The notes under the pieces are model-generated. The model worked only from the letters and a program-made list of their open reading frames with translations. It was not told the origin of the DNA and did no database searches. Made by a program: the position numbers and the translations under genes. A DNA stretch of 64,000 bases from an uncultured Saprospiraceae bacterium (GTDB lineage: Bacteria; Bacteroidota; Bacteroidia; Chitinophagales; Saprospiraceae), in NCBI GenBank assembly GCA_938022165.1, contig CALIEI010000044.1, positions 34,387-98,386 on the forward strand, read 5' to 3'. This document shows positions 1-64,000 of this stretch, one piece after another; within the stretch, counting starts at the first letter, position 1, and every line of letters starts with the position of its first letter.

Positions 1-12
1 AATAAAAATCTT

Positions 13-249
13 ATGAAAGTATTATGCTTCGGGGTTGCAAAAGATATAGTTGGAGGCGCAGAATTAAACATTGAAGGCCAACACGCACAGAATGTTTCTG
101 AGCTTAAAGAATATCTTAATAAAACCTTCCCAAAATTTTTGGAATATAAGTCTTACATGGTAGCGGTCAATCAAGCCTATGCTAATGATGAGATTTCTAT
201 TTCTGATAGCGACGAGATCGCACTAATACCCCCTGTCAGTGGCGGATAA
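13..249 (+). CDS. moaD: Molybdopterin synthase sulfur carrier subunit MoaD
   Basis: Small ubiquitin-fold protein (78 aa) that carries the thiocarboxylate sulfur used to make the dithiolene of molybdopterin. The sequence ends in PPVSGG, the C-terminal Gly-Gly that is adenylated by MoeB and thiolated; the length is typical for MoaD. Its stop overlaps the GTG start of moaE by 11 bp, so the two subunits are probably translationally coupled. The window opens just before it, so an upstream moa gene may share the transcript. The product would act in the cytoplasm in a complex with MoaE. Confidence 0.93.
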   Translation: MKVLCFGVAKDIVGGAELNIEGQHAQNVSELKEYLNKTFPKFLEYKSYMVAVNQAYANDEISISDSDEIALIPPVSGG

Positions 250-667
250 TAAAATAGACATACAAATTTTATCGAAGCCTCTTTCTATAGACGCCTGCTA
301 CAATTTTGTGCTCAATGAAAAATGTGGCGGCATCGACTTATTTGTTGGCACCGTGAGGCGTTGGAACAAAGGTGAAGAAGTTACACATTTACTTTTTGAG
401 TCATATGAAGCCATGGCTATAAAGGAGATGACAAAGATTGCCAAGACCGCTATTGAAAAATTTGGACTTGAAAGTATCAGTATGCATCATCGAGTAGGCC
501 AGGTTGACCTTGAAGGAATTGCTGTGATCATTGCTGCTGCCTCCAAACATAGGAAGGCTGCCTTCGAAGCATGTGAATATGCAATAGATACCCTGAAAGA
601 CGATGTCCCTATCTGGAAAAAAGAATTTTTGAAAGACGGCAGCTACTGGGTCAACTCACGCCCTTGA
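239..667 (+). CDS. moaE: Molybdopterin synthase catalytic subunit MoaE
   Basis: Large subunit (142 aa) of molybdopterin synthase, which converts precursor Z (cPMP) to molybdopterin using sulfur from MoaD-COSH. Family motifs are visible: HHRVGQVDLEG in the middle and DDVPIWKKEF near the C-terminus, which carries the conserved catalytic lysine region. The start is GTG at 239, inside the last codons of moaD. The 3' end overlaps the convergent moeB-like gene by 17 bp. The product is needed for the molybdenum hydroxylase encoded at the far end of this window. Confidence 0.93.
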   Translation: MADNKIDIQILSKPLSIDACYNFVLNEKCGGIDLFVGTVRRWNKGEEVTHLLFESYEAMAIKEMTKIAKTAIEKFGLESISMHHRVGQVDLEGIAVIIAAASKHRKAAFEACEYAIDTLKDDVPIWKKEFLKDGSYWVNSRP

Positions 668-1715
668 TGTTTAGATGTCTTTGATATGCCTTATACCCAT
701 CTTTTAGACTATAGATCCGGAGTCCAGCATCCGCAGCCATCAATCTACTAGCTACTATTTTTGATACTCGACCACTGCGACAATAGAGCACTATCTTTTT
801 ATTTCGATCCAGATCGCCAAGGCTTAATTCTTCACTCAACTTATGCACAGAAGCTTCATCGATAGCTTTATGCTCGCTACTGGTCATCACCGAAATTAAT
901 TGTACTTCGCTTCTGTCACGAAGCACATCTGGCAATTCTACCTCCATTACATGATCACAGGCCGGTGTCAAATAATCATTCTTCTCATAAACTTCTTCAA
1001 GATCTTCCTCCCAGTTTTTTTGTAACTTCAAGATGAGCTGTCGTGCAGACAATATCTCATAGGTCAACAATCTTCCGCACAAGGATTCCCCAATGTCTAG
1101 CACAAATTTGATCGCTTCATTGGCTTGCAAAATTCCGATCATCCCTGCTATCGTGCTCAAGACTCCTACTTCAGAACAAACTGGAATATTCAGATCAGGT
1201 ACCGGAAAAATATCCCGAAGATGCAAGTCATCCTCTTTTTCATTTCTAAACAAGGTCACGTAGCCCTCATACTTATGAATCGCACCATAGACTAATGGAA
1301 TCCCCTCCAATGCACAAAAATCATTGACCAAGTATTTGCACATTTGATCGTCTGTACATTCCAGCACAAGGTCCACTCCTGTCAATAATTGATCAATATT
1401 TTCTTTGGATAATCGTGTCGCGGCGATATCTATTTTTATCTCTGGATTCAAGGCTAGCAGCCTTGCTTTCAAGTGCTCCACTTTCGCCTCTTTGTCCTCT
1501 GCGGTATAAAATACTTGTCGATGCAAATTGCTCACATCCGGTACATCACCGTCTATCAAACTCAATCGCCCAATCCCTACACCCGCCAAATAAGCAGCTG
1601 CGATCGCCCCAAGTCCGCCACATCCAACTATGGCCAGATGGCTTGTCCCCAATTTCTTTTGCCCTGCTTCTCCAATCTCTGGCAAGATCGTTTGTCGCGA
1701 ATATCTAGTGTTCAT
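651..1715 (-). CDS. moeB: MoeB/ThiF-family adenylyltransferase fused to a rhodanese domain
   Basis: A 354-aa protein with an N-terminal E1-like domain (nucleotide-binding GCGGLGAIAAAYLAGVG at about residues 31-47; VLECTDDQMCKYLVN) and a C-terminal rhodanese domain whose active loop is YCRSGRVSK. MoeB/MOCS3 proteins adenylate the MoaD C-terminus, and the rhodanese can deliver sulfur. The conserved cysteine is seen in IPVCSEVGVLS. The two CxxC pairs that bind structural zinc in E. coli MoeB are not visible. Convergent with moaE, overlapping by 17 bp. A role with ThiS or another sulfur carrier is possible, but the neighbourhood favours MoaD. Confidence 0.85.
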   Translation of the reverse strand: MNTRYSRQTILPEIGEAGQKKLGTSHLAIVGCGGLGAIAAAYLAGVGIGRLSLIDGDVPDVSNLHRQVFYTAEDKEAKVEHLKARLLALNPEIKIDIAATRLSKENIDQLLTGVDLVLECTDDQMCKYLVNDFCALEGIPLVYGAIHKYEGYVTLFRNEKEDDLHLRDIFPVPDLNIPVCSEVGVLSTIAGMIGILQANEAIKFVLDIGESLCGRLLTYEILSARQLILKLQKNWEEDLEEVYEKNDYLTPACDHVMEVELPDVLRDRSEVQLISVMTSSEHKAIDEASVHKLSEELSLGDLDRNKKIVLYCRSGRVSKIVASRLMAADAGLRIYSLKDGYKAYQRHLNIKGVS

Positions 1716-1753
1716 TGATAGCTTGTTTTATCTCTCCAAAGATATGGGAAAAA

Positions 1754-1787
1754 TAGGTACTAGGGGCTAGGTGCTAAGTGCTAGGCA
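1754..1787. repeat. Short degenerate repeat built on ctaggtgcta
   Basis: The spacer upstream of the moeB-like gene contains about three imperfect copies of a 9-10 bp unit related to ctaggtgcta. It has no coding potential. It resembles in style, not in sequence, the heptamer satellite at 7502 and the gacaccta repeat near 21430. Confidence 0.5.
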
Positions 1788-1925
1788 CGACTTAAAATAA
1801 ATTTTAAAAGACTTCCCATATATATAGATTATTTCTCAAGCCCAATATGTGCACAAGTCTGTTATTCCCAGTTTAATAGAATAGTTAGTATATTGATACT
1901 TTAAACACCTTATCAAATAGCTAAA

Positions 1926-2948
1926 ATGAAAAGATATAAGGCTGGTGAATTTGCACAGCGCTATCAAGCAGGTATGATGAAAAAGATATCACGCATGGCT
2001 GGTGGCAAAGACATCTTTTTGAAATGGCTTCAAGAAAACTTAGGCCTGGGAAGAGCAAGTGCTTATCGTAGATTGAACGGAGAGACTTTATTTGATCTAG
2101 AGGAAATAGTGATGATCATCACTGCTTTTAAAATACCTGTAACTGAGCTATTTGAATCCGATAAAAGCATTCTTTATTTTTATCAAAACGAGAGGCATCC
2201 CAATAGCTATGAAGAATGGTTTACTGGGATAGATCAAGATTTCGCTATACTTGCCAATCAATCCAATAGCAAGATGTACTATAGCTCTACCGAGAGTCCC
2301 ATCTTTTACTATTTTCACTTTGACGAATTCACACATTTTAAATTATACATTTGGGCAAAAACCATATGGCAACTAGACTCTTTAAAAGATGTGCCTTTTA
2401 GCATCAAAAGCGAGCTATGGAATGACAAGGTTTTGGAGCTGAAAGAGAAATTTTTGAAGCAGTACACACAGATGCCTAGTGTTGAATTCTGGACGCCAAA
2501 TTTTTTGAGTAACAACCTCAATCAGATACAATATTTTTTAGAGGGCTATCTATTTGAAAATAGAGAAGACGCCTTACTACTGTGTCATCAGCTCCGTGAA
2601 ATGATAAAACTGCTCGAACAACAAATCATCGACGGACATAAAAAACCTGTAAAAGGGGTAGCTCGACCTGGTAGTTATGAATTGTACTATAATGAGATAT
2701 TACATACAAACAATACCATCTTATTTACATCAGATCAAAGCAAAGCACTTTACACCACATTTGGTAATCCAAATACGATAAAAACTTATCAAAAAGAGGC
2801 TTGTGATTATGCTGAAGATTGGTTCGAAAAACTAAAAAGATCTGCCAATAAAATTAATCAAGACTCTGATCGAGATCGGACTCGATTGTTCAAAAAGATG
2901 GAGGACAAAATAAACAAGGCAGAACTCTTATTTAAAGGACTCATTTAA
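1926..2948 (+). CDS. HTH-domain protein, putative transcriptional regulator
   Basis: A 340-aa protein whose first ~75 residues look like a Cro/XRE-type helix-turn-helix (KDIFLKWLQENLGLGRASAYRRLNG, then DLEEIVMIITAFKIPVTELF). The remainder is a long region rich in aromatic residues with no family I recognise and no obvious membrane segment. Stand-alone regulators with an N-terminal HTH and a large unknown C-terminal region are common in Bacteroidota. A weak palindrome, AGTAT-attg-ATACT, sits about 25 bp before the start and could be an operator. No ligand or target can be assigned. Confidence 0.7.
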   Translation: MKRYKAGEFAQRYQAGMMKKISRMAGGKDIFLKWLQENLGLGRASAYRRLNGETLFDLEEIVMIITAFKIPVTELFESDKSILYFYQNERHPNSYEEWFTGIDQDFAILANQSNSKMYYSSTESPIFYYFHFDEFTHFKLYIWAKTIWQLDSLKDVPFSIKSELWNDKVLELKEKFLKQYTQMPSVEFWTPNFLSNNLNQIQYFLEGYLFENREDALLLCHQLREMIKLLEQQIIDGHKKPVKGVARPGSYELYYNEILHTNNTILFTSDQSKALYTTFGNPNTIKTYQKEACDYAEDWFEKLKRSANKINQDSDRDRTRLFKKMEDKINKAELLFKGLI

Positions 2949-2970
2949 CTGCGCTTTACATTTCTACAGA

Positions 2971-3402
2971 TTATCCCTTTATTTTAGAAATTATTTTCCC
3001 ATGAGAATTGCTAGGTTTATCCATATCTGATTTTGCGAAGGCAATTGACTCCAAGACTAATTTCTTCACTTTTGCATTTTTGAAATCTTTCTCAGTACTT
3101 ATAGGAATATGTCTAATTAATTTACCAGTCCCTTGCAACAGTTGAGTTGGGTCTTTCAACAAAGCTCCTTTATTGAATCCAAGATTGAGATGCTTAGTAT
3201 ATATTGGGATCATACAGAATGCATCTCCTAGCTTTTCACTCAGCGTATATACTGATGTCAATGCATGCGTATGATAGAGCAACTCGTTACTTTCAGGATG
3301 CAAGTCTAATAAAAATGATCTTAGACTTTTATACAGTTCAATCAAATCTCCTTCTTTGTGATCGAGGTATTGCTGAAATTGTGCATGGATAGGTGAAAGC
3401 AT
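2971..3402 (-). CDS. DUF1801 / YdhG-like family protein
   Basis: A 143-aa cytoplasmic protein resembling the DUF1801 (YdhG/YjbR-like) fold: an N-terminal helix, the motif SNELLYHTHALTSVYT, then FCMIPIYTKHLNLGFNKGALL and a C-terminal KVKKLVLESIAFAKSD. The biochemical role of the family is unknown. It is convergent with the HTH gene and lies 24 bp after the desaturase-like gene on the same strand, so it may be co-transcribed with that gene. Confidence 0.75.
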   Translation of the reverse strand: MLSPIHAQFQQYLDHKEGDLIELYKSLRSFLLDLHPESNELLYHTHALTSVYTLSEKLGDAFCMIPIYTKHLNLGFNKGALLKDPTQLLQGTGKLIRHIPISTEKDFKNAKVKKLVLESIAFAKSDMDKPSNSHGKIISKIKG

Positions 3403-3426
3403 GGATTTCTATTTTCAGATTACAAT

Positions 3427-4314
3427 CTACTTCTTTCTAAATGGAAAAAGAAATTGAGTCAGGAATCCTTTTGGGTCTTTTGTTCCTTCAACTCCAGCGA
3501 TTTTTACTTCTCGTTCATTTGGCCAAAAGAAAGTACCAAAAGCAATATCCCAGATAATGAGAACTCTACCGAAATTATTATTGGATTCTTTTTCTTTTTC
3601 TGAATGATGCCAACGATGCAATTCAGCAGAGTTGAAAATGTAATTTAGGTATCCCGCTTTGAAGTTAATATTTACATGCTCAAGAAATCCAGTGACGCCA
3701 GCAAATACTAGAATTATCATTGCCAACTTTACCGATGTGCCTAGTACTATCAATGGTAACAAATATGCTATACTCCCCAATACAGCATCAAAGAAATGAA
3801 AGCGTCCAGAGTTGGCCCAATATACTCGTTCTGCTGCGTGATGTATCTCATGAAGCCGCCACAAACTTGGCCACTCGTGTGTTATTTTGTGTAGCCAATA
3901 AAAACAAAATTCGCAAAACAATAAGGTGAATAAAAATGACCAGTAAATATTGAAATGAGATTCGATCAATCCTCCAGGCATTTTTTGTGCAATCCATGAC
4001 AGAGGAACATACAATGCAAATGGCAATAGAAATTCGCATAACTTGTTTGCAAATGGGAGCAAGACCAATGTACGTATCAAGTCTGTTCCAAAATCATTTC
4101 TGCTTTCGTTCCAATCTTTTCGGTAAGGAACAAATCGTTCTAATATGGCAATCATCAAGATAGCTGGAGCGAGAATAACTACAGGAACCCACAGCAGATA
4201 AACATCGGGTACTCTTGGTACAAGTGTAAACAGTATACCTAAGAGTCCAAAAATTGCAACAGGATAAAAACTATATTGGAAGACTTTGTACATTTTGCTT
4301 TTTATATACTTCAA
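3427..4314 (-). CDS. Sterol desaturase / fatty acid hydroxylase family protein
   Basis: A 295-aa integral membrane di-iron enzyme of the sterol desaturase/fatty acid hydroxylase superfamily. The histidine clusters that bind the di-iron centre are visible as HKITHE, LHEIHHAAE and LHRWHHSE, between several hydrophobic segments (residues ~12-60, ~105-135, ~180-205). The substrate, lipid or isoprenoid-derived, cannot be predicted from sequence. A second family member lies at 6048. It may form an operon with the downstream DUF1801 gene. Confidence 0.88.
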   Translation of the reverse strand: MKYIKSKMYKVFQYSFYPVAIFGLLGILFTLVPRVPDVYLLWVPVVILAPAILMIAILERFVPYRKDWNESRNDFGTDLIRTLVLLPFANKLCEFLLPFALYVPLSWIAQKMPGGLIESHFNIYWSFLFTLLFCEFCFYWLHKITHEWPSLWRLHEIHHAAERVYWANSGRFHFFDAVLGSIAYLLPLIVLGTSVKLAMIILVFAGVTGFLEHVNINFKAGYLNYIFNSAELHRWHHSEKEKESNNNFGRVLIIWDIAFGTFFWPNEREVKIAGVEGTKDPKGFLTQFLFPFRKK

Positions 4315-4382
4315 AATACAAATTATCTGGATAGATCTACAATGGTTAATTATTTTTTTAGCGCATCATCATATATCCTATA

Positions 4383-4520
4383 GGGCGAGCCGTCTAGGCG
4401 GAAGCCCTACTGGACAAGCGGTAGAAGTGGTTCCGACTTTTTCGTCGGAAGGAACGGATGACGCGACCTAAGGTTTTTTTGCGCCGCTCGGAAGCTGAGC
4501 AAAACCGCAAGGATGGCCCC
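4383..4520 (-). repeat. Structured intergenic element, copy 1
   Basis: Lies 10 bp after the stop of the minus-strand propeller lipoprotein gene, in that gene's sense orientation. Reading minus, it opens GGGGCCATCC, carries the middle block GCGTCATCCGTTCC, a variable hairpin TTCCGAC/GTCGGAA, the block CACTTCTACCGCTTGTCC and a final stem-loop GGGCTTCC...GGGC/GCCC. It shares these blocks with the seven other copies in the window. The region has no plausible gene; ORFs that run through it are shadows. Confidence 0.65.
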
Positions 4521-4530
4521 AAATAATTTT

Positions 4531-5661
4531 TCAAAAAACTTGCACAAAATAACCATCTCTAAACTCGAGCACTGAACCATTATCCATAGCGAACCATAAT
4601 TTACCTTCATTGGTTTTATAAATTTGCCATATATGTGTAGACGGCAAACCATCTTTTATACCATAGTTTTTCATACCCTTGCCGTCATACTTCCAAGCTC
4701 CTGTATCTCGATCTCCAAACCAAATATTGCCACTCTCGTCCTCACCGATTGCAAACACGTGCTCCATCGTGCCCGAAACAGATCGATAGCTTCCACTACG
4801 CCCACTGGTAGTACTGATCAAATTCATCTCTTCCGAAAAAAAAGAAATCTTATCACTCTCTTTAAGCAAGACTCCAATACCATTGTTCCCAATCCACAAT
4901 CTACCTTTGCTATCTTCAAAGAGGCTTCTCACATGGAGGTAGCCAGAAAGATCATTTAAACCCAAACTTTTGTCGTCTATTATTGTCACCGCAGATCCGT
5001 CAAAGCAAAACACGGCACTGTAAGTGCCAAACCAATATTGATTATTGTTACCTTTCACAAATGGAGTAGATACTGAATACTGATTGGACTGATCAGGCGT
5101 AGGCTTCAATGGAAAGGCGTGATAAGTCATGTTTTTTCCATCCCAGCGATACACGCCTGGAACCGATTCAGTTTTGTTATAACCCACTCCTTCATTTCCT
5201 TTAAACCAGATATCATTTTCGGCTGATGCCCATGGAGTATAGAAATTAAAATTCATTTGCGGGTAGGTAATAATTTTACCATCGGCATATTTACTGATGC
5301 CAAATCCACATTCAAACCAAATCGCCCCATTGGCATCTTCAAAAATAGATCGTACCTGATTATTGCTCAGGCCATCTGCATCTGTGTAGTAAACAAACTC
5401 ATTGCCATCGTACTTACACACTCCTTCTTGGTGACCGCCAAACCATATATTACCTTCTGAATCCTCTAAAATGGCGCGAATTCCTTTCTTGAATTTTAAT
5501 TTTTTGGTGTTGTTATTTTTTACATGAAATAAATTTTCCGCTTCAAGTTGATTCGTTTCCTTGGGCTGACTCTGTGAGATACAAGCAGAAAGTATGACAA
5601 GTGCGATAAGAAGTAAAAACGAATAAGCTAATCTCATGAAGTACATTTTAGCTTCCGGCAA
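4531..5661 (-). CDS. Two-component-regulator-propeller lipoprotein
   Basis: A 376-aa exported protein. The N-terminus has a lipoprotein signal (LLLIALVILSAC, so lipidation at the Cys is likely). The rest is a series of reg_prop-type beta-propeller blades with signatures such as DSEGNIWFGG, DANGAIWFECG, DSKGRLWIGN and DESGNIWFGD. These blades form sensor propellers in Bacteroidota HTCS proteins, but no kinase is attached here. Its start overlaps the upstream small membrane gene by 14 bp, so the two are probably co-expressed. Likely anchored in the outer or inner membrane; the ligand is unknown. Confidence 0.82.
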   Translation of the reverse strand: MPEAKMYFMRLAYSFLLLIALVILSACISQSQPKETNQLEAENLFHVKNNNTKKLKFKKGIRAILEDSEGNIWFGGHQEGVCKYDGNEFVYYTDADGLSNNQVRSIFEDANGAIWFECGFGISKYADGKIITYPQMNFNFYTPWASAENDIWFKGNEGVGYNKTESVPGVYRWDGKNMTYHAFPLKPTPDQSNQYSVSTPFVKGNNNQYWFGTYSAVFCFDGSAVTIIDDKSLGLNDLSGYLHVRSLFEDSKGRLWIGNNGIGVLLKESDKISFFSEEMNLISTTSGRSGSYRSVSGTMEHVFAIGEDESGNIWFGDRDTGAWKYDGKGMKNYGIKDGLPSTHIWQIYKTNEGKLWFAMDNGSVLEFRDGYFVQVF

Positions 5662-5932
5662 AAGGTGTCCCGAAAATCCCCACTGCCAGCTGAGCCCAAA
5701 TCAAAACAAAAAGCAAAATAATAACTCCTATAATTAGCCATTTATACTTCTTATTTTTTAAGCGCTGAAATGTGAAATATATAGCCCAGCCTAAACCGCT
5801 AAGTAAAAGCCCAGCAACAATAAAATCCATAATTGACCAATTCACTTCATCTGTAAATTGCATTGCGATAAGCGGAACGAGCAAGATCAAAAACACAATA
5901 GCGAATATAATTGTCCATCCTTTACTTTTCAT
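5648..5932 (-). CDS. Small three-helix membrane protein, unknown function
   Basis: A 94-aa protein that is almost entirely hydrophobic, with three predicted membrane helices (IIFAIVFLILLVPLIAMQF, DFIVAGLLLSGLGWAIYFTF and WLIIGVIILLFVLIWAQLAV). I do not recognise a family. The stop lies within the start of the propeller lipoprotein gene (14-bp overlap), which suggests one transcript. The upstream 115 bp separate it from the divergent desaturase-CDGSH gene. Confidence 0.65.
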   Translation of the reverse strand: MKSKGWTIIFAIVFLILLVPLIAMQFTDEVNWSIMDFIVAGLLLSGLGWAIYFTFQRLKNKKYKWLIIGVIILLFVLIWAQLAVGIFGTPFAGS

Positions 5933-6047
5933 ACTATATTTATTACCCTACCATTAATAAAGATACTTATCTTTAGCAATGAAGCGATGTGCACAATTCC
6001 AATGCTAAACAATTTATAAAACACATTAACAAATTCAAATCATCTTT

Positions 6048-7115
6048 ATGGCTTGGTTAGAAATACCAAATATAGATATCTATTTTGTAGTAGCTGTTCT
6101 TTTCTTTTTTGGTTTTGTAGAATTTCTATTGGGTCACTACAGCCACTCCAAAAGAAGTAAGGATGACTACATCCTTGAGCTTGGCGGATTTTTTGTGGTT
6201 GGTTTAACTAAATCTATAGTAGTTTTTGTAGCACATTATATCGCTACACTTATTGCCGCTCCTTGGTTTGGCGTCTTTGCTAATTGGTCACTCTGGCTAA
6301 GTCTCCCTTTTTATTTATTGATTGATGATTTTCTTCAATACTGGTATCATCGCAGTGCACATGAATACAAGTGGCTGTGGAAGCATCACTACAATCATCA
6401 TGCAGCAGAAGATATGGGTGTTTTTGTTTCCTATCGCAACAGTTGGGTCTACTACCTGATCATGCCTAATATCTGGTGGACGGCTATTGCAACATTTCTT
6501 GGACTGGGTGCCGCTGCTGCATTAGGGATTATGATAAAGCTAGTCATCATTTCCTCTTCTCATAGTACTTGGGTCTGGGACAAATGGTTTTACAAAACAA
6601 AAGCGCTATCTCCTCTAATGAGTGTGATCGAGCGAATTGTTATCACGCCTGCTTTTCATCATGGGCATCATGCAAAATCAAAACTAGATGGTATCGGCGA
6701 TCCTAATGGCAATTTTGGAAATGCATTTTCTATTTGGGATCAGCTGTTTGGGACAGCTCATTTTAGTAGACAATTTCCTAAGGAGTATGGTCTGATGGAG
6801 ACGCCGAAAGATCCGTGGTATAGTCAGCTACTTTTTCCTTTTGTGAAATCAAATAAAGTTGATAGTGAAATACATGCTAATTTTGAATTTAAAAAGTATA
6901 CTCAGAATGAGCCGCTCCAGACTAAACTTGCAGCAGGAAAATATTTGTATTGCCAATGCGGGTATAGCAAGGATCAGCCTTTTTGTAATGGATCGCATCA
7001 TGGAACAAAGCAAACTCCTCTGGTATTTGAAATGAAAAAGGAAAGGACCGTTTCTCTTTGTAGATGTAAGAAAACAAAGACGCCTCCGTATTGCGACAAT
7101 TCGCACTTAGCTTAA
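6048..7115 (+). CDS. Sterol desaturase family protein fused to tandem CDGSH-type FeS motifs
   Basis: A 355-aa fusion. Residues ~1-270 are a membrane di-iron hydroxylase with the histidine boxes YWYHRSAHEY, HHYNHHAAE and FHHGHHAKS. Residues ~300-355 contain two CDGSH-like [2Fe-2S] motifs: YCQCGYSKDQPFCNGSH and LCRCKKTKTPPYCDNSH. Both keep the CxC...C...H ligand pattern; the first has N for D and the second N for G. The FeS domain may pass electrons to the di-iron site, which is inference. It is followed by a small gene at 11 bp. The substrate is unknown; a membrane lipid or sterol-like compound is likely. Confidence 0.88.
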   Translation: MAWLEIPNIDIYFVVAVLFFFGFVEFLLGHYSHSKRSKDDYILELGGFFVVGLTKSIVVFVAHYIATLIAAPWFGVFANWSLWLSLPFYLLIDDFLQYWYHRSAHEYKWLWKHHYNHHAAEDMGVFVSYRNSWVYYLIMPNIWWTAIATFLGLGAAAALGIMIKLVIISSSHSTWVWDKWFYKTKALSPLMSVIERIVITPAFHHGHHAKSKLDGIGDPNGNFGNAFSIWDQLFGTAHFSRQFPKEYGLMETPKDPWYSQLLFPFVKSNKVDSEIHANFEFKKYTQNEPLQTKLAAGKYLYCQCGYSKDQPFCNGSHHGTKQTPLVFEMKKERTVSLCRCKKTKTPPYCDNSHLA

Positions 7116-7125
7116 ATAACTAATC

Positions 7126-7497
7126 ATGGATCAAGATAAAATAAGTATGCGACCCACATTACCCAATGTAGTCGTCGATGATTCGATGACCCTGGATGAG
7201 CAATTCCAAAATAAAACGCTTAGGCCTATTATGAAGATGCAACATGACTTGATACTTGCCATGACTGGGATGTACATCAAAAAGAAAAAAAATGTTTTTC
7301 ACAATTTAACCGCTGAGAAAAAATCTGATTATATCAAAAATAATCTCCTAGCTGATAGGATGATCATTCATGAGCTTCGTGGCTTAGTTATCGGGATGTT
7401 TACTATAGAGGAAATGGAATATTATCTCGACAACAGATCTGCCTTGAATAAAAGGATTCAGAATTTGTTTTTTGAACGGATAAAGAGTGGGGTGTGA
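7126..7497 (+). CDS. Conserved-looking small protein, unknown function
   Basis: A 123-aa predicted soluble, mostly helical and basic protein (LRPIMKMQHDLILAMTGMYIKKKKN...LADRMIIHELRGLVIGMFTIEEMEYY). No signal peptide, metal motif or known domain is visible. It starts 11 bp after the desaturase-CDGSH fusion on the same strand and is probably co-transcribed. I cannot assign a function. Confidence 0.6.
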   Translation: MDQDKISMRPTLPNVVVDDSMTLDEQFQNKTLRPIMKMQHDLILAMTGMYIKKKKNVFHNLTAEKKSDYIKNNLLADRMIIHELRGLVIGMFTIEEMEYYLDNRSALNKRIQNLFFERIKSGV

Positions 7498-7501
7498 GAG
7501 C

Positions 7502-7585
7502 AAGGTCTAAGGTCTAAGGTCTAAGGTCTAAGGTCTAAGGTCTAAGGTCTAAGGTCTAAGGTCTAAGGTCTAAGGTCTAAGGTCT
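7502..7585. repeat. Perfect heptamer satellite (aaggtct)x12
   Basis: Twelve uninterrupted copies of the 7-bp unit aaggtct immediately follow the 7126-7497 gene and end 25 bp before the stop of the convergent membrane gene. A perfect array of this kind is prone to slippage and should vary in length between strains. No reading frame of interest runs through it. Confidence 0.95.
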
Positions 7586-7609
7586 AAAATTTAAAAGAAA
7601 TCTTAAACC

Positions 7610-8005
7610 CTACAACTCCCACCTTTTTTTCCTCGCCTCGTTCAATATCAAAAAGAATGGCACCCACCAGATCAAATCATTGGTAAGTAAGGTATAACCA
7701 AAACTTGCAGGAACAGCCCCTGTGATATAATTCATCACAAACCCTATCGGGCCAAATATTTTGCCTAAAAATCCAACTGCAATAATAGGCCAATGTTTTA
7801 CTGGATTGTATGATGACCACCAATACCCTAGACCGTACACGCCTATCACCATACCCATGCCCTGCCAGATCATAGGATGTATCGGCTCCTCCATTCCAGT
7901 GAGATGAAAAAAAGAGAGTGGAAATAAAACCACCCAGGCACCCCAAAGTAAATTATATACCGCGGCTACCTTCATAACTGTTTTCATCCAAGGTTTACTT
8001 TGCAT
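7610..8005 (-). CDS. Small multi-pass membrane protein, unknown function
   Basis: A 131-aa protein with about four membrane helices (VAAVYNLLWGAWVVLFPLSFF, MIWQGMGMVIGVYGLGYWW, IIAVGFLGKIFGPIGFVMNYI and LIWWVPFFLILNEA). No enzyme motif is visible. Its start overlaps the end of the next upstream gene by 11 bp, so the two membrane proteins are probably translationally coupled and may act together. Confidence 0.75.
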   Translation of the reverse strand: MQSKPWMKTVMKVAAVYNLLWGAWVVLFPLSFFHLTGMEEPIHPMIWQGMGMVIGVYGLGYWWSSYNPVKHWPIIAVGFLGKIFGPIGFVMNYITGAVPASFGYTLLTNDLIWWVPFFLILNEARKKRWEL

Positions 8006-8408
8006 AAAATATTAGACTTATGATTAAAATAATAGACCAGAGTACAGTTCTGATCCAATTGGTTTTTGTGAGTCGCTCCCTAGAAAAAACAGTATCATGT
8101 AGCGTTTCTATGTTACTATGCAGCGGAACAAAAATTAGAAAAGTTGTCAACCAAGAAAGAACCACTAAGCACAACGATATATAGTCTATTATATCAGACT
8201 GAGTAATCGAAGTATAAATATAAAGGAGCAACTGGCCAAGCATCAAGGGCAATACAACTATGGTAATCCTTGAGGTATATAGCCGATGCCACTTTTTAAT
8301 ATTTGCTTCAGAATAAAAACTAAAACTAGGATATATAACCAGCTGCACTATCCAGATAAGGATAAATAATCCAGTATTAAATAAAATTTTTAGGAGATCA
8401 ATATCCAT
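7995..8408 (-). CDS. Small multi-pass membrane protein, unknown function
   Basis: A protein of 137 aa if it starts at ATG 8408 (MDIDLLKILFNTGLF), where the first membrane helix begins. The longer ORF in the track uses TTG at 8435 and adds nine polar residues, which looks less likely. Four hydrophobic helices are visible, with a polar loop at SNIETLHDTVFSRERL. The 3' end overlaps the following membrane gene by 11 bp. No family is recognised with confidence. Confidence 0.65.
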   Translation of the reverse strand: MDIDLLKILFNTGLFILIWIVQLVIYPSFSFYSEANIKKWHRLYTSRITIVVLPLMLGQLLLYIYTSITQSDIIDYISLCLVVLSWLTTFLIFVPLHSNIETLHDTVFSRERLTKTNWIRTVLWSIILIISLIFYAK

Positions 8409-8497
8409 AGTGCACGATTCGCACTCATAAGACAAAGAAACGTAACTTTTGTTGAGTCCATATTTAGACTATTCGTCAATAGTGATGATAAAAAAAA

Positions 8498-8698
8498 CTA
8501 ATCTACTTTTTCTAAGCCCTTAGCTTCTTTCTCAACATTATACGTATATATCGAAGAAATAATCAGGGAAATCCAGGGACAAAGACTTAAGAAGACATTG
8601 TCTTTGCTTGACCAATCGAAAATCATATAACTCAAAAGTAAAACTATAGATAGAACACTAAGTCCTTTGCTTATCTTCTTTTTAGTTTCTATATTCAT
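8498..8698 (-). CDS. Small two-helix membrane protein
   Basis: A 66-aa protein from ATG 8698 (MNIETKKKISKGLSVLSIVLL) with two hydrophobic helices and a charged tail (KEAKGLEKVD). The track ORF begins 14 codons earlier, in sequence that does not look coding. It sits about 90 bp upstream of the paired membrane genes at 7610-8408 and may belong with them. Function unknown; it is small, so confidence is limited. Confidence 0.5.
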   Translation of the reverse strand: MNIETKKKISKGLSVLSIVLLLSYMIFDWSSKDNVFLSLCPWISLIISSIYTYNVEKEAKGLEKVD

Positions 8699-8738
8699 AC
8701 ATCCCGCATTTGATATACCAAGATAATGACTATGCTCC

Positions 8739-8770
8739 AAAAAAGAAAAAGGTCGTCTAAAAAGACAACC
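8739..8770 (-). terminator. Rho-independent terminator after the 8803-9399 gene
   Basis: On the minus strand, GGTTGTCT-tttt-AGACGACC forms an 8-bp stem with one G-U pair, followed by a T-rich tract. It lies about 33 bp after the stop of the secreted-protein gene and just upstream of the small membrane gene at 8698, so it should insulate the two. Confidence 0.8.
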
Positions 8771-8802
8771 TCGTTCGTTAAATAAATTATGTGGAAATTA
8801 AT

Positions 8803-9399
8803 TTATTTTATTCCTAATTCTTTTTTGCGGATAGAAAGCAAGCTCGCTACATCGATAACGTCATCTTCTTGAATAGTATCATCTACTATCAATAAAACTT
8901 GCTTTTTCCCTTTTGCCTTAAAGAATATCTCTTGTCCCATCTTAAGTGTAACGCCACTATTTGACTGTGGGGATAGATTGGGATTCATGACCGTAGGTAT
9001 AATAAGTGGAATAGACTTTTGACTATTATTTCTAAGTGTGAAATTTACTGCATTTTTTGGCTTTTTGAAAACATCCATACTCACTGGAACATCTGCGACA
9101 TTCACTACCACATCTTTATTACTCTTGTTTTCTAGCACTAAGTCACTGGTGCCTTCGACCATTACTTTTGCTTTGCCGAACTTATCCAAACCAAATCCTC
9201 GTAGCTGCTTTTTGGTATCTTGAGATACTACAGCTACATGGACAGATTTGAATCCTTTGTTTTTCAAGGTGGCCTCAAAAGCATCATGGTCTGAAAAACG
9301 GAGTACTACGCTTTCTCCTGCCGGAACATTTACATTAGATTGGGCAACTAAAAAGCTTGTACAAAAAAGTGAAAAAATCAGGGTTATACAGGTTTTCAT
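8803..9399 (-). CDS. Secreted protein of unknown function
   Basis: A 198-aa protein with a clear signal peptide (MKTCITLIFSLFCTSFLVAQS, cleavage after VAQ). The mature part is beta-rich with repeated hydrophobic strands (VVLRFSDHDAFEATL, VNFTLRNNSQKSIPLIIP, EIFFKAKGKKQVLLIVDD). It has no recognisable catalytic motif or T9SS sorting domain, so it is probably periplasmic. It is monocistronic, with its own terminator at 8739-8770. Confidence 0.7.
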   Translation of the reverse strand: MKTCITLIFSLFCTSFLVAQSNVNVPAGESVVLRFSDHDAFEATLKNKGFKSVHVAVVSQDTKKQLRGFGLDKFGKAKVMVEGTSDLVLENKSNKDVVVNVADVPVSMDVFKKPKNAVNFTLRNNSQKSIPLIIPTVMNPNLSPQSNSGVTLKMGQEIFFKAKGKKQVLLIVDDTIQEDDVIDVASLLSIRKKELGIK

Positions 9400-9564
9400 A
9401 TTGGTTGATGATTTGAAGTTTAATATTTAAGTCCGCTCCGAAAACTCACGAAATGACAAAATGACTTTTTTTGCAATCCGCTAGTCTCCGTAAAAAACTA
9501 ATATTTGTGAAATAAATGTTTTCAATAAATGTTTATTTATTTTTAAATTTTAACATAACTATTC

Positions 9565-9742
9565 TGCTCGCCGAAGGCGAAAGCACATAGAGCACGGAGC
9601 GCGTCAGGACAAACGGTGGTAGCGGCATCCCTGTAGACGCAATGATATGCGGCTAGCATAACAATGCGTATACAGGGATATTAGCGGACGACGTGGTCAC
9701 GAGGCCGCCCGATTTTTTATCGGGAAGGCACGTGATGGCCCC
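9565..9742 (-). repeat. Structured intergenic element, copy 2
   Basis: Follows the minus-strand ABC permease gene in its sense orientation. Reading minus it begins GGGGCCATCACGTG, has a CCCGAT/ATCGGG hairpin with a T/A-rich loop, the block CCACGTCGTCCGCT, a long nested hairpin (ATCCCTGTA/TACAGGGAT with inner ACGCA/TGCGT at 9627-9679), the block GCCGCTACCACCGTTTGTCC and a final GCT/AGC stem-loop. The same ordered blocks occur in the other copies. The rest of the 9400-9770 spacer shows nothing further. Confidence 0.65.
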
Positions 9743-9770
9743 AAAAATCAAGAACTTAGAAATATAAAAA

Positions 9771-11099
9771 TCAACCTTCGCTCAAGGTCTCCGAAATTGG
9801 CGTACGAGATGCTTTGATCGCTGGAATAAGGGAAGCTATAAAACTCAATATTAAAAGAACCAATAATATCAGGTACTCTTCTTTGAGCCACAGCCATGGC
9901 GTGAATCTGTACTTGTAAGAAGCCTCCAACTCGCCACCTAGAATACCAACACCCAAGTGACCTAAGAGAATCCCTAACAAGTAACCCAATACGGCAAGGA
10001 TCAAGCCTTCGATAATAATCAATGCAAAGAGCGTCTTGCGAGACCCCCCCATGACTCTTAAGATAGCCAGCTCATATTTGCGACCACGCAGGGATGAAAA
10101 CAAAGAAATAAATAGACTGATCGCACTCACAAAAATAATTGCCGCCGCGAGCAAACGTAGCATATCGGTTCCCGAGCCCATCATGTCTCTTACCCTATTG
10201 ATCTGCCATGAAGGCTGCGCCGCCATGAGATCGGTCTGTTCATTTATCGCTCGCGGAAAATTGAGCGCCTGCACACCCCTGTTACGAAACTTGACCAGAA
10301 TAGAAGTAATCGCCTCCTCTGGGTGATCCAGCAAATTGAATGGCTTTGCTGCTGCATCTTCTATCACTGCATCGGCGTGATCATGATCGTGATCATGGCC
10401 CGCATGGTCATGATCGTCATGCTCTGCATCATGCCCTTCTCCATGCTCACCTTCCTCATGATCGTGCTCTTCATGATCGTGTACTGCCCAAATGGTTGGC
10501 GTATTGCATAGGATAAGTTGATCAGTGACAGTCTGATTGGGTTCTAAAATTCCAACTACCCTAAACTTCTGACCATGATCATGAATATTGATCCCATCAT
10601 CCACCAATCCATGCGAACTATAAAACTGATCTCCCAAATGTAAATGTGCACGATCGGCTACTAATGAACCAATGACCACCTCATAGTCTTGTCTCCATAT
10701 TCTACCTTTAGCGACTTTAGCATCATACAGATCAAGGAAGGTCGTATCTGTCCCTACGATCCTATACGCCTTATAGCTATCTCCCAAAGACAATGGTATA
10801 GCCTCCTTCACTACAGGATGCTTGGGATTGAAAAACGCACGGGTATCTTTGACAGGGATATTGCCGGTAGGTGCATCTATGTGATACATATTGCACAGTA
10901 TCATTTGCATCGGTGAGCCCTTTGCGCCTACTACCAAATCTATTCCCGCTAGATTTTTTTCAAAGTTTTGACTGACCTGAAAATTGATCAATAATAAAAA
11001 AACGACCAAGCCTACCCCTAAGCCAAACAGCAACAGATTGAGCAGCATACTCAGCGGTTTGCTTCTCAAATTTTTCCATGCTAGTTTTATTAGATTCAT
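9771..11099 (-). CDS. FtsX-like ABC transporter permease with histidine-rich periplasmic loop
   Basis: A 442-aa MacB/LolE-type permease: one N-terminal membrane helix (~residues 18-42), a large extracytoplasmic domain, and three C-terminal helices with the FtsX pattern (ELAILRVMGGSRKTLFALIIIEG). Residues ~205-245 form a histidine/aspartate/glutamate stretch (HDHEEHDHEEGEHG..., about 14 His) placed in the periplasmic domain. This suggests metal binding or metal-linked transport, as seen in some zinc-associated permeases of this superfamily; the substrate is not proven. It overlaps its ATPase gene by 4 bp. It could instead export a lipoprotein or peptide. Confidence 0.85.
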   Translation of the reverse strand: MNLIKLAWKNLRSKPLSMLLNLLLFGLGVGLVVFLLLINFQVSQNFEKNLAGIDLVVGAKGSPMQMILCNMYHIDAPTGNIPVKDTRAFFNPKHPVVKEAIPLSLGDSYKAYRIVGTDTTFLDLYDAKVAKGRIWRQDYEVVIGSLVADRAHLHLGDQFYSSHGLVDDGINIHDHGQKFRVVGILEPNQTVTDQLILCNTPTIWAVHDHEEHDHEEGEHGEGHDAEHDDHDHAGHDHDHDHADAVIEDAAAKPFNLLDHPEEAITSILVKFRNRGVQALNFPRAINEQTDLMAAQPSWQINRVRDMMGSGTDMLRLLAAAIIFVSAISLFISLFSSLRGRKYELAILRVMGGSRKTLFALIIIEGLILAVLGYLLGILLGHLGVGILGGELEASYKYRFTPWLWLKEEYLILLVLLILSFIASLIPAIKASRTPISETLSEG

Positions 11100-11731
11100 G
11101 CTTCTTCTAAAATAATTTTTTTATCAAATTCTTCTTTCAGTCTATTATCGTGTGTCACGATGACAAGTGTTGCATTATTTTCGCTTGCGGTTTGCTTGAG
11201 CAACTTGGTTACTTCAAAACAGTTTTTATCATCTAAGGCAGAAGTCGGCTCATCAGCAAAAATGACCGCTGGCTTGTTTATGATAGCGCGAGCGATAGAC
11301 ACTCTTTGTTTTTCTCCTTGACTTAATTGATGTGGATAAGCATTCAGCTTTGATCCTAAATTCAGCTTTGTAAGCACCTCTTCTATTCTTTGTATATTGA
11401 TGGGGTGCTTTGATAATTTTTGAGCGATCTCCAGATTTTCCGCAACAGTTAGTGCCGAAAGAAAATGAGGCACTTGAAAAACGATGCCAATATTTTTTCC
11501 TCTAAATGCATCAAGACTCGCCTCACTCAGTTTACTTATATCTTGATCTTGGATTTCTATACTTCCTGCTTGTGGAGAAAGCATTCCACTAAGCAGATGC
11601 AGCAAGGTTGTTTTACCTGTACCAGATGTGCCCAAGATAAGAGAATGCGCCCCTTGAGCAATCTCAATATTTGGAAAGCGCATCACTGCACCTCCTTTAT
11701 ATTGATATGTAAGATTGTTAGTAGTTATCAT
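11096..11731 (-). CDS. ABC transporter ATP-binding protein (LolD/MacB type)
   Basis: A 211-aa ATPase with a complete set of motifs: Walker A GTSGTGKTT (~residues 34-42), Q-loop VFQVPHF, signature LSQGEKQRVSIARA, Walker B AVIFADEPTSALD and H-loop VTHD. The size and sequence fit the LolD/MacB class that pairs with FtsX-like permeases. The gene overlaps the permease start by 4 bp (ATGA-type coupling), so together they form a two-gene exporter at the inner membrane. Confidence 0.92.
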   Translation of the reverse strand: MITTNNLTYQYKGGAVMRFPNIEIAQGAHSLILGTSGTGKTTLLHLLSGMLSPQAGSIEIQDQDISKLSEASLDAFRGKNIGIVFQVPHFLSALTVAENLEIAQKLSKHPINIQRIEEVLTKLNLGSKLNAYPHQLSQGEKQRVSIARAIINKPAVIFADEPTSALDDKNCFEVTKLLKQTASENNATLVIVTHDNRLKEEFDKKIILEEA

Positions 11732-11740
11732 AAATACGCC

Positions 11741-12649
11741 TTAGAGTATTGCTGCTCCAAATACACCAGCACTATCTCCAAGCTTGGGTTTTAAAAATTT
11801 TGTTCTTAGTACTGGATTGAACAAATGCTTTTGCACTTCTACTACACCTTGTGTATATAACAAGTCTATATTACCTAGCCCTCCTCCCAATACTATAGCA
11901 TCAGGATCCAAAATGTTGATTATTGCAGCAATTCCTTTCCCGAATTGGCTCACTAGCCGTTGCATCGTTTTTACCGCTGCATCGTCTCCTTCTTTAGCTA
12001 AGGCTACTATTTTTTGCATCCGCTCTTGCTTACCTGTGAGCGACTTGTAATACCGCTGCGAGCCTGGCCCGCTGATCACTGTCTCTACACAACCCAGCCT
12101 TCCACAGTAACACTCCCCTCCTGAAGCATCTAAGAAATTGTGCCCCCACTCACCGGCGATTCCATGTCTACCATACAAGGCCTTTCCATCTACTACTACT
12201 CCGCCACCGACTCCGGTGCCCATGATCACACCAAATACGACTTTAGCATCTGGCACTTCATCTTTCACTATACCGAATCTAGTCTCTGCTACAGCAAAAC
12301 AATTGGCATCATTAGCCATTCGCATTTCTAAACCTAGCATCGATTCTAAATCTTTTTTTAGATATTTTCCATTGAGCGATGTAGAATTACAATTTTTCAT
12401 AGTTTGAGTCTCAGGGTCTAATACCCCTGGCGTACCCATCCCAATAAAGGCTGGCTTTAGTCCCGTTTTGCTACTCATTTGATCAATCAAAGATTTGATC
12501 TGACCAAGTACATGCTCATATCCCCTATCCCCTTCTGTAGGAACTCGCATACGCTCAATGACGTCCAAATCATTGGCACCTTCCAAGATGACACCTTCGA
12601 TCTTTGTTCCTCCTAAGTCTATTCCCCATATGGGATTATTCTTTTCCAT
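11741..12649 (-). CDS. ROK family sugar kinase (glucokinase-like)
   Basis: A 302-aa ROK protein with the phosphate-binding start GIDLGGTKIEGVIL, the catalytic region MANDANCFAVAE, the zinc/ROK signature GHNFLDASGGECYCGRLGCVET and the adenosine motif IVLGGGLGNIDLL. No N-terminal HTH is present, so it is a kinase (glucose or another hexose), not a repressor. It is 9 bp upstream of the ABC ATPase gene and probably transcribed with it, although a functional link is not obvious. Divergent from the coiled-coil gene across an 87-bp promoter region. Confidence 0.88.
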   Translation of the reverse strand: MEKNNPIWGIDLGGTKIEGVILEGANDLDVIERMRVPTEGDRGYEHVLGQIKSLIDQMSSKTGLKPAFIGMGTPGVLDPETQTMKNCNSTSLNGKYLKKDLESMLGLEMRMANDANCFAVAETRFGIVKDEVPDAKVVFGVIMGTGVGGGVVVDGKALYGRHGIAGEWGHNFLDASGGECYCGRLGCVETVISGPGSQRYYKSLTGKQERMQKIVALAKEGDDAAVKTMQRLVSQFGKGIAAIINILDPDAIVLGGGLGNIDLLYTQGVVEVQKHLFNPVLRTKFLKPKLGDSAGVFGAAIL

Positions 12650-12736
12650 CTTTATTGTTGAGAAAATCTTTTAAATTGGTGTGCAAAATACACAAATAGC
12701 CCTATTGATTTAAAAAATAGGCTTTAAAATACAGAT

Positions 12737-13669
12737 ATGGAAAGCATTAGAGACCTGATGGATCAACAAAAGTCCAACGAATTGGCCGAAAAACGACTGG
12801 AATTCATATTGGACGAATTGGCAAAGAAGCAAAGAGAATTGGCTATGCTAGAATCCAAGATGTATAAAGAGCATGAGGATGTAGAAGCCTTAGAAAAGAT
12901 GAGCGTCAAGAGTGTGTTCCGCAAAATCTTGGGAGACAAGGAAGCCCAACTTGAAAAAGAGCGACAAGAATACCTCCATGCTTTTATGAAGTTTGAGGAA
13001 TACAAAAAGACGCTCGACATCCTTGAGTATGAGAAAGGAGTACTACAAGAGAAGGTCGCAAATGCTGTTAATATAAGTGAGCAAATCAAAAAAAAATTAG
13101 CCATTAGAAAAAAAGAAGTCATGCTCAATGGCAGCGCCTTGGGTAAAAAAATAACGGCTTTAGAGTCCGAAATAAATCGATTCTATTATGTACGCAAGGA
13201 GTGTTTAGAGGCCGTTGAAGTCGGTAAGAGCGCCATAGCAATCATGAATGAAATGATTAGGTCCCTAAATAATGCTCGAGGTTGGGGGAGCTTTGGTCGG
13301 GGTAGTCGAGGTAGCATGAGTCAAATGATAAGGATGACATCAGTAGACAAAGCCAAGAAACTATCGCATCAAGCCCAGCAACTCTTACGCGTATTCAGTA
13401 AGGAGCTTGCTGACATCAATGGGCAGCAAAATTTCAATTTTAGATTTGACTTTGGTGGCTTCGATTCATTTCTAAACATATTTTTTGACAACTTGATTTC
13501 CGATTGGGTTATCAATCAGAAGATCGTCACTGCGCAGAACAGCGTAGCCTCCACTCAAGCCAAGGTCAAGCGCATCGTCTCTTCACTTGAAGTGGATATA
13601 AAAAATGCGGAGGCCGAGGTCGTTCTTCGCGAGGAAAAAGTGAAGGAGCTCATCAAGGATTCTGTCTAG
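12737..13669 (+). CDS. Coiled-coil protein, unknown function
   Basis: A 310-aa protein dominated by charged heptad repeats at residues ~5-170 (ELAEKRLEFILDELAKKQRELAMLESKMY...) and again at the C-terminus (NAEAEVVLREEKVKELI). The middle holds a Gly/Arg/Ser-rich turn (ARGWGSFGRGSRGSMSQ) and a phenylalanine-rich segment (FNFRFDFGGFDSFLNIFFDN). No signal peptide or membrane helix is seen. It is probably a cytoplasmic structural or scaffold protein. Alone in its transcript; followed by intergenic element copy 3. Confidence 0.65.
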   Translation: MESIRDLMDQQKSNELAEKRLEFILDELAKKQRELAMLESKMYKEHEDVEALEKMSVKSVFRKILGDKEAQLEKERQEYLHAFMKFEEYKKTLDILEYEKGVLQEKVANAVNISEQIKKKLAIRKKEVMLNGSALGKKITALESEINRFYYVRKECLEAVEVGKSAIAIMNEMIRSLNNARGWGSFGRGSRGSMSQMIRMTSVDKAKKLSHQAQQLLRVFSKELADINGQQNFNFRFDFGGFDSFLNIFFDNLISDWVINQKIVTAQNSVASTQAKVKRIVSSLEVDIKNAEAEVVLREEKVKELIKDSV

Positions 13670-13679
13670 ATATTTTTTT

Positions 13680-13858
13680 GGGAGTGCCTCCATTTTTGCC
13701 AGCACTACCTGCTCTGCTAAAAAAATGGAGTCGTGCTATTCGTCACTTCGCATTCGCTGCGGACTCCCGGCTCTCCCACCAGGCTATAATACGGGAGTCT
13801 GCTGCACCCAAGAAAAATTGGGTTTGCATGACTACTATCACTCACTCGGCAGCGCGCC
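13680..13858 (+). repeat. Structured intergenic element, copy 3
   Basis: Begins 10 bp after the stop of the coiled-coil gene, in sense orientation, after a run of seven T. It opens GGAGTGCCTCC and contains the perfect stem CTCCATTTTT/AAAAATGGAG, the block GGAGTCGTGCTATTCGTCAC, the stem GACTCCCG/CGGGAGTC, a CACCCAA/TTGGGT hairpin and the block GACTACTATCACTCACTC. It is the most diverged copy but keeps the order of elements. Track ORFs at 13678-13980 are shadows of it. Confidence 0.55.
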
Positions 13859-14046
13859 CAGCCAGTTTAAACCTAGCCTTAACAATTCGCCTCTGTTTAG
13901 AGACATACAAATATGAAAAAATGTTATATATTTGTGAATTACAAGTTGAGTTAGCAATATTTCCCTCCTCCTACAGTTGATGAATGCAACAGGCATAGAC
14001 TATAGACTGTCTTTTGCATACAATTTTTAACATAAGAAATTTAATC

Positions 14047-14508
14047 ATGAAAATTTTCAAATTCACCATTTGGACTGTATTGGCTCTCACCTTCGTATGC
14101 TTCAGTTCTTGCAAATCGAAGAAGGGCACTACCGTAACAGCGCAAAAATCGGGAGTACAATTCACCAAAAGTGATAGCCTCACAGATGTATTGGAGAAAG
14201 CTGCTGCTGAAGACAAGTTAGTTTTTGTAGACTTCTACACTACTTGGTGCTTACCATGCCGCCTTATGGATGAGGATGTGTTTCCAGATCGCCGCCTTGG
14301 AGACTTCATGAATGAGAATTTTATCAACTATAAAGTAAACGCTGAAAAAGGAAACGGAGTCAATTTATCTACTCTATATAATATAAGCGCCTTCCCTACT
14401 TTATTATTTCTAGATCAAAACGGTAAAGTCTTAGAACGAAAACTAGGTGCGACTTACCAAAGAGAAATGTTTGCACTTGGAGAAGCAGCATTGGCAGGAG
14501 TACAGTAG
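14047..14508 (+). CDS. Thioredoxin-family lipoprotein
   Basis: A 153-aa protein from ATG 14047 (MKIFKFTIWTVLALTFVC), where a lipoprotein signal ending FSSC begins; the track start 11 codons earlier is not in keeping with a signal peptide. The thioredoxin active site is FYTTWCLPCRLMDEDVF (~residues 60-76), with the cis-Pro region ISAFPTLLFLD. Likely a periplasm-facing disulfide reductase or DsbD-partner-like protein. The leader of about 100 bp contains a possible -7 box TATATTTG at 13927, but no good -33 box. Confidence 0.85.
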   Translation: MKIFKFTIWTVLALTFVCFSSCKSKKGTTVTAQKSGVQFTKSDSLTDVLEKAAAEDKLVFVDFYTTWCLPCRLMDEDVFPDRRLGDFMNENFINYKVNAEKGNGVNLSTLYNISAFPTLLFLDQNGKVLERKLGATYQREMFALGEAALAGVQ

Positions 14509-14558
14509 AATTGCTTGTAAAAAAATCAGCTATCTGATTAATATCTAAATTCGCCATT

Positions 14559-14996
14559 TTGAACGCTTACGAAAAGCACATCGATGTACGTTGGGCCGAC
14601 TGCGACGCTAATCGGCATGTGCGCCATTCAGCATATTACGACTATGGAGCACATAGTAGAATTAGGTTTTTCTCCGATCTAGGTTTTGATTCTAATGCCT
14701 TGTCAGTATTAAATCTGGGCCCAATACTTTTTAAAGAAGAGTGTTCCTTTATCAAAGAGCTTCGAGCAGAAGACAGCATCACAATTAACTTACTTAAAGG
14801 GGAGATCAACAATGACGCTTCTAGATGGGTCCTCCACCATGAGATATACAATCAAGACAATTTAAAATGTGCACATATCAGTATCAAAGGCGCATGGATA
14901 GACACCAGCAAAAGACGATTGGCTATACCACCTAGCGAACTGGCATTAGCATTGCATGATTTACCTAAAGGGAATTATTTTGTGTATGGGGAGTGA
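14559..14996 (+). CDS. Acyl-CoA thioesterase, 4HBT hotdog family
   Basis: A 145-aa hotdog-fold protein with the 4HBT signature near the N-terminus: IDVRWADCDANRHVRHSAYYDYG, where the Asp and the following helix carry the catalytic site. It probably hydrolyses short acyl- or hydroxybenzoyl-CoA type thioesters in the cytoplasm. The start is TTG at 14559; no ATG is available before the conserved motif. It lies 50 bp after the thioredoxin-like gene on the same strand. Confidence 0.85.
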   Translation: MNAYEKHIDVRWADCDANRHVRHSAYYDYGAHSRIRFFSDLGFDSNALSVLNLGPILFKEECSFIKELRAEDSITINLLKGEINNDASRWVLHHEIYNQDNLKCAHISIKGAWIDTSKRRLAIPPSELALALHDLPKGNYFVYGE

Positions 14997-15083
14997 ATCT
15001 AACATTTAACTCTGTATAGGATTTAATTTATTTATCTGCGCAAAAACAGTCAAGCATTTCGTTGATTTGAACTACCTTGCATT

Positions 15084-17813
15084 ATGCAGGAATTAGCAAA
15101 CCTTATTGGATACTATCGTGATTGCTATGCTAGTGATCTTAAGTCTGTCAACCTCATAAATTTCTTTAACAAAGACGTTAATCATCAATTCACTTTCGAT
15201 TCTTTTGATCACTTAACTGGCAGTATAATTAATCACCCAATTAACTCTGAATGGGGTAAAACCGTAGATGAGGAACTCGCTATACACTCTAAAGAAAAAG
15301 AACTATTTACAGGTTCATTTTTCATTAAGGGGAAATTAAAACAGATTGGAAAAACGATTACTGCTTTTGCTCCATTATATTTACATGAAACGATTTTAAT
15401 TTTTGAAAATGGAGTCTACTATGTTTCTATTGATAAAGAAAGTCCAATTTTCAACCCTGCATTCATTGAACTTATAAAAACAGAGATTGAATTAGATTCT
15501 GAAACTGAAAAAAAACTGATCGATGCTCTCCCCATCGGAAAATTTGATTTTGAAGCCTTAATTAAAATAAAAGAATCCCTAAACACATTTATTCCTTCAC
15601 TTGACACTTCTTCAATTGATGCATTAATTAGTAATGAGCATGTAGAGAAAAATTTACAAAAATTAGCTGGAAGTAGATCAAGTGAACATCATTTTAAATT
15701 AATTACCGGATCTGCTATAGGGTTAACTAAAAAGTCCAAAGGTGCAAGAGGAATTATTCAAGAACTAGATATTATACATCAGGACCGCAAATTTCCAAAA
15801 CTACTCAGACACGTATTTGGAACTGAGTCTAGTAGACAAGTAGATATAAAAGCAAATGAAATATACACTCCTACTTCCTTGAGTCAAAATCAAACAGCTG
15901 CGATACACTCTCTGCAATCAAACGATACAACGCTAATAGTAGGACCTCCAGGCACAGGAAAAACGTTCACAATTTCAAATATAGCCGCACACTTAATAGG
16001 AGAAGGAAAATCGGCACTAATTGCTTGTAAAACTGCACAGGCATCTAGGGTTATTATCAATAAAATACAACAAGATTTAGGCATCAAAGGAAAGGCAATT
16101 AATGCTACCTCATTACGATACAAACGCAGTTTAATCAGCAAACTGGATAATGCAATTTACGGACTAAACATTGACGGCAAATTAGCATATAAGAAATCTG
16201 TTGCCAGAAAAGAGCTTAATTCAATTAAAAACAAGATCGATAAGCTAGTGAGTCAAATGATGGATTCAGAAAAAGATGAAATCAAATGGGGTGAGCTTTA
16301 TTTTTCAGATAAAAATAAATTCATCAAACTCTTTCAAAGTAAATGGATTGAATTTAAAAAAGGAAATAAACTAAATCTTAATAGCCTTGCAAAAGAAATA
16401 CACAGACTAGAAAGGCTAAAAAGAAAGAAGTCAAAACAATTCATTCTAAACTCTTCAGACAGTTCTTTAAGCAACTCTCTCCTAAAGAGTAGAAAAGATT
16501 TTATAACGCTCATAGAGGCATTGAATGAAAAAATTGGAAATATAATTCATTACAAATTTGAAACAATCAACTTTCAACTTATTCTCGAAGCGCTACCCAT
16601 ATGGATTTGCACTACAGAAAACTTGCATAACATTTTACCCCTCAAAGCGGAACTCTTTGATGTCGCAATAATTGATGAAGCAACTCAGTGCGATATAGCC
16701 AGTGCCATACCACTACTATACAGAGCGAAAAAAACAATTGTCGTTGGAGACCCCAAACAACTTAGACACGTCTCTTTTTTGTCTAAGGCACAAGAATCTA
16801 CACTCCAAAAAAAGAATAACTTAATTCAAAATCCACCACTATACAGAACCAATAGTATACTTGATGTAGTAAACCAAAATATAGCAAGTCAAAATCAAGT
16901 AGTCTTTTTGAATGAACACTTTCGAAGTGCCCCTTCCATTATTGATTTTTCTAACCAATATTTTTATGCCCAGTCATTAACCATCATGACTGACCTACCC
17001 TCTAGTAATGAACCAACAAATCATATATCAATAACACAAACAGAAGGTGAGAGAAACTCGAAGGGGATAAATGAAAAAGAAGCAGAATTCTTGTTCACAT
17101 ATATTTCTAAAATCATTACGTCCGAAAATAAATTAAATAAAAATTTCAAAAGTAGTTTCGGTATTCTTTCCCCTTTTAGAGCTCAAGTAGATCATATTAA
17201 AAAAACTATCCGCAATCAATTTAGCTCAGCACAAATAAAAGATCATCGAATTCTTATTGGCACACCATTTCATTTCCAAGGAGAAGAAAGAGACATTATG
17301 TGCATTTCATTTGCATTGGATGACAAAGCTCACCATTCTAGTTTCCAATACCTAAACAAGGAAGATGTATTTAATGTAAGTATTACAAGAGCAAGAAAAT
17401 CTCAAGTGGTTTTCACTTCTTTAAACTTTGAACAACTCGATCAAAAGTATTTGATCAGTAAGTATTTAAATAGCATTTCGAATCAATTACAAATAAATAA
17501 ACCAGAATTCACTCAGGATGACAACTTTATAAAAGAAGTGTCATTTTGGGTAAATGAAATATATCCTGAGGCAAAAGCAATGTCAAACTTCATGTTGGGT
17601 GGAATCGAAATAGATCTTGTAATCAGTATAGAAAGTAAAACATATTGCATCGATCTTATTGGCTACCCAGGCGATTTTGCGCCTATGTTTTCTCCTGAAA
17701 AAATAAAAATGCTACGCAGAATGAACTTAGACATTTTCTTTATCGCCTATAGCGATTGGAATTTAGATAAGAGTAAATGCGTTAGCGAACTGCGAAAATT
17801 TCTAGAACAATAA
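15084..17813 (+). CDS. Superfamily 1 helicase with C-terminal nuclease-like domain
   Basis: A 909-aa protein. SF1 (Upf1/DNA2-like) helicase motifs are clear: Walker A VGPPGTGKTFT (~residue 285), Walker B AIIDEATQCDIASAI (~529), GDPKQLRHV, FRSAPSIIDF, FQGEERDIM and motif VI VSITRARKSQVVF (~765). The last ~80 residues (GGIEIDLVISIESKTYCIDLIG, then LRRMNLDIFFIAYSDW) resemble the restriction-endonuclease-fold domain found after such helicases. It is AT-rich compared with its neighbours and has no partner gene. A role in nucleic-acid repair or phage defence is plausible but unproven. Confidence 0.85.
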   Translation: MQELANLIGYYRDCYASDLKSVNLINFFNKDVNHQFTFDSFDHLTGSIINHPINSEWGKTVDEELAIHSKEKELFTGSFFIKGKLKQIGKTITAFAPLYLHETILIFENGVYYVSIDKESPIFNPAFIELIKTEIELDSETEKKLIDALPIGKFDFEALIKIKESLNTFIPSLDTSSIDALISNEHVEKNLQKLAGSRSSEHHFKLITGSAIGLTKKSKGARGIIQELDIIHQDRKFPKLLRHVFGTESSRQVDIKANEIYTPTSLSQNQTAAIHSLQSNDTTLIVGPPGTGKTFTISNIAAHLIGEGKSALIACKTAQASRVIINKIQQDLGIKGKAINATSLRYKRSLISKLDNAIYGLNIDGKLAYKKSVARKELNSIKNKIDKLVSQMMDSEKDEIKWGELYFSDKNKFIKLFQSKWIEFKKGNKLNLNSLAKEIHRLERLKRKKSKQFILNSSDSSLSNSLLKSRKDFITLIEALNEKIGNIIHYKFETINFQLILEALPIWICTTENLHNILPLKAELFDVAIIDEATQCDIASAIPLLYRAKKTIVVGDPKQLRHVSFLSKAQESTLQKKNNLIQNPPLYRTNSILDVVNQNIASQNQVVFLNEHFRSAPSIIDFSNQYFYAQSLTIMTDLPSSNEPTNHISITQTEGERNSKGINEKEAEFLFTYISKIITSENKLNKNFKSSFGILSPFRAQVDHIKKTIRNQFSSAQIKDHRILIGTPFHFQGEERDIMCISFALDDKAHHSSFQYLNKEDVFNVSITRARKSQVVFTSLNFEQLDQKYLISKYLNSISNQLQINKPEFTQDDNFIKEVSFWVNEIYPEAKAMSNFMLGGIEIDLVISIESKTYCIDLIGYPGDFAPMFSPEKIKMLRRMNLDIFFIAYSDWNLDKSKCVSELRKFLEQ

Positions 17814-17838
17814 CTCCATTTTAAGTGCTTACAAACAT

Positions 17839-18741
17839 TTACTTCCACCAGTCATAAAACTCAACAAAAGATTTGCGCCAAGTCAAATGCCAATGGCCTT
17901 CACCTTTAATCATAGTATAATCTAGATGTCGAGCATCTAGACCGAGTGCCTTGAATTTGTCATATATATTCTGAGCATGTTCAATCATAAAGTCTGTTTC
18001 TTTTTCTCCAACAGAAACAAAAATTCGTTTATTGTTGAGTTGGGCTTCATTTAGCTCCATAGCCATTAATCGATCATAGTCGACCCACATAGCGGGAGAC
18101 TGAATACAGGCTACGCCAAAAATATCAGGGTAGGCCATCATCATATAATAAGCCATCATACCAGATCGGGAAATACCTCCAATAGTCGTCGCAGCAGCAG
18201 ATGGGTCAGTCCGATAGTTTGCATCTATCCATGGTTTGAGTTCTGTTGCTACCCAAGTGGTGTATTTGTCACCATGTGCATCAGGATTATCTTCATTTAT
18301 CCATGGTGTATATTCAGCATCACGATTATCTGACTGCACAATTCCAACGACTATTGCTGAAGGGCCTCCATCTTTTGCTGCTTGATTAAACACTTCATCG
18401 ATCTCCCACTCTGGTCCCATGTTCTCAAGATCATTAAAGGACGATTCTCCATCCATCATATAGATGACAGGATAACGAGTCAAAGTATCTTGATCATAGC
18501 CCGGAGGTACATAAATATGAATGTCTCTTTTTTCTTCTTGGTACGTGATCAATATGGAATCTCGAAGAGAGGTAACCGTTGGTGATGAAGTGTCTTTGAG
18601 ATTTTGATAGTATGCGTCTCGGCGTTTTTGTTCTTTCTTAAAATTATAGTACCGGATTCCCCAATAGATGCCTACGCAACTAGAGATAATCCAGATGGCA
18701 AGAAGAATTTTCTTTAACATAGCTTTGGTTTTTAGCGGCAA
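17839..18741 (-). CDS. Esterase D / enterochelin esterase-like alpha/beta hydrolase
   Basis: A 300-aa exported hydrolase. The N-terminus (MLKKILLAIWIISSC from residue 8) is a membrane anchor or lipoprotein signal. The fold motifs are VIYMMDGESSF, the nucleophile elbow GGISRSGMMAYYMMM (Ser in GxSxG) and a C-terminal GEGHWHLTWR that supplies the His. These match the putative esterase (Fes/EsD) family. The substrate is unknown. Convergent with the helicase gene, 25 bp apart. Confidence 0.87.
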   Translation of the reverse strand: MPLKTKAMLKKILLAIWIISSCVGIYWGIRYYNFKKEQKRRDAYYQNLKDTSSPTVTSLRDSILITYQEEKRDIHIYVPPGYDQDTLTRYPVIYMMDGESSFNDLENMGPEWEIDEVFNQAAKDGGPSAIVVGIVQSDNRDAEYTPWINEDNPDAHGDKYTTWVATELKPWIDANYRTDPSAAATTIGGISRSGMMAYYMMMAYPDIFGVACIQSPAMWVDYDRLMAMELNEAQLNNKRIFVSVGEKETDFMIEHAQNIYDKFKALGLDARHLDYTMIKGEGHWHLTWRKSFVEFYDWWK

Positions 18742-18874
18742 AAATGAAACTCATGTAAAATAGAAAATAAATTCCTCTTTTAAGTTAAAAAAAGAACATA
18801 GAAACTATAGCTTATCCACTTTTCTTCAAAGTGAATTTTGCTTTTAAATTCTGATCTCCTTATATTTATTTATC

Positions 18875-19636
18875 ATGAAAGACCACAAAGACCTACACAA
18901 GCCAATCGAAAAAGTAAAACTAAAAGATCTGTCTCTAGATGACTCTAAGGCATATCATAAAGTTATTTGCCCTTCTTGCAAAGACTCAATAAACGTAGCC
19001 AATATAGAACTCAAAACAGAGATGGGAAAATGCAATTCTTGTAATGTGATTTTTTCTATCAGCGATGAGATAAAAAATGTAAAACAAGAGAAGGAAAAGC
19101 GACAAGAATTTTTGCGGCCTGACGGTATAGATTTATTCTTTTTTAAAGACGAGATGGACATCACCATTAGAGATCATATGGGCGGAGAAGAATGGGGTAT
19201 TCATCTTTTAGTACATGCTATCACAGGAGGATTGGCGCTTAATTATTTTGCAGCTGACAATCCACTATCTCCATACTTTGTCATTATTGCTGCTTTACTC
19301 AGCATTTATTTTATGTACAAAGCCGCTGTTTTCACCAAGAATAACAAAACCTTTATTGACATAAACAGCGAAACCTTAAATATAAAATCTAGACCTAAAA
19401 GAATCTTACGTCAGGACAAAACTTACTCTTCTAGTGATATTGATCAAGTGTACCTAAAGCATGACCCAAATGGAGGAGCTCATATACAAGTGGTGCTCAT
19501 CGTCAATCATATAGATGGTATAAAACATGAAAACTTATGTATAGTCAGCAATCTTGCGAAGGCAAAGTATCTAGAACAAGAAATTGAAAACTATCTAAAA
19601 ATTAAAGATCGCAAAGTTCCTGAAGCTACTCGATGA
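18875..19636 (+). CDS. Zinc-ribbon membrane protein, unknown function
   Basis: A 253-aa protein with an N-terminal zinc ribbon (VICPSCKDSINVAN...GKCNSCNVIF, two CxxC pairs, residues ~28-66), followed by two adjacent membrane helices (LLVHAITGGLALNYFA and YFVIIAALLSIYFMYKAAVF) and a cytoplasmic beta-rich tail resembling a PH-like domain. No enzyme motif is visible. The function is unknown; it stands alone between divergent and convergent neighbours. Confidence 0.68.
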   Translation: MKDHKDLHKPIEKVKLKDLSLDDSKAYHKVICPSCKDSINVANIELKTEMGKCNSCNVIFSISDEIKNVKQEKEKRQEFLRPDGIDLFFFKDEMDITIRDHMGGEEWGIHLLVHAITGGLALNYFAADNPLSPYFVIIAALLSIYFMYKAAVFTKNNKTFIDINSETLNIKSRPKRILRQDKTYSSSDIDQVYLKHDPNGGAHIQVVLIVNHIDGIKHENLCIVSNLAKAKYLEQEIENYLKIKDRKVPEATR

Positions 19637-19677
19637 TTGAATGCTGCTTGCGAAAAAGATAAGCAGAAGTAAAAAAC

Positions 19678-19917
19678 TCACTCTACCAAATGCTCGATCA
19701 TCTCATCTGGATCTGTATCCAGCATGAGTTGTCTACACTTTGCACAATAGCTGATATGTCTGGTGATTTGCCTACGGTCATCTTGAGAAATTTCACTGCG
19801 TTTGTATGCCTTTATTTCACTGACAGTGATGTGCCGCAATATTGAAGAGGCATTCTTTATTTTTAGATAAACAACAACTGCAGTAGAAATAGTTAATAAA
19901 GCAAAAACGGTTAGCAT
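19678..19917 (-). CDS. Membrane-anchored zinc-finger (ZAS-like) small protein
   Basis: A 79-aa protein: an N-terminal membrane helix (MLTVFALLTISTAVVVYLKI) and a cytoplasmic C-terminal domain containing HISYCAKC, the H-x3-C-x2-C pattern of zinc-binding anti-sigma (ZAS) domains. In typical anti-sigma factors the ZAS domain comes first and a sigma factor gene is next door; neither is the case here. It starts 3 bp after the stop of the preceding T9SS-cargo gene on the same strand and may be co-transcribed. Confidence 0.6.
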   Translation of the reverse strand: MLTVFALLTISTAVVVYLKIKNASSILRHITVSEIKAYKRSEISQDDRRQITRHISYCAKCRQLMLDTDPDEMIEHLVE

Positions 19918-19920
19918 AGG

Positions 19921-21018
19921 TTAAAGCTTTACAAATTTCTGATGCATCAGTTTATCCTTCTGATGCGCTACAACATAATACATTCCAGCTACTAAATTAC
20001 TTATATCAATATCCTTGAATGAACCAAGAATCGATTTTACAAGAAGTCCATTTTGATTGAAGACTTCTATTTTTTGAATGCTTTTAGAATCTCCTGAACT
20101 AATATTTACTATATCATTTGCTGGATTTGGGTAGACCAATAATTTATTTAATGTGGCGGCTTCATTTGTAGAAACACTTTGGCAAAAATTCATTTCCCAA
20201 TCTACATCTTTCCATCTATCCCAAATCTGCTGAGACACACCGCCACCTGGTACTCTCCAAAGTGAAGCTTCTCTTCCAGACAATTCAAAGAAGTGCGATA
20301 TTTCTTCTGCATTTAATATTTGCTGTGCCGTGCTCAAGATATTGTGCAAAGGTTTTGTTGCACCGAGACTTTCATATTCAAGCCTGCTCTCTTTGATACA
20401 GTTTTCTATCAATGTCAGATGATCTCCTGCCCATTCTTCGATATAGGTCTGCGGCATATAGCCATCTACATAAGGATCTATGATATCAATACGATAGTTA
20501 TGCAACATTGGATTGCCCCAAGTAGTGACATACAGTTTAAAATCACTGTCTGCGAATCCATCTGCGATAGCTCTTTGTTTTTCTGCCCAAAAGGCCTTCA
20601 TTAAATCGTCTAGAGTATTACTTGCGCCATTAAATTCTATTTCTATATCTACTACAAAACCTTTATATCCGGACTTAGCTGCTATGTACAGTGCTTCCGC
20701 TTGATCTACCACATTGCCTGGATAATTGTATGACCAAGCCCAAGGCGAGACCCCCTCTGCAATATAATCTTGAACAAGTTCTTCATCAACTAAAGTGGGC
20801 CAGCTTTCTGGATTGTATCCTCCATCTGCCACTTTGATATAGATACGCTTACCCCCTATCGAAGCAATAGTCCTTGCCAAATTCGTATGAGAAGGTTGTC
20901 CCGTATTTTCAAATCGCCACAACCATACGCCTAGTGCGCTGCAACTATCGTCATCCTGAGCGATACTATGCAATACAAAGCATGATAATAATAAGCAGAT
21001 TAGAAAGTGCCTTTTCAT
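19921..21018 (-). CDS. T9SS-secreted protein with TIM-barrel-like domain
   Basis: A 365-aa secreted protein: signal peptide (MKRHFLICLLLSCFVLHSIAQ), a domain of ~240 residues with alternating strand motifs suggestive of a glycosidase-like barrel (ALGVWLWRFENTG, KGFVVDIEIEF, FKLYVTTWGNPM, VDGYMPQTYIEEW) and a C-terminal type A sorting domain (LLVYPNPANDIVNISSGD ... GMYYVVAHQKDKLMHQKFVKL). The sorting domain predicts export through the type IX secretion system. The catalytic activity is not established; acidic residues in DIEIEF could be active-site residues. Confidence 0.78.
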   Translation of the reverse strand: MKRHFLICLLLSCFVLHSIAQDDDSCSALGVWLWRFENTGQPSHTNLARTIASIGGKRIYIKVADGGYNPESWPTLVDEELVQDYIAEGVSPWAWSYNYPGNVVDQAEALYIAAKSGYKGFVVDIEIEFNGASNTLDDLMKAFWAEKQRAIADGFADSDFKLYVTTWGNPMLHNYRIDIIDPYVDGYMPQTYIEEWAGDHLTLIENCIKESRLEYESLGATKPLHNILSTAQQILNAEEISHFFELSGREASLWRVPGGGVSQQIWDRWKDVDWEMNFCQSVSTNEAATLNKLLVYPNPANDIVNISSGDSKSIQKIEVFNQNGLLVKSILGSFKDIDISNLVAGMYYVVAHQKDKLMHQKFVKL

Positions 21019-21103
21019 ATTTTTTGAATCGTAGTTGGTGATTTTTTGACAAGATTGAAATCAACCAATTACAAGATACTAAAATACATGTGAAATGTAA
21101 ATG

Positions 21104-21392
21104 GCTTTGCTTATGTGTTCTTTAACCATATAAGGCTTTACTAATGATAAATGGTAAATTATAAACGCTTTGCTTAAGTGTTCTTTAACCACATAAGACA
21201 CAATAAGGAACTTAAGGAACATAAGGCTAAGCTCACGTGTTCTTTTACCATATAAGATATATAAGACTTTTCTTTCGTGTTCATTAATCATATAAGAGCA
21301 TATAAGGCTAATCTCACGTGTTCTTTTAATAATTATAAATGGTAAATTATAAATTATAAACGCTTTGTTAACGCGTTCTTTTGCCACCTCAG
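21104..21392. repeat. Degenerate repeats around gctcACGTGTTCTTTtaCCAtataag
   Basis: About six imperfect copies of a ~30 bp unit (gctttgcttaagtgttctttaaccatataagg and variants such as gctcacgtgttcttttaccatataag) fill the spacer between the T9SS-cargo gene and the MerR-type gene. The track ORF at 21079-21387 merely translates these repeats (KEHxSKAxxI) and is not a gene. Near 21427-21445 there is also a short gacaccta repeat. Confidence 0.75.
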
Positions 21393-21445
21393 AAAAAAGT
21401 TGAAAATTGAAAGTGTAAAGTACTATAACCTAGACACCTAGACAC

Positions 21446-22330
21446 CTAAACTAATTGATCAATATGCGCCATGGTTTCATCCAAAGAACGAAGCACCGTA
21501 ATGCTTTCTGTATTCAATACATTTTGCGCTACTACTTGATATCCGGAAAGAAGTAAATGCACCTCTGGGAAAAGTTTTCGCATTTGTAGTACATAGCTAT
21601 TCACAGAATCGCCAACGTAGGTCTCCGTGATCATTGTGAATATATAATCAGGATGAAGAATACTTACCGCATCGCTAATATCTGCAAGCGTAGCATCACC
21701 ACCCAAGTAGATCACTTTAAAATTTCTCTTCTTAAGTAAATAGTGCAAAAGCTGTAGACTCAATTCTTGTCTTTCACCTTCCGGCAAATACAATATGATC
21801 TTTTTTGCATCCTTACTATTAGCTACTTTCACCTTATCTGTCGCCGAAATCAATTTTTGGCGAATAAGATTACTGATAAAACTCTCTTGGACGTGGGCAA
21901 CTGAACCAGTCAACCAAAGCATGGAAAGTTTTTCCAAAAATGGATATATGACACCAAGCATCGTTTTTTCAAAGCCTACTTGTTTGATATTGGCATCAAG
22001 GATACTGTTGAATTTGTATTCATCCATTTCCATCATGGAAAGCGTCAAAGCATCCAATTGAATATTTTGCGAAATATTTTGACTTGGAATCTGAGCTAAA
22101 GCTTGGGCGAAATCCTCATCGCTCATTTTTGCGATTTTGGAAATTTTGTAGCCGTTTTTACGGAGGAAAGCGATATTCAATAGAATCTTTAAATCATTAT
22201 CCTCATAGTAGCGAATATTGGTGGGAGTACGCTTTGGTTTCAATATCTCATAGCGCTGCTCCCAAATACGAATCGTATGAGCTTTGATGCCTGAGAGTTT
22301 TTCTAAATCGCTAATTGAATAAAGTGTCAC
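21446..22330 (-). CDS. MerR-family regulator with degenerate B12-binding-like domain
   Basis: A 294-aa regulator. Residues 1-75 are a MerR winged helix (YSISDLEKLSGIKAHTIRIWEQRYEIL...RYYEDNDL). The rest follows the CarH/LitR layout: a helical B12-cap region (AHVQESFISNLIRQKL) and a Rossmann-like domain (IILYLPEGERQELSLQLLHYLL...VIYLGGDATLADISDAV). Positions where cobalamin-binding CarH proteins carry histidines read ES and GERQ here, so B12 binding is doubtful. CarH-type proteins control carotenoid genes in light; none is adjacent. The target is unknown. Confidence 0.85.
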   Translation of the reverse strand: MTLYSISDLEKLSGIKAHTIRIWEQRYEILKPKRTPTNIRYYEDNDLKILLNIAFLRKNGYKISKIAKMSDEDFAQALAQIPSQNISQNIQLDALTLSMMEMDEYKFNSILDANIKQVGFEKTMLGVIYPFLEKLSMLWLTGSVAHVQESFISNLIRQKLISATDKVKVANSKDAKKIILYLPEGERQELSLQLLHYLLKKRNFKVIYLGGDATLADISDAVSILHPDYIFTMITETYVGDSVNSYVLQMRKLFPEVHLLLSGYQVVAQNVLNTESITVLRSLDETMAHIDQLV

Positions 22331-22557
22331 CTTTTTGAATTGTACCCCTTTAACATGACCGTTCCGTAAATGTTCAAATTATGAAGAAAGTGGCTTGAAT
22401 TGAAGGGTTTTTGTTGAAAAACTGCGAAAAACAGGCCAAAAAGTCGCGAAAAACAGATAATATATAATTTCTTGACAAACTCATGTTTAACTAATACACG
22501 CTAATTAATTTGGTATATTTAGGCTATTTTTGGAAGTAAAAAATATTATACCAGTCT

Positions 22558-24540
22558 ATGTACCGATCTCTATCTATTTTATTCAGCTTTTTATTATTTG
22601 CAATAAGTGTCAATGCCCAAAATACTTGTGAATATCAATTGATTTTAAATGATTCTGGTGGAGATGGATGGCAAGGATCTGGAGTGAATTTTTTCATAGA
22701 AACTATGTCAACATCTGCAACTATCAATGGTGCAACAGATACTATTAATATTTCAGTTACAGATGGGGATAGCATCAGCATAGAATATATTTCAGCCGGA
22801 GTAGATGATGGTCAAAATAATGTACAGCTTCTTGACTCTGATGGGCAAGTTTTGCTGGATAACTCAAACTTGAGTTCCGGAGTAATATTTGAAGGATTTG
22901 TTATTTGTCCTAGTTGCCCCGCAATAGTTCTGAACTCCGTAGTAAATGTAGACTCTTTTGACAATCGAATATTGATTGATTGGGAGCCATCAGATTCTCT
23001 AGGAATATACCAAATAGAATATGCGCGATGTGGATTTTTGAATAACCCGGATTCAGTTGGTGTAGTAATGTCTTCCATTTCTGAAGCAACCATTCCTGAT
23101 TTAATGGAAAACACTTGTTATGAATATCAGATATCGCTGGTATGCTTAAGTGGTTCTCAAAGTATTGCATCTGGACCTCATAGAGGGAATACAATTTTTT
23201 CAGTCGACGTAGGGATATCTGGCGCTTTCGCTCCCCAATTTGGAGACAAATGTACTTTTAGTTCTGAGGACACTCTTTTTGTCTTTTTGAAAAATTTTGG
23301 AGCAGTGCCACAAACTTTCGTGCCCTTTGACTTTACGATATCCAGTTCCTTAACTAACAGTGGCGGAATGGTATCCATGCCTGAAGATGGCCTCTTTACG
23401 GGTATATTAGTAAAAGATTCGTGCGTAGCTTTCCCATTTGAAGAAACTATCGATATATCGGAACCTGGAGAATATACCATCACAGCCTTTACTTCATTAG
23501 AAGGAGATGGTGATATTTCTAACGATACATTTACTTACGTTTTTTCTCATTCGAGATTGCTTCCATTTTTTGAGCGATTCGATGACAATCAGCTACCAGA
23601 TCGTTGGAATTCAGATGAAGATATACCTGTTATAGCTGGTACTATAACTAGTGAATTAGACCCTCTAAATAGTAGATTCACTTTGACCACTGATAACTAT
23701 GGTCGCATCAGCGCAACAGATTCTTTAGAATTTGATTACAGCTTCACTGACCTTATGGACTCTTCTATGCCTGCAAGCCTTACTCTTGGAGATCAGTTGA
23801 TCGTAGAAGCTACCCGAGATTGTGGTGAAAACTACGAAACGCTTACAGTCATTGACATGAATAATTTTGATGCAAGTTTCCCCAGCTTAAGACAGGTCAA
23901 CTTGTCTCTTGAGGCATATGTAGACGAGATCATTAGCTTTAGATTTACGGCGCTTAGAGGCGGAAGTAGCTTTAGGACTTTACTCGATGACATCAACGTT
24001 TATGAGTGCAACAATACTACAAATCCAATTATTATTGACAGCTTGGTCATCAATACATCGGAAGAATCTGAGGAAAATGGATCTATCACCGTTAGCCCCA
24101 ATGGAGGTGTTGGTCCTTATACTTTCGACTGGTCCACTGGCTTTACGGAGATCGGCGACGTCAGTACTTTGGAAAATATTGGCCGAGGCATGTTTAGCGT
24201 GACGATCACTGACAATATAGATGCTTCTTGTTTCATATCTGAAACATTCAATATTGGTGTAGTTAGCACCAACTATCTTGCAGATATCGCTGATCTAAAG
24301 GTGTATCCAAATCCAGTAAGTGAAACCTTAAATGTGGATATCAGCCTTGAAGAGTCACAAGCTCTTGATATCAAGATTTTTAATGTAATGGGACAGCAAA
24401 TGTGGTCAAATTCACTAGATGCTAGTCAGGAACACTTTATTCCGATTTCCGTAAACAACTTTAATCAAGGAATCTACTTTATACAGTTGTCATCAGAACT
24501 GGGGCAGATCACTGAAAAGTTTGTAGTAGAGCAGTATTGA
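22558..24540 (+). CDS. T9SS-secreted multidomain surface protein
   Basis: A 660-aa protein with a signal peptide (MYRSLSILFSFLLFAISVNAQ), several beta-sandwich-like regions (including a fibronectin-like stretch, RILIDWEPSDSLGIYQIEYARCG, at ~145-200) and a SprB-repeat-like segment (GSITVSPNGGVGPYTFDWSTG, ~515-535). The C-terminus is a T9SS type A sorting domain (LKVYPNPVSETLNVDIS ... GIYFIQLSSELGQITEKFVVEQY). It is therefore predicted to be exported to or beyond the cell surface. Function is likely adhesive or structural; no catalytic motif is visible. Confidence 0.82.
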   Translation: MYRSLSILFSFLLFAISVNAQNTCEYQLILNDSGGDGWQGSGVNFFIETMSTSATINGATDTINISVTDGDSISIEYISAGVDDGQNNVQLLDSDGQVLLDNSNLSSGVIFEGFVICPSCPAIVLNSVVNVDSFDNRILIDWEPSDSLGIYQIEYARCGFLNNPDSVGVVMSSISEATIPDLMENTCYEYQISLVCLSGSQSIASGPHRGNTIFSVDVGISGAFAPQFGDKCTFSSEDTLFVFLKNFGAVPQTFVPFDFTISSSLTNSGGMVSMPEDGLFTGILVKDSCVAFPFEETIDISEPGEYTITAFTSLEGDGDISNDTFTYVFSHSRLLPFFERFDDNQLPDRWNSDEDIPVIAGTITSELDPLNSRFTLTTDNYGRISATDSLEFDYSFTDLMDSSMPASLTLGDQLIVEATRDCGENYETLTVIDMNNFDASFPSLRQVNLSLEAYVDEIISFRFTALRGGSSFRTLLDDINVYECNNTTNPIIIDSLVINTSEESEENGSITVSPNGGVGPYTFDWSTGFTEIGDVSTLENIGRGMFSVTITDNIDASCFISETFNIGVVSTNYLADIADLKVYPNPVSETLNVDISLEESQALDIKIFNVMGQQMWSNSLDASQEHFIPISVNNFNQGIYFIQLSSELGQITEKFVVEQY

Positions 24541-24601
24541 AAAAATTAAAGAAATCTTAAACCTTGCCTAGCAGCAGGTGTTTTAGCGAAAATAAGAGGT
24601 A

Positions 24602-25735
24602 ATGAATATAGGTATTGTGTGCTATCCGACATACGGAGGTAGCGGAGTTGTAGCAACTGAACTTGGAAAAGGGCTGGCCAGTCGAGGTCACAAAATTCAC
24701 TTTATTACCTATCGTCAACCTACTAGGCTTAATAGTTTTCAGCAAAATGTATTCTATCATGAAGTAGGTGTCAAGGACTATCCTTTATTTGAATTTACCC
24801 CTTACGATACCGCTCTCGCAAGTAAACTTGTAGATGTAGTTAAGCACGAGAAGCTTGACCTTCTACATGTACACTATGCCATTCCTCATGCGGCAGTAGC
24901 TTTCATGGCAAAGCAAATTTTAAATTCGCAGGGAATAAATATACCTGTAGTAACTACGCTGCACGGTACAGACATTACATTAGTTGGAAGCCATCCTGCT
25001 TTTGCTCCCGTGGTTGAATTTTCCATCAACAATTCGGACGGAGTAACAGCCGTGTCAGATTCACTAAAAAAAGATACGCTTGAGTTTTTTAATATTGAAA
25101 ATGAGATCCAAGTAATTCATAATTTTATAGACTTATCTAGATTCAAAAAAACGGATAAGGATCACTTCAAAAAAGCAATTGCTCCAAATGGAGAAAAGAT
25201 TTTGTCGCACGTTTCCAATTTCAGAAAAGTAAAACGGGTACAAGATGTACTCCAAATTTTCAACAAAGTGCAAAAGCAGATTCCTGCAAAGTTATTGATG
25301 ATAGGCGATGGTCCGGAGCGTCAAGGTTTGGAGCAGTTATGCCGAGAACTTAACGTCTGCTCTGATGTCCGATTCTTAGGTAAACAAGATGCCATAGAGG
25401 AACTTTTAGCTATATCTGATTTGTTCATTATGCCATCTGAAAGTGAAAGCTTTGGTCTGGCGGCTCTAGAAGCTATGGCTTGCGAAGTGCCTGTTGTATC
25501 CTCCAATGCTGGCGGCATACCAGAGCTTAACTTACATAATGAAACGGGATTTCTTGCTGATGTTGGAGATGTAAACACTATGGCAAAGCATGCTCTCGAA
25601 CTTTTGAAAAATGAGGACATGCATCAACGATTCAGAAAGCAAGCCTTTGCTCAAGCTGAAAAATTTGACATCCAAAACATTCTACCTAAGTACGAAGCGT
25701 ACTATCAGTCCATATTGAAAACGATGTTGGTTTGA
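24602..25735 (+). CDS. bshA: N-acetyl-alpha-D-glucosaminyl L-malate synthase BshA
   Basis: A 377-aa GT4 glycosyltransferase that joins UDP-GlcNAc to L-malate, the first step in bacillithiol synthesis. The N-terminus (MNIGIVCYPTYGGSGVVATELGKGLASRGH) and LHVHYAIPHAAVA are characteristic of BshA, and the donor-site motif is PSESESFGLAALEAMA (E-x7-E). BshA is the usual low-molecular-weight thiol gene in Bacteroidota. A purine-rich aagaggt precedes the ATG. It lies 61 bp after the T9SS-cargo gene but is probably functionally unrelated to it. Confidence 0.93.
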   Translation: MNIGIVCYPTYGGSGVVATELGKGLASRGHKIHFITYRQPTRLNSFQQNVFYHEVGVKDYPLFEFTPYDTALASKLVDVVKHEKLDLLHVHYAIPHAAVAFMAKQILNSQGINIPVVTTLHGTDITLVGSHPAFAPVVEFSINNSDGVTAVSDSLKKDTLEFFNIENEIQVIHNFIDLSRFKKTDKDHFKKAIAPNGEKILSHVSNFRKVKRVQDVLQIFNKVQKQIPAKLLMIGDGPERQGLEQLCRELNVCSDVRFLGKQDAIEELLAISDLFIMPSESESFGLAALEAMACEVPVVSSNAGGIPELNLHNETGFLADVGDVNTMAKHALELLKNEDMHQRFRKQAFAQAEKFDIQNILPKYEAYYQSILKTMLV

Positions 25736-25774
25736 CCACCTTAAACTGAAACATTAATCTACTAAGCAGACTTT

Positions 25775-28700
25775 TCATTCTCTCTTGTATTTGCTAGGAA
25801 CAATACCAAATCTCTTTTTGAAGTGTATTGCGAAAGTCGACCGCTGATGAAATCCTACTTGATGGGCCACATCACTAATCAAAATATTCTGATCTTCTTC
25901 TAAAATCTTTCTAGCCTTTTGTAATTGGACTTCTTTTATCAGCCTGTTAGGAGTCAAACCCGTCATTGTTTTTAATTTTCTATGCAATGTTCGCTTACTA
26001 ACAAAAAATGCTCTAGCTAAAGAATCTACACTTAAATCTTCTTTTATTAAATTCGCTTCTATATAATCTGTAATCTGTAGAACAAATTGTTCATCATAAG
26101 GAATTGCATCATTAATATCAGTCTCGCCTTCCTGTAACTCAACATCAATATTTTTTCTTAATTTTTCATTTTCATCTAACCATGACTCTTTACGCAATGC
26201 ATAATTTACTAGCAAGTTATTTACTCTTGCTAACAATTCAGGAACCGAGAATGGCTTAGTTAGATAATCATCTACTCCAACTAAAAGTGATGCTAATTTA
26301 TCCCTTTCACTGGCTAGAGCGGTTAACATAATAAATGGAATCGTTGAGCTAACTTTAGCACTCCTCACATGTTTAAATAATTCCAAGCCATTAACTTTTG
26401 GCATCATAACATCTGTAATTACCAAATCAATTTTAAATTCATTTTCTTTCAATATTTTAAGAGCCTCTTCTCCATTTGTAGCTATAAATATATTCTCATA
26501 AAGATTAGACAACAACTCTTTTATGAAAGCTCTCATGTCTTCATTATCTTCTACTATCAAAATGGCAAAGCTAGTTACATCTACATCTTCATTTTTTTCA
26601 TCAATATACTCCAATACTGGCGGTAAAAGTACCGGTTTTAAAGTAGGCACTGCTACAATCGGAAATGAAAACGAAAATGTACTCCCAATCCCAATTTCAC
26701 TTTTAACTTCTACTTTTCCATTCATCAACTCCGCTAATTCCTTCACTAATGCCAAGCCTATTCCAGTCCCTCCAAGCAATTTATGTTCGCCAAATTTAGT
26801 TTGGAAAAATCTGTCAAAAACATATGGCAAATCTTTTTCATGAATCCCTTCTCCATTATCTTTAACGGAGATTTCTAGAAGATCAGCAACAGTTTTTATT
26901 TCAATTTTTATTAGCCCATCATTTTGAGTATACTTGATGGCATTGCTTATATAATTGTTAAATATTTTCTCGACTTTACTCCGATCCATCAATACATTCA
27001 TCGATGTTTCAACTTGATTGTACAATTCGCATCGAATACCCAAACTATTCATTTGTGGTTCAAAAGTAGAGATCACGTAAGTAATAAACTCATTGAGGTT
27101 GGTGGCAACTTCCTCCACTTGCATTTTATTGGCTTCCAATTTGGATAAGTCTAAAATCTCTTGAACTAATCTCTCTAGATTTTTAGCATTCCGTTCAAGG
27201 ATATGTAATTGATTTTTAACCTCAGCCTCATTGAGTTTATTAGAACTATCCAATATGTAGGATAAAGGACCCAATATTAAAGTAATGGGCGTTTTAAGTT
27301 CATGGGATATATTTGTGAAAAAATTGGTTTTTATCTTATCTAAAGATTTCAATTCTTCTGCCTGTAATTTTAGTCCTTCTGCCTGAAATCTAATCTCGGC
27401 AGTGCGTTCGGCAACAATTTGCTCTAGAGCTGCCTGTTTCTTCCTAAGTTGTTTAGTGTAGAGTTTAAACGAAATATAAATCAAGCCGAATACCAACAAG
27501 GACACCAAGGCAATAAACCACCATCGCTTATGTATAGGGGAGTGTACTTTTACACGAATAGGTCGATCATACTCTATCCAATTTTTTGAGGTGAATGATT
27601 TTGCTCTTAACATTAGATCGTAATTGCCATAATCCAAGTCTGAAAGATGGATATTTCCATCCTTGTTAAACACCCAATCTCTTCCTTCTCCCGCAAGCTT
27701 GTAGCTATACAATATTCCTTTATCCCTTTCAAAATTAGGCATAGAAATTTCTAAATCAACCACTAAATTATCTGTGAAAATATCTATGACATTTTCATCA
27801 TTCAGTTTTTTAAGGATATTATTTTTTTCTCCAGTTTTCCTATCTCTTGAGATCGCTGATTGAACAATGAGGTTTCCATCGTCACTTTTTTTAGATTCAA
27901 AATCACCTGGATCAAATCTAATTAGACCACTGATACTGCCAAAATATAATAGTCCGGCAGAGTCTTTAAAATGAGAAATTGTATTGAATTCGTTATTTGG
28001 CAAACCTTGCTCTTCGGTAAATATAGAAACCGCTTCACTTTTTTTATTAAACCGCATTAATCCTTCGTAACTGGGCATCCATAAATTACCAAAATCATCA
28101 GGGTATACGGCATAGACTATATCACTTGAAAATCCAATATTCTCTATAGTATAGGACTTGTATTCTTTGGCATTGCGATTCCATTTGACTACTCCTTGCC
28201 CTTTTGTTGCTATCCAAATTATCCCGTCTTTATCTTTGTGCATGTGAAGGCAATGCTCAACAGGAATATAAAAGTCACCTTCTTTTTGTGCACCATAATG
28301 CGCAATTATCTTTTGTTCTTGAAGGTTCACAAGATACAATCCATCTGAGGCACATAACCAAGTACCCTCCTCTGAATCTTCAAAGTGATAAAAAACAATA
28401 TCCTTCAATTGTCCAAAATCTCCTTCTTTGGCCAAGATCAACTCCGCCCTTTCTTGATCTACCTTAAACAAACCCTCTGACCCAACCCAGATTTGACCAG
28501 AATCATCAACATAGGACTGCCATACGAATCTATATGTACTATCAGCAAAATCAAACACTTTAGGTTCACCACTCCCGAATGAGTACACTCCTAATCCATG
28601 CCTCTCGGTAGAAGCATATAGTTTATCATCCGCTACCATTAAGCCCGTAAAACGAACATCCGCAACAAACAGAGAATCAAATAATTTATTAGCATATTCA

Positions 28701-29896
28701 ATACGCTCCTCTTTATACTTTTTCAACTTAGCATTCTCTACAAAATAAATTTCTCCCCCCCTATGTGTGAGCCCTCTATTTTCCCTATCGTATTCATTTT
28801 CATCAATGTCAAAAATTTTCACAAATTGGCTTTCGCCAATACTTAGCCTTAAAATAGAGTTTTGATCTTGAGTCCATAAACCATAATTGCCGTCTAAAAA
28901 CCATTTTTGAGATTGAAGATTTTCTCGATAAAGATTCTTTACGGTCTTGATATATTTAAAATTATAAGCATCATAATATTGAAAATTTTTGTCAGTATTG
29001 AAAAAAACCAAATGTTCATCTATAACCCCTATTGCTTCCCCTTCGATATCTGGACTCGACAACAGGTTTGACATGTTTTTTGCAAAGGTCTCTACATCCT
29101 TGTTGCTTTGAATAAATTTCAAATAATCTATCTTGCTAAAGTATTTTTTTTGAAAAAAAGGAAATGAGGAGTCGATTTCATACTCTCCTAAAAGCCGTCC
29201 TTTGCGATCAAAATTGAGGATATAGCTTTTCTTATTAATCGCGTCGGTCGGAAAAATCGGACTAACAAGTATTGCATAACTGTTGTCGCTATGTTTCCAA
29301 TAACCAAAGGGTCTATGTGTAGGCCTTACATTCATATTGAACTTGAACAGGCTTGACATCTTCTTATCTCTCAATTCCAAAACATGGTATTCTAAAACAT
29401 GACGATTGAAATAAGAACTAGAATTGATAAAAACATTCGTGCCATTGAACAACGCGCCCACCCCTAAAGATTTGGTTGAAAACTCACTTGACTCAAGTAG
29501 ATACTCTTCTAGTGGTATAAATTCGCCTATTTGTTTAACAAAAATAGAGACTGGCTTATCTAGTGTAGAATCATATTCTCCATTTAACACCCATATATTT
29601 CCTAAATCGTCTTCGCCTATACCCTGGACAGGGCGCTTCGAAATGGTACTATGACTCGTAAAATCCCTTACTCTAGTACCGTCATAACTGATAAGCCCCT
29701 TTGATGTGACAATCCAAATTTCTCCACTAGAATCTTGAAGGAAATTATTTATAGTTTTGGATTGAAAACCATCTAAAAGGTCAAGGTCTTGAATATTGAA
29801 AATTTGCTCTTGTGAATTTCCTTGATGCCATGTGCAAATCAACAAGATGAAAACAAAAAAATAACAAAGCTTGCGGAGTGGAGTAATTTGCTTCAT
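25775..29896 (-). CDS. Hybrid two-component system regulator (HTCS)
   Basis: A 1373-aa one-protein signalling system. In order: signal peptide (~1-28); reg_prop beta-propeller blades (~40-690, e.g. DSSGEIWIVTSKG, DFGNLWMPSYEG); Y_Y_Y domain (~720-780); membrane helix (WWFIALVSLLVFGLIYISF, ~795); HisKA with FFTNISHELKTPITLI (~864); HATPase (DNGEGIHEKDLPYVFDRFF, GGTGIGLALVKEL); receiver domain with DLVITDVMMPKVNG (~1162); and an AraC-type HTH at the C-terminus (~1270-1373). HTCS proteins usually sense oligosaccharides in the periplasm and switch on utilisation loci. No SusC/SusD pair is adjacent, so the target is unknown. Confidence 0.95.
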   Translation of the reverse strand: MKQITPLRKLCYFFVFILLICTWHQGNSQEQIFNIQDLDLLDGFQSKTINNFLQDSSGEIWIVTSKGLISYDGTRVRDFTSHSTISKRPVQGIGEDDLGNIWVLNGEYDSTLDKPVSIFVKQIGEFIPLEEYLLESSEFSTKSLGVGALFNGTNVFINSSSYFNRHVLEYHVLELRDKKMSSLFKFNMNVRPTHRPFGYWKHSDNSYAILVSPIFPTDAINKKSYILNFDRKGRLLGEYEIDSSFPFFQKKYFSKIDYLKFIQSNKDVETFAKNMSNLLSSPDIEGEAIGVIDEHLVFFNTDKNFQYYDAYNFKYIKTVKNLYRENLQSQKWFLDGNYGLWTQDQNSILRLSIGESQFVKIFDIDENEYDRENRGLTHRGGEIYFVENAKLKKYKEERIEYANKLFDSLFVADVRFTGLMVADDKLYASTERHGLGVYSFGSGEPKVFDFADSTYRFVWQSYVDDSGQIWVGSEGLFKVDQERAELILAKEGDFGQLKDIVFYHFEDSEEGTWLCASDGLYLVNLQEQKIIAHYGAQKEGDFYIPVEHCLHMHKDKDGIIWIATKGQGVVKWNRNAKEYKSYTIENIGFSSDIVYAVYPDDFGNLWMPSYEGLMRFNKKSEAVSIFTEEQGLPNNEFNTISHFKDSAGLLYFGSISGLIRFDPGDFESKKSDDGNLIVQSAISRDRKTGEKNNILKKLNDENVIDIFTDNLVVDLEISMPNFERDKGILYSYKLAGEGRDWVFNKDGNIHLSDLDYGNYDLMLRAKSFTSKNWIEYDRPIRVKVHSPIHKRWWFIALVSLLVFGLIYISFKLYTKQLRKKQAALEQIVAERTAEIRFQAEGLKLQAEELKSLDKIKTNFFTNISHELKTPITLILGPLSYILDSSNKLNEAEVKNQLHILERNAKNLERLVQEILDLSKLEANKMQVEEVATNLNEFITYVISTFEPQMNSLGIRCELYNQVETSMNVLMDRSKVEKIFNNYISNAIKYTQNDGLIKIEIKTVADLLEISVKDNGEGIHEKDLPYVFDRFFQTKFGEHKLLGGTGIGLALVKELAELMNGKVEVKSEIGIGSTFSFSFPIVAVPTLKPVLLPPVLEYIDEKNEDVDVTSFAILIVEDNEDMRAFIKELLSNLYENIFIATNGEEALKILKENEFKIDLVITDVMMPKVNGLELFKHVRSAKVSSTIPFIMLTALASERDKLASLLVGVDDYLTKPFSVPELLARVNNLLVNYALRKESWLDENEKLRKNIDVELQEGETDINDAIPYDEQFVLQITDYIEANLIKEDLSVDSLARAFFVSKRTLHRKLKTMTGLTPNRLIKEVQLQKARKILEEDQNILISDVAHQVGFHQRSTFAIHFKKRFGIVPSKYKRE

Positions 29897-30019
29897 TTGG
29901 TTAATAAATACTTATTTCTGTTTTTTGTTTATGGTCATCAGATCAATATAGTATTCAAATACGATGAATTCTATTATTGAAAATAATACTAATATGGCTT
30001 CTTACTAAATTTGGGATAG

Positions 30020-30137
30020 ATAATTCATGAATTATGATGTAATCACTTTAAAACTTTAATGAACAATATATTTAATCATACCTAATAAAAAATGGGAGCT
30101 ATAATCATATATGAAAGCCTTAGAATCATGTATGATT
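30020..30137. promoter_or_regulatory. Cluster of palindromes upstream of the HTCS gene
   Basis: The ~630-bp gene-free stretch 29897-30530 contains ATAATTCATGAATTAT (16-bp perfect palindrome, 30020-30035), TCATATATGA (30105-30114) and AATCAT-gt-ATGATT (30124-30137). The centres of the last two are 21 bp apart, two helical turns. This spacing suits paired binding by a dimeric regulator. AT-rich sequence makes chance palindromes common, so this is a candidate only. The rest of this stretch shows nothing I can support. Confidence 0.35.
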
Positions 30138-30530
30138 TACAACATCCCATCTATACCAAATGAAAACAACCTACATATATATTTGCTGTACAAAAGCAAA
30201 TAGAAACAAATCTAAATAATTACCTATTTTTAAAACGAGCCAAAACTGCCAATAAAGAATTGGAATCTGCCAATAAATTCTAAATAGGCCATATAAAGTT
30301 CGATTCTTAACGCTTTTATTAAATTTTGGGCTTTACATAGAGATATCTCCATCAATTTGCACTTTTCAGAGTGTTCTTGTCCTAAACAAACACCCCAAGC
30401 AAATCTTAAAAACTTAAATTGCAATTCTAATCTAATAGTAAAAGATCAAATGTATTGTATTGCCAATCCTTACACTAATGAAATACTTTTCCACACAATG
30501 CATTTTCTTGGTTGAACAAGTGGCAAACTT

Positions 30531-30557
30531 CACTAAAGGGGGCTCACCCCTTTAGTG
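30531..30557. repeat. Perfect 11-bp hairpin CACTAAAGGGG/CCCCTTTAGTG
   Basis: A perfect 11-bp inverted repeat with a 5-nt loop (gctca) in the spacer downstream of porZ. There is no T tract on either side, so it is not a standard intrinsic terminator. It lies 45 bp from intergenic element copy 4 and may be part of the same composite structure. Confidence 0.6.
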
Positions 30558-30601
30558 TGCCATCCTTCTAGACCACTTCTTATTATCAATTTGATATTTT
30601 C

Positions 30602-30760
30602 GGACAAGGGATAGTAGCAGTGGACGACCATAGGAGTCCAGTCCGCGCGCGGATTTGTAGCGTATGCAGGGACCAAGCTGCGAAAAGCCCGGTCCCGAGT
30701 GAGGCTTTATTTGGTGCGATGGCCATCGCACCAAATATGGCCGATACCGAGGGATGGCCC
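30602..30760 (-). repeat. Structured intergenic element, copy 4
   Basis: Located 40 bp after the stop of porZ, in porZ sense orientation. Reading minus it opens GGGCCATCCC, includes a 30-bp perfect palindrome TATTTGGTGCGATGG/CCATCGCACCAAATA (30708-30737), CGGGACCGGGCTTTTCGC, the arms GGTCCC/GGGACC and the end block CTGCTACTATCCCTTGTCC. Block order agrees with the other copies. The track ORFs here (30552-30951) are shadows. Confidence 0.65.
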
Positions 30761-30799
30761 AAAATCATACATAAGGACACCAGCAGCAGCCTAAAAAAA

Positions 30800-33127
30800 T
30801 TACTTGATGAATAAGATCTTGGTGGTAGCAGCGTCGGGATTGACAATGTTGTCTGCTGTGCTAAATACCAGATAAACCCCAGTAGAAGCCTTGCGACCAT
30901 TATAGTCGCGGCCATCCCAAATCGCTTGACCACCGAGTGCAGTAGTCTCAAAAATCAATGTGCCACTTATATCTGTAATCTTGACATTGGCATTATTTGC
31001 CAATCCTTTTATCGCAATAGGCCCATCATAATCTGGTCTAACTGGATTGGGGTAAGCGTAGATATTTGCATTATGTACTGGACCACCAGCCACTGCATCA
31101 GTACGGATTTGACTTAAGCCTTTTTCTGTCCCGATGAACACGTCTCCTGTCTCCTGATCGAATGCAATGTCAATAACATTATCATCAAGCAATGGGCTAT
31201 TCTCTTCATTGAAAAAAGCAATATTGCCCGTACCGTTTTCGTCTTGAACAAAAACACCACTAGAAGTGCCAAACCACTTTCTATTCGCGCCATCAATGCC
31301 TATGGTATTGACGACTTCTCCTTTGAGTAGATTCTCGGATTCGTCATCTATATCATTCTCCTCCACGATACGTTTGTTGCCTATGCAACTAGCATCTAGT
31401 GCTGAAGATCCACACTCAAAAACGACTACCCCATCCATAGTACCTACCCAAACGTCTCCTTGCAAATCGGTCTCCACACAGAGTACTTGATTGTCTGGAA
31501 GGTTTGAATTATTGGTAGTAATAATGCGTGATCTATCGTCTGAGGGGTCATCTATGGTCCCATTATCATCAAAAACCAAAAGTCCTTGTCCGGTTCCATT
31601 AATGGCTGCCCATTTGTAGCCTATCCTATCGATTGCCAGCTCCGCAAGATTTGTAGCGGGCACATCAAAACTCGTCCACTCTCCTTCATTGCTTAAAACA
31701 GAGATGGCTCTAGGAGCAGAATTGTTAGTCATCCAAAGATTTTCTTGCGCATCAAAAGCCAGACCTGCAACACGCTCTCTCCGCTCATCACCTGTAGCTC
31801 CTTGTAGTGTAGAGTTGGTGTCATTATAAACGGTGAAGCTCCCAGTATCTAACACAACCAATCCTCCATAATAAGTGCCATAGTATACTTTATCATTGCT
31901 AGGATGACCTACAATACGAACAAAGTCATTCTGCGCCGCAAAGCCGTCTTCCTTCAGACTAGGAAAATACCTTCCGTTAAATGTAGACCAGTCGTTTTCT
32001 GCATCTCGGATAAATACACCATGGTCTCTAAATTGATTGCTACCATTCACTTTAAGCCCTCCGCTGGCTACATGCACGCTGCCATCGATCACCGCAATCT
32101 CAAAAATGAATTCAGAAAAGGGGCTATTAAAATCTATTTGTTGACAAGAACCCCCTTGGTCATCCGATATTCGAACATCTTCAAATAGGTCAGCTGTCCA
32201 AATATTCCCATTCTCATCTTCGATAGCGAAAGTAGGTCGATCTATGCAAGCGTTGCTGAGTTCGAGAAGTGTTTCTGTACTAGGGTCCCAAGTATTTATT
32301 TGTCCCTTGCAGTTGGGGTCACAAACACCTGTAAATCCCATTACAATTTTTTGATTTTCGGCAGTTAGGAAATGTGTCACTAATGTATCTACAGCTGGGC
32401 TAATCGTTTCCATTACTGAGCCATCAAAGCGCACAAACGTATCATCAATATCCATGTATAAATAATCATCTTTGGCTTCGAGAAATTCATTGAAATAGTT
32501 AGGCGGAAAATTTTGAGCCGCTCCTATCAATTGCCAATCTCCAAATGCTTGAGGGTTTGAGCTTTCTGAATTTTCGATAAAGAATATCCCATCCTCTGTT
32601 GCGATATAAATATGGCCATCAAAAATGGCTACATCCGAAACTGGCATACCAGTGCTTACCGTGTAGACAAATTCTTCTCGTTCTACATCAAACTTCACCA
32701 AGCCAAAACCTGTAGCAAAGTATATAAACTGGTCTTCAAAGGTCAAATCATTAATGCTGCGATCATTAAAGTTGCCGTCTCTACTAATTTCTGAAAATCC
32801 GATAATCCTATCTGGAGTAATCAGATCAAAAACCGCATTATCATATGTCACTACCAATAAGCCTGTCTCCTGATTGGCTTTCATAACTCGTACGCCCGTT
32901 TCGCTAAGGCCATCTATTTTAGAAACCAAGCGAGAGGTATTTTCTTCTTTATCTATAACCAATAAGGCTAAAGAAGTACTAAAAAATAGAAACTCATCAT
33001 TCTGAGTAGCCTGGGTAAATCTAGTATAAGGAAGGTGTGCTTGCCACTGACCAATGGCCAATTGATCTTGAGCAAAGCTGCTAGAAAGCACAAAAAGAAA
33101 AAATAAAGAGGTAAGTGTTTGTTTCAT
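30800..33127 (-). CDS. porZ: Type IX secretion system protein PorZ-like
   Basis: A 775-aa secreted protein: signal peptide (MKQTLTSLFFLFVLSSSFAQ), an opening IGQWQAHLPYTRFTQATQ typical of PorZ, two stretches of propeller blades (GDVFIGTEKGLSQI, WVGTMDGVVVFECG, WFGTSSGVFVQDENG) and a C-terminal T9SS sorting domain (IYAYPNPVRPDYDGPIAIKG ... STGVYLVFSTADNIVN). PorZ sits on the cell surface as part of the attachment complex that processes T9SS cargo. It follows nadD by 93 bp on the same strand. The alternative is another propeller-type T9SS cargo. Confidence 0.82.
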   Translation of the reverse strand: MKQTLTSLFFLFVLSSSFAQDQLAIGQWQAHLPYTRFTQATQNDEFLFFSTSLALLVIDKEENTSRLVSKIDGLSETGVRVMKANQETGLLVVTYDNAVFDLITPDRIIGFSEISRDGNFNDRSINDLTFEDQFIYFATGFGLVKFDVEREEFVYTVSTGMPVSDVAIFDGHIYIATEDGIFFIENSESSNPQAFGDWQLIGAAQNFPPNYFNEFLEAKDDYLYMDIDDTFVRFDGSVMETISPAVDTLVTHFLTAENQKIVMGFTGVCDPNCKGQINTWDPSTETLLELSNACIDRPTFAIEDENGNIWTADLFEDVRISDDQGGSCQQIDFNSPFSEFIFEIAVIDGSVHVASGGLKVNGSNQFRDHGVFIRDAENDWSTFNGRYFPSLKEDGFAAQNDFVRIVGHPSNDKVYYGTYYGGLVVLDTGSFTVYNDTNSTLQGATGDERRERVAGLAFDAQENLWMTNNSAPRAISVLSNEGEWTSFDVPATNLAELAIDRIGYKWAAINGTGQGLLVFDDNGTIDDPSDDRSRIITTNNSNLPDNQVLCVETDLQGDVWVGTMDGVVVFECGSSALDASCIGNKRIVEENDIDDESENLLKGEVVNTIGIDGANRKWFGTSSGVFVQDENGTGNIAFFNEENSPLLDDNVIDIAFDQETGDVFIGTEKGLSQIRTDAVAGGPVHNANIYAYPNPVRPDYDGPIAIKGLANNANVKITDISGTLIFETTALGGQAIWDGRDYNGRKASTGVYLVFSTADNIVNPDAATTKILFIK

Positions 33128-33220
33128 TTCGCAATAAACTTATAGAGCCTAGACGATAAATCAGGGCAAATATTGTAAGGATTTTCGGCAAATGTCAATC
33201 ATTAAACGTTTTTATCTCGC

Positions 33221-33796
33221 CTAAGTCTTATACATCGAGCTTCCATCCAGATATTCATATACTTCAGGGCTCACAAGATATTTTATACTGTGGCCTTCTT
33301 TGATACATTTCCGAATATAGCTAGCAGAAATATTCATCAAAGGCGCTTCAAACAGACGAACCGAAGAATGTTCGGCTAAATCACCTTCTTCGTAATTAGG
33401 TCTGCGATATACATAGATCGAATAATCCGACAATATCTTTTCGTAGTTTTTCCACTTATGGAGGCTACCAATATTATCTGAGCCCATAATAAGTACAAAA
33501 TCTCTGTCAGGGTGTCTTTCAGATAAGTGCGCTAGCGTATCAATAGTATAGGAAGGCTTGGGTAGTTCAAATTCAATTTTGGAAGCCTTCAAGGTAGGAT
33601 TATCTTCAATAGCGATACGCACTAAGTGCAAGCGGTCATAATCATTGGCGAGCGACTTTCTTTCTTTGAGTGGATTTTGTGGCGTAACCACGATCCAGAC
33701 TTCATCCAAATCTGTTTGATTAGCCATGAAGTTAGCGATGATCAAATGCCCCACATGGATGGGGTTAAACGAACCAAAAAATAATCCTGTTTTCAT
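33221..33796 (-). CDS. nadD: Nicotinate-nucleotide adenylyltransferase NadD
   Basis: A 191-aa nucleotidyltransferase that makes nicotinate adenine dinucleotide from NaMN and ATP in NAD synthesis. Motifs: GSFNPIHVGHLIIANFMA (the HxGH-type site), FVLIMGSDNIGSLHKWKNYE and the C-terminal ISASYIRKCIKEG (SxxxxR loop). The length is normal. It lies 9 bp after the lipoprotein gene and continues the dnaN-led cluster on the minus strand. Confidence 0.95.
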   Translation of the reverse strand: MKTGLFFGSFNPIHVGHLIIANFMANQTDLDEVWIVVTPQNPLKERKSLANDYDRLHLVRIAIEDNPTLKASKIEFELPKPSYTIDTLAHLSERHPDRDFVLIMGSDNIGSLHKWKNYEKILSDYSIYVYRRPNYEEGDLAEHSSVRLFEAPLMNISASYIRKCIKEGHSIKYLVSPEVYEYLDGSSMYKT

Positions 33797-33805
33797 TTTA
33801 TAGCA

Positions 33806-34279
33806 TCATTGGTCTAATAAGGCATCCAAAGTTTTCTCAAAATCTTTAGTCATCTTTTCGATATCCTCATCTTTCAACATATCATCTTTTTCTTCTATAG
33901 CGTCTACTAACCACTGGCCATCCTTTTGCACCAAAGTCAACTCTTCCGTAAAGCTATTCTCTGCTTCCACGTAAGTACAGGTGCACTCCGCTTTTGGAGA
34001 CCCCTTTGGCTGTTTGCATTTGATGTTTTTTATCTCGAATGGAAGCTTTTCAGCATTTTCTTGATCCGGAAAGATCATGCCCTTGATCGTATCTATCATA
34101 GTAGCGGTCTCAACCGTGCTGTAGCTCTTAGCTAATTCGTAATTATTGTGGTAGTAATAATTTTCGAGCCAGATTCTGGCAACGCCACTTGGCGTGTTGA
34201 CCTTATTTTCTTTTACACTATCTGCACAAGAACCTAATATCAAAAGGTATGTAATCAGTATGCTAGTGATTTTTCTCAC
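33806..34279 (-). CDS. DUF4878-like lipoprotein
   Basis: A 157-aa lipoprotein (signal ending LILGSC, lipidated Cys at ~18). The body resembles DUF4878 / NTF2-like export lipoproteins: SGVARIWLENYYYHNNYELAKSYST, a CxC-containing strand (KAECTCTYVEAENSFTEELTLVQKDGQWLVDAI) and an acidic tail. The function is unknown. It overlaps the end of dnaN by 4 bp and is likely translated with it. Confidence 0.75.
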   Translation of the reverse strand: MRKITSILITYLLILGSCADSVKENKVNTPSGVARIWLENYYYHNNYELAKSYSTVETATMIDTIKGMIFPDQENAEKLPFEIKNIKCKQPKGSPKAECTCTYVEAENSFTEELTLVQKDGQWLVDAIEEKDDMLKDEDIEKMTKDFEKTLDALLDQ

Positions 34280-35397
34280 GCACCTACGCTTATCATTACT
34301 GGCATTACAAGCATTAGGATATCCTCTTCTTCTTCACTTTCTCCTGGTCTAAGAATACCGGCTCTATTAGGTGTAGACATTTCCATACTGATCTCTTCTA
34401 CTACTAATACACTTAGCATTTCTGCCAAAAATTTAGCATTGAAGCTGATCTGCATTGGGTCTCCTTGATAGGTACAAGTTAATTGTTCGGTAGCTTCATT
34501 AGAAAAATCTTTATCCTGAGCATTGATAGTCAAAGAGCCATCTGCGATAGTAAAGGTGACCTGATTGGTAGTTTGGTTTGCATAAAAAGCAATACGCTTC
34601 AGACTACTATGTAAATCATTACGGTTAACAGTCATTCGATTTGGGTTATCCTGAGGGATAACGGTATTATAATCTGGGTACTTGCTATCTATAAGTCTAC
34701 AGATCATCTGTACACCATCAGTAATGAAAAAAGCATTTGATTTGTTAAATGCTATCTTGATATCATTGCCTGACTTAAGGCTATTTTTCAATTGAGATAG
34801 CACTTTCTTAGGAACAATGAATTGAGATACTATTTCACTCTTAATATCATTGTAGGTGTATTTTACAAGTTTATGCGCATCAGTAGCGACCATAACGATC
34901 TTATCGAAGTCCAACTGGAATAATACCCCCGACATCGCAGGTCGTAGCTCATCATTACTTGTAGCAAATAATGTTTTACCTATACCATTGATAAGCGACT
35001 TAGTGGGAATGCTAATTTCATCTACCTCAAAAGCATCTGGTGTTTTCGGGAAATCACTTGCATCTTCTCCAGCCATTTTATATTTACCAGTGGAAGATGT
35101 AATCTCAATACCGAAAGTATCCATGTCAGCCCTAAATGTAATGGGCTGCTGGGGAAGTGATTTTAGTGTCTCCGAAAGAATCTTTGCGGGTACTGCAATC
35201 TCTCCATTTTCAGATCCATTTACCTCCACTTCAGTAATAATGGTGGTCTCTAGATCAGAGGCTTTGATGATCAAAGTGTTGCCTTCTAGCGTGAAATGGT
35301 AATCCTCTAAAATGGGCATTACTACATTGGTGCCAATGGCTCCACCAGCCAATTGCAATTTTTTGAGTAACTCTGTGGAAGAAACGCTAAAAGTCAT
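34276..35397 (-). CDS. dnaN: DNA polymerase III beta subunit (sliding clamp)
   Basis: A 373-aa protein matching DnaN over its full length, with three clamp domains and family motifs such as MPILEDYHFTLEGNTLIIKASDLETTI, YKMAGEDASDFPKTP and SKYPDYNTVIPQDNPN. The C-terminus ends VMLVMPVMI-like (LMLVMPVMISVGA), the usual clamp tail. It tethers the replicative polymerase to DNA. A -7-like TATTTTTG lies ~26 bp upstream on the minus strand (35430-35423), without a convincing -33 box. First gene of a cluster with the lipoprotein gene and nadD; dnaA is not adjacent in this window. Confidence 0.96.
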   Translation of the reverse strand: MTFSVSSTELLKKLQLAGGAIGTNVVMPILEDYHFTLEGNTLIIKASDLETTIITEVEVNGSENGEIAVPAKILSETLKSLPQQPITFRADMDTFGIEITSSTGKYKMAGEDASDFPKTPDAFEVDEISIPTKSLINGIGKTLFATSNDELRPAMSGVLFQLDFDKIVMVATDAHKLVKYTYNDIKSEIVSQFIVPKKVLSQLKNSLKSGNDIKIAFNKSNAFFITDGVQMICRLIDSKYPDYNTVIPQDNPNRMTVNRNDLHSSLKRIAFYANQTTNQVTFTIADGSLTINAQDKDFSNEATEQLTCTYQGDPMQISFNAKFLAEMLSVLVVEEISMEMSTPNRAGILRPGESEEEEDILMLVMPVMISVGA

Positions 35398-35513
35398 AGG
35401 TATTAAATTGAATTATTCGTTACAAAAATAGCATTTTTGCATGCCTTTGCCATTTAATTACCCCCCAAATCACAAATAGTTACTAATTAAAGGCAACATA
35501 TTGTTAAAAAGAA

Positions 35514-36794
35514 ATGCCAGACAGAACTCACCCACCCCAAATATCAAAAATAACCAAGGTTGACTTTCCACATCCAGCGCTTCATACGCTATCCAACGGA
35601 ACCCCTCTTTGGGTCTTAAACGCTGGTGTTCAAGATATTATAAAGCTCGATATATTTTTTGAAGCCGGGAGACCCTATGAGCAAAAGAAATTAGTAGCTA
35701 GGGCAACCTCTAAACTGCTTCTGGAAGGGTCCAAGGATCATTCGGCCAGAGAAATTGCAGAAATTTTAGATTTTCATGGAGCTACCCTGACTAGTCCGGT
35801 TGATTTGGACACCTCAAGCCTAATTCTCTACTGTTTAGGCAAGCATTTTTCTAAAATGCTTGATCTAGTAAGTCAGATACTAACTGAACCCAGTTTCAAA
35901 AAGGAAGAGCTGGATCTTTTTAAAGAGAATACCATTCAAAAACTAAAATACAATAATTCAAAATGTGATGTAAGAGCCTATCGCCAAATCACAGAATCTA
36001 TATTCGGCCCAGATCATCCATATGGCTACAATAGTTCAGAGGAAATGATACGTGATGTGACTAGAAGTGATCTAGTAGCTCACTTTGACCGCATGTATAT
36101 TGCTGATAATTGTAAGCTCATGGTTAGCGGCAATGTGACGCCGGAAGTAATAGAACTGATAGACAAAAAACTCGGTAATACACTGCGCAATGGCGAAAAA
36201 GCCCGTCCAAAGCTCGTTGGCGTAGATAATAATCCAATTCGGATTACCGACCATGTAGACGGAGCCGTACAAACCTCGATCAGGATTGGGAAGAAGATGT
36301 TCAATAGAGGCCATGAAGACTATGAGGGCATGTATGTTTTAAATACCATACTGGGTGGCTATTTTGGCAGCCGATTGATGATGAACATCAGAGAGAACAA
36401 AGGATATACCTACAATATATTCTCTTCATTAGATACTATGCTATTTGATGGGTACTTTTATACAGGAACGGAGGTTGATAATGAGTACTTAGATAAAACT
36501 TTGGTAGAAATCTATGGGGAGATGGAACGTTTAAAAACTAAGCTTGTTGATAAGGTAGAGCTTGAGATGGTAAAGAACTATTTAATGGGCAATTTACTCA
36601 CCATGGTAGACGGGCCGATGAATTCTTCAGAAGTTGTCAAATCGTTTTTGATAAACGAGATCCCATTTAGCAGTTTCAACCAATTGATTTACAAGATACA
36701 AACCATTGAAGCCGAAGAAATACGTATTTTAGCAAATAAATACTTAAATAGGGAAAGTATGTGGGAAGTTATTTCCGGGGGAAGTATGAATTAA
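35514..36794 (+). CDS. M16-family peptidase-like protein lacking the HxxEH zinc motif
   Basis: A 426-aa protein with the two-lobed M16 (insulinase/processing peptidase) pattern: LDIFFEAGRPYEQKKLVARATSKLLLEGS, LMNIRENKGYTYNIFSSL (the Arg/Tyr substrate-positioning motif of the C-lobe) and HFDRMYIADNCKLMVSGNV. The place where HxxEH should be reads ATSKLLLEGS, so zinc catalysis is not expected. Such subunits normally pair with an active M16 partner encoded next door; none is present here. Divergent from dnaN. Confidence 0.85.
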   Translation: MPDRTHPPQISKITKVDFPHPALHTLSNGTPLWVLNAGVQDIIKLDIFFEAGRPYEQKKLVARATSKLLLEGSKDHSAREIAEILDFHGATLTSPVDLDTSSLILYCLGKHFSKMLDLVSQILTEPSFKKEELDLFKENTIQKLKYNNSKCDVRAYRQITESIFGPDHPYGYNSSEEMIRDVTRSDLVAHFDRMYIADNCKLMVSGNVTPEVIELIDKKLGNTLRNGEKARPKLVGVDNNPIRITDHVDGAVQTSIRIGKKMFNRGHEDYEGMYVLNTILGGYFGSRLMMNIRENKGYTYNIFSSLDTMLFDGYFYTGTEVDNEYLDKTLVEIYGEMERLKTKLVDKVELEMVKNYLMGNLLTMVDGPMNSSEVVKSFLINEIPFSSFNQLIYKIQTIEAEEIRILANKYLNRESMWEVISGGSMN

Positions 36795-36804
36795 GACTAT
36801 ATAT

Positions 36805-36836
36805 ATTGGTAAAATCTTAATATTACTTTACATTTG
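36805..36836 (+). promoter_or_regulatory. Bacteroidota-type promoter for mreB operon
   Basis: ATTG (36805-36808) is followed after exactly 20 bp by TACATTTG (36829-36836), a full match to the Bacteroidota -33/-7 consensus TTG-N17-23-TAnnTTTG. Transcription would start near 36843, giving a leader of about 65 nt before the mreB ATG. Confidence 0.65.
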
Positions 36837-36907
36837 GCAACCGATTGATCTTCTCATTATTATCATTAGGACTCTTTTCAGAATTTACCATTACTTTTAA
36901 AAGATAA

Positions 36908-37939
36908 ATGAAGTTATTTAATTTTTTCACTCAAGAAGTGGCTATTGATTTAGGCACAGCAAATACGCTAATCATTGAAGATGGCAACATCGTCATTGAT
37001 GAACCGTCTATTGTAGCAATCAATAGAAGAACGGGTGAAACTATTGCCGTAGGGAACAAAGCCATGCAGATGCATGAGAAAACCCACGAGAATATAAAAA
37101 CGGTGCGTCCCTTAAAGGATGGGGTGATAGCAGATTTTACTGCCGCGGAAAGCATGATTGAAGGTATGATCAAAATGATCGGCAGTAAAAAGAAATTTTT
37201 TACCCACATGAAGATGGTGATTTGTATACCATCTGGCATCACTGAAGTAGAGAAGAGGGCTGTATTCGAATCAGCCGATCATGTTGATTCTAAAGAAACT
37301 TATCTAATATACGAGCCAATGGCTGCGGCACTTGGTATTGGACTTGATGTAGAAGAACCTATTGGAAATATGGTGATTGACATCGGAGGTGGGACAACTG
37401 AGATTGCCGTTATTGCCCTGTCAGGTATCGTCTGTGACCAATCTATACGTACCGCTGGAGATGAATTTACAGAGGACATCATGGATTACATGAAACGTCA
37501 ACACAATATCTTGATTGGTGAGCGTACTGCTGAGCAAATCAAAATTAATGTAGGATCAGCTCTAATTGACCTTGAAACGCCACCAGAAGACTACGCTGTT
37601 AATGGTCGTGATCTGATGACCGGTATCCCTATGCAAATAGTCATTCACTATAAAGAAATCGCTGAAGCTTTGGATAAATCTATTTCGAAAATAGAAGAAG
37701 CCATTTTGAAAGCGCTTGAAATGACGCCGCCAGAATTGGCCTCTGATATTTATAAAACGGGTTTATATTTAACAGGTGGAGGCGCCTTACTTAGAGGACT
37801 TGATAAACGTATAGCATACAAGACCAAGCTAAAAGTACACGTAGCAGATGATCCACTAAAGGCAGTCGTTCGAGGTACAGGAATTGCTCTTAAAAACACG
37901 GATAGATTTTCTTTCCTTATTGACAGAAATAGCGTTTAG
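36908..37939 (+). CDS. mreB: Rod shape-determining actin-like protein MreB
   Basis: A 343-aa actin-family ATPase with phosphate-1 AIDLGTANTLI, phosphate-2 MVIDIGGGTTEIAVIAL and the adenosine motif LYLTGGGALLRGLDKRI. MreB filaments on the inner membrane guide the elongasome that inserts peptidoglycan along the cell side wall. It is the first gene of mreB-mreC-mreD-mrdA and is preceded by a good promoter. The cell is therefore expected to be rod-shaped or filamentous. Confidence 0.97.
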   Translation: MKLFNFFTQEVAIDLGTANTLIIEDGNIVIDEPSIVAINRRTGETIAVGNKAMQMHEKTHENIKTVRPLKDGVIADFTAAESMIEGMIKMIGSKKKFFTHMKMVICIPSGITEVEKRAVFESADHVDSKETYLIYEPMAAALGIGLDVEEPIGNMVIDIGGGTTEIAVIALSGIVCDQSIRTAGDEFTEDIMDYMKRQHNILIGERTAEQIKINVGSALIDLETPPEDYAVNGRDLMTGIPMQIVIHYKEIAEALDKSISKIEEAILKALEMTPPELASDIYKTGLYLTGGGALLRGLDKRIAYKTKLKVHVADDPLKAVVRGTGIALKNTDRFSFLIDRNSV

Positions 37940-38074
37940 TCAGTTCGCTCAAATACCGTTTATCTTCTATTCTCTTTTTAAAGCTGAAAATTTCTTTTAT
38001 CCTCGCTGATAAATTCCTAGCTTTTATTTATTAATTTTGAAGACAATAACCCTTGGTATAACACCTCAATCGGT

Positions 38075-38905
38075 ATGCGAAATCTGATATTGCTTTTTGT
38101 CAAGTATGGCAATATTTTTCTTTTTATTTTTTTAGAGTTAGTCTGCCTTACCATGGTGGCAAGGTATAATACAGCTCAGCATGAAATATTTGTGAATTCG
38201 GCAAATATATTTTCTGGAGTATTATACAATAACGTAAACGGACTCAAGCAATATTTTAAGCTTAGCGCAGTGTCAGATAGCTTAGCAAACGAAAACGCAA
38301 GACTAAGAAAGATTCTCTACAACAGTGAGGTAGACAAAATTTCTCGGCGAGACTCTTTATTGTCACTAGATAGCGCTTTACAATATTCTTACATAACCGC
38401 CAAGGTGATAAACAACTCCATCAATCTTAACAATAACAAAATCACTATCAACAAAGGCAGAAAAGATGGCATCAAAAAACGCATGGGTGTGATCAATGCA
38501 GATGGAGCAGTAGGTATAATAAAGGAAGTAAATAATAATTTTGCAGTGGTACTCTCGATTTTGCATCGCAGTGTTAAGATAAGCGCAGCGGTCAAAAGTA
38601 AAGGCTACTTCGGCTCTCTACAATGGACAAGCGACAATCCTTCTATCCTAGATTTACAAGACGTATCAAGGCATGCAGACATTAGCGTCGGTGACACCAT
38701 CGTCACAAGTGGGTACTCTACAAAGTTTCCACCAAATCATATGCTAGGTGTGATTGATACTTTTTGGCTGGAGCAAGGGAACGACTCTTATGCCATCCAA
38801 GTCAAACTCAACAATGATATTAGCAATCTCCAATATGTTTATGTAATAGACAATTTACTTTCTGACGAACAAAATGCTATAGAAGAAGCTACCATAAATG
38901 AATAA
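38075..38905 (+). CDS. mreC: Rod shape-determining protein MreC
   Basis: A 276-aa bitopic protein: short cytoplasmic N-terminus, one membrane helix (IFLFIFLELVCLTMVARY), a coiled-coil linker (~residues 60-85) and the MreC beta domains (AKVINNSINLNNNKITINKGRKDGI, VGDTIVTSGYSTKFPPNHMLGVI). MreC links MreB to PBP2 in the periplasm. The 136-bp gap from mreB has no gene. The 3' end overlaps mreD by 8 bp. Confidence 0.93.
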   Translation: MRNLILLFVKYGNIFLFIFLELVCLTMVARYNTAQHEIFVNSANIFSGVLYNNVNGLKQYFKLSAVSDSLANENARLRKILYNSEVDKISRRDSLLSLDSALQYSYITAKVINNSINLNNNKITINKGRKDGIKKRMGVINADGAVGIIKEVNNNFAVVLSILHRSVKISAAVKSKGYFGSLQWTSDNPSILDLQDVSRHADISVGDTIVTSGYSTKFPPNHMLGVIDTFWLEQGNDSYAIQVKLNNDISNLQYVYVIDNLLSDEQNAIEEATINE

Positions 38906-39416
38906 TATAACTTCCAAAATCATATTCCGCTTCATCTTGCTGGTATTACTACAGGTAGCCGTATTTAAGCAGTTTACCCCTGACTCAGGATATGGTCTTT
39001 ATTTTCATACCCTTATCTATCCTATCTTTATTATTATTCTTCCTTTTAGGATAAGTAAAATTAATGTAATCCTTTTGGCATTTGCTTTCGGATTGGTACT
39101 AGATATGTTTTATAGCTCGCCTGGTGTCCATGCTAGTGCATGTGTATTCACCGCATTCATCCGGCCTACGGTGTTGTCATTGGTAAAACCACAAGGTGAG
39201 TACGACATCTTGCATAGCCCTACCATATTCAATTATGGTTTCGTATGGTTTGCTACCTATTGTGCTATTATGTTGTTTGCCCATTTGTTTTTTTATTTTT
39301 CAGTGGAAGCATTTACATTCGTTTATATAGGTCAAATATTGTTAAAGACAATCGCTAGCTTTATTGTCTCCTATTTTTTGATTATCTTATTTCAATTCAT
39401 AATCAATCCAAAATAA
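38898..39416 (+). CDS. mreD: Rod shape-determining protein MreD
   Basis: A 172-aa integral membrane protein with five or six hydrophobic helices (ILLVLLQVAVFKQF, FHTLIYPIFIIILPF, VILLAFAFGLVLDMFYSS...). Position and topology identify it as MreD, the membrane partner of MreC; sequence identity in this family is low. It overlaps mreC by 8 bp and abuts mrdA with no gap, so translation is coupled along the operon. Confidence 0.88.
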   Translation: MNNITSKIIFRFILLVLLQVAVFKQFTPDSGYGLYFHTLIYPIFIIILPFRISKINVILLAFAFGLVLDMFYSSPGVHASACVFTAFIRPTVLSLVKPQGEYDILHSPTIFNYGFVWFATYCAIMLFAHLFFYFSVEAFTFVYIGQILLKTIASFIVSYFLIILFQFIINPK

Positions 39417-41252
39417 TTGTCTTCTACTTTTTCAAATCGGCAGCACATCATTCGAGCAATTTTTATTTTTGGCGCTTTCATTTTGATCGCAAAAACTGCT
39501 CAGATACAACTCGTAGATAGCAGCTATAGAGACAAAGCCCAAACTGCGACTATCAACAAGTACGTCCTCTACCCTTCGAGAGGTCTTGTATATGATCGCA
39601 ATGACATCCTACTTACTTACAATCAGCCTATCTATGAGCTAATGGCTACCTATAGACAGGTCAACCCAAAAATGGACACTACCGCCTTTTGTCAAATTTT
39701 AGATATAGATAAAGAAGAATTCAAAGAAAGACTAAACAAACCCTGGGGACGGAGGTACTCCAAATCTATCCCCTTCTCATTTATGCGAAGACTCTCTGCT
39801 AAGGCTTATGGTAGACTACAAGAAAGTCTGCATGAATTTCCAGGATTCTATGTTCAGAAAAGAAACATTCGTGGATACCGAGACTCCATTGCCTCACACG
39901 TGCTTGGATACATTAGTGAAGTCAATGCAGCTCAGATAGAAAAGAACGATAATTATAGCCCCGGTGACTATATCGGCTCTACAGGGCTAGAGTCTTTTTA
40001 CGAATCTGAACTACGAGGCAAGAAAGGAATCAAGTATCAACTTAAAGATAACCTTGGACGTATCGTAGGAGACTATAAGGATGGTAGCCTCAATCAAAAT
40101 GCAGTATCGGGAAAAGATCTAAAAATCAGCATCGACGCTGAACTCCAAAAATATGGAGAGGAGTTAATGAAAAATAAATTGGGCAGCATCGTAGCCATCG
40201 AGCCATCAAGTGGAGAGATACTTACTATGCTCAGTGCCCCTACTTATGATCCAAATCAGCTAAGCATCAGCAGAGAGCGAGGTGACCTATTTAAAGAGCT
40301 AAACGAAGATCCGCTTAATCCATTCTTCAATCGAGCTGTTTCTGCAAAGTATCCACCCGGTTCACTATTTAAGCCCATCGTAGGATTAGTTGCTATGCAA
40401 GAAAAAGTATGGAACTACAATCGATTTGTCCCATGCTCGGGAGCTTACTGGAATGTGAATCGTTTTCTTGGGTGCCACGACCATCCCGCGCCATCCAATA
40501 TGGGTAAGGCGATACAATACTCTTGCAATTCATATTTTTGCGAAGTTTTCAAAAGCCTCGTTGACAAGGAAGGATATCACAACCCGAACAAGGGACTAGA
40601 TCTTTTCAATTCTTACTTATATGAATTCGGATTGGGTCGGACATTGGATCTTGATTTTCAACCAGAGAAAAGTGGAAATATTCCTACCACCAAATATTTT
40701 GACAAGCTCTACAAGGGTAGAACTTGGCGCTCCCCTACTATAGTATCATTGGGTATAGGTCAGGGAGAGTTGCAGCTAACCACTTTGCAGATGGCAAATT
40801 TGGCGGCCATCATTTCTAATCATGGCTACTATTACACACCACATTTGGTCAAGGATTTTATCAATAGTGATAACATTGACGAAAAGTACACCACACCAAA
40901 TAAGGTATCTATAGACTCTATTTATTTCGCAAAAGTTATTGATGGTATGGCAAAAGTGACCGTTGGAGGAACAGCTACATGGTCGCATATCTCAGATATT
41001 GAAATTTGTGGTAAGACAGGTACTGCACAGAATCCTCACGGCAAGGATCACTCCATCTTTTTTGCTTTTGCGCCTAGAGAGAATCCAAAGATCGCTATTG
41101 CAGTATATGTAGAGAATGCGGGAGACGGTGGTGCCTTCGCTGCACCTATAGCCAGTCTGATGATTGAGAAGTATCTCAAAAAAGAGATTCGTGCCAGCCG
41201 TGCCTATATGGAAAACTATATCCTCAAAGCAAATTTACTTCCTAAGTCTTAA
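39417..41252 (+). CDS. mrdA: Penicillin-binding protein 2 (elongasome transpeptidase)
   Basis: A 611-aa class B PBP that cross-links side-wall peptidoglycan. N-terminal membrane anchor (HIIRAIFIFGAFILIAKTAQI), dimerisation domain with SHVLGYISEV, and transpeptidase motifs SxxK (PPGSLFKPIVG), SxN (YSCNSYF) and KTG (CGKTGTAQNPHG). It starts at TTG 39417, directly after the mreD stop; no ATG is close by. rodA, the usual SEDS glycosyltransferase partner, does not follow; the operon ends in a repeat-filled spacer. Confidence 0.95.
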   Translation: MSSTFSNRQHIIRAIFIFGAFILIAKTAQIQLVDSSYRDKAQTATINKYVLYPSRGLVYDRNDILLTYNQPIYELMATYRQVNPKMDTTAFCQILDIDKEEFKERLNKPWGRRYSKSIPFSFMRRLSAKAYGRLQESLHEFPGFYVQKRNIRGYRDSIASHVLGYISEVNAAQIEKNDNYSPGDYIGSTGLESFYESELRGKKGIKYQLKDNLGRIVGDYKDGSLNQNAVSGKDLKISIDAELQKYGEELMKNKLGSIVAIEPSSGEILTMLSAPTYDPNQLSISRERGDLFKELNEDPLNPFFNRAVSAKYPPGSLFKPIVGLVAMQEKVWNYNRFVPCSGAYWNVNRFLGCHDHPAPSNMGKAIQYSCNSYFCEVFKSLVDKEGYHNPNKGLDLFNSYLYEFGLGRTLDLDFQPEKSGNIPTTKYFDKLYKGRTWRSPTIVSLGIGQGELQLTTLQMANLAAIISNHGYYYTPHLVKDFINSDNIDEKYTTPNKVSIDSIYFAKVIDGMAKVTVGGTATWSHISDIEICGKTGTAQNPHGKDHSIFFAFAPRENPKIAIAVYVENAGDGGAFAAPIASLMIEKYLKKEIRASRAYMENYILKANLLPKS

Positions 41253-41260
41253 TTTTTTTT

Positions 41261-41453
41261 GGGCGAGTCTTACGGGCCCAGCTTCCGCCATACGCATTCC
41301 TTCAGACCGAGTCATCCGCTTGTATAGGCCACTTGCTATTACCATTCATGATATGCCTGACTAGTATTCGCTCATTCACTCATCCTTCCTCAGGCATTCA
41401 TTCATAGGTATTAGCCAGCACCCTATATCGCTGCTACCTCTCTCGCAATGCGT
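41261..41453 (+). repeat. Structured intergenic element, copy 5
   Basis: Begins 8 bp after the mrdA stop, behind an eight-T run, in sense orientation. It opens GGGCGAGTCTTACGGGCCC, then CAGCTTCCGCC, the middle block GACCGAGTCATCCGCTTGTATAGG, a hairpin with perfect 8-bp arms ATGCCTGA/TCAGGCAT (41353-41397) and the end block CGCTGCTACCTCTCTCGC. The T run plus following structure could also help end transcription. The track ORF at 41164-41364 is a shadow. Confidence 0.65.
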
Positions 41454-41465
41454 TCAAAAAAAATC

Positions 41466-42120
41466 AACATGAAGATAGTTAAGGAATTAAGGTTATTAAG
41501 TCTTCCTACTTTAAGTCCTCAATCGAGTACTTAATTTTTCTTAATCCCTTAATGTCTTAATGGTTCAAAAAAATAAACATTAAAGTAGTTAAGCAATGAA
41601 GGTTATTAAGTCTTCCATATTTTAAACCTTAGGCAATAGCGCCAATCGAGTACTTAATTTTTTCTTAATCCCTTAATTTTCTTAATGGTTCAAAAAATAA
41701 ACACTAAAGTAGTAAAGAGATGAAGGTTATTAAGTCTTCCATATTTTAAACCCAAGGCAATAGCGCCAATCAAGTACTTAATTTTTTCTTAATCCCTTAA
41801 TTTTCTTAATGGTTCAAAAAAATAAACATTAAAGTAGTTAAGAGATGAAGGCTATTAAGTCTTCCATATTTTAATCCTTAGGCAATAGCGCCAATCGAGT
41901 ACTTAATTTTTTCTTAATCCCTTAATTTTCTTAATGGTTCAAAAAAATAAACATTAAAGTAGTTAAGAGATGAAGGTTATTAAGTCTTCCATATTTTAAA
42001 CCCAAGGCAATAGCGCCAATCAAGTACTTAATTTTTTCTTAATCCCTTAATGTCTTAATGGTTCAAAAAAATAAACATTAAAGTAGTTAAGGGACGAAGG
42101 ATATTAAGTTTTCCTATTCT
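41466..42120. repeat. Tandem array of ~124-bp units (six copies, alternating subtypes)
   Basis: Six copies of a unit starting ggttattaagtcttcc begin at about 41491, 41601, 41725, 41850, 41975 and 42099 (spacings 110, 124, 125, 125, 124). Each carries the AT-rich string taattttttcttaatcccttaat and the box ggcaatagcgccaatc (absent from the short first unit). Units 2 and 4 read ccttaggcaat...cgagtac; units 3 and 5 read cccaaggcaat...caagtac, so the array also repeats as a ~250-bp dimer. No coding frame. It fills the spacer between mrdA and folA. Confidence 0.93.
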
Positions 42121-42183
42121 TAACCGTTTTCAAATATGATAACCAAGATTATGCTTAAATTAGCTGAAATTTAAATTTTGAAT

Positions 42184-42705
42184 ATGCTTGTTTCTGCGAT
42201 AGTCGCAATGGATAAAAATAGAGTGATCGGTGTCAACAATGAAATACCTTGGTATCTACCCGCAGACTTTAGATACTTCAAACGAAAGACGATCGAGCAC
42301 CATATTATCATGGGGCGCAAATGCTTTGACTCTATTGGAAAACCACTACCAAAGAGAACGAATATCATATTGACTAGAAACCCATATTTCATCGCTACTG
42401 GTTGTTTGGTATTCCACAACTTGGAAGAAGCACTTAGTCTTGCCGATGAAAACAATGAGGAAGAGTGCTTCATAATTGGGGGTACAGAAATTTATAAATT
42501 AGCATGGTCATACATAGATAGACTTTATATCACTGAAGTGGATATGGAAGTGACTCCAAATCAAGAAGATCAAGTGGTATTTTTCCCAGAGGTAAACCCA
42601 AAAGAATGGAAGGAAATCAGCTCAAATCCAAAAGAAGCTGATGAAAAAAATGAGTTTAATTATACCTTTAAAGTATACGAAAGAAATAACAAAAATCCAC
42701 GATGA
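42184..42705 (+). CDS. folA: Dihydrofolate reductase
   Basis: A 173-aa enzyme that reduces dihydrofolate to tetrahydrofolate with NADPH. Typical motifs: VSAIVAMDKNRVIGVNNEIPWYLPAD, HHIIMGRKCFDSIGKPLP, NIILTRNP and CFIIGGTEIYKLA. The ATG at 42184 is preferred to the TTG at 42178 used by the track because MLVSAIVAMD matches the usual N-terminus. It overlaps the mscS-type gene by 4 bp, so the two are translated together. Confidence 0.95.
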   Translation: MLVSAIVAMDKNRVIGVNNEIPWYLPADFRYFKRKTIEHHIIMGRKCFDSIGKPLPKRTNIILTRNPYFIATGCLVFHNLEEALSLADENNEEECFIIGGTEIYKLAWSYIDRLYITEVDMEVTPNQEDQVVFFPEVNPKEWKEISSNPKEADEKNEFNYTFKVYERNNKNPR

Positions 42706-44009
42706 ACGATAGCGTAGAATGGTTGCTATTTAATTTTTCTATTGGAGATTGGTCTATTAGCGTAGGCCAAATCTTGGGCGTTATGATTACATTACTTTTT
42801 CTTTTTTTGCTCTATCGAGTAGTCATGCGAAGACTCCTCCCTTGGTTCTATGCTTATGACGGCAATGTAAGTGAAAAGGAAAAGAGAAATATTCGCAACA
42901 TCATTATTACCATATTTGTCGCAATACTAATTATTGGTTTACTCATCTTTCTTCGCTTTGATTATCTACTTTATTCAAATGCTGATTTTGAATTACGCAT
43001 CCATAGTCTCATAGAGGGCTTCTTAGTGCTCCAAATAGCTCGACTATTTGACAAGACTTTATCTAGAGTATTAGCAACAAGCTATCAGAAAAGTCATCCT
43101 GATGAAATTCCTAACCAGAGTGTAAAATCTAAAAAGCATGCGGGCCGGACCATGCAATATATTGTATATACTCTGGCTTTAATTTACATAGTCCGAAACT
43201 TGAGATTTGACTACCAACATGAGTTTGGCAGTTTAAATTTATCCCTGAGCAAAATTTTAGCCGGGATTCTTATCCTACTTATTGCTCGCTTACTGGTATG
43301 GATATTCACACAATTGGTGATGGATGGCTACTACCGAAGAAGAAAAGTTAATCTAGGTTCGCAGTATGCCATCAACCAACTTATCAAATATATTATTTTT
43401 GTCTTTGCCATTCTTATCGCGCTAGATAATATGGGCATAGAAATGACTGTGCTCTGGGGTGGTGCTGCAGCACTATTAGTTGGCTTGGGATTAGGGCTAC
43501 AGCAAACCTTCATGGACCTCGTGTCTGGGCTTATACTCTTGTTCGAAAGAAGCGTTGAAGTAAGCGATGTGGTAGAAGTAGACAATCTAGTAGGTACGAT
43601 AACTAAAATCGGACTCCGTACCTCCAATCTAAAAACACTGAATAACATCACGATAGTAATCCCCAATTCAAAACTGACGATTGACAATGTGGTCAACTGG
43701 TCTCACTTTGATGACAATGTTCGATTCAATATAGCGGTAGGTGTAGCATATGGCAGCGATACAAAATTAGTCAAGAAAGTACTACTGAATGTAGCTAAAG
43801 AAAACCCATACGTACTTTCTAATCCAGGCCCTTTCGTTAGATTTGTCAATTTTGGCGACTCTTCCTTGGATATGGAATTGCACTTCTGGACCAAAAATTT
43901 ATTGATAGCGGAAGACATCAAATCTGATCTTAGATTTGCCATCAATGAGGCCTTTAAGGAAAACAATATTGAAATTCCTTTCCCTCAGCGAGTAATGAGA
44001 AACCCTTAA
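42702..44009 (+). CDS. MscS-family mechanosensitive ion channel
   Basis: A 435-aa channel with about five membrane helices and the MscS pore and beta domains: the Gly/Ala-rich pore helix WGGAAALLVGLGLGLQQTFMDLVSGLILLFERSVEV is followed by GTITKIGLRTSNLKTLNNITIVIPNSKL and the cytoplasmic C-terminal region. It opens under membrane tension to release solutes after osmotic downshock. Coupled to folA by a 4-bp overlap and convergent with the DinB-like gene at 1 bp. Confidence 0.93.
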   Translation: MNDSVEWLLFNFSIGDWSISVGQILGVMITLLFLFLLYRVVMRRLLPWFYAYDGNVSEKEKRNIRNIIITIFVAILIIGLLIFLRFDYLLYSNADFELRIHSLIEGFLVLQIARLFDKTLSRVLATSYQKSHPDEIPNQSVKSKKHAGRTMQYIVYTLALIYIVRNLRFDYQHEFGSLNLSLSKILAGILILLIARLLVWIFTQLVMDGYYRRRKVNLGSQYAINQLIKYIIFVFAILIALDNMGIEMTVLWGGAAALLVGLGLGLQQTFMDLVSGLILLFERSVEVSDVVEVDNLVGTITKIGLRTSNLKTLNNITIVIPNSKLTIDNVVNWSHFDDNVRFNIAVGVAYGSDTKLVKKVLLNVAKENPYVLSNPGPFVRFVNFGDSSLDMELHFWTKNLLIAEDIKSDLRFAINEAFKENNIEIPFPQRVMRNP

Positions 44010-44010
44010 A

Positions 44011-44568
44011 CTAGATCTGGTAATTTTCTTTCAAGGAATCCAAATGGTGATAAGTGTGAAAAACAGCAAAGTAAGACATCTCACGCAAGGTCATTTTTCC
44101 TATTAGTGGATGCGGCAGTAAATATTTTCCCAAATCCTTTTCCGAATGCTTTTCAAAATTCTTCAATAAGGATTTCTTCTCTTCTTGTAGTCTTTTAATT
44201 AATGCTGCCTTATCATATTGTTTACCTGGTGTAGGAACGTATTCACTACCAGGCTGCGCAGATACTCCAGATTGACTGGCTATTTCTGCAAGTTTATCTT
44301 TATACTTTTTACGCTGCTCCTCAAAAGTACGCTCCGCTCTATTATTGGTACCAAAGGTCATTTTTAATACTAGCTTGGGCATACCCATTCCCCCGCTTAT
44401 AGCTTTGGCTGTTTTGATAAGATGATATAGATGACCAGCCATAGTCCACTTTCCAACTACTAATTCTTTATTGAAGTTTTCATCAGGTTGAGACGCATAC
44501 CAAGCAAGCGTTTCTGAAAATGCATTATTTAAATCTTCAACTATCTGTTGTTTACTAGGTGCCTCCAT
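44011..44568 (-). CDS. DinB-superfamily protein
   Basis: A 185-aa four-helix-bundle protein of the DinB/YfiT type. The expected metal-binding histidines appear in MAGHLYHLIKTAK (N-terminal third) and in the C-terminal FAVFHTYHHLDSLKENY. Members act as thiol-dependent transferases or have unknown roles; possible use of bacillithiol (bshA is in this window) is inference. Divergent from the HxlR regulator, with an HxlR-like operator about 27 bp upstream of its start. Confidence 0.82.
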   Translation of the reverse strand: MEAPSKQQIVEDLNNAFSETLAWYASQPDENFNKELVVGKWTMAGHLYHLIKTAKAISGGMGMPKLVLKMTFGTNNRAERTFEEQRKKYKDKLAEIASQSGVSAQPGSEYVPTPGKQYDKAALIKRLQEEKKSLLKNFEKHSEKDLGKYLLPHPLIGKMTLREMSYFAVFHTYHHLDSLKENYQI

Positions 44569-44594
44569 AAAAATTGCTATTTATAAAATATATA

Positions 44595-44609
44595 GTTACT
44601 TTTAGTAAC
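44595..44609. promoter_or_regulatory. Putative HxlR operator GTTACT-ttt-AGTAAC
   Basis: A perfect 6-bp inverted repeat with a 3-nt spacer, in the promoter region of the DinB-like gene and 95 bp upstream of the divergent HxlR gene. Two further GTAAC half-sites lie at 44668-44672 and 44679-44683, just upstream of the HxlR gene. The sequence resembles the GTTAC/GTAAC sites bound by HxlR-family dimers. It suggests the regulator controls both genes. Confidence 0.55.
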
Positions 44610-44704
44610 CATTGTGAAGATATAGTTTATATCGCAGCAAAAAAATACCTTACTATCTGATAACAGGGTAACACCTGAGTAACTAATGTATAAACAAAGG
44701 GACT

Positions 44705-45088
44705 ATGCTAAAAAATAAAGTTGAAAATTTTTTCGTGAAATCCATTGCTAATAGAAAACACACTGGTGTTTGCTTGGTAAAAGATGTGATGGCTATGGTC
44801 ACAGACAAATGGAGTCTGTTTGTTATCTACAATCTTGGATACTATGAAGTACTTCGATTTTCGGATCTGAAGAAAAACATTCGTGGGATATCCTCTAGAA
44901 TGCTCACCGTCACATTAAAGAAACTAGAAAATAAAAATGTGCTAGAACGCAAGGTCTATGCTGAAGTACCTCCTAGAGTAGAATATAGGCTCACCAAATT
45001 TGGAGAACAGCTCGCAGAAAAAACAATCGATATAAATACTTGGTATCTGGACTTAGTGGTAGCTGAAGAAGTAGATATTAAAGAGTAA
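44705..45088 (+). CDS. HxlR-family transcriptional regulator
   Basis: A 127-aa winged-helix protein with the HxlR pattern: CLVKDVMAMVTDKWSLFVIYNLGY, LRFSDLKKNIRGISSRMLTVTLKKLE and PPRVEYRLTKFGEQL. The Cys near residue 21 sits where HxlR proteins often carry a redox- or aldehyde-sensing cysteine. It acts as a dimer on inverted repeats; a matching site lies in the divergent promoter. Probably regulates itself and the DinB-like gene. Confidence 0.92.
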   Translation: MLKNKVENFFVKSIANRKHTGVCLVKDVMAMVTDKWSLFVIYNLGYYEVLRFSDLKKNIRGISSRMLTVTLKKLENKNVLERKVYAEVPPRVEYRLTKFGEQLAEKTIDINTWYLDLVVAEEVDIKE

Positions 45089-45116
45089 AATAAAGGTTAG
45101 TAGCCCAATTATTATG

Positions 45117-45710
45117 CTAAGGAGCGCAAGACTTCAAAATTGGCTTTGCTTGATTCAGATAATTCCAAACTTCTTTATTGTCCAAATCTTTAGGTGAAAG
45201 CTTGAAAAAAAGCCTTGCTCTTTGTTCTTTATTGCAGTAGTGTATTTCTCCAACTACATTTAGTGTTACGATTTTTTTGGAGAAGAACGAATCGTGCATT
45301 CTTATCTTTCCTTTATATGAAGATTGGTTTTCAGCAGCAGACACTTCTGAAAATAAGGTGATGGTTTCAGGTACTATAAAATCTTTATCTCCGTTCACGG
45401 CCTTCATCAATCCACCTAAGTAGAGCTGCATATATTCTTCAATCTCTTTTTCTGTGAATTTTACACTTCGACTCACATCCCATACAAAGGCATAAGACCA
45501 AAAGTAAGGGCTCTCTATTTTTGACCAACCTTTAGAAAATCTTACATCGATATCCCCTTCCAATTTGATATCGCTTGCAAACGGAAAAGGAAAACTTAGG
45601 GTCTCTTTTCGCCAAGTGCTATCTGTTTCTAGTAAGGAAATATTCTTTTTATCCTGGCCTATCAATACACCTAATTGGGAGATCAGAATCAGAAATAATA
45701 TATGCTTCAT
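45117..45710 (-). CDS. Secreted protein of unknown function
   Basis: A 197-aa protein with an N-terminal signal (MKHILFLILISQLGVLIGQ). The mature part is rich in beta strands and aromatic residues (LSFPFPFASDIKLEGDIDVRFSKGW, FWSYAFVWDVSRSVKFTEKEIEEYMQLYLGGLM) with two cysteines (HYCNKE, KSCAP). I do not recognise a family. Probably periplasmic. Convergent with the HxlR gene, 28 bp apart. Confidence 0.7.
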   Translation of the reverse strand: MKHILFLILISQLGVLIGQDKKNISLLETDSTWRKETLSFPFPFASDIKLEGDIDVRFSKGWSKIESPYFWSYAFVWDVSRSVKFTEKEIEEYMQLYLGGLMKAVNGDKDFIVPETITLFSEVSAAENQSSYKGKIRMHDSFFSKKIVTLNVVGEIHYCNKEQRARLFFKLSPKDLDNKEVWNYLNQAKPILKSCAP

Positions 45711-45829
45711 AATAATTTCTTTTTAGTCTTAATATTCAAGAAAAACAATTGGTTACAGTTTTAGTTCTATCCCGAGAAAGTGTAAAAAGGACGAGGTTGT
45801 TATGAAATTGGGTAGTTTATTCTTTGAGG

Positions 45830-45945
45830 CCATTTGTCACGATTTTTGAAAAAAGAAAAATCGCGCCAAATGGGATAAATCGCACAATTTACCCAGGGCT
45901 GTGCTGTGCCCTGGGCTAATATATTTCGCCACGTTGTGGCTAATA
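45830..45945. repeat. REP-like hairpin cluster
   Basis: Three hairpins in series: CCATTTG-tca-CGATTTTT/AAAAATCG-cgc-CAAATGG (45830-45873), CCCAGGGC/GCCCTGGG (45892-45915) and GCCAC-gtt-GTGGC (45928-45940), the last bordered by near-repeats of taatatattt. The cccagggct...gccctgggctaatat pattern resembles dispersed REP-type palindromes seen in several bacterial phyla (from memory). No gene is present in 45711-46193. Confidence 0.65.
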
Positions 45946-45960
45946 TTTTATGTTTCGTAA

Positions 45961-46109
45961 CGGCCTCGGACTAGGGGTAGCAGCGATATGAAGTGCACTA
46001 GACTGCTCATGAGCTAAGTCATGATGCAGGCTCGACGAAGAGGAGAGACAAAGCATGGCTATAGCGAATAGCTGTCTAGGGTGCTGAATACAAGCGAATG
46101 ACCCGGCCC
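45961..46109 (-). repeat. Structured intergenic element, copy 6
   Basis: Lies just beyond the intrinsic terminator of the M28 peptidase gene, in that gene's sense orientation. Reading minus: GGGCCGGGTCATTCGCTTGTATTC, a hairpin with GCTAT/ATAGC arms, further paired segments and the end block CGCTGCTACCCCTAGTCCGAGG. In this copy the opening block and the middle block are fused, giving a shorter left part. Confidence 0.65.
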
Positions 46110-46156
46110 AGATAAAAAAAAGAGCAAGGAATTTGAATCCTTGCTCTTTTTTATCT
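46110..46156 (-). terminator. Intrinsic terminator after the M28 peptidase gene
   Basis: AGAGCAAGGA/TCCTTGCTCT forms a 10-bp stem that continues into A/T-rich arms (AGATAAAAAA/TTTTTTATCT), with a T run on both strands. It lies about 40 bp after the M28 peptidase stop and immediately before element copy 6. Confidence 0.9.
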
Positions 46157-46193
46157 GGGAGTCCCCAAATCAAATCTATTCTATTTACAAACT

Positions 46194-47954
46194 TTATTTT
46201 TGCATTACATCAACTTCAATTCTTTTATCTCTATTTACTAGTTCCCAAGCAGTCGCAAAAACTAGACGTCCAATGGTTTCCATTTTTTCAAAATTTATTT
46301 TTTCAACCGTGTCTGAGATCATGTGATAATCATCGTGTGTACCGTTGAAGAAAAATACTGCTGGAATTCCTTTCTCCGCAAAGTTGTAATGATCAGAACG
46401 GTAGTAGTATCTATTCGGATCATTCTCTTCATTGTAGGTATAATCCAAAGTTAAGTTGGTATTGTTTTTATTAGCCGCTTCATTGATCTCATGCAGTTCT
46501 GTACTTAATCGATCTGCTCCTATCACGTAGATATAATTTGGATTGTTCTCATACTTCTTATCTACTCGTCCAACCATATCGACATTGATATTGGCAACTG
46601 TATTCTTCAATGGGTAAATAGGAAACTCACTATAGTACTTACTACCAAGGAGACCTTTCTCTTCACCTGTCACTAGCATAACCAAGACAGAACGACGCGG
46701 TCCTACCCTTGCTTTTTTGGCTTGTGCAAATGCCTCTGCTATTTCCAATACAGTCGAGGTCCCAGAACCATTGTCATCGGCACCGTTGTAGACATCTTCT
46801 CCGCGCTTGCCAAGATGATCATAGTGAGCTGTGATTACCACTAGCTCATCCTTTAGTTTTGGATCAACGCCTTCGATATAGCCCAATACATTTTCTCCTT
46901 TTAGAGAACTCTCTGATTTTTTCATGGTAATGTCTAGAGCTGTTGGAAGCTTCACCATTTTTGTTTTACCTTTTGCTTCGATCTTTTTTCTAGCTCTTAC
47001 TATTTTATTGAACTTGTTTCCAATTAACTTTTGCGCCATACCGGGAGAGATGAAAATATTGTTTGCGTAGTTACCATTTTCTGTATCTGCTTCTCCTAGC
47101 TGTAGTCTTGACGAAAGCAAGGTATTTCTATTTTGAGCTATCGTTTTTCTTATATCTCCATCTATGATAAAAATGGCTTTGGCACCTTTTTCTTTTGCAG
47201 TGATTAGCTTCTCCTTGAAGTTGGACCACTTTGAAGTCTCTCCAGTTTGAGAAACGTAGTATGTACCTGCAGCATTTTTAGGCTCCCCTCCATAGACTAG
47301 CAATACTTTACCATTGACATCTTTTCCTTTGTAGTCACTATAATTGGTATCGTCTATACCGTAGCCCATAAAAACGATCTCGTCTGCTTTGATAGAAGGC
47401 ATATCCGTATTGGTGCTGGGGAAAGCGAAGAAATCACTCATGTTACGCATGGTTTCATCATTGGCCATTACGTTCAATTTTTCCCACCCTTGCTTAAAGA
47501 AATTTACTTTTTGAAAGTAAGAGTGTGACTTGTCTACTCTCGGTAAACCCAGATCAGTAAAATGCTGCGCTATATAATTGGCTGCCATTCTGTTGCCTTT
47601 AGTCCCTGTCTCTCGTCCTTCGAATTCATCAGAAGCTAAAATCGTAAGATGTTCTCGCAAATCTTTAGCTGTGATACTATTGATAAACGGAGCCGGATCT
47701 ATATAGGGACTTCCATCTGTGAATGTACTCAGCATAGGAGCTGTTTTCCCGGTAGTAGAGGTGTTACTTGCTTGGCTTGAAGTTGGCTTTGAGGTAATTC
47801 TTCTACCTGGTTTGGTAGTAGATCTAGCAGGCTTCGTGGTAGCCTTCTTCATTGATCTTTTTGTAGTTGGCTGGCTAGTGGTAGAGGGCTTTGTCGTTTG
47901 TCCAAATACCAAAAATGGAACCAGAACTAAAATGCTAATTATATACGCTTTCAT
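46194..47954 (-). CDS. M28-family zinc aminopeptidase, secreted
   Basis: A 586-aa exported peptidase. After the signal peptide (MKAYIISILVLVPFLVFGQ) comes a Thr/Ser/Lys/Pro-rich linker (~residues 20-75, e.g. TTKPSTTSQPTTKRS), a PA-type insert, and the M28 catalytic domain with ligands in HYDHLGKR, NGADDNGSG, TGEEKGLLGS, NVDMVGR and SDHYNFAEKGIPAVFFF. It probably removes N-terminal residues from peptides in the periplasm or outside the cell. There is no T9SS sorting domain. The low-complexity linker may be glycosylated or flexible. Confidence 0.9.
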   Translation of the reverse strand: MKAYIISILVLVPFLVFGQTTKPSTTSQPTTKRSMKKATTKPARSTTKPGRRITSKPTSSQASNTSTTGKTAPMLSTFTDGSPYIDPAPFINSITAKDLREHLTILASDEFEGRETGTKGNRMAANYIAQHFTDLGLPRVDKSHSYFQKVNFFKQGWEKLNVMANDETMRNMSDFFAFPSTNTDMPSIKADEIVFMGYGIDDTNYSDYKGKDVNGKVLLVYGGEPKNAAGTYYVSQTGETSKWSNFKEKLITAKEKGAKAIFIIDGDIRKTIAQNRNTLLSSRLQLGEADTENGNYANNIFISPGMAQKLIGNKFNKIVRARKKIEAKGKTKMVKLPTALDITMKKSESSLKGENVLGYIEGVDPKLKDELVVITAHYDHLGKRGEDVYNGADDNGSGTSTVLEIAEAFAQAKKARVGPRRSVLVMLVTGEEKGLLGSKYYSEFPIYPLKNTVANINVDMVGRVDKKYENNPNYIYVIGADRLSTELHEINEAANKNNTNLTLDYTYNEENDPNRYYYRSDHYNFAEKGIPAVFFFNGTHDDYHMISDTVEKINFEKMETIGRLVFATAWELVNRDKRIEVDVMQK

Positions 47955-48051
47955 GAAAAATGAGTTAAATATTTGTAACCGCTAAGGTACGTCTAAATGA
48001 CAGACTCACAAATAGATAACTATAGAATACTGAATATTGTCTTTTATTTGG

Positions 48052-48492
48052 TCAAGCACAAGCAATTTTATCTACTCGACGGGCATGTCTCCCCCCTTCA
48101 AATTCCGTATCCAGGAAGATTTCTACCATACTCACTGCCTCTTCGAGAGACATAAATCTAGCTGGGATGGAAAGTACATTTGCATTATTATGTAAGCGCG
48201 CTAATGAAGCCAACTCATTATTCCAGCAGAGTGCTGCTCGTATACCCTGATGCTTATTTGCTGTCATAGCTGCACCGTTTCCACTTCCGCATATAATGAT
48301 ACCTAGATCAGCAAGATTTGCTTCAACTGCATCAGCAACAGGATGTACAAAATCAGGATAGTCTACAGAGTCATTTGAATCCGTTCCTTTGTCAAGAACA
48401 ATTATATTTTTTTCTTCGAGCGCTTTCAAAATCGCTTCCTTGTACTCGTAGCCTGCATGGTCACTACCAATAGCTATGCTTGTTTTCCTCAT
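48052..48492 (-). CDS. rpiB: Ribose-5-phosphate isomerase B
   Basis: A 146-aa RpiB/LacAB-type isomerase interconverting ribose 5-phosphate and ribulose 5-phosphate in the pentose phosphate pathway. Motifs: IAIGSDHAGYEYKEAI at the N-terminus, the catalytic-Cys region GIIICGSGNGAAMTANK and HNNANVLSIPARFM. The ATG at 48492 gives the normal N-terminus; the track's longer start (48537) would overlap the upstream gene. Starts 19 bp after the DUF2723 gene. Confidence 0.93.
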   Translation of the reverse strand: MRKTSIAIGSDHAGYEYKEAILKALEEKNIIVLDKGTDSNDSVDYPDFVHPVADAVEANLADLGIIICGSGNGAAMTANKHQGIRAALCWNNELASLARLHNNANVLSIPARFMSLEEAVSMVEIFLDTEFEGGRHARRVDKIACA

Positions 48493-48511
48493 GTATGTAA
48501 TATTTGGTTCT

Positions 48512-51500
48512 TTATCGCTTAGCTTCGTACTTACCAACCATTTCTGTCACTTCAGCTTTCAAAGCATCATCTTGAACACTTCCAGCCATTCTAATGACTT
48601 CATCTTTGGTTCGGCTTATCGTGTATGCATATTTATCAATCCAGCCATTTTCTCTCATTTCCGTTACGGACATCGGCTCAAAAAACTCAAGGTACTGCAG
48701 AGCCTGATCCGCTAGATTTCTAATCAATGGTTTAGCTACTTCATACTGCCCAGCATTAATCAAGATTTTCATCATTGGGATAGACTGCTCATCCAGAGGG
48801 AAGTTCATCGGTGGAAATGCTTGAAAATATTGCTTAGCTAAGTTTCCTGCTTTTTGTCTATCTCCATTTTTGAGTAAATCTTCACAAGCACGTAAAATAA
48901 TCAATCGGTGACTTTGTACACTTGGCAAATATGATCGATCAACAAACAACTCTTCTTTATCAAAATTCCCCCAACGGAATTTGTTCATTACATTTTCATA
49001 AAGCACCTCAGAGTTAACTGAGCCTTTACCAATGATACCTAGTCTAGCATCACCGCTATTTTTCTTTGGTACCAATCTCAATGCTAATCCCTCTAACTGA
49101 AGGTAATCTCCAAGTCCAAGAAGAGACTCTTCTCTACACGTCACCGCAAAATAAATAGGACGATCATTGAAGTTAGAAGAAATGATATCTAATACTGCCA
49201 AATCTCCTTTTATAAGGCCTGACTTATTACCAATAGAGAAAGAGATTTTATCTACCACATTTGTATCTCGTGGGCTGATCATTCCCATGGCCTGCGCCTT
49301 GGCTCTATTCACAGGAATAGAAAAATTCTTAGCTGGGAAATAACTCTCAAAACGAGCCCCTTGTGGATGATCTTCTCCAGCAAACTTCAATGCTTGCGCA
49401 AGTGGCATTTCATTTGAATTATTTACATCTACAGGTAAGGTAGTTCGCTTATATCCCTGAATAGCCTCTTCGGAAACAGTCATTTTCAGCGGCGGAGAAT
49501 CGTTTATTTTTCTTCTTTGTTGGTTGATGTACCAATCTACAGCTATCAAACTAAGGTTTACTACACGCACATCCGTACGCACACCTTCGGTCTCTTGGGC
49601 GTACCACAACGGATAGGTATCATTATCTCCATAGGTGAAGATGATCGCATTTGGAGCACAAGATTCTAAAAAGTTTCTTGCATAATCGCTCGCTCCAGTG
49701 TGGTGTCTTCTACTATGGTCATCCCAATTCTGTACACACATGATCGCTGGCGCGGTAAGTGCTAAAATACCAGCAACTAGCGCTGGAGTCACTCCACCCA
49801 TACGACTTCTCAACATGCTGAATATAGCTATCACCGACATCCCTACCCAAATAGCATAGGTGAAAAAGGAGCCTGCCAATACATAATCTCTCTCCCGTGG
49901 CTCGTTGGGTGGTTGGTTGGAATAAATGATAATACCTATACCAGTAATTATAAACAATGCAAAGAGCCCCATAAATTCTTTAGGACGTTGCCTCAGATGG
50001 TAAAGCAAACCCAGAAGGCCTAGTAAAAATGGCAAGAAGTAATATTTATTATGCGCTTTATTATTCTTGACAACATCAGGTGCATTTGAAAAATCAAAAA
50101 GTCTCGCATTATCTATAAACGAAATTCCAGACAACCAATGCCCTCTTGTTTTATCCGATGGAAAGTATCCCTGGACTGCATTTTCTCGGCCCGTAAAATT
50201 CCACATGAAGTACCTGAAGTACATCCACTTGATCTGATAATTCCAAAAATAGCTGAGGTTATCTGCTTGATTAGGTCTGCCCGGCGGAAGTGGATCGTCA
50301 GGATCTAGCCCCATCCATATTTTATGCTGGCGAGGTCTTCCCATTTCATAGTGACCGATTCTTGGAAAAAGAATTTCTTTTCTCTTGTCAAACTTATAGC
50401 TTAACTTCTTATCAATAACTTTATAGTCATCTCCTTTTCTTCCTTTTCTATCTTCAGAATTTGTTCCTGTTATTTCTGCATCAAAAGTTGGCCCTTTTAG
50501 CAAAGGTCTTTCTCCGTATTGTTCTCTATTTAGATAAGGTATCAATCTGAGTGGATCAGAAGGATCATTCATATTGATAGGTGTATCTGCATTAGCTCTG
50601 ATCACTACTACCCCAATGGTAGAGAAAGCAATCACAGTTAAGGCTGTACTCATAAATATTAACTGCAAGGTCTGACGTCTATTCTGATTGATGTATCTAA
50701 AGCCAAAAAAGAAAAAGGCGCCTAGTATGAGAAGTAATGGGAAAATTCCAGATTGAAATGGCATACCCAAACCATTTACCATTAGCACTTCTAATTTGGA
50801 CCAAAGTGTTGGAACCCCAACTATGATAAATTTTTGCACGAATATCAGCGCCGCTACACCTCCTAATCCTGCTAATATGATTCCTGGTATAGTATGATTC
50901 TCATACTTCTTGAAGTAATAGAATAATGCTAAGGCTGGGAAAGTCAATAAACTAAGTAAGTGAACCCCTGTTGATAAACCTGCCGCATATACTGCAAATA
51001 CCAGCCATCGGTCAGATTTTGGTTCGTCGGGTAAGATGTACCACTTCATCATAGCCCAAAGGGTAAGCGAAGTAAAGAAAGTAGACATAGAATATACCTC
51101 TCCTTCTACTGCCGAGAACCAGATACTTGTGCAAAAAGCAGCCGTTAGACCCGCAACTGCACCTCCAAACGCAAGTGCCATTGTTTCTGATTCGTCAGGC
51201 ATCACTTCTCGACCATCCTTCAAAATCATTCTACCCAATATAATAGTCACCCAACACACCATCATCGCCATAAAGGCAGAACACATACCTGATAATATAT
51301 TGACAGAGAAGGAGATATCTGCGCCGTCGTTTGAAAAAATATCGGCTATCATAGTAAACACTCTTCCTATCAGTAGGAATAATGCTGCTCCAGGAGGGTG
51401 CACTACTTCCAACTTGTAGGCTCCAGTGATGAATTCTCCACAATCCCAAAGACTTCCTGTACGCTCTACAGTGAAAAAGTAGACTATAAAAGCCACAGCA

Positions 51501-51547
51501 AATACAAGCCAGCCTGCGGTATTGACTATTTTATGGTAATTATTCAT
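48512..51547 (-). CDS. DUF2723 / TMEM260-like membrane glycosyltransferase
   Basis: A 1011-aa protein with about 12 membrane helices in its first two thirds and a soluble TPR-like C-terminus. The N-terminus (VERTGSLWDCGEFITGAYKLEVVHPPGAALFLLIGR) is the signature of DUF2723, the bacterial relatives of the TMEM260 O-mannosyltransferase; the Asp-Glu pair resembles the catalytic loop of GT-C enzymes. It probably transfers sugars to exported proteins, in keeping with the O-glycosylation common in Bacteroidota. It has its own promoter at 51627-51654. Confidence 0.85.
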   Translation of the reverse strand: MNNYHKIVNTAGWLVFAVAFIVYFFTVERTGSLWDCGEFITGAYKLEVVHPPGAALFLLIGRVFTMIADIFSNDGADISFSVNILSGMCSAFMAMMVCWVTIILGRMILKDGREVMPDESETMALAFGGAVAGLTAAFCTSIWFSAVEGEVYSMSTFFTSLTLWAMMKWYILPDEPKSDRWLVFAVYAAGLSTGVHLLSLLTFPALALFYYFKKYENHTIPGIILAGLGGVAALIFVQKFIIVGVPTLWSKLEVLMVNGLGMPFQSGIFPLLLILGAFFFFGFRYINQNRRQTLQLIFMSTALTVIAFSTIGVVVIRANADTPINMNDPSDPLRLIPYLNREQYGERPLLKGPTFDAEITGTNSEDRKGRKGDDYKVIDKKLSYKFDKRKEILFPRIGHYEMGRPRQHKIWMGLDPDDPLPPGRPNQADNLSYFWNYQIKWMYFRYFMWNFTGRENAVQGYFPSDKTRGHWLSGISFIDNARLFDFSNAPDVVKNNKAHNKYYFLPFLLGLLGLLYHLRQRPKEFMGLFALFIITGIGIIIYSNQPPNEPRERDYVLAGSFFTYAIWVGMSVIAIFSMLRSRMGGVTPALVAGILALTAPAIMCVQNWDDHSRRHHTGASDYARNFLESCAPNAIIFTYGDNDTYPLWYAQETEGVRTDVRVVNLSLIAVDWYINQQRRKINDSPPLKMTVSEEAIQGYKRTTLPVDVNNSNEMPLAQALKFAGEDHPQGARFESYFPAKNFSIPVNRAKAQAMGMISPRDTNVVDKISFSIGNKSGLIKGDLAVLDIISSNFNDRPIYFAVTCREESLLGLGDYLQLEGLALRLVPKKNSGDARLGIIGKGSVNSEVLYENVMNKFRWGNFDKEELFVDRSYLPSVQSHRLIILRACEDLLKNGDRQKAGNLAKQYFQAFPPMNFPLDEQSIPMMKILINAGQYEVAKPLIRNLADQALQYLEFFEPMSVTEMRENGWIDKYAYTISRTKDEVIRMAGSVQDDALKAEVTEMVGKYEAKR

Positions 51548-51626
51548 ATATGGTCGAGATAACTATTGGTTCTTAAAAATTCTTACGTCTAAGTGGAGTA
51601 TTAGTTCGTTTTGCTATTCTAACCAA

Positions 51627-51654
51627 CAAATGTACGCATTTCTTCTATTCCCAA
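51627..51654 (-). promoter_or_regulatory. Bacteroidota-type promoter for the DUF2723 gene
   Basis: On the minus strand TTG (51654-51652) is followed after 17 bp by TACATTTG (51634-51627), matching TTG-N17-23-TAnnTTTG. The predicted start lies ~70 nt before the ATG at 51547. Confidence 0.5.
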
Positions 51655-51784
51655 GTTGTAAAAATGGAGTGCTTTGCAGCTTATTAACAGCGCATTATAC
51701 AGCAATTAACAATCTATATGTCTGGTATAATAATGTTGTGTATAAATAATTGTGTTTTCGTATGAATTAAAATTGCTTCAAAAA

Positions 51785-51816
51785 TTTGCTTTCAATGTAT
51801 AGTGAACATATATTTG
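51785..51816 (+). promoter_or_regulatory. Promoter of tRNA-Val
   Basis: TTTG (51785-51788), 20 bp, then TATATTTG (51809-51816): a full consensus match, with the same spacing as the mreB promoter. The expected start is about 10 nt before the mature tRNA 5' end at 51834. Confidence 0.75.
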
Positions 51817-51833
51817 CCATCCGTTAAGAATAC

Positions 51834-51908
51834 GGGTGATTAGCTCAGCTGGTTCAGAGCACCTCGCTTACACCGAGGGGGTCGGGAGTTCGAATCTCTC
51901 ATCACCCA
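51834..51908 (+). tRNA. tRNA-Val (anticodon TAC)
   Basis: A complete 75-nt cloverleaf: acceptor GGGTGAT/ATCACCC with discriminator A, D arm GCTC/GAGC, anticodon arm CCTCG-CTTACAC-CGAGG with anticodon TAC (reads GTA and other Val codons) and T arm GGGAG-TTCGAAT-CTCTC with one G-U pair. The CCA end is not encoded. It has its own promoter and terminator. Confidence 0.97.
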
Positions 51909-51913
51909 CATTT

Positions 51914-51946
51914 AGAGGCTTTTGCATTCGCAAGGCCTCTTTTTTT
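51914..51946 (+). terminator. Terminator of tRNA-Val
   Basis: AGAGGC...GCCTCT hairpin (51914-51940), with additional TGC/GCA pairing in the loop, followed by eight T. A second copy follows the broken tRNA duplicate at 52099. Confidence 0.85.
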
Positions 51947-51981
51947 ATGCCTATTTCTTACTTCTTCTTACACATTACAAA

Positions 51982-52093
51982 CCTCGCTTACTCCGAAGGG
52001 ATCGGGAGTTCCCCGCCTGGTTGGCGCCAGTCGGACAGGCCTGCCCGACTGACTAGCGTCAGCGTGGTCAGGCGGGGAATCTCTCATCACCCA
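51982..52093 (+). pseudogene. Partial tRNA-Val duplicate interrupted by a 67-bp palindrome
   Basis: 51982-52010 repeats the anticodon arm, variable region and T stem of the tRNA with a few changes (CTTACTCCGAAGGGATC instead of CTTACACCGAGGGGGTC). 52078-52093 repeats the rest of the T arm and the acceptor 3' strand. The 5' half of the tRNA is missing, so this cannot form a tRNA. The 67 bp between the parts (52011-52077) are an inserted palindromic element. Confidence 0.92.
52011..52077. mobile_element. 67-bp cloverleaf-like palindromic insertion element
   Basis: The insert has perfect 9-bp outer arms CCCCGCCTG/CAGGCGGGG and three internal hairpins: CTGG...CCAG, CAGTCGG-a-CAGGCCTG-c-CCGACTG and CTGAC-tagc-GTCAG. 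Comparison with the intact tRNA shows it sits within TTCGAA of the T-loop; either it replaced CG or it went in between C and G with no target duplication. It encodes nothing. It is too short to move alone, so a trans-acting enzyme would be needed. I saw no second copy in the window. Confidence 0.8.
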
Positions 52094-52098
52094 CATTT

Positions 52099-52132
52099 AG
52101 AGGCTTTTGCATTCGCATAGCCTCTTTTTTTT
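52099..52132 (+). terminator. Duplicated tRNA-Val terminator
   Basis: AGAGGC...GCCTCT hairpin followed by a T run. It is a near-identical copy of the hairpin at 51914-51946, carried along in the same duplication. The following 285 bp up to the AsmA-like gene show nothing I can support. Confidence 0.7.
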
Positions 52133-52416
52133 GCCCTATTTTCAATGAAATTTTTCATTCTACCGGAAAGCAAACGTAATTCAATAGCTTGAAGCACAAA
52201 GACTAGCAAAACTTTCAAAACTGAAAAATATCCTCCTTTTAAATCTCGTTATATATAAAATTTATATATTTATACTGTCTCTTGCCACTTGTCTCCCTTT
52301 TTTTGAAGTGAATTGAAAAGATTTGGATGAGCTATTATATCCTTCCAATCAGCCTATAAGCTATTTTCAAACTGCTATTTAGAATTGAAACAAAGTATTG
52401 TATTCACGTTAAACTC

Positions 52417-55149
52417 ATGCTAGACATGGATTCGCCATTTACTGACATATCAACACCAACTTCTTTTGATCAAGAATCAGAAAGTAAGTCGACCAGTTTG
52501 CTTCTCAAGCTAGCTAAAGGATTTCTCCTGCTTGTTTTCATCCTACTAACTATTTCTTTTGCAATTGCTACTTTCTTTGAAGATGAAATAAAAGAAAAGC
52601 TAGTAGACGCTATCAATGATCAGTTAAAGTCCGAATTAGAAGTTGAATCATTTCAACTATCGCTTATCAAAGGATTTCCAAATGTTTCGGCAAACTTTAC
52701 GAATGTAGTACTTGATGGTACTTTTCAAAGTAATACAGCTCCATTATTAGAGGCTAGTAGTCTTTCATTTACTGTTCCCCTAGTTCAATTACTTAGTGAT
52801 AACATACAAGTGAAGTCAGTATTAATAGAAAACGGAGCTGTGAGCATTTATGTCAACAGTAAGGGCAAACCAAATTATAAAATATTAAAATCAACTAGTG
52901 ACAGTAAACGAGCCGAAAACTTTCAGCTAGATATCGAAGAAGCCATTTTTAGTAATGTAGAAATAATTTACACTAACAAAGGAACGGATATTACTAGTAG
53001 AGTTAGAATTGACGACGCATCATTGAGTGGTAATTTCAGAGCAGACAATTATGCTTTGAAAAGTATAGGAAAAGGGGAAAGTTACTTTCTTGACATTGCA
53101 GACAAACGTTTTGTCCCAGGACATGAAATAAATTTCGACTTCATTCTTGATATTGATATGAACAAGAATCTATACGCTTTTGAAAAGGGTGATCTCACTT
53201 TAGACGATAATAAATTTCATATCACTGGGGACATCATTAATGATCCGGAGGGATTTATTTATGATATAAAAGCCAAATCAAAAGATGGAAACTTAGCTTC
53301 TGCATTTACCTTACTCCCAGCCCAATACTTAGAATACTTTAATGACATTAAAAGTACAGGAACATTTCTTTTTGATCTGACATACAAAGGTCAAGAAACT
53401 GATGAAGAGAATCCAAAATTAACAGCTCGAATGCACCTCAAAAAAGGGCAAATCAAAAGCCCTTTATTGTCCAAACCCATTAAAAATGTAAACTTTACTG
53501 CTTCATTTAATAATGGTAAATACAGAAGCCTAAAATCCAGCATCATACAAGTATCTAACTTCAAGGGTTATTTCAACAAAGAATTAACTCAAATGGAATT
53601 AGATATTTACAATCTGGAAGACCCTAGTATTGACTTGGAACTTGACGGTACTATCCCTGTAAATTCACTTTACAAATTCCTTCATAAGGATATGCTTTCG
53701 GATGCCCAAGGAGAATTGGATATAAAGAACTTGAAAGTTAGAGGGAAGCATGCAGACATGAGTTCTATGTCTGGTATATCGAAAGTAAAAGTAAGTGGGG
53801 ATATCGTTTTCAAGAAAGCCGGCTTGAGTGTAAACGATTATCCATTTGTAGCACAAAAAGGAATCTTATCTCTTAAAGGCAACAATATTCAAGTAAAAGA
53901 ATTAGCTCTGACAGGAGCTGATAGTGACGCAACAATAAGCGGTAGTTTCAAAAATCTAATTCCAGTGATGTTTGCCGATTCATTGAATTCTCAAAACGCT
54001 GAACTTAGTTTTGAGTCTAAACTAGTATCCCAAAATATGGATCTAGATCAACTGGTAGATGCTTTCAAAACGAAAGACACTGAGGAGGAAGAAGATAATG
54101 ATACAGGTTGGCATTCAAAAATAAGCGGATTTCTGAATGGAACATTCGACGCTTATGTAAAGCAATTAAATTATGGAAAACTGAAGGGTCAAGAGTTTGA
54201 AGGCAGTCTAGACTTTGAGGACGACATACTCACTATTGATGGAGATGTAGAAGCTATGGATGGGAGCATGGCTATCGAAGGAGAATTGTCTCTTACAAAA
54301 ACACCAAAGTTAGTGGGAGAGATTGAAGCAAAAAATATTGACGTGTATGCGTTATTTGATCAAGCTAACAACTTTGGACAAAGTACGATCCTTGCCGAAA
54401 ATATCCAGGGACGAATGAATTCCAACATGATTATTAATGCATACTTCGATGAGCGCGGTACATTCTTGACAGACAAACTACATGTCTATGCCGGCATGGA
54501 AATTCATGATGGAGAACTCGTTGAACTAGATCTACTAAACAGTTTTGATAAATTTGTAAAGACTGAAGACCTACAGCATATCCAATTCACAAAACTTGAA
54601 AACTGGTTTGAGATTCATCGAGGAAAAATCCATATTCCCGTGATGTTCATCCAAAGTAACGCGCTCAACATGGAAGTGAGTGGTACGCATACTTTTGATC
54701 ATGACATCAACTATAATGTGAAGATAAATCCAATGCAAATAATTGCCAGCAAACTCAAAAAACACAATAGAACTAGAAGGCCGCAAAAAGATCAGCGTGG
54801 CGGCTTGATTCAATGGCACTATACTATTCGTGGTACTGTAGATGATTATGTAGTCAACAAAAATAAATCCGCTGTTCAGGACAACTTCGTAACTAGTAAA
54901 TACAAGAAAGACAAAATAAGAAGTGTGTTAGAAGATTCCTTCGGCGCATTCGATCTAAATTCTTCTGTAGCTACTAATGTAAAAAAGAAACCTGTAGCTA
55001 AGCCAGAAGTCAAAAAAGAAACACCAGCACCAAAACCGCAGGAAGAAATCATTCAAGCACAAGTCGACGATGAAGTATTCCTTGACTTCGAAGTAGAAGA
55101 CGAAGAAGACACAGAATACATCCAATTTCAAGGGGATGATGGTGACTGA
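52417..55149 (+). CDS. AsmA-family inner-membrane protein
   Basis: A 910-aa protein with a cytoplasmic N-terminus, one membrane helix (LAKGFLLLVFILLTISFAIATFF, ~residues 32-54) and a long periplasmic region of repeated beta strands, as in the AsmA/TamB-like bridge proteins (N-terminal KEKLVDAINDQLKSELEVESFQLSLIKGFPNVSANFTNV). The C-terminus is a Lys/Pro/Glu-rich and then acidic tail (ETPAPKPQEE...DEEDTEYIQFQGDDGD). Members help move lipids between the membranes. It is monocistronic. Confidence 0.85.
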   Translation: MLDMDSPFTDISTPTSFDQESESKSTSLLLKLAKGFLLLVFILLTISFAIATFFEDEIKEKLVDAINDQLKSELEVESFQLSLIKGFPNVSANFTNVVLDGTFQSNTAPLLEASSLSFTVPLVQLLSDNIQVKSVLIENGAVSIYVNSKGKPNYKILKSTSDSKRAENFQLDIEEAIFSNVEIIYTNKGTDITSRVRIDDASLSGNFRADNYALKSIGKGESYFLDIADKRFVPGHEINFDFILDIDMNKNLYAFEKGDLTLDDNKFHITGDIINDPEGFIYDIKAKSKDGNLASAFTLLPAQYLEYFNDIKSTGTFLFDLTYKGQETDEENPKLTARMHLKKGQIKSPLLSKPIKNVNFTASFNNGKYRSLKSSIIQVSNFKGYFNKELTQMELDIYNLEDPSIDLELDGTIPVNSLYKFLHKDMLSDAQGELDIKNLKVRGKHADMSSMSGISKVKVSGDIVFKKAGLSVNDYPFVAQKGILSLKGNNIQVKELALTGADSDATISGSFKNLIPVMFADSLNSQNAELSFESKLVSQNMDLDQLVDAFKTKDTEEEEDNDTGWHSKISGFLNGTFDAYVKQLNYGKLKGQEFEGSLDFEDDILTIDGDVEAMDGSMAIEGELSLTKTPKLVGEIEAKNIDVYALFDQANNFGQSTILAENIQGRMNSNMIINAYFDERGTFLTDKLHVYAGMEIHDGELVELDLLNSFDKFVKTEDLQHIQFTKLENWFEIHRGKIHIPVMFIQSNALNMEVSGTHTFDHDINYNVKINPMQIIASKLKKHNRTRRPQKDQRGGLIQWHYTIRGTVDDYVVNKNKSAVQDNFVTSKYKKDKIRSVLEDSFGAFDLNSSVATNVKKKPVAKPEVKKETPAPKPQEEIIQAQVDDEVFLDFEVEDEEDTEYIQFQGDDGD

Positions 55150-55171
55150 CCGATGCGAAGCAAAAATGGTC

Positions 55172-55372
55172 AGAATCAGGATTTTCAGAATTAAAGAATT
55201 TTCAGGATTAGTCCCATACCCAAACTAGATTATAAACTCTAATTAGAGATATCAACTAAAACCAAGAAGAATCAAGATTACCAGAATTAAAGGATTTTCA
55301 GGATTAGCACCATCCTCAAACTAGAATGTAAACTCTAATTAGAGACCACTAACTAGAATCAAGAACAATCAA
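55172..55372. repeat. Two diverged copies of a ~96-bp intergenic unit
   Basis: The unit ttttcaggattag...caaactaga-t-taaactctaattagaga occurs twice, 96 bp apart (aaactctaattagaga at 55234 and 55330). It is related in style to ORF-free AT-rich filler in other spacers. No gene is present between 55150 and 55479. Confidence 0.75.
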
Positions 55373-55420
55373 AATTCCCCTTATCCTAAAATTCTGTGAA
55401 TTCTGATCCTACAAGAAAAT

Positions 55421-55458
55421 AAAAAAAGCCCTCATCGCTTTCGCGATGAGGGCTTTTT
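55421..55458. terminator. Bidirectional intrinsic terminator
   Basis: GCCCTCATCGC-tttc-GCGATGAGGGC, a perfect 11-bp stem flanked by an A run on the left and a T run on the right. It can serve both the AsmA-like gene (plus) and the tonB-like gene (minus), which converge here. Confidence 0.93.
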
Positions 55459-55479
55459 ATTTTCCAATTGGAAAAATCT

Positions 55480-56394
55480 TTATTGAAGCTTAAACTTCAC
55501 TGGAAGGTTGAACTGTACTTTTACGGGACGTCCACGCTGCTTACCTGGATTCCAAGTAGGCATCATCTGTACGATCCTAAGTGCTTCAGCTCCACATCCG
55601 GCTCCGATATCTCTAACCGTTTCAGGAGCAGTTATCTTTCCATCTTTGTCTACGACAAAACGGATAACAACAGTTCCTTCTACGCCGTTCTCACGCGCGA
55701 TTGCAGGATACTTGATATTACCATAGATAAATTCAAGCATCTTCTTTTGCGCACAAGCCTTTTTAGCAGCTTCATCTCCGGCAGATTCACAACCAGGAAA
55801 TTTAGGCATCTCTTCCACTACCTTAAAGATCTCTTCCACTTCCGGCTCTGGCGGTGGTGGCGGAGGAGGTGGCGGTGGTGGCGGTGCCTCTTTCTTTGGT
55901 GGTGGAGGCGGTTCATCTACCACAGTCTCTTCCTCTACAGACTGATCAATAAATTCTGGTTCCTCTTCTTCCTCAATCTCTTCTTCAGGTACCTCTTCGA
56001 TAACTGGTGGTGGAGGTGGCGGAGGAGGTGGCGGTGGCTCAGCAGTTCTAGGTGGTTCTACCTCGATGTCATCATCGATCTCCAAAGCATCATCCGGTAT
56101 GAAAAAAGTTTTTTCATACTGCGTCCAACCAAATGCCAAAGTCGTCAAACCGATAGACAACGCTAGACCCAATAAGGTAAGCGGAGTACGGAAGTTACTC
56201 AAAGCATTTACTTGAGGATATTTGGTTCTAGATCCTAAAAGCGACTTTGTTACTTCGCCAGAATGATCCTTAGAGGAAAAACCACTAAACCTACTTCTCA
56301 TCATGATGACAAGTCCCACCACCAATAAGACTAACAACCCACAGACTATGCCTAGGGTGGTTCCTCTCAATGCGATGTCAACTAAAAACAGCAT
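55480..56394 (-). CDS. TonB-family energy transducer
   Basis: A 304-aa protein from ATG 56394 (MLFLVDIALRGTTLGIVCG); the longer track ORF runs into vanZ. Two hydrophobic helices (~10-30 and ~70-90) are followed by Pro/Glu-rich spacers with runs of 10-12 prolines, and then a TonB C-terminal domain (YPAIARENGVEGTVVIRFVVDKDG ... WNPGKQRGRPVKVQFNLPV). It would carry proton-motive energy to outer-membrane receptors. No exbB/exbD is adjacent. vanZ and gcvH lie upstream on the same strand, 4 bp and 31 bp apart. Confidence 0.92.
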   Translation of the reverse strand: MLFLVDIALRGTTLGIVCGLLVLLVVGLVIMMRSRFSGFSSKDHSGEVTKSLLGSRTKYPQVNALSNFRTPLTLLGLALSIGLTTLAFGWTQYEKTFFIPDDALEIDDDIEVEPPRTAEPPPPPPPPPPPVIEEVPEEEIEEEEEPEFIDQSVEEETVVDEPPPPPKKEAPPPPPPPPPPPPEPEVEEIFKVVEEMPKFPGCESAGDEAAKKACAQKKMLEFIYGNIKYPAIARENGVEGTVVIRFVVDKDGKITAPETVRDIGAGCGAEALRIVQMMPTWNPGKQRGRPVKVQFNLPVKFKLQ

Positions 56395-56398
56395 ATAA

Positions 56399-56839
56399 TT
56401 AAGTAAATTTAATGTACAAGTATTTAAAAAATGCAAATCCGCAGATTGCACCGATAATATTAGCTATAATATCCAAATATTCAAAATATCTACCTGGGAA
56501 AAAGAAATACTGCATCAGTTCCATACATATTCCATATCCACCAGCTAAAAACACTGCAAATATTGCCGATTTTGTAGTCAAAGGGACCTCATTCTTATGA
56601 TTTCCCCAAAGTATGGCTACAGTCAACAAACCGTACACGCCAAAGTGTCCAAGTTTGTCCATCGCAATCAAATCAAACCACGATTCAGGAAGATTTATCC
56701 CTGCTTTTGCTGACAAAACCAGTATAACCAATGACCATATCACTGCTGGCAGGTAGTTCTTCAAAATTATAGATGTAAGTGAAGAATATTTTGGTGTGTG
56801 CCTTTTAGGAAAAAATGAAATATTTTCCCCACAAGACAT
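56399..56839 (-). CDS. VanZ-like family membrane protein
   Basis: A 146-aa protein with four membrane helices and the VanZ-like motif pattern: LPESWFDLIAMDKLGHFGVYGLLTVAILWG, GGYGICMELMQYFFFPGRYFEYLDIIANIIGAICGF. The conserved Asp-Lys-xx-His and the E-x-x-Q...D-x-x-x-N pattern fit. The family contributes to teicoplanin resistance in enterococci, but most bacterial members have unknown roles. Four bases separate its stop from the tonB-like start. Confidence 0.85.
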   Translation of the reverse strand: MSCGENISFFPKRHTPKYSSLTSIILKNYLPAVIWSLVILVLSAKAGINLPESWFDLIAMDKLGHFGVYGLLTVAILWGNHKNEVPLTTKSAIFAVFLAGGYGICMELMQYFFFPGRYFEYLDIIANIIGAICGFAFFKYLYIKFT

Positions 56840-56870
56840 TTAATCGATTGCTAAACAGATAAATAGGTGA

Positions 56871-57260
56871 CTATGAGACCATCTTTTCATATGCCGCAGC
56901 ATCAAGCAGATCATCCACTTCTTTCGGATCACTCATTTTCACTTTTATAATCCAGCCATCACCATAAGGGTCATTATTGGCCAGTGTCGGATCATCACCA
57001 TCATTTTCATCCAGCTTACTGTTGAATTCTAGCACCTCGCCCGATACTGGCATAAACAAATCCGAAGTCGTCTTTACCGCCTCTACCGTTCCAAATACCT
57101 CATCCTTCGCCAAAGTCTCCCCTACTGTTTCCACTTCTATATACACCAGCTCGCCCAATTCAGATTGTGCAAAGTCACTAATTCCTATCGTAGCCACATC
57201 GCCATCGATGCTAATCCATTCGTGCTCTTTTGTATATTTTAATTCCGCTGGTAAATTCAT
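56871..57260 (-). CDS. gcvH: Glycine cleavage system H protein
   Basis: A 129-aa lipoyl carrier from ATG 57260 (MNLPAELKYTKEHEWISIDGDVATIGI). The lipoylated lysine is in GTVEAVKTTSDLFMP. It shuttles the aminomethyl group between the P, T and L proteins. The track ORF extends upstream through element copy 7 and should be trimmed. It heads a probable gcvH-vanZ-tonB transcript. Confidence 0.95.
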   Translation of the reverse strand: MNLPAELKYTKEHEWISIDGDVATIGISDFAQSELGELVYIEVETVGETLAKDEVFGTVEAVKTTSDLFMPVSGEVLEFNSKLDENDGDDPTLANNDPYGDGWIIKVKMSDPKEVDDLLDAAAYEKMVS

Positions 57261-57348
57261 TTCTACTGAGTATTTTGATTTTTGTAAAGAAACGAACTTT
57301 GATACATATATAGGTAGTACTTGATAAGTATTTTTTGCATGTGTCTTT

Positions 57349-57493
57349 GGGGCCATGCCGATGCTGCCCCCCCGCTTGGCTACCCACATCGGCACCGCGC
57401 TCTGCGTCACTCCATGTTCATTTCGGTCCCGATAAAAAAAATCGGGACTACTCCCTATGGTCGTATGACTCCGATCGCTTGTCCACTTCGTAG
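57349..57493 (+). repeat. Structured intergenic element, copy 7
   Basis: Reading plus: GGGGCCATGCCGATG, a 7-bp stem GCCGATG/CATCGGC (57357-57393), the block CTGCGTCACTCCATG, the stem GTCCCGAT-aaaaaaa-ATCGGGAC (57426-57448) and the end block CGATCGCTTGTCCACTTC. It is not directly downstream of a plus-strand gene; it forms an inverted pair with copy 8, 395 bp apart edge to edge across the spacer. Confidence 0.6.
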
Positions 57494-57574
57494 CTTTTAG
57501 ATCTTGATTAACCATAAAGGAAATTAAACCATGATTGAGTCCACTCCGGAAACTACCGAATTGCAAAAAGTAGG

Positions 57575-57739
57575 TTATTTTGGATGAGATTTTTTATTTT
57601 CGAAATCCAGTAATGCTTGTGCGACAACTTGTTGGCGTGCCTGAGCATCAGTGTATTGAGAAAATGTAAAATATCGCCAAAAGAGCCATTTTGTGCTTTC
57701 GTGAGTTTTCGAAGTGGACTCATGATTCCATTTTAAAAA
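57575..57739 (-). pseudogene. Possible gene remnant (open frame without a start)
   Basis: Between element copies 7 and 8 the minus strand has an open frame ending KWLFWRYFTFSQYTDAQAR...LLDFENKKSHPK-stop. Its composition looks protein-like (many aromatic, Gln and Ala residues), but no ATG, GTG or TTG start lies in frame before an upstream stop inside copy 8. It may be the 3' end of a gene cut by copy 8. I do not recognise the family. Confidence 0.3.
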
Positions 57740-57746
57740 AATATCT

Positions 57747-57888
57747 GGGCGAGACGAAAAGTCGGAAGCCCTAGAGGACTAGGGGTGGAAGTGGGTCCTC
57801 GACCTTTTTTCAAGGTCGAGGTACGAACGTACGACCCGACCCAAGACATTGATTAGCATGGTGTAATGGCGTCGATGGGTAGGCCCCA
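57747..57888 (-). repeat. Structured intergenic element, copy 8
   Basis: Closest in layout to copy 1. Reading minus: GGGGCCTACCCATCGAC, the block GTCGGGTCGTACGTTCGTACC with the stem GTACG-aa-CGTAC (57821-57832), the stem CCTCGACC/GGTCGAGG (57797-57821), the block CACTTCCACCCCTAGTCC and a terminal GGGC/GCCC stem-loop whose inner 3-bp helix is GAC/GTC, versus GCC/GGC in copy 1. It ends about 135 bp before coxG. A lone -7 box, TAATTTTG, sits at 57969 without a good -33. Confidence 0.65.
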
Positions 57889-58022
57889 CATAATTCCAGT
57901 ATCTAAAATAGTGAAGATATAATATATCAGAATTGCAATGGCTATAAAATTATAGTTGTCTCATCTCGTAATTTTGCCAAATTATTTATTGCTTTCTTGC
58001 TGCAAATAAGTATATTGAGTTC

Positions 58023-58472
58023 ATGCTGGTAAAGGGGAATCACGAATTCAATATTTCAAAAGAAATGCTTTGGTCTTACTTAATGGACCCAGAAGTTTTA
58101 GCCAAAATCACTCCCGGTATTTCTGAATTGGAACCAACTGGAGAGGACAGCTACAATACTATCTCTAATATGAAAATAGGGCCTGTCAAAGGTTCATTCA
58201 AAGGGAAATTGAATGTCATCGATAAAGAGGAACCATCCTCCTTCGCAATAGATATGGAACAGTTGAGCAAAATCGGAAATGCTCATGGTAAAATCTCTAT
58301 GAAAATATCTGATGCCGATAATGGCTCTACTAATTTAGCATTTAATGGAGACGTAAAACTGTCAGGGATGATTGCGAGGATGGGGCAACGGGTACTGTCC
58401 GGTGTAGCGAATCTCATTATCAAAGAAGTTTTCGCATCTCTCGAAACGCATATATCCGAAAGCACTGCATAG
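58023..58472 (+). CDS. coxG: CoxG-like SRPBCC protein
   Basis: A 149-aa SRPBCC/START-fold protein of the CoxG (CO dehydrogenase subunit G) family: an N-terminal [29 protein letters not shown] and a hydrophobic cavity pattern to the end ([26 protein letters not shown]). In CO oxidisers CoxG helps dock the hydroxylase at the membrane or handles a quinone. First gene of coxG-S-L-M-D-E, 70 bp before coxS. Confidence 0.88.
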
Positions 58473-58542
58473 TGACTTTACTAGATACGATAAAAGAAAC
58501 TTTATAATAAATACCATTTACAAAATTAAAAACCTAACTAAG

Positions 58543-59022
58543 ATGAAGCATAAAATTTCAGTAAACATTAATGGAAAGCAATGTGAAGGCGAGGTAGAGG
58601 GAAGAGAATTGCTTGTCAATTTCCTTAGGGAACATCAATCCCTGACTGGGACACACATAGGTTGTGATACCAGTAGCTGTGGAGCTTGCACTATTCACTT
58701 GAATGGAGCTGCCACAAAATCATGCACCGTGCTTGCCGTCCAAGCAGACGGAGCAGAAGTGACGACTATAGAAGGAATGGCTACAAACGGAGAACTTCAC
58801 CCCTTGCAAGCTGGCTTCAAAGAGGAACATGGTCTACAATGTGGTTTTTGCACACCCGGCATGATCATGACCGCTGCTGACTTATTAAAAAACAATCCTA
58901 ATCCTTCTGAGCATGAAATACGTGAAGCCTTGGAAGGGAATATTTGTCGCTGCACAGGATATCACAACATAGTGAGATCCATACAACATGCTGCAAAGAA
59001 CATGAATGGTGTAACTGCTTAA
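58543..59022 (+). CDS. coxS: Molybdenum hydroxylase small subunit, 2x[2Fe-2S] (CoxS-type)
   Basis: A 159-aa iron-sulfur subunit. The plant-type cluster ligands are [15 protein letters not shown]...SCTV, and the second cluster is bound by [10 protein letters not shown] and CRCTGYHNI. It carries electrons from the molybdenum site in CoxL to FAD in CoxM. The length is typical. It lies 21 bp upstream of coxL. Confidence 0.95.
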
Positions 59023-59043
59023 TTAATCCCTAAACAAAATAAA

Positions 59044-61413
59044 ATGACAAACTATATAGGTAAATCCGTAAAGCGCGTAGAAGATAAGCGCTTCATCACA
59101 GGTCAGGGAAAATATACTGACGATATAAAAATTCCGGGTATGGTACATGCATATATCCTGCGTAGTCCATATGCACATGCGCATGTAAAAAGTATCGATA
59201 CTGCTGAAGCATCAAAGGTGCCTGGCGTGATCTCAATTATTACGGGAGCGGACATCCCGGAGGCTATCGCAGGTGTACCATGTGGCTGGCAAGTAGACTT
59301 TAAGAATGGTGACACCATGAAAGAACCTCCACATCCGCTACTGGTAAGAAAAACGGTAAGACATGTAGGTGATGGTGTAGTACTAGTAGTAGCCGAATCC
59401 AAGGCTATAGCCAAGGATGCTGCCGACATGATAGATGTCGACTACGATGTATTAGATGCCGTAGCTGATCCGAAAGCGGCAGCGCAGTCTGGCGCTCCAC
59501 TAGTACACCCCGATGCACCAGGAAATCTTTGCTTTGATTGGGAACTAGGAAACCCAAAAGAGGAAGTAGCTGCTGCGCTTGCAGGCGCTCATCACGTGAC
59601 AGAATTAGACTTTGTAAATCAACGTGTCATTCCGAACGCTATGGAAACGAGAGGTGTGGTCGCACAATATGATACGGCATATGACAAATATACGATCTAT
59701 ACTTCTACGCAAAATCCTCATTTGATCAGACTATTGATGTGTGCATTTGTATTAGGTATACCAGAGCACAAGGTCAGAGTAGTAGGTCCAGATGTAGGTG
59801 GAGGGTTTGGTAGTAAGATTTTTCATTATACGGAGGAAGCATTATTAGTATGGGCCTCTAAGCATCTAAATCTACCTATCAAGTGGTCTTCTGATAGAAG
59901 TGAGGCATTTTTGACAGATGCCCACGGTAGAGATCACGCTTCTAACGCTAAAATGGGATTTGATAAAGATGGAAACATTGTCGCATTACAAGCGACAACT
60001 TATGCTAACCTAGGGGCCTACTTATCCACCTTCGCCCCTGCTGTACCTACTTATTTGCATGGTACTTTGATGCAAGGCTTGTATACTACTCCAAAAGTAA
60101 ATGTAGATGTTAAGGGCGTGTTTACGCATACCAATGCAGTAGATGCCTATCGTGGTGCAGGAAGACCTGAAGCTACTTATTTGCTAGAGAGGCTACTAGA
60201 TTTGGGTGCTTTAGAAATGGATATGGACCCTACAGAATTGAGGCGTAAAAATTTCATCCCGGCTTTTGACGGAGTGGAGCAAGAGGGGTATCAAACACAG
60301 GTTGCCCTGCAATATGATAGTGGGAACTATGAGCCGGTTCTAGATCGTGCTTTAGAGATGGTGGGATATGAAAACTTCCGAAAAGAGCAAGCAGCCGCTG
60401 CTTCTTCCAATAAGATATTGGGCATCGGCTTTTCTACTTATATAGAAGCTTGCGGAATAGCGCCTTCAGCAGTAGTTGGCGCCTTGGGCGCTAGAGCTGG
60501 ATTGTTTGAATCCGCACAGGTGCGTGTACAACCTACAGGAAAGGTAAGTGTATACACAGGATCGCACTCTCATGGTCAAGGGCACGAAACTACTTTCGCA
60601 CAGATCGTAGCTGACAGAATGGGGATTCCTTTAGATGACGTAGAAATAATTCATGGTGATTCGGATAGTGTTGCCTTCGGTATGGGTACTTATGGTTCTC
60701 GTAGTTTGGCTGTAGGTGGATCTGCCATTGTGAAATCGATAGACAAAGTATTAGAGAAGGGTGCTAAGGTAGCTGCTCACTTGCTAGAATCATCAGTAGA
60801 CGATCTGGACTATGCAGATGGAAAATGGACTGTAAAGGGAACTGACAAATCTGTAAGTTTTGGGGATGTGTCTTTGACGGCTTATGTACCTCACAATTAC
60901 CCTGAGGGCTTAGAACCAGGTCTTGACTTTTCTAGTTTCTACGATCCTGCAAATTTCACTTATCCGTTTGGAGCGCACGTTGCTATCGTCGAGATAGATA
61001 AAGAAACGGGTGCCGTTAAACTGAAGCGATTCATAGCTGTGGATGATGTAGGGAATGTCATCAACCCAATGATTGTAGACGGCCAGATACATGGAGGTCT
61101 TGCTCAGGGTATTGGCCAAGCAATGTATGAAGGTGCATTATTTGACGATACTGGTCAGCTGATAAATGGATCTTACATGGATTATTGTATGCCACGTGCT
61201 GACGCTCTTCCAAGTTTTGAGATTGATAGAACAGTTACGCCGTGCCCTCATAATCCTTTAGGTGTGAAAGGTGCTGGTGAAGCGGGCTGTATAGGTTCTA
61301 CCCCTGCAGTAGTGAATGCAGTAGTGGATGCATTGTGGAAAGCTGGATACAAGGTCAAGGATGTTCCTATGCCTATGACTCCAGAGAGAGTATGGACAGC
61401 TATGCAAGGATAA
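59044..61413 (+). CDS. coxL: Molybdenum hydroxylase large subunit, form II CoxL-type
   Basis: A 789-aa xanthine-dehydrogenase-family Mo subunit. Cofactor motifs include VGGGFGSKIFHYTEEALL, AYRGAGRPEATYLLERL and a C-terminal VKGAGEAGCIGSTPAVVNAV with the catalytic Glu in GAGE. The active loop is AYRGAGR (form II), not the AYxCSFR of proven form I CO dehydrogenases, so CO oxidation is uncertain; another aldehyde or N-heterocycle is possible. The gene order S-L-M also fits form II. It needs molybdopterin-cytosine dinucleotide, for which moaD, moaE and moeB lie at the left end of the window. Confidence 0.93.
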   Translation: MTNYIGKSVKRVEDKRFITGQGKYTDDIKIPGMVHAYILRSPYAHAHVKSIDTAEASKVPGVISIITGADIPEAIAGVPCGWQVDFKNGDTMKEPPHPLLVRKTVRHVGDGVVLVVAESKAIAKDAADMIDVDYDVLDAVADPKAAAQSGAPLVHPDAPGNLCFDWELGNPKEEVAAALAGAHHVTELDFVNQRVIPNAMETRGVVAQYDTAYDKYTIYTSTQNPHLIRLLMCAFVLGIPEHKVRVVGPDVGGGFGSKIFHYTEEALLVWASKHLNLPIKWSSDRSEAFLTDAHGRDHASNAKMGFDKDGNIVALQATTYANLGAYLSTFAPAVPTYLHGTLMQGLYTTPKVNVDVKGVFTHTNAVDAYRGAGRPEATYLLERLLDLGALEMDMDPTELRRKNFIPAFDGVEQEGYQTQVALQYDSGNYEPVLDRALEMVGYENFRKEQAAAASSNKILGIGFSTYIEACGIAPSAVVGALGARAGLFESAQVRVQPTGKVSVYTGSHSHGQGHETTFAQIVADRMGIPLDDVEIIHGDSDSVAFGMGTYGSRSLAVGGSAIVKSIDKVLEKGAKVAAHLLESSVDDLDYADGKWTVKGTDKSVSFGDVSLTAYVPHNYPEGLEPGLDFSSFYDPANFTYPFGAHVAIVEIDKETGAVKLKRFIAVDDVGNVINPMIVDGQIHGGLAQGIGQAMYEGALFDDTGQLINGSYMDYCMPRADALPSFEIDRTVTPCPHNPLGVKGAGEAGCIGSTPAVVNAVVDALWKAGYKVKDVPMPMTPERVWTAMQG

Positions 61414-61467
61414 GATCAATTGGTAATACCAGAAGATGAAATTTTAAAATCTAAAAATTAAAAAACA

Positions 61468-62310
61468 ATGATTCCTTTATCATTCAATTATAAAAAAGCA
61501 AATTCCGTTGACGAGGCACTTTCGATGCTAACTGAGGATTCAAAAGTTTTAGGCGGTGGACATAGTTTGATTCCTGCGCTTAAATTAAGGCTCAACTCTG
61601 TGGAGACTTTAGTGGACATCTCAAAAATAGATGCCATCAAAGGTATAAATGACAATGAAAAATCTGTCACCGTTGGTGGCGGCGCTACGCATGCTTCCAT
61701 TGCAGCGAACAGCGCGCTGGCTAGCGCTGCACCCATGATGGCTGAAGCTGCTCATACTATCGGAGATATCCAAGTGAGAAACATGGGGACTATCGGTGGA
61801 AGTATCGCGCATGCTGACCCTGCTGCTGATTGGCCAGCAGTATTGCTAGCGGCAGATGCTAATGTAGTGATCAAAAATAAAGACGGTCAAAGAGAGGTAG
61901 ATATCGATCAGTTCTTTACAGGCTTTTATGAAACAGCTCTGGCTGAAGGCGAAATAATAACGGCGATAAGAATCCCCAAGACGGGATTCAATTCGAATTC
62001 TGTTTATGAAAAATTTAAGCAACCTGCTTCTAGATTTGCTATAGTAGGTGTAGCTGCTTGTGGAGAAATGGACGGGAAGACGCCGAAGAGTTTGAGGATT
62101 GGAATTACTGGATTGGCGGAGCGCGCTTTCCGACCAATGGAAGTCGAAAAGGCCTTGATTGGAAAAGAGTTAAATGAAGCCAACATTGATGCTGCTTTAG
62201 GAAATATAGCAGATGGCGTTTCAGTCATGGCTGATCACTATGCCTCAGAAAAATATAGGACTCATCTTGCAAAGGTGTATACCAAAAGGGCCTTATTGCG
62301 CTTAGTGTAA
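61468..62310 (+). CDS. coxM: Molybdenum hydroxylase FAD-binding subunit (CoxM-type)
   Basis: A 280-aa flavoprotein with the FAD motifs LGGGHSLIPALKLRL and NMGTIGGSIAHADPAADWPAVLLA. It passes electrons from CoxS to the acceptor, usually a quinone. The ATG at 61468 is preceded by an A-rich leader (55 bp after coxL). The C-terminal CO_deh_flav_C-like part (FAIVGVAACGEMDGKTPKSLRIGITGL) is present. Confidence 0.94.
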   Translation: MIPLSFNYKKANSVDEALSMLTEDSKVLGGGHSLIPALKLRLNSVETLVDISKIDAIKGINDNEKSVTVGGGATHASIAANSALASAAPMMAEAAHTIGDIQVRNMGTIGGSIAHADPAADWPAVLLAADANVVIKNKDGQREVDIDQFFTGFYETALAEGEIITAIRIPKTGFNSNSVYEKFKQPASRFAIVGVAACGEMDGKTPKSLRIGITGLAERAFRPMEVEKALIGKELNEANIDAALGNIADGVSVMADHYASEKYRTHLAKVYTKRALLRLV

Positions 62311-62401
62311 ATAAGGTAAAGCGTATAAGCAATTCTGAATTTAAAATTTCAAATGAGGTGGTCGAAAATAGATCACCTCATTTGTACTTAATACCAATGG
62401 A

Positions 62402-63298
62402 GTGGAAAGCAATAGCAATATAGAAGAAGTCAAAAAAATGCTGCAAAAGCAAGGCTACATTAGTGATGATGCTATTGCCATGTCAGTCCATCTATCCATG
62501 TTGCTGCAAAAGCCTTTATTGATAGAAGGTCCCGCCGGTGTAGGAAAAACAGAAATCGCAAAGGTCTTAGCAAAAGCACTAGACACTAATCTGATTCGAT
62601 TGCAATGCTACGAAGGACTTGATTCTAATCAGGCCATCTACGAATGGAATTATCAGAAGCAGTTGATGTTTCTGAAAATGCAGGAGGGTGAAAATTTGAG
62701 TTTGAAGGAAAAGGAAGCTAGTATATTTAATGAGGACTTTTTGATGAAGAGGCCATTGTTGGAATCTATCAGGCAAGAGAAAGCTCCTGTTTTGCTAATA
62801 GATGAAATAGATAGAGCTGACGAAGAATTCGAAAGCTTCTTTTTAGAGTTGTTGTCTGATTGGCAAGTGACGATTCCCGAAATCGGGACACAAAAAGCCA
62901 TCAGCATACCGCACGTAATCATCACTGGAAATCGTACGCGTGAGCTGTCGGAGGCGCTGCGTAGAAGATGTCTTTATCTTTGGATAGACTATCCAGCGTT
63001 TGAAAAAGAACTCAATATAGTGCTTACTAAGAATCCTAATATCAACAAAAAATTGGCTGATCAGATTTGCTTATTCATGAAGGAGGTCAGACAATTAAAA
63101 CTGGAGAAGAATCCTGGGATTGCGGAAACTCTGGATTGGGCGACGGCTTTGAGTTCTATGCATATTGAACATCTAGATAAAGAGATTGTAGAGTCTACTT
63201 TGGGCGTCATACTGAAAGACTGGCAGGACATCAGGACTAGTCAGGATTCTCTAAAGGAGCTGTTTGAGAAAGTGGGTGTTCAGCAACGCCTAGCTTGA
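62402..63298 (+). CDS. coxD: MoxR-type AAA+ ATPase (CoxD-like)
   Basis: A 298-aa MoxR ATPase: Walker A EGPAGVGKTEIAKVLA, Walker B VLLIDEIDRADEEFESFFLELL, sensor ITGNRTRELSEALRRRC. CoxD in CO oxidisers is needed to assemble the Cu/Mo active site; MoxR proteins act with VWA-domain partners, and one (coxE) follows. The start is GTG at 62402; an overlapping ATG at 62398 is out of frame. Confidence 0.9.
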   Translation: MESNSNIEEVKKMLQKQGYISDDAIAMSVHLSMLLQKPLLIEGPAGVGKTEIAKVLAKALDTNLIRLQCYEGLDSNQAIYEWNYQKQLMFLKMQEGENLSLKEKEASIFNEDFLMKRPLLESIRQEKAPVLLIDEIDRADEEFESFFLELLSDWQVTIPEIGTQKAISIPHVIITGNRTRELSEALRRRCLYLWIDYPAFEKELNIVLTKNPNINKKLADQICLFMKEVRQLKLEKNPGIAETLDWATALSSMHIEHLDKEIVESTLGVILKDWQDIRTSQDSLKELFEKVGVQQRLA

Positions 63299-63326
63299 TT
63301 CTTTTATATTGATTTAAATTTTTCTT

Positions 63327-64000
63327 TTGCCAGACCTTATTACTCGTAAAACTTCGCTACCTGAACATATCATTCAGTTTGTTCGCTTTTTGAGGACGAA
63401 GAATTTTCAAGTGAGTGTACATGAGGAATTAGAGATTCTAAAAGTATTGGAATCAGGTATACCGACAAGTTATGCATACCAAAAGTCATTTTTCAAATCT
63501 ATATTGGTAAAGAGCAGAAAGCAGTTTTTGACCTTTAGCGAAATATATGATGACTATTGGACGCAGCTAGCCAGAGCGGAGGACGGCAAAATCAAAACGG
63601 AGGAAAAGGAAACCAAAATCCCAAAACCAAGTCAACAAAAAACGAATTTGCAGGCGCTCAAAAATTGGCTTTATAACAAGCAAGCTTCTGAGCAATTGGA
63701 GGTGGCTGCATATAGCGCCTTGGAGGCTATTTCAAAACAAGATTTCTCTTCATTCAAAACGAATGAGCATAGAGACCTGCAGGACATCATCCGTGTCATA
63801 GCAAAGCGTCTATCGAATAAGAAATCTAGAAGAGATATTCGCTCTAGAGTGGAGAAAAAAATTGATATCAAAAATACGATCCGCACTTCTATGCGTAATG
63901 GTTTAGATATTCAGACCTTTCGGTTTAAAGAAAAACAAATCAAAAAGAATAATTTGGTTTTGATTTGTGATGTATCTCGATCTATGGAATTGTACACTAA
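63327..64000 (+). CDS. coxE: VWA-domain protein CoxE-like (5' part, runs off the window)
   Basis: An open frame absent from the track because its stop is beyond the window. It begins with TTG at 63327 (PDLITRKTSLPEHIIQFVRFLRTKNFQVSVHEELEIL) after an in-frame TAA at 63315; no ATG is available early. The frame stays open for 224 codons. The last residues, LVLICDVSRSMELYT, are the start of a von Willebrand A domain with the MIDAS motif DxSxS. This is the usual CoxE layout, 28 bp after coxD, and it is the expected partner of the MoxR ATPase. Confidence 0.85.
   Translation, partial: MPDLITRKTSLPEHIIQFVRFLRTKNFQVSVHEELEILKVLESGIPTSYAYQKSFFKSILVKSRKQFLTFSEIYDDYWTQLARAEDGKIKTEEKETKIPKPSQQKTNLQALKNWLYNKQASEQLEVAAYSALEAISKQDFSSFKTNEHRDLQDIIRVIAKRLSNKKSRRDIRSRVEKKIDIKNTIRTSMRNGLDIQTFRFKEKQIKKNNLVLICDVSRSMELYT

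Follow-up and report, generated by a model that had tools for sequence, protein, structure and literature searches.

A partial copy of an intact tRNA-Val gene, its T-loop split by a palindrome, lies downstream of that gene in the window (the whole stretch of DNA analysed, 64,000 nucleotides from contig C44 of the 3.9-Mb draft genome G000, which is probably from Bacteroidota, the phylum of most named genomes with these elements). The locus probably belongs to an architecture in which an intact tRNA gene stands beside a partial palindromic copy of itself. In its complete form this architecture has a small GIY-YIG nuclease gene between the intact tRNA gene and a partial copy of it that carries a palindrome in at least one loop. 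We see about an even chance that the window locus is an ORF-less member (decayed or non-autonomous) of a tRNA-parasitic GIY-YIG family, in which the palindrome disarms the tRNA copy. The first-pass annotation had overlooked that the tRNA-copy context is general and that many loci have a small GIY-YIG nuclease as their linked enzyme. The parts of the window locus are as follows.

51834..51909, + strand: intact tRNA-Val (anticodon TAC), the parent gene (ARAGORN; Rfam RF00005, 67.7 bits).
51888..51896, + strand: unsplit T-loop motif GTTCGAATC, reverse complement of the SegB cleavage motif RAWTSGAAC (pattern scan; motif from PMC13096335).
51910..51946, + strand: terminator-like hairpin and T-run of the intact tRNA-Val gene (direct reading).
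51947..51980, + strand: 34-bp spacer without a GIY-YIG ORF (direct reading; comparison with GIY-YIG gene starts).
51981..52011, + strand: partial tRNA-Val copy, tRNA positions 28-58, the last bases being the TTC of the T-loop (BLAST of the tRNA against its surroundings).
52012..52076, + strand: 65-bp palindromic insert, splitting the T-loop as TTC|GAA (direct reading, folding, BLAST, pattern scan).
52012..52039, + strand: REP-like unit 1, in the orientation CCCGCCTG...TCGGACAGG (own-genome pattern match).
52040..52076, - strand: REP-like unit 2, head to head with unit 1; the + strand reads CCTGCCCGACTG...CAGGCGGG (own-genome pattern match).
52077..52094, + strand: partial tRNA-Val copy, positions 59-76 (T-loop GAA, 3' strand of the T-stem, 3' strand of the acceptor stem; direct reading, BLAST).
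52095..52132, + strand: copy of the terminator (direct reading).

The duplication of the 3' part of tRNA-Val together with its terminator, recognised in the first-pass annotation, covers tRNA positions 28-76 and a near-identical terminator that ends at about 52132. A T-loop insertion of 67 bp had also been reported; its placement was right, and its net size is 65 bp, the larger figure having counted the C and G of TTCGAA. As had been stated, the empty site can be read from the unsplit T-loop of the intact tRNA about 150 bp away, and TTC and GAA are parted without any duplicated bases, so that no target-site duplication is present at 52012-52076. In a pattern scan the palindrome splits GTTC|GAATC, a motif that the intact gene retains. 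The spacer showed no significant GIY-YIG remnant, its identity to GIY-YIG gene starts being no higher than that of shuffled sequences (p ~0.2). At gathering thresholds, an Rfam search of the window matched only the tRNA and one unrelated small RNA, with no RtT; the latter match is to the small RNA family Acido-Lenti-1 (45892-45941; 43.2 bits, gathering 37). A 94-aa open frame (51836-52120) starts inside tRNA-Val and crosses the palindrome, and is probably spurious. The open frames of several GIY-YIG genes likewise reach back into the tRNA.

The insert folded better than all of 200 shuffles, both as DNA (z -3.4) and as RNA (z -4.0). Its predicted fold is a single long bulged hairpin, and not the cloverleaf of an outer stem with three hairpins that had been proposed. 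The two head-to-head REP-like units from which it is built match single units at three more places in G000 by pattern. The earlier description of the element as REP-like holds, as the palindrome is short, imperfect and multi-copy, with no matches to a reversed control pattern.

Beyond this genome, the pattern CCTGYCCGACTG-N-CAGGCGGG was found at no fewer than 120 loci in genome contigs, and the matches listed were mostly from Bacteroidota with some from other phyla. A slightly looser pattern occurs 65 times in one Chitinophagaceae genome, 35 times in Mariniphaga, 18 times in Parafilimonas and 11 times in Niabella, while the reversed pattern gave none. The reading as a multi-copy palindrome that inserts precisely and leaves no target duplication is supported, and further copies in TTC|GA T-loops agree with the expectation of TTCGAA-like sites. 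REP junctions favour TN|GA(T), also outside tRNAs, and many members of the family have no tRNA gene nearby. CGTC is common in the family but is positioned in the loop of the inserted unit, and no unpaired GTAG or CGTC tag was established at one end of the REP. The suggested RAYT/Y1 transposase partner was rejected. Apart from weak mismatched matches, no REP was found less than 1.5 kb from any Y1 gene examined in 12 genomes (Pfam PF01797), and G005 bears REPs while having no Y1 gene. A general preference for hairpin loops outside tRNAs was also set aside, with some clear cases (L113, L126 and L135) and no more than a modest excess of complementary flanks overall.

Several other settings of the REPs were recorded. 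Most of those in the Chitinophagaceae genome DXS (L263-L322) lie in AT-rich microrepeats (aattgaaaatt|gacaattgaaaatg), with a junction of the same TT|GA type as that of the T-loops, and two other recurrent contexts were seen in Parafilimonas. Contig C14 of Mariniphaga (G814; L238-L262) carries many copies of the same REP at a spacing of roughly 1-2 kb, frequently arranged in short runs of tandem CCTGCCCGACT units. An intergenic mosaic of nested palindromes occupies about 4000-4600 of L080 (G000:C147), where a host repeat is present in two REP-filled copies and three apparently empty ones.

Among 224 distinct REP placements, about a dozen independent groups are inside partial tRNA copies. Splits of the T-loop at TTC|GA were found in copies of tRNA-Val (the window, G004 and G005), tRNA-Thr (Parafilimonas, twice in tandem), tRNA-Arg (several genomes, with five tandem units in Niabella) and tRNA-Leu. 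Others are in or near the D-loop of tRNA-Arg (Chitinophagaceae DXS, Terrimonas and Agriterribacter), tRNA-Ala and tRNA-Phe, or in the anticodon arm of tRNA-Arg. When the intact gene can be seen, it is usually within a few hundred bp of the split copy. Of 36 distinct insertion points, 31 fall within a tRNA loop or at its edge, compared with 52% of all positions. The inserts are mutually unrelated in sequence (e.g., TCCCGTTGTTCAACGGGA, CCTGCCTGCCGGCAGGCAGG and TCCGCCAGTTGGCGGA), hence what they share is the tRNA loop and their palindromic nature and not one particular REP. In G012 (L031), a member of the same family, three ORF-less tRNA-Val copies stand in tandem, with palindromes in their T-loops. 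Copies of the 5' part of a tRNA carry D-loop palindromes at L364, L071 and L193, and single copies at L338 and L381 have two or three inserts in different arms. At L336 the split copies were themselves called as tRNA genes, giving three tRNA-Arg calls.

The age of the window insertion was assessed by comparison with five congeneric genomes (G001-G005). In G004 and G005 a truncated tRNA-Val copy follows tRNA-Val and contains a shorter palindrome at the identical T-loop position, whereas no copy is present at the tRNA-Val of G001, G002 or G003. The first-pass annotation had considered the insertion recent, a view that we reject as three species of the genus (G000, G004 and G005) share the insertion site. 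Presence and absence of a copy at the same tRNA-Val site among close relatives would also be expected of a free-standing homing endonuclease element. A reversed loop segment common to the G004 and G005 units suggests, on sequence grounds, that these two are of common descent. In a single case, the inner stem differs on both sides between G005 and G004 (GACT..AGTC versus GGCT..AGCC). In each species the terminator after the copy resembles the one native to that species, so either sequence may pass between copy and parent or the copy may be re-made. None of the three species has a GIY-YIG gene between tRNA-Val and the copy, and G005 (assembly 89% complete) lacks a strong small GIY-YIG gene altogether despite its T-loop palindrome. 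In G005 a REP is also present in a copy of the 3' end of tRNA-Leu (L045), and another REP-bearing tRNA-like copy has inserts at two sites (L046). Strict T-loop patterns returned one relevant match (G005) in 398 genomes of the family and none in 396 genomes of the phylum. Exact cases of this REP in a T-loop are therefore rare, and the wider phenomenon became visible only once the sequence of the palindrome was left free.

In many loci, the interval separating the intact tRNA from its palindromic copy encodes a protein of 80-110 aa. These small ORFs were assigned to the GIY-YIG family (Pfam PF01541, E-values of 1e-9 to 1e-15), and 12 diverse copies all retain Y5, Y16, G18, R26, H30 and E62. The catalytic residues are conserved in the wider GIY-YIG family; the window locus itself has no nuclease. 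The closest solved structures are those of UPF0213 proteins and the structure-specific nuclease SLX1. Some copies of the gene have degenerated, which would be expected if it is selfish. The association with tRNA genes was measured in two ways. A scan of 11 genomes with the generic Pfam model, which is not biased by training on tRNA-adjacent sequences, showed that small GIY-YIG genes mostly adjoin tRNAs (10 of 11 such genes in G045). When 46 relatives were scanned with alignment A1, 30 loci were retrieved, 18 of which adjoin an intact tRNA, a figure biased upward because A1 was built from tRNA-adjacent enzymes. All 18 of these contain a partial copy of the same tRNA, and several of the remaining 12 are at contig ends. 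G000 itself has a complete cassette at tRNA-Asn (L338), where the order is tRNA, palindromic copy, 110-aa GIY-YIG gene and second palindromic copy, and at tRNA-Val of G018, from the same family (L022), it is tRNA, GIY-YIG gene and split copy. Arrays were found at tRNA-Asp (L361, four nuclease units), tRNA-Arg(CCG) (L368, three nuclease genes with T-loop palindromes between them) and tRNA-Glu (L366, two nuclease units), as was the mirror-image order of 5' copy, nuclease and intact tRNA.

Parallels to parts of this arrangement exist. SegB of phages T4 and T6 is a free-standing GIY-YIG homing endonuclease encoded beside tRNA genes that cuts inside tRNA genes, is stimulated by the motif RAWTSGAAC in phage tRNA genes, and drives tandem amplification of tRNA and segB (PMC13096335). 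By our own reading, which is not that of the source, this motif would be the complement of the T-loop sequence GTTCSAWTY. The bacterial loci resemble SegB in having a GIY-YIG nuclease adjoining tRNA genes and tandem arrays of tRNA and nuclease; SegB, however, is phage-borne, larger and from the homing-endonuclease branch, and palindrome-split tRNA copies go unmentioned in the excerpted account of it (PMC13096335). The 178-bp rtT repeats of E. coli tyrT (rttR) are also tandem 3' tRNA fragments downstream of their parent; in each the T-stem is preserved, and a GC-rich multi-hairpin insert of about 67 nt interrupts the T-loop. The sequence there reads AAGGTTCGA, a 67-nt GC-rich insert and ATCCTTCCCCCACCACCA, three times. 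They differ in that the palindrome is by inspection unrelated to the window insert, the split is 1-2 bases further 3', no GIY-YIG gene is present and an annotated small RNA is produced. REP/BIME elements of the GTAG and CGTC super-families are likewise multi-copy imperfect palindromes of 20-40 bp that form head-to-head dimers, sometimes inside other palindromes, and CGTC REPs also lack a linked transposase (PMC3733652). The excerpted text of that paper does not mention placement in tRNA loops, and the end tag of these elements is not established for the window family. UPF0213 and prokaryotic Slx1-like proteins (PDB 1zg2 and 1ywl) are the closest by sequence and are minimal single-domain GIY-YIG proteins as well (PMC1564403), although they are predicted DNA repair enzymes and the superfamily survey, in its excerpted part, does not mention tRNA adjacency.

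We infer a homing-like element from the palindrome splitting the complement of the SegB motif, together with the ability of SegB to cut tRNA genes and drive tandem arrays. The nuclease would cut the unsplit tRNA loop in alleles free of the element (GTTC|GAWTC in the T-loop type), and recombinational repair would then copy in the nuclease gene and a piece of tRNA in a manner that keeps the tRNA gene whole. The left-over piece would be rendered uncuttable by its palindrome, tandem arrays of nuclease and disarmed copy could arise from repeated events or unequal recombination, and the window locus would have lost its nuclease gene and kept only the disarmed copy. This cut-and-disarm mechanism is put forward tentatively, at somewhat less than even odds. 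Membership of the window locus is supported by the same T-loop insertion in three species and by TTC|GA splits at Arg, Thr and Leu elsewhere. Against the reading stands the finding of neither a GIY-YIG ORF nor a significant remnant at the locus. In addition, a recognition site contained in the tRNA alone would leave the intact gene cuttable, as it keeps the full motif and the same terminator, and one T-loop motif cannot account for the copies whose split is in the anticodon arm or D-loop. By sequence the bacterial enzymes fall in the Slx1/UPF0213-like branch, which is known to cleave by structure rather than by sequence. Many REPs of the family are distant from tRNA genes.

The main rival is a structure-driven model, together with plain REP opportunism. 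Under the former, which we regard as unlikely, an Slx1-like GIY-YIG nuclease would cleave hairpins or cruciforms, the palindromes would lengthen the T-, D- or anticodon arms and serve as substrate and not as shield, and repair would amplify the unit of nuclease and tRNA copy. The proximity of the enzyme to UPF0213 and SLX1 structures, the interchangeability of unrelated palindromes, the continuation of the arm stem into the palindrome at inserts and the tandem arrays L361, L368 and L187 are all consistent with this, whereas the copies with inserts in more than one arm (L338, L381) and the persistence of ORF-less copies across species argue against it. It is similarly improbable that a REP preferring TN|GA was simply tolerated in dispensable tandem tRNA copies, with an unlinked transposase and with GIY-YIG as a separate passenger. 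The multi-copy family (65 in one Chitinophagaceae genome), its junction preference outside tRNAs, insertion without target duplication and the presence of REPs inside other palindromes, for which REP dimers provide a known example (PMC3733652), would suit such opportunism. However, unrelated palindromes occupy the same kind of loop position in tRNA copies, which thus does not set this REP apart, placements within tRNAs exceed by far the genome share of tRNA loops, and linkage to a Y1 transposase is absent.

Retention of the copy as a functional RNA, either a stable RNA or a terminator-like decoy made with the tRNA as in E. coli rttR, is very unlikely. The tyrT repeats, which are laid out in the same way, give rise to the annotated small RNA RttR, and the two-sided change of the inner stem between G004 and G005 is of the kind that would favour this reading; yet a terminator separates the tRNA from its copy, the sister species G001-G003 lack the copy, and both its extent and its palindrome are highly variable. 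Integrases are known to use tRNA T-loops and to leave 3' tRNA fragments, which would be the basis for viewing the locus as the attachment-site scar of an integrase-borne island in tRNA-Val. We consider this exceedingly improbable, given that the terminator is duplicated as well, the spacers are just tens of bp, 5' copies with D-loop palindromes exist (L364, L071, L193) and no integrase is apparent among the ORFs listed around the site.

We found no description of bacterial cassettes of tRNA, GIY-YIG gene and split tRNA in the open-access full-text literature. The nearest precedents are the REP dimers inside palindromes (PMC3733652), SegB beside phage tRNAs and the tyrT repeats. Taken together, the results point to a tiny selfish element living on tRNA genes, apparently undescribed, with a fair chance of being a class of its own. 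More specifically, it is possible, though we lean against so broad a claim, that there is a new class of mobile elements of about 300-450 bp on bacterial tRNA genes, with a one-domain Slx1-like GIY-YIG gene between the intact tRNA and a copy made uncuttable by a loop palindrome, with ORF-less derivatives such as the window locus that are spread or kept in the same manner, and with the tyrT repeats of E. coli as an ancient remnant of the same process. For annotation, caution is required with such copies, which can be mistaken for tRNA genes or for ORFs that extend out of a tRNA. If the element is real, it would explain why broken copies follow some tRNA genes, including the long-known E. coli tyrT repeats, why tiny GIY-YIG genes are abundant in Bacteroidota and why palindromes build up in tRNA loops. 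It would offer a testable rule, that the nuclease cuts the intact loop and the palindrome protects the copy. The element would then be a candidate to be counted among the smallest self-propagating DNA elements, and bacteria would have a counterpart of phage SegB.
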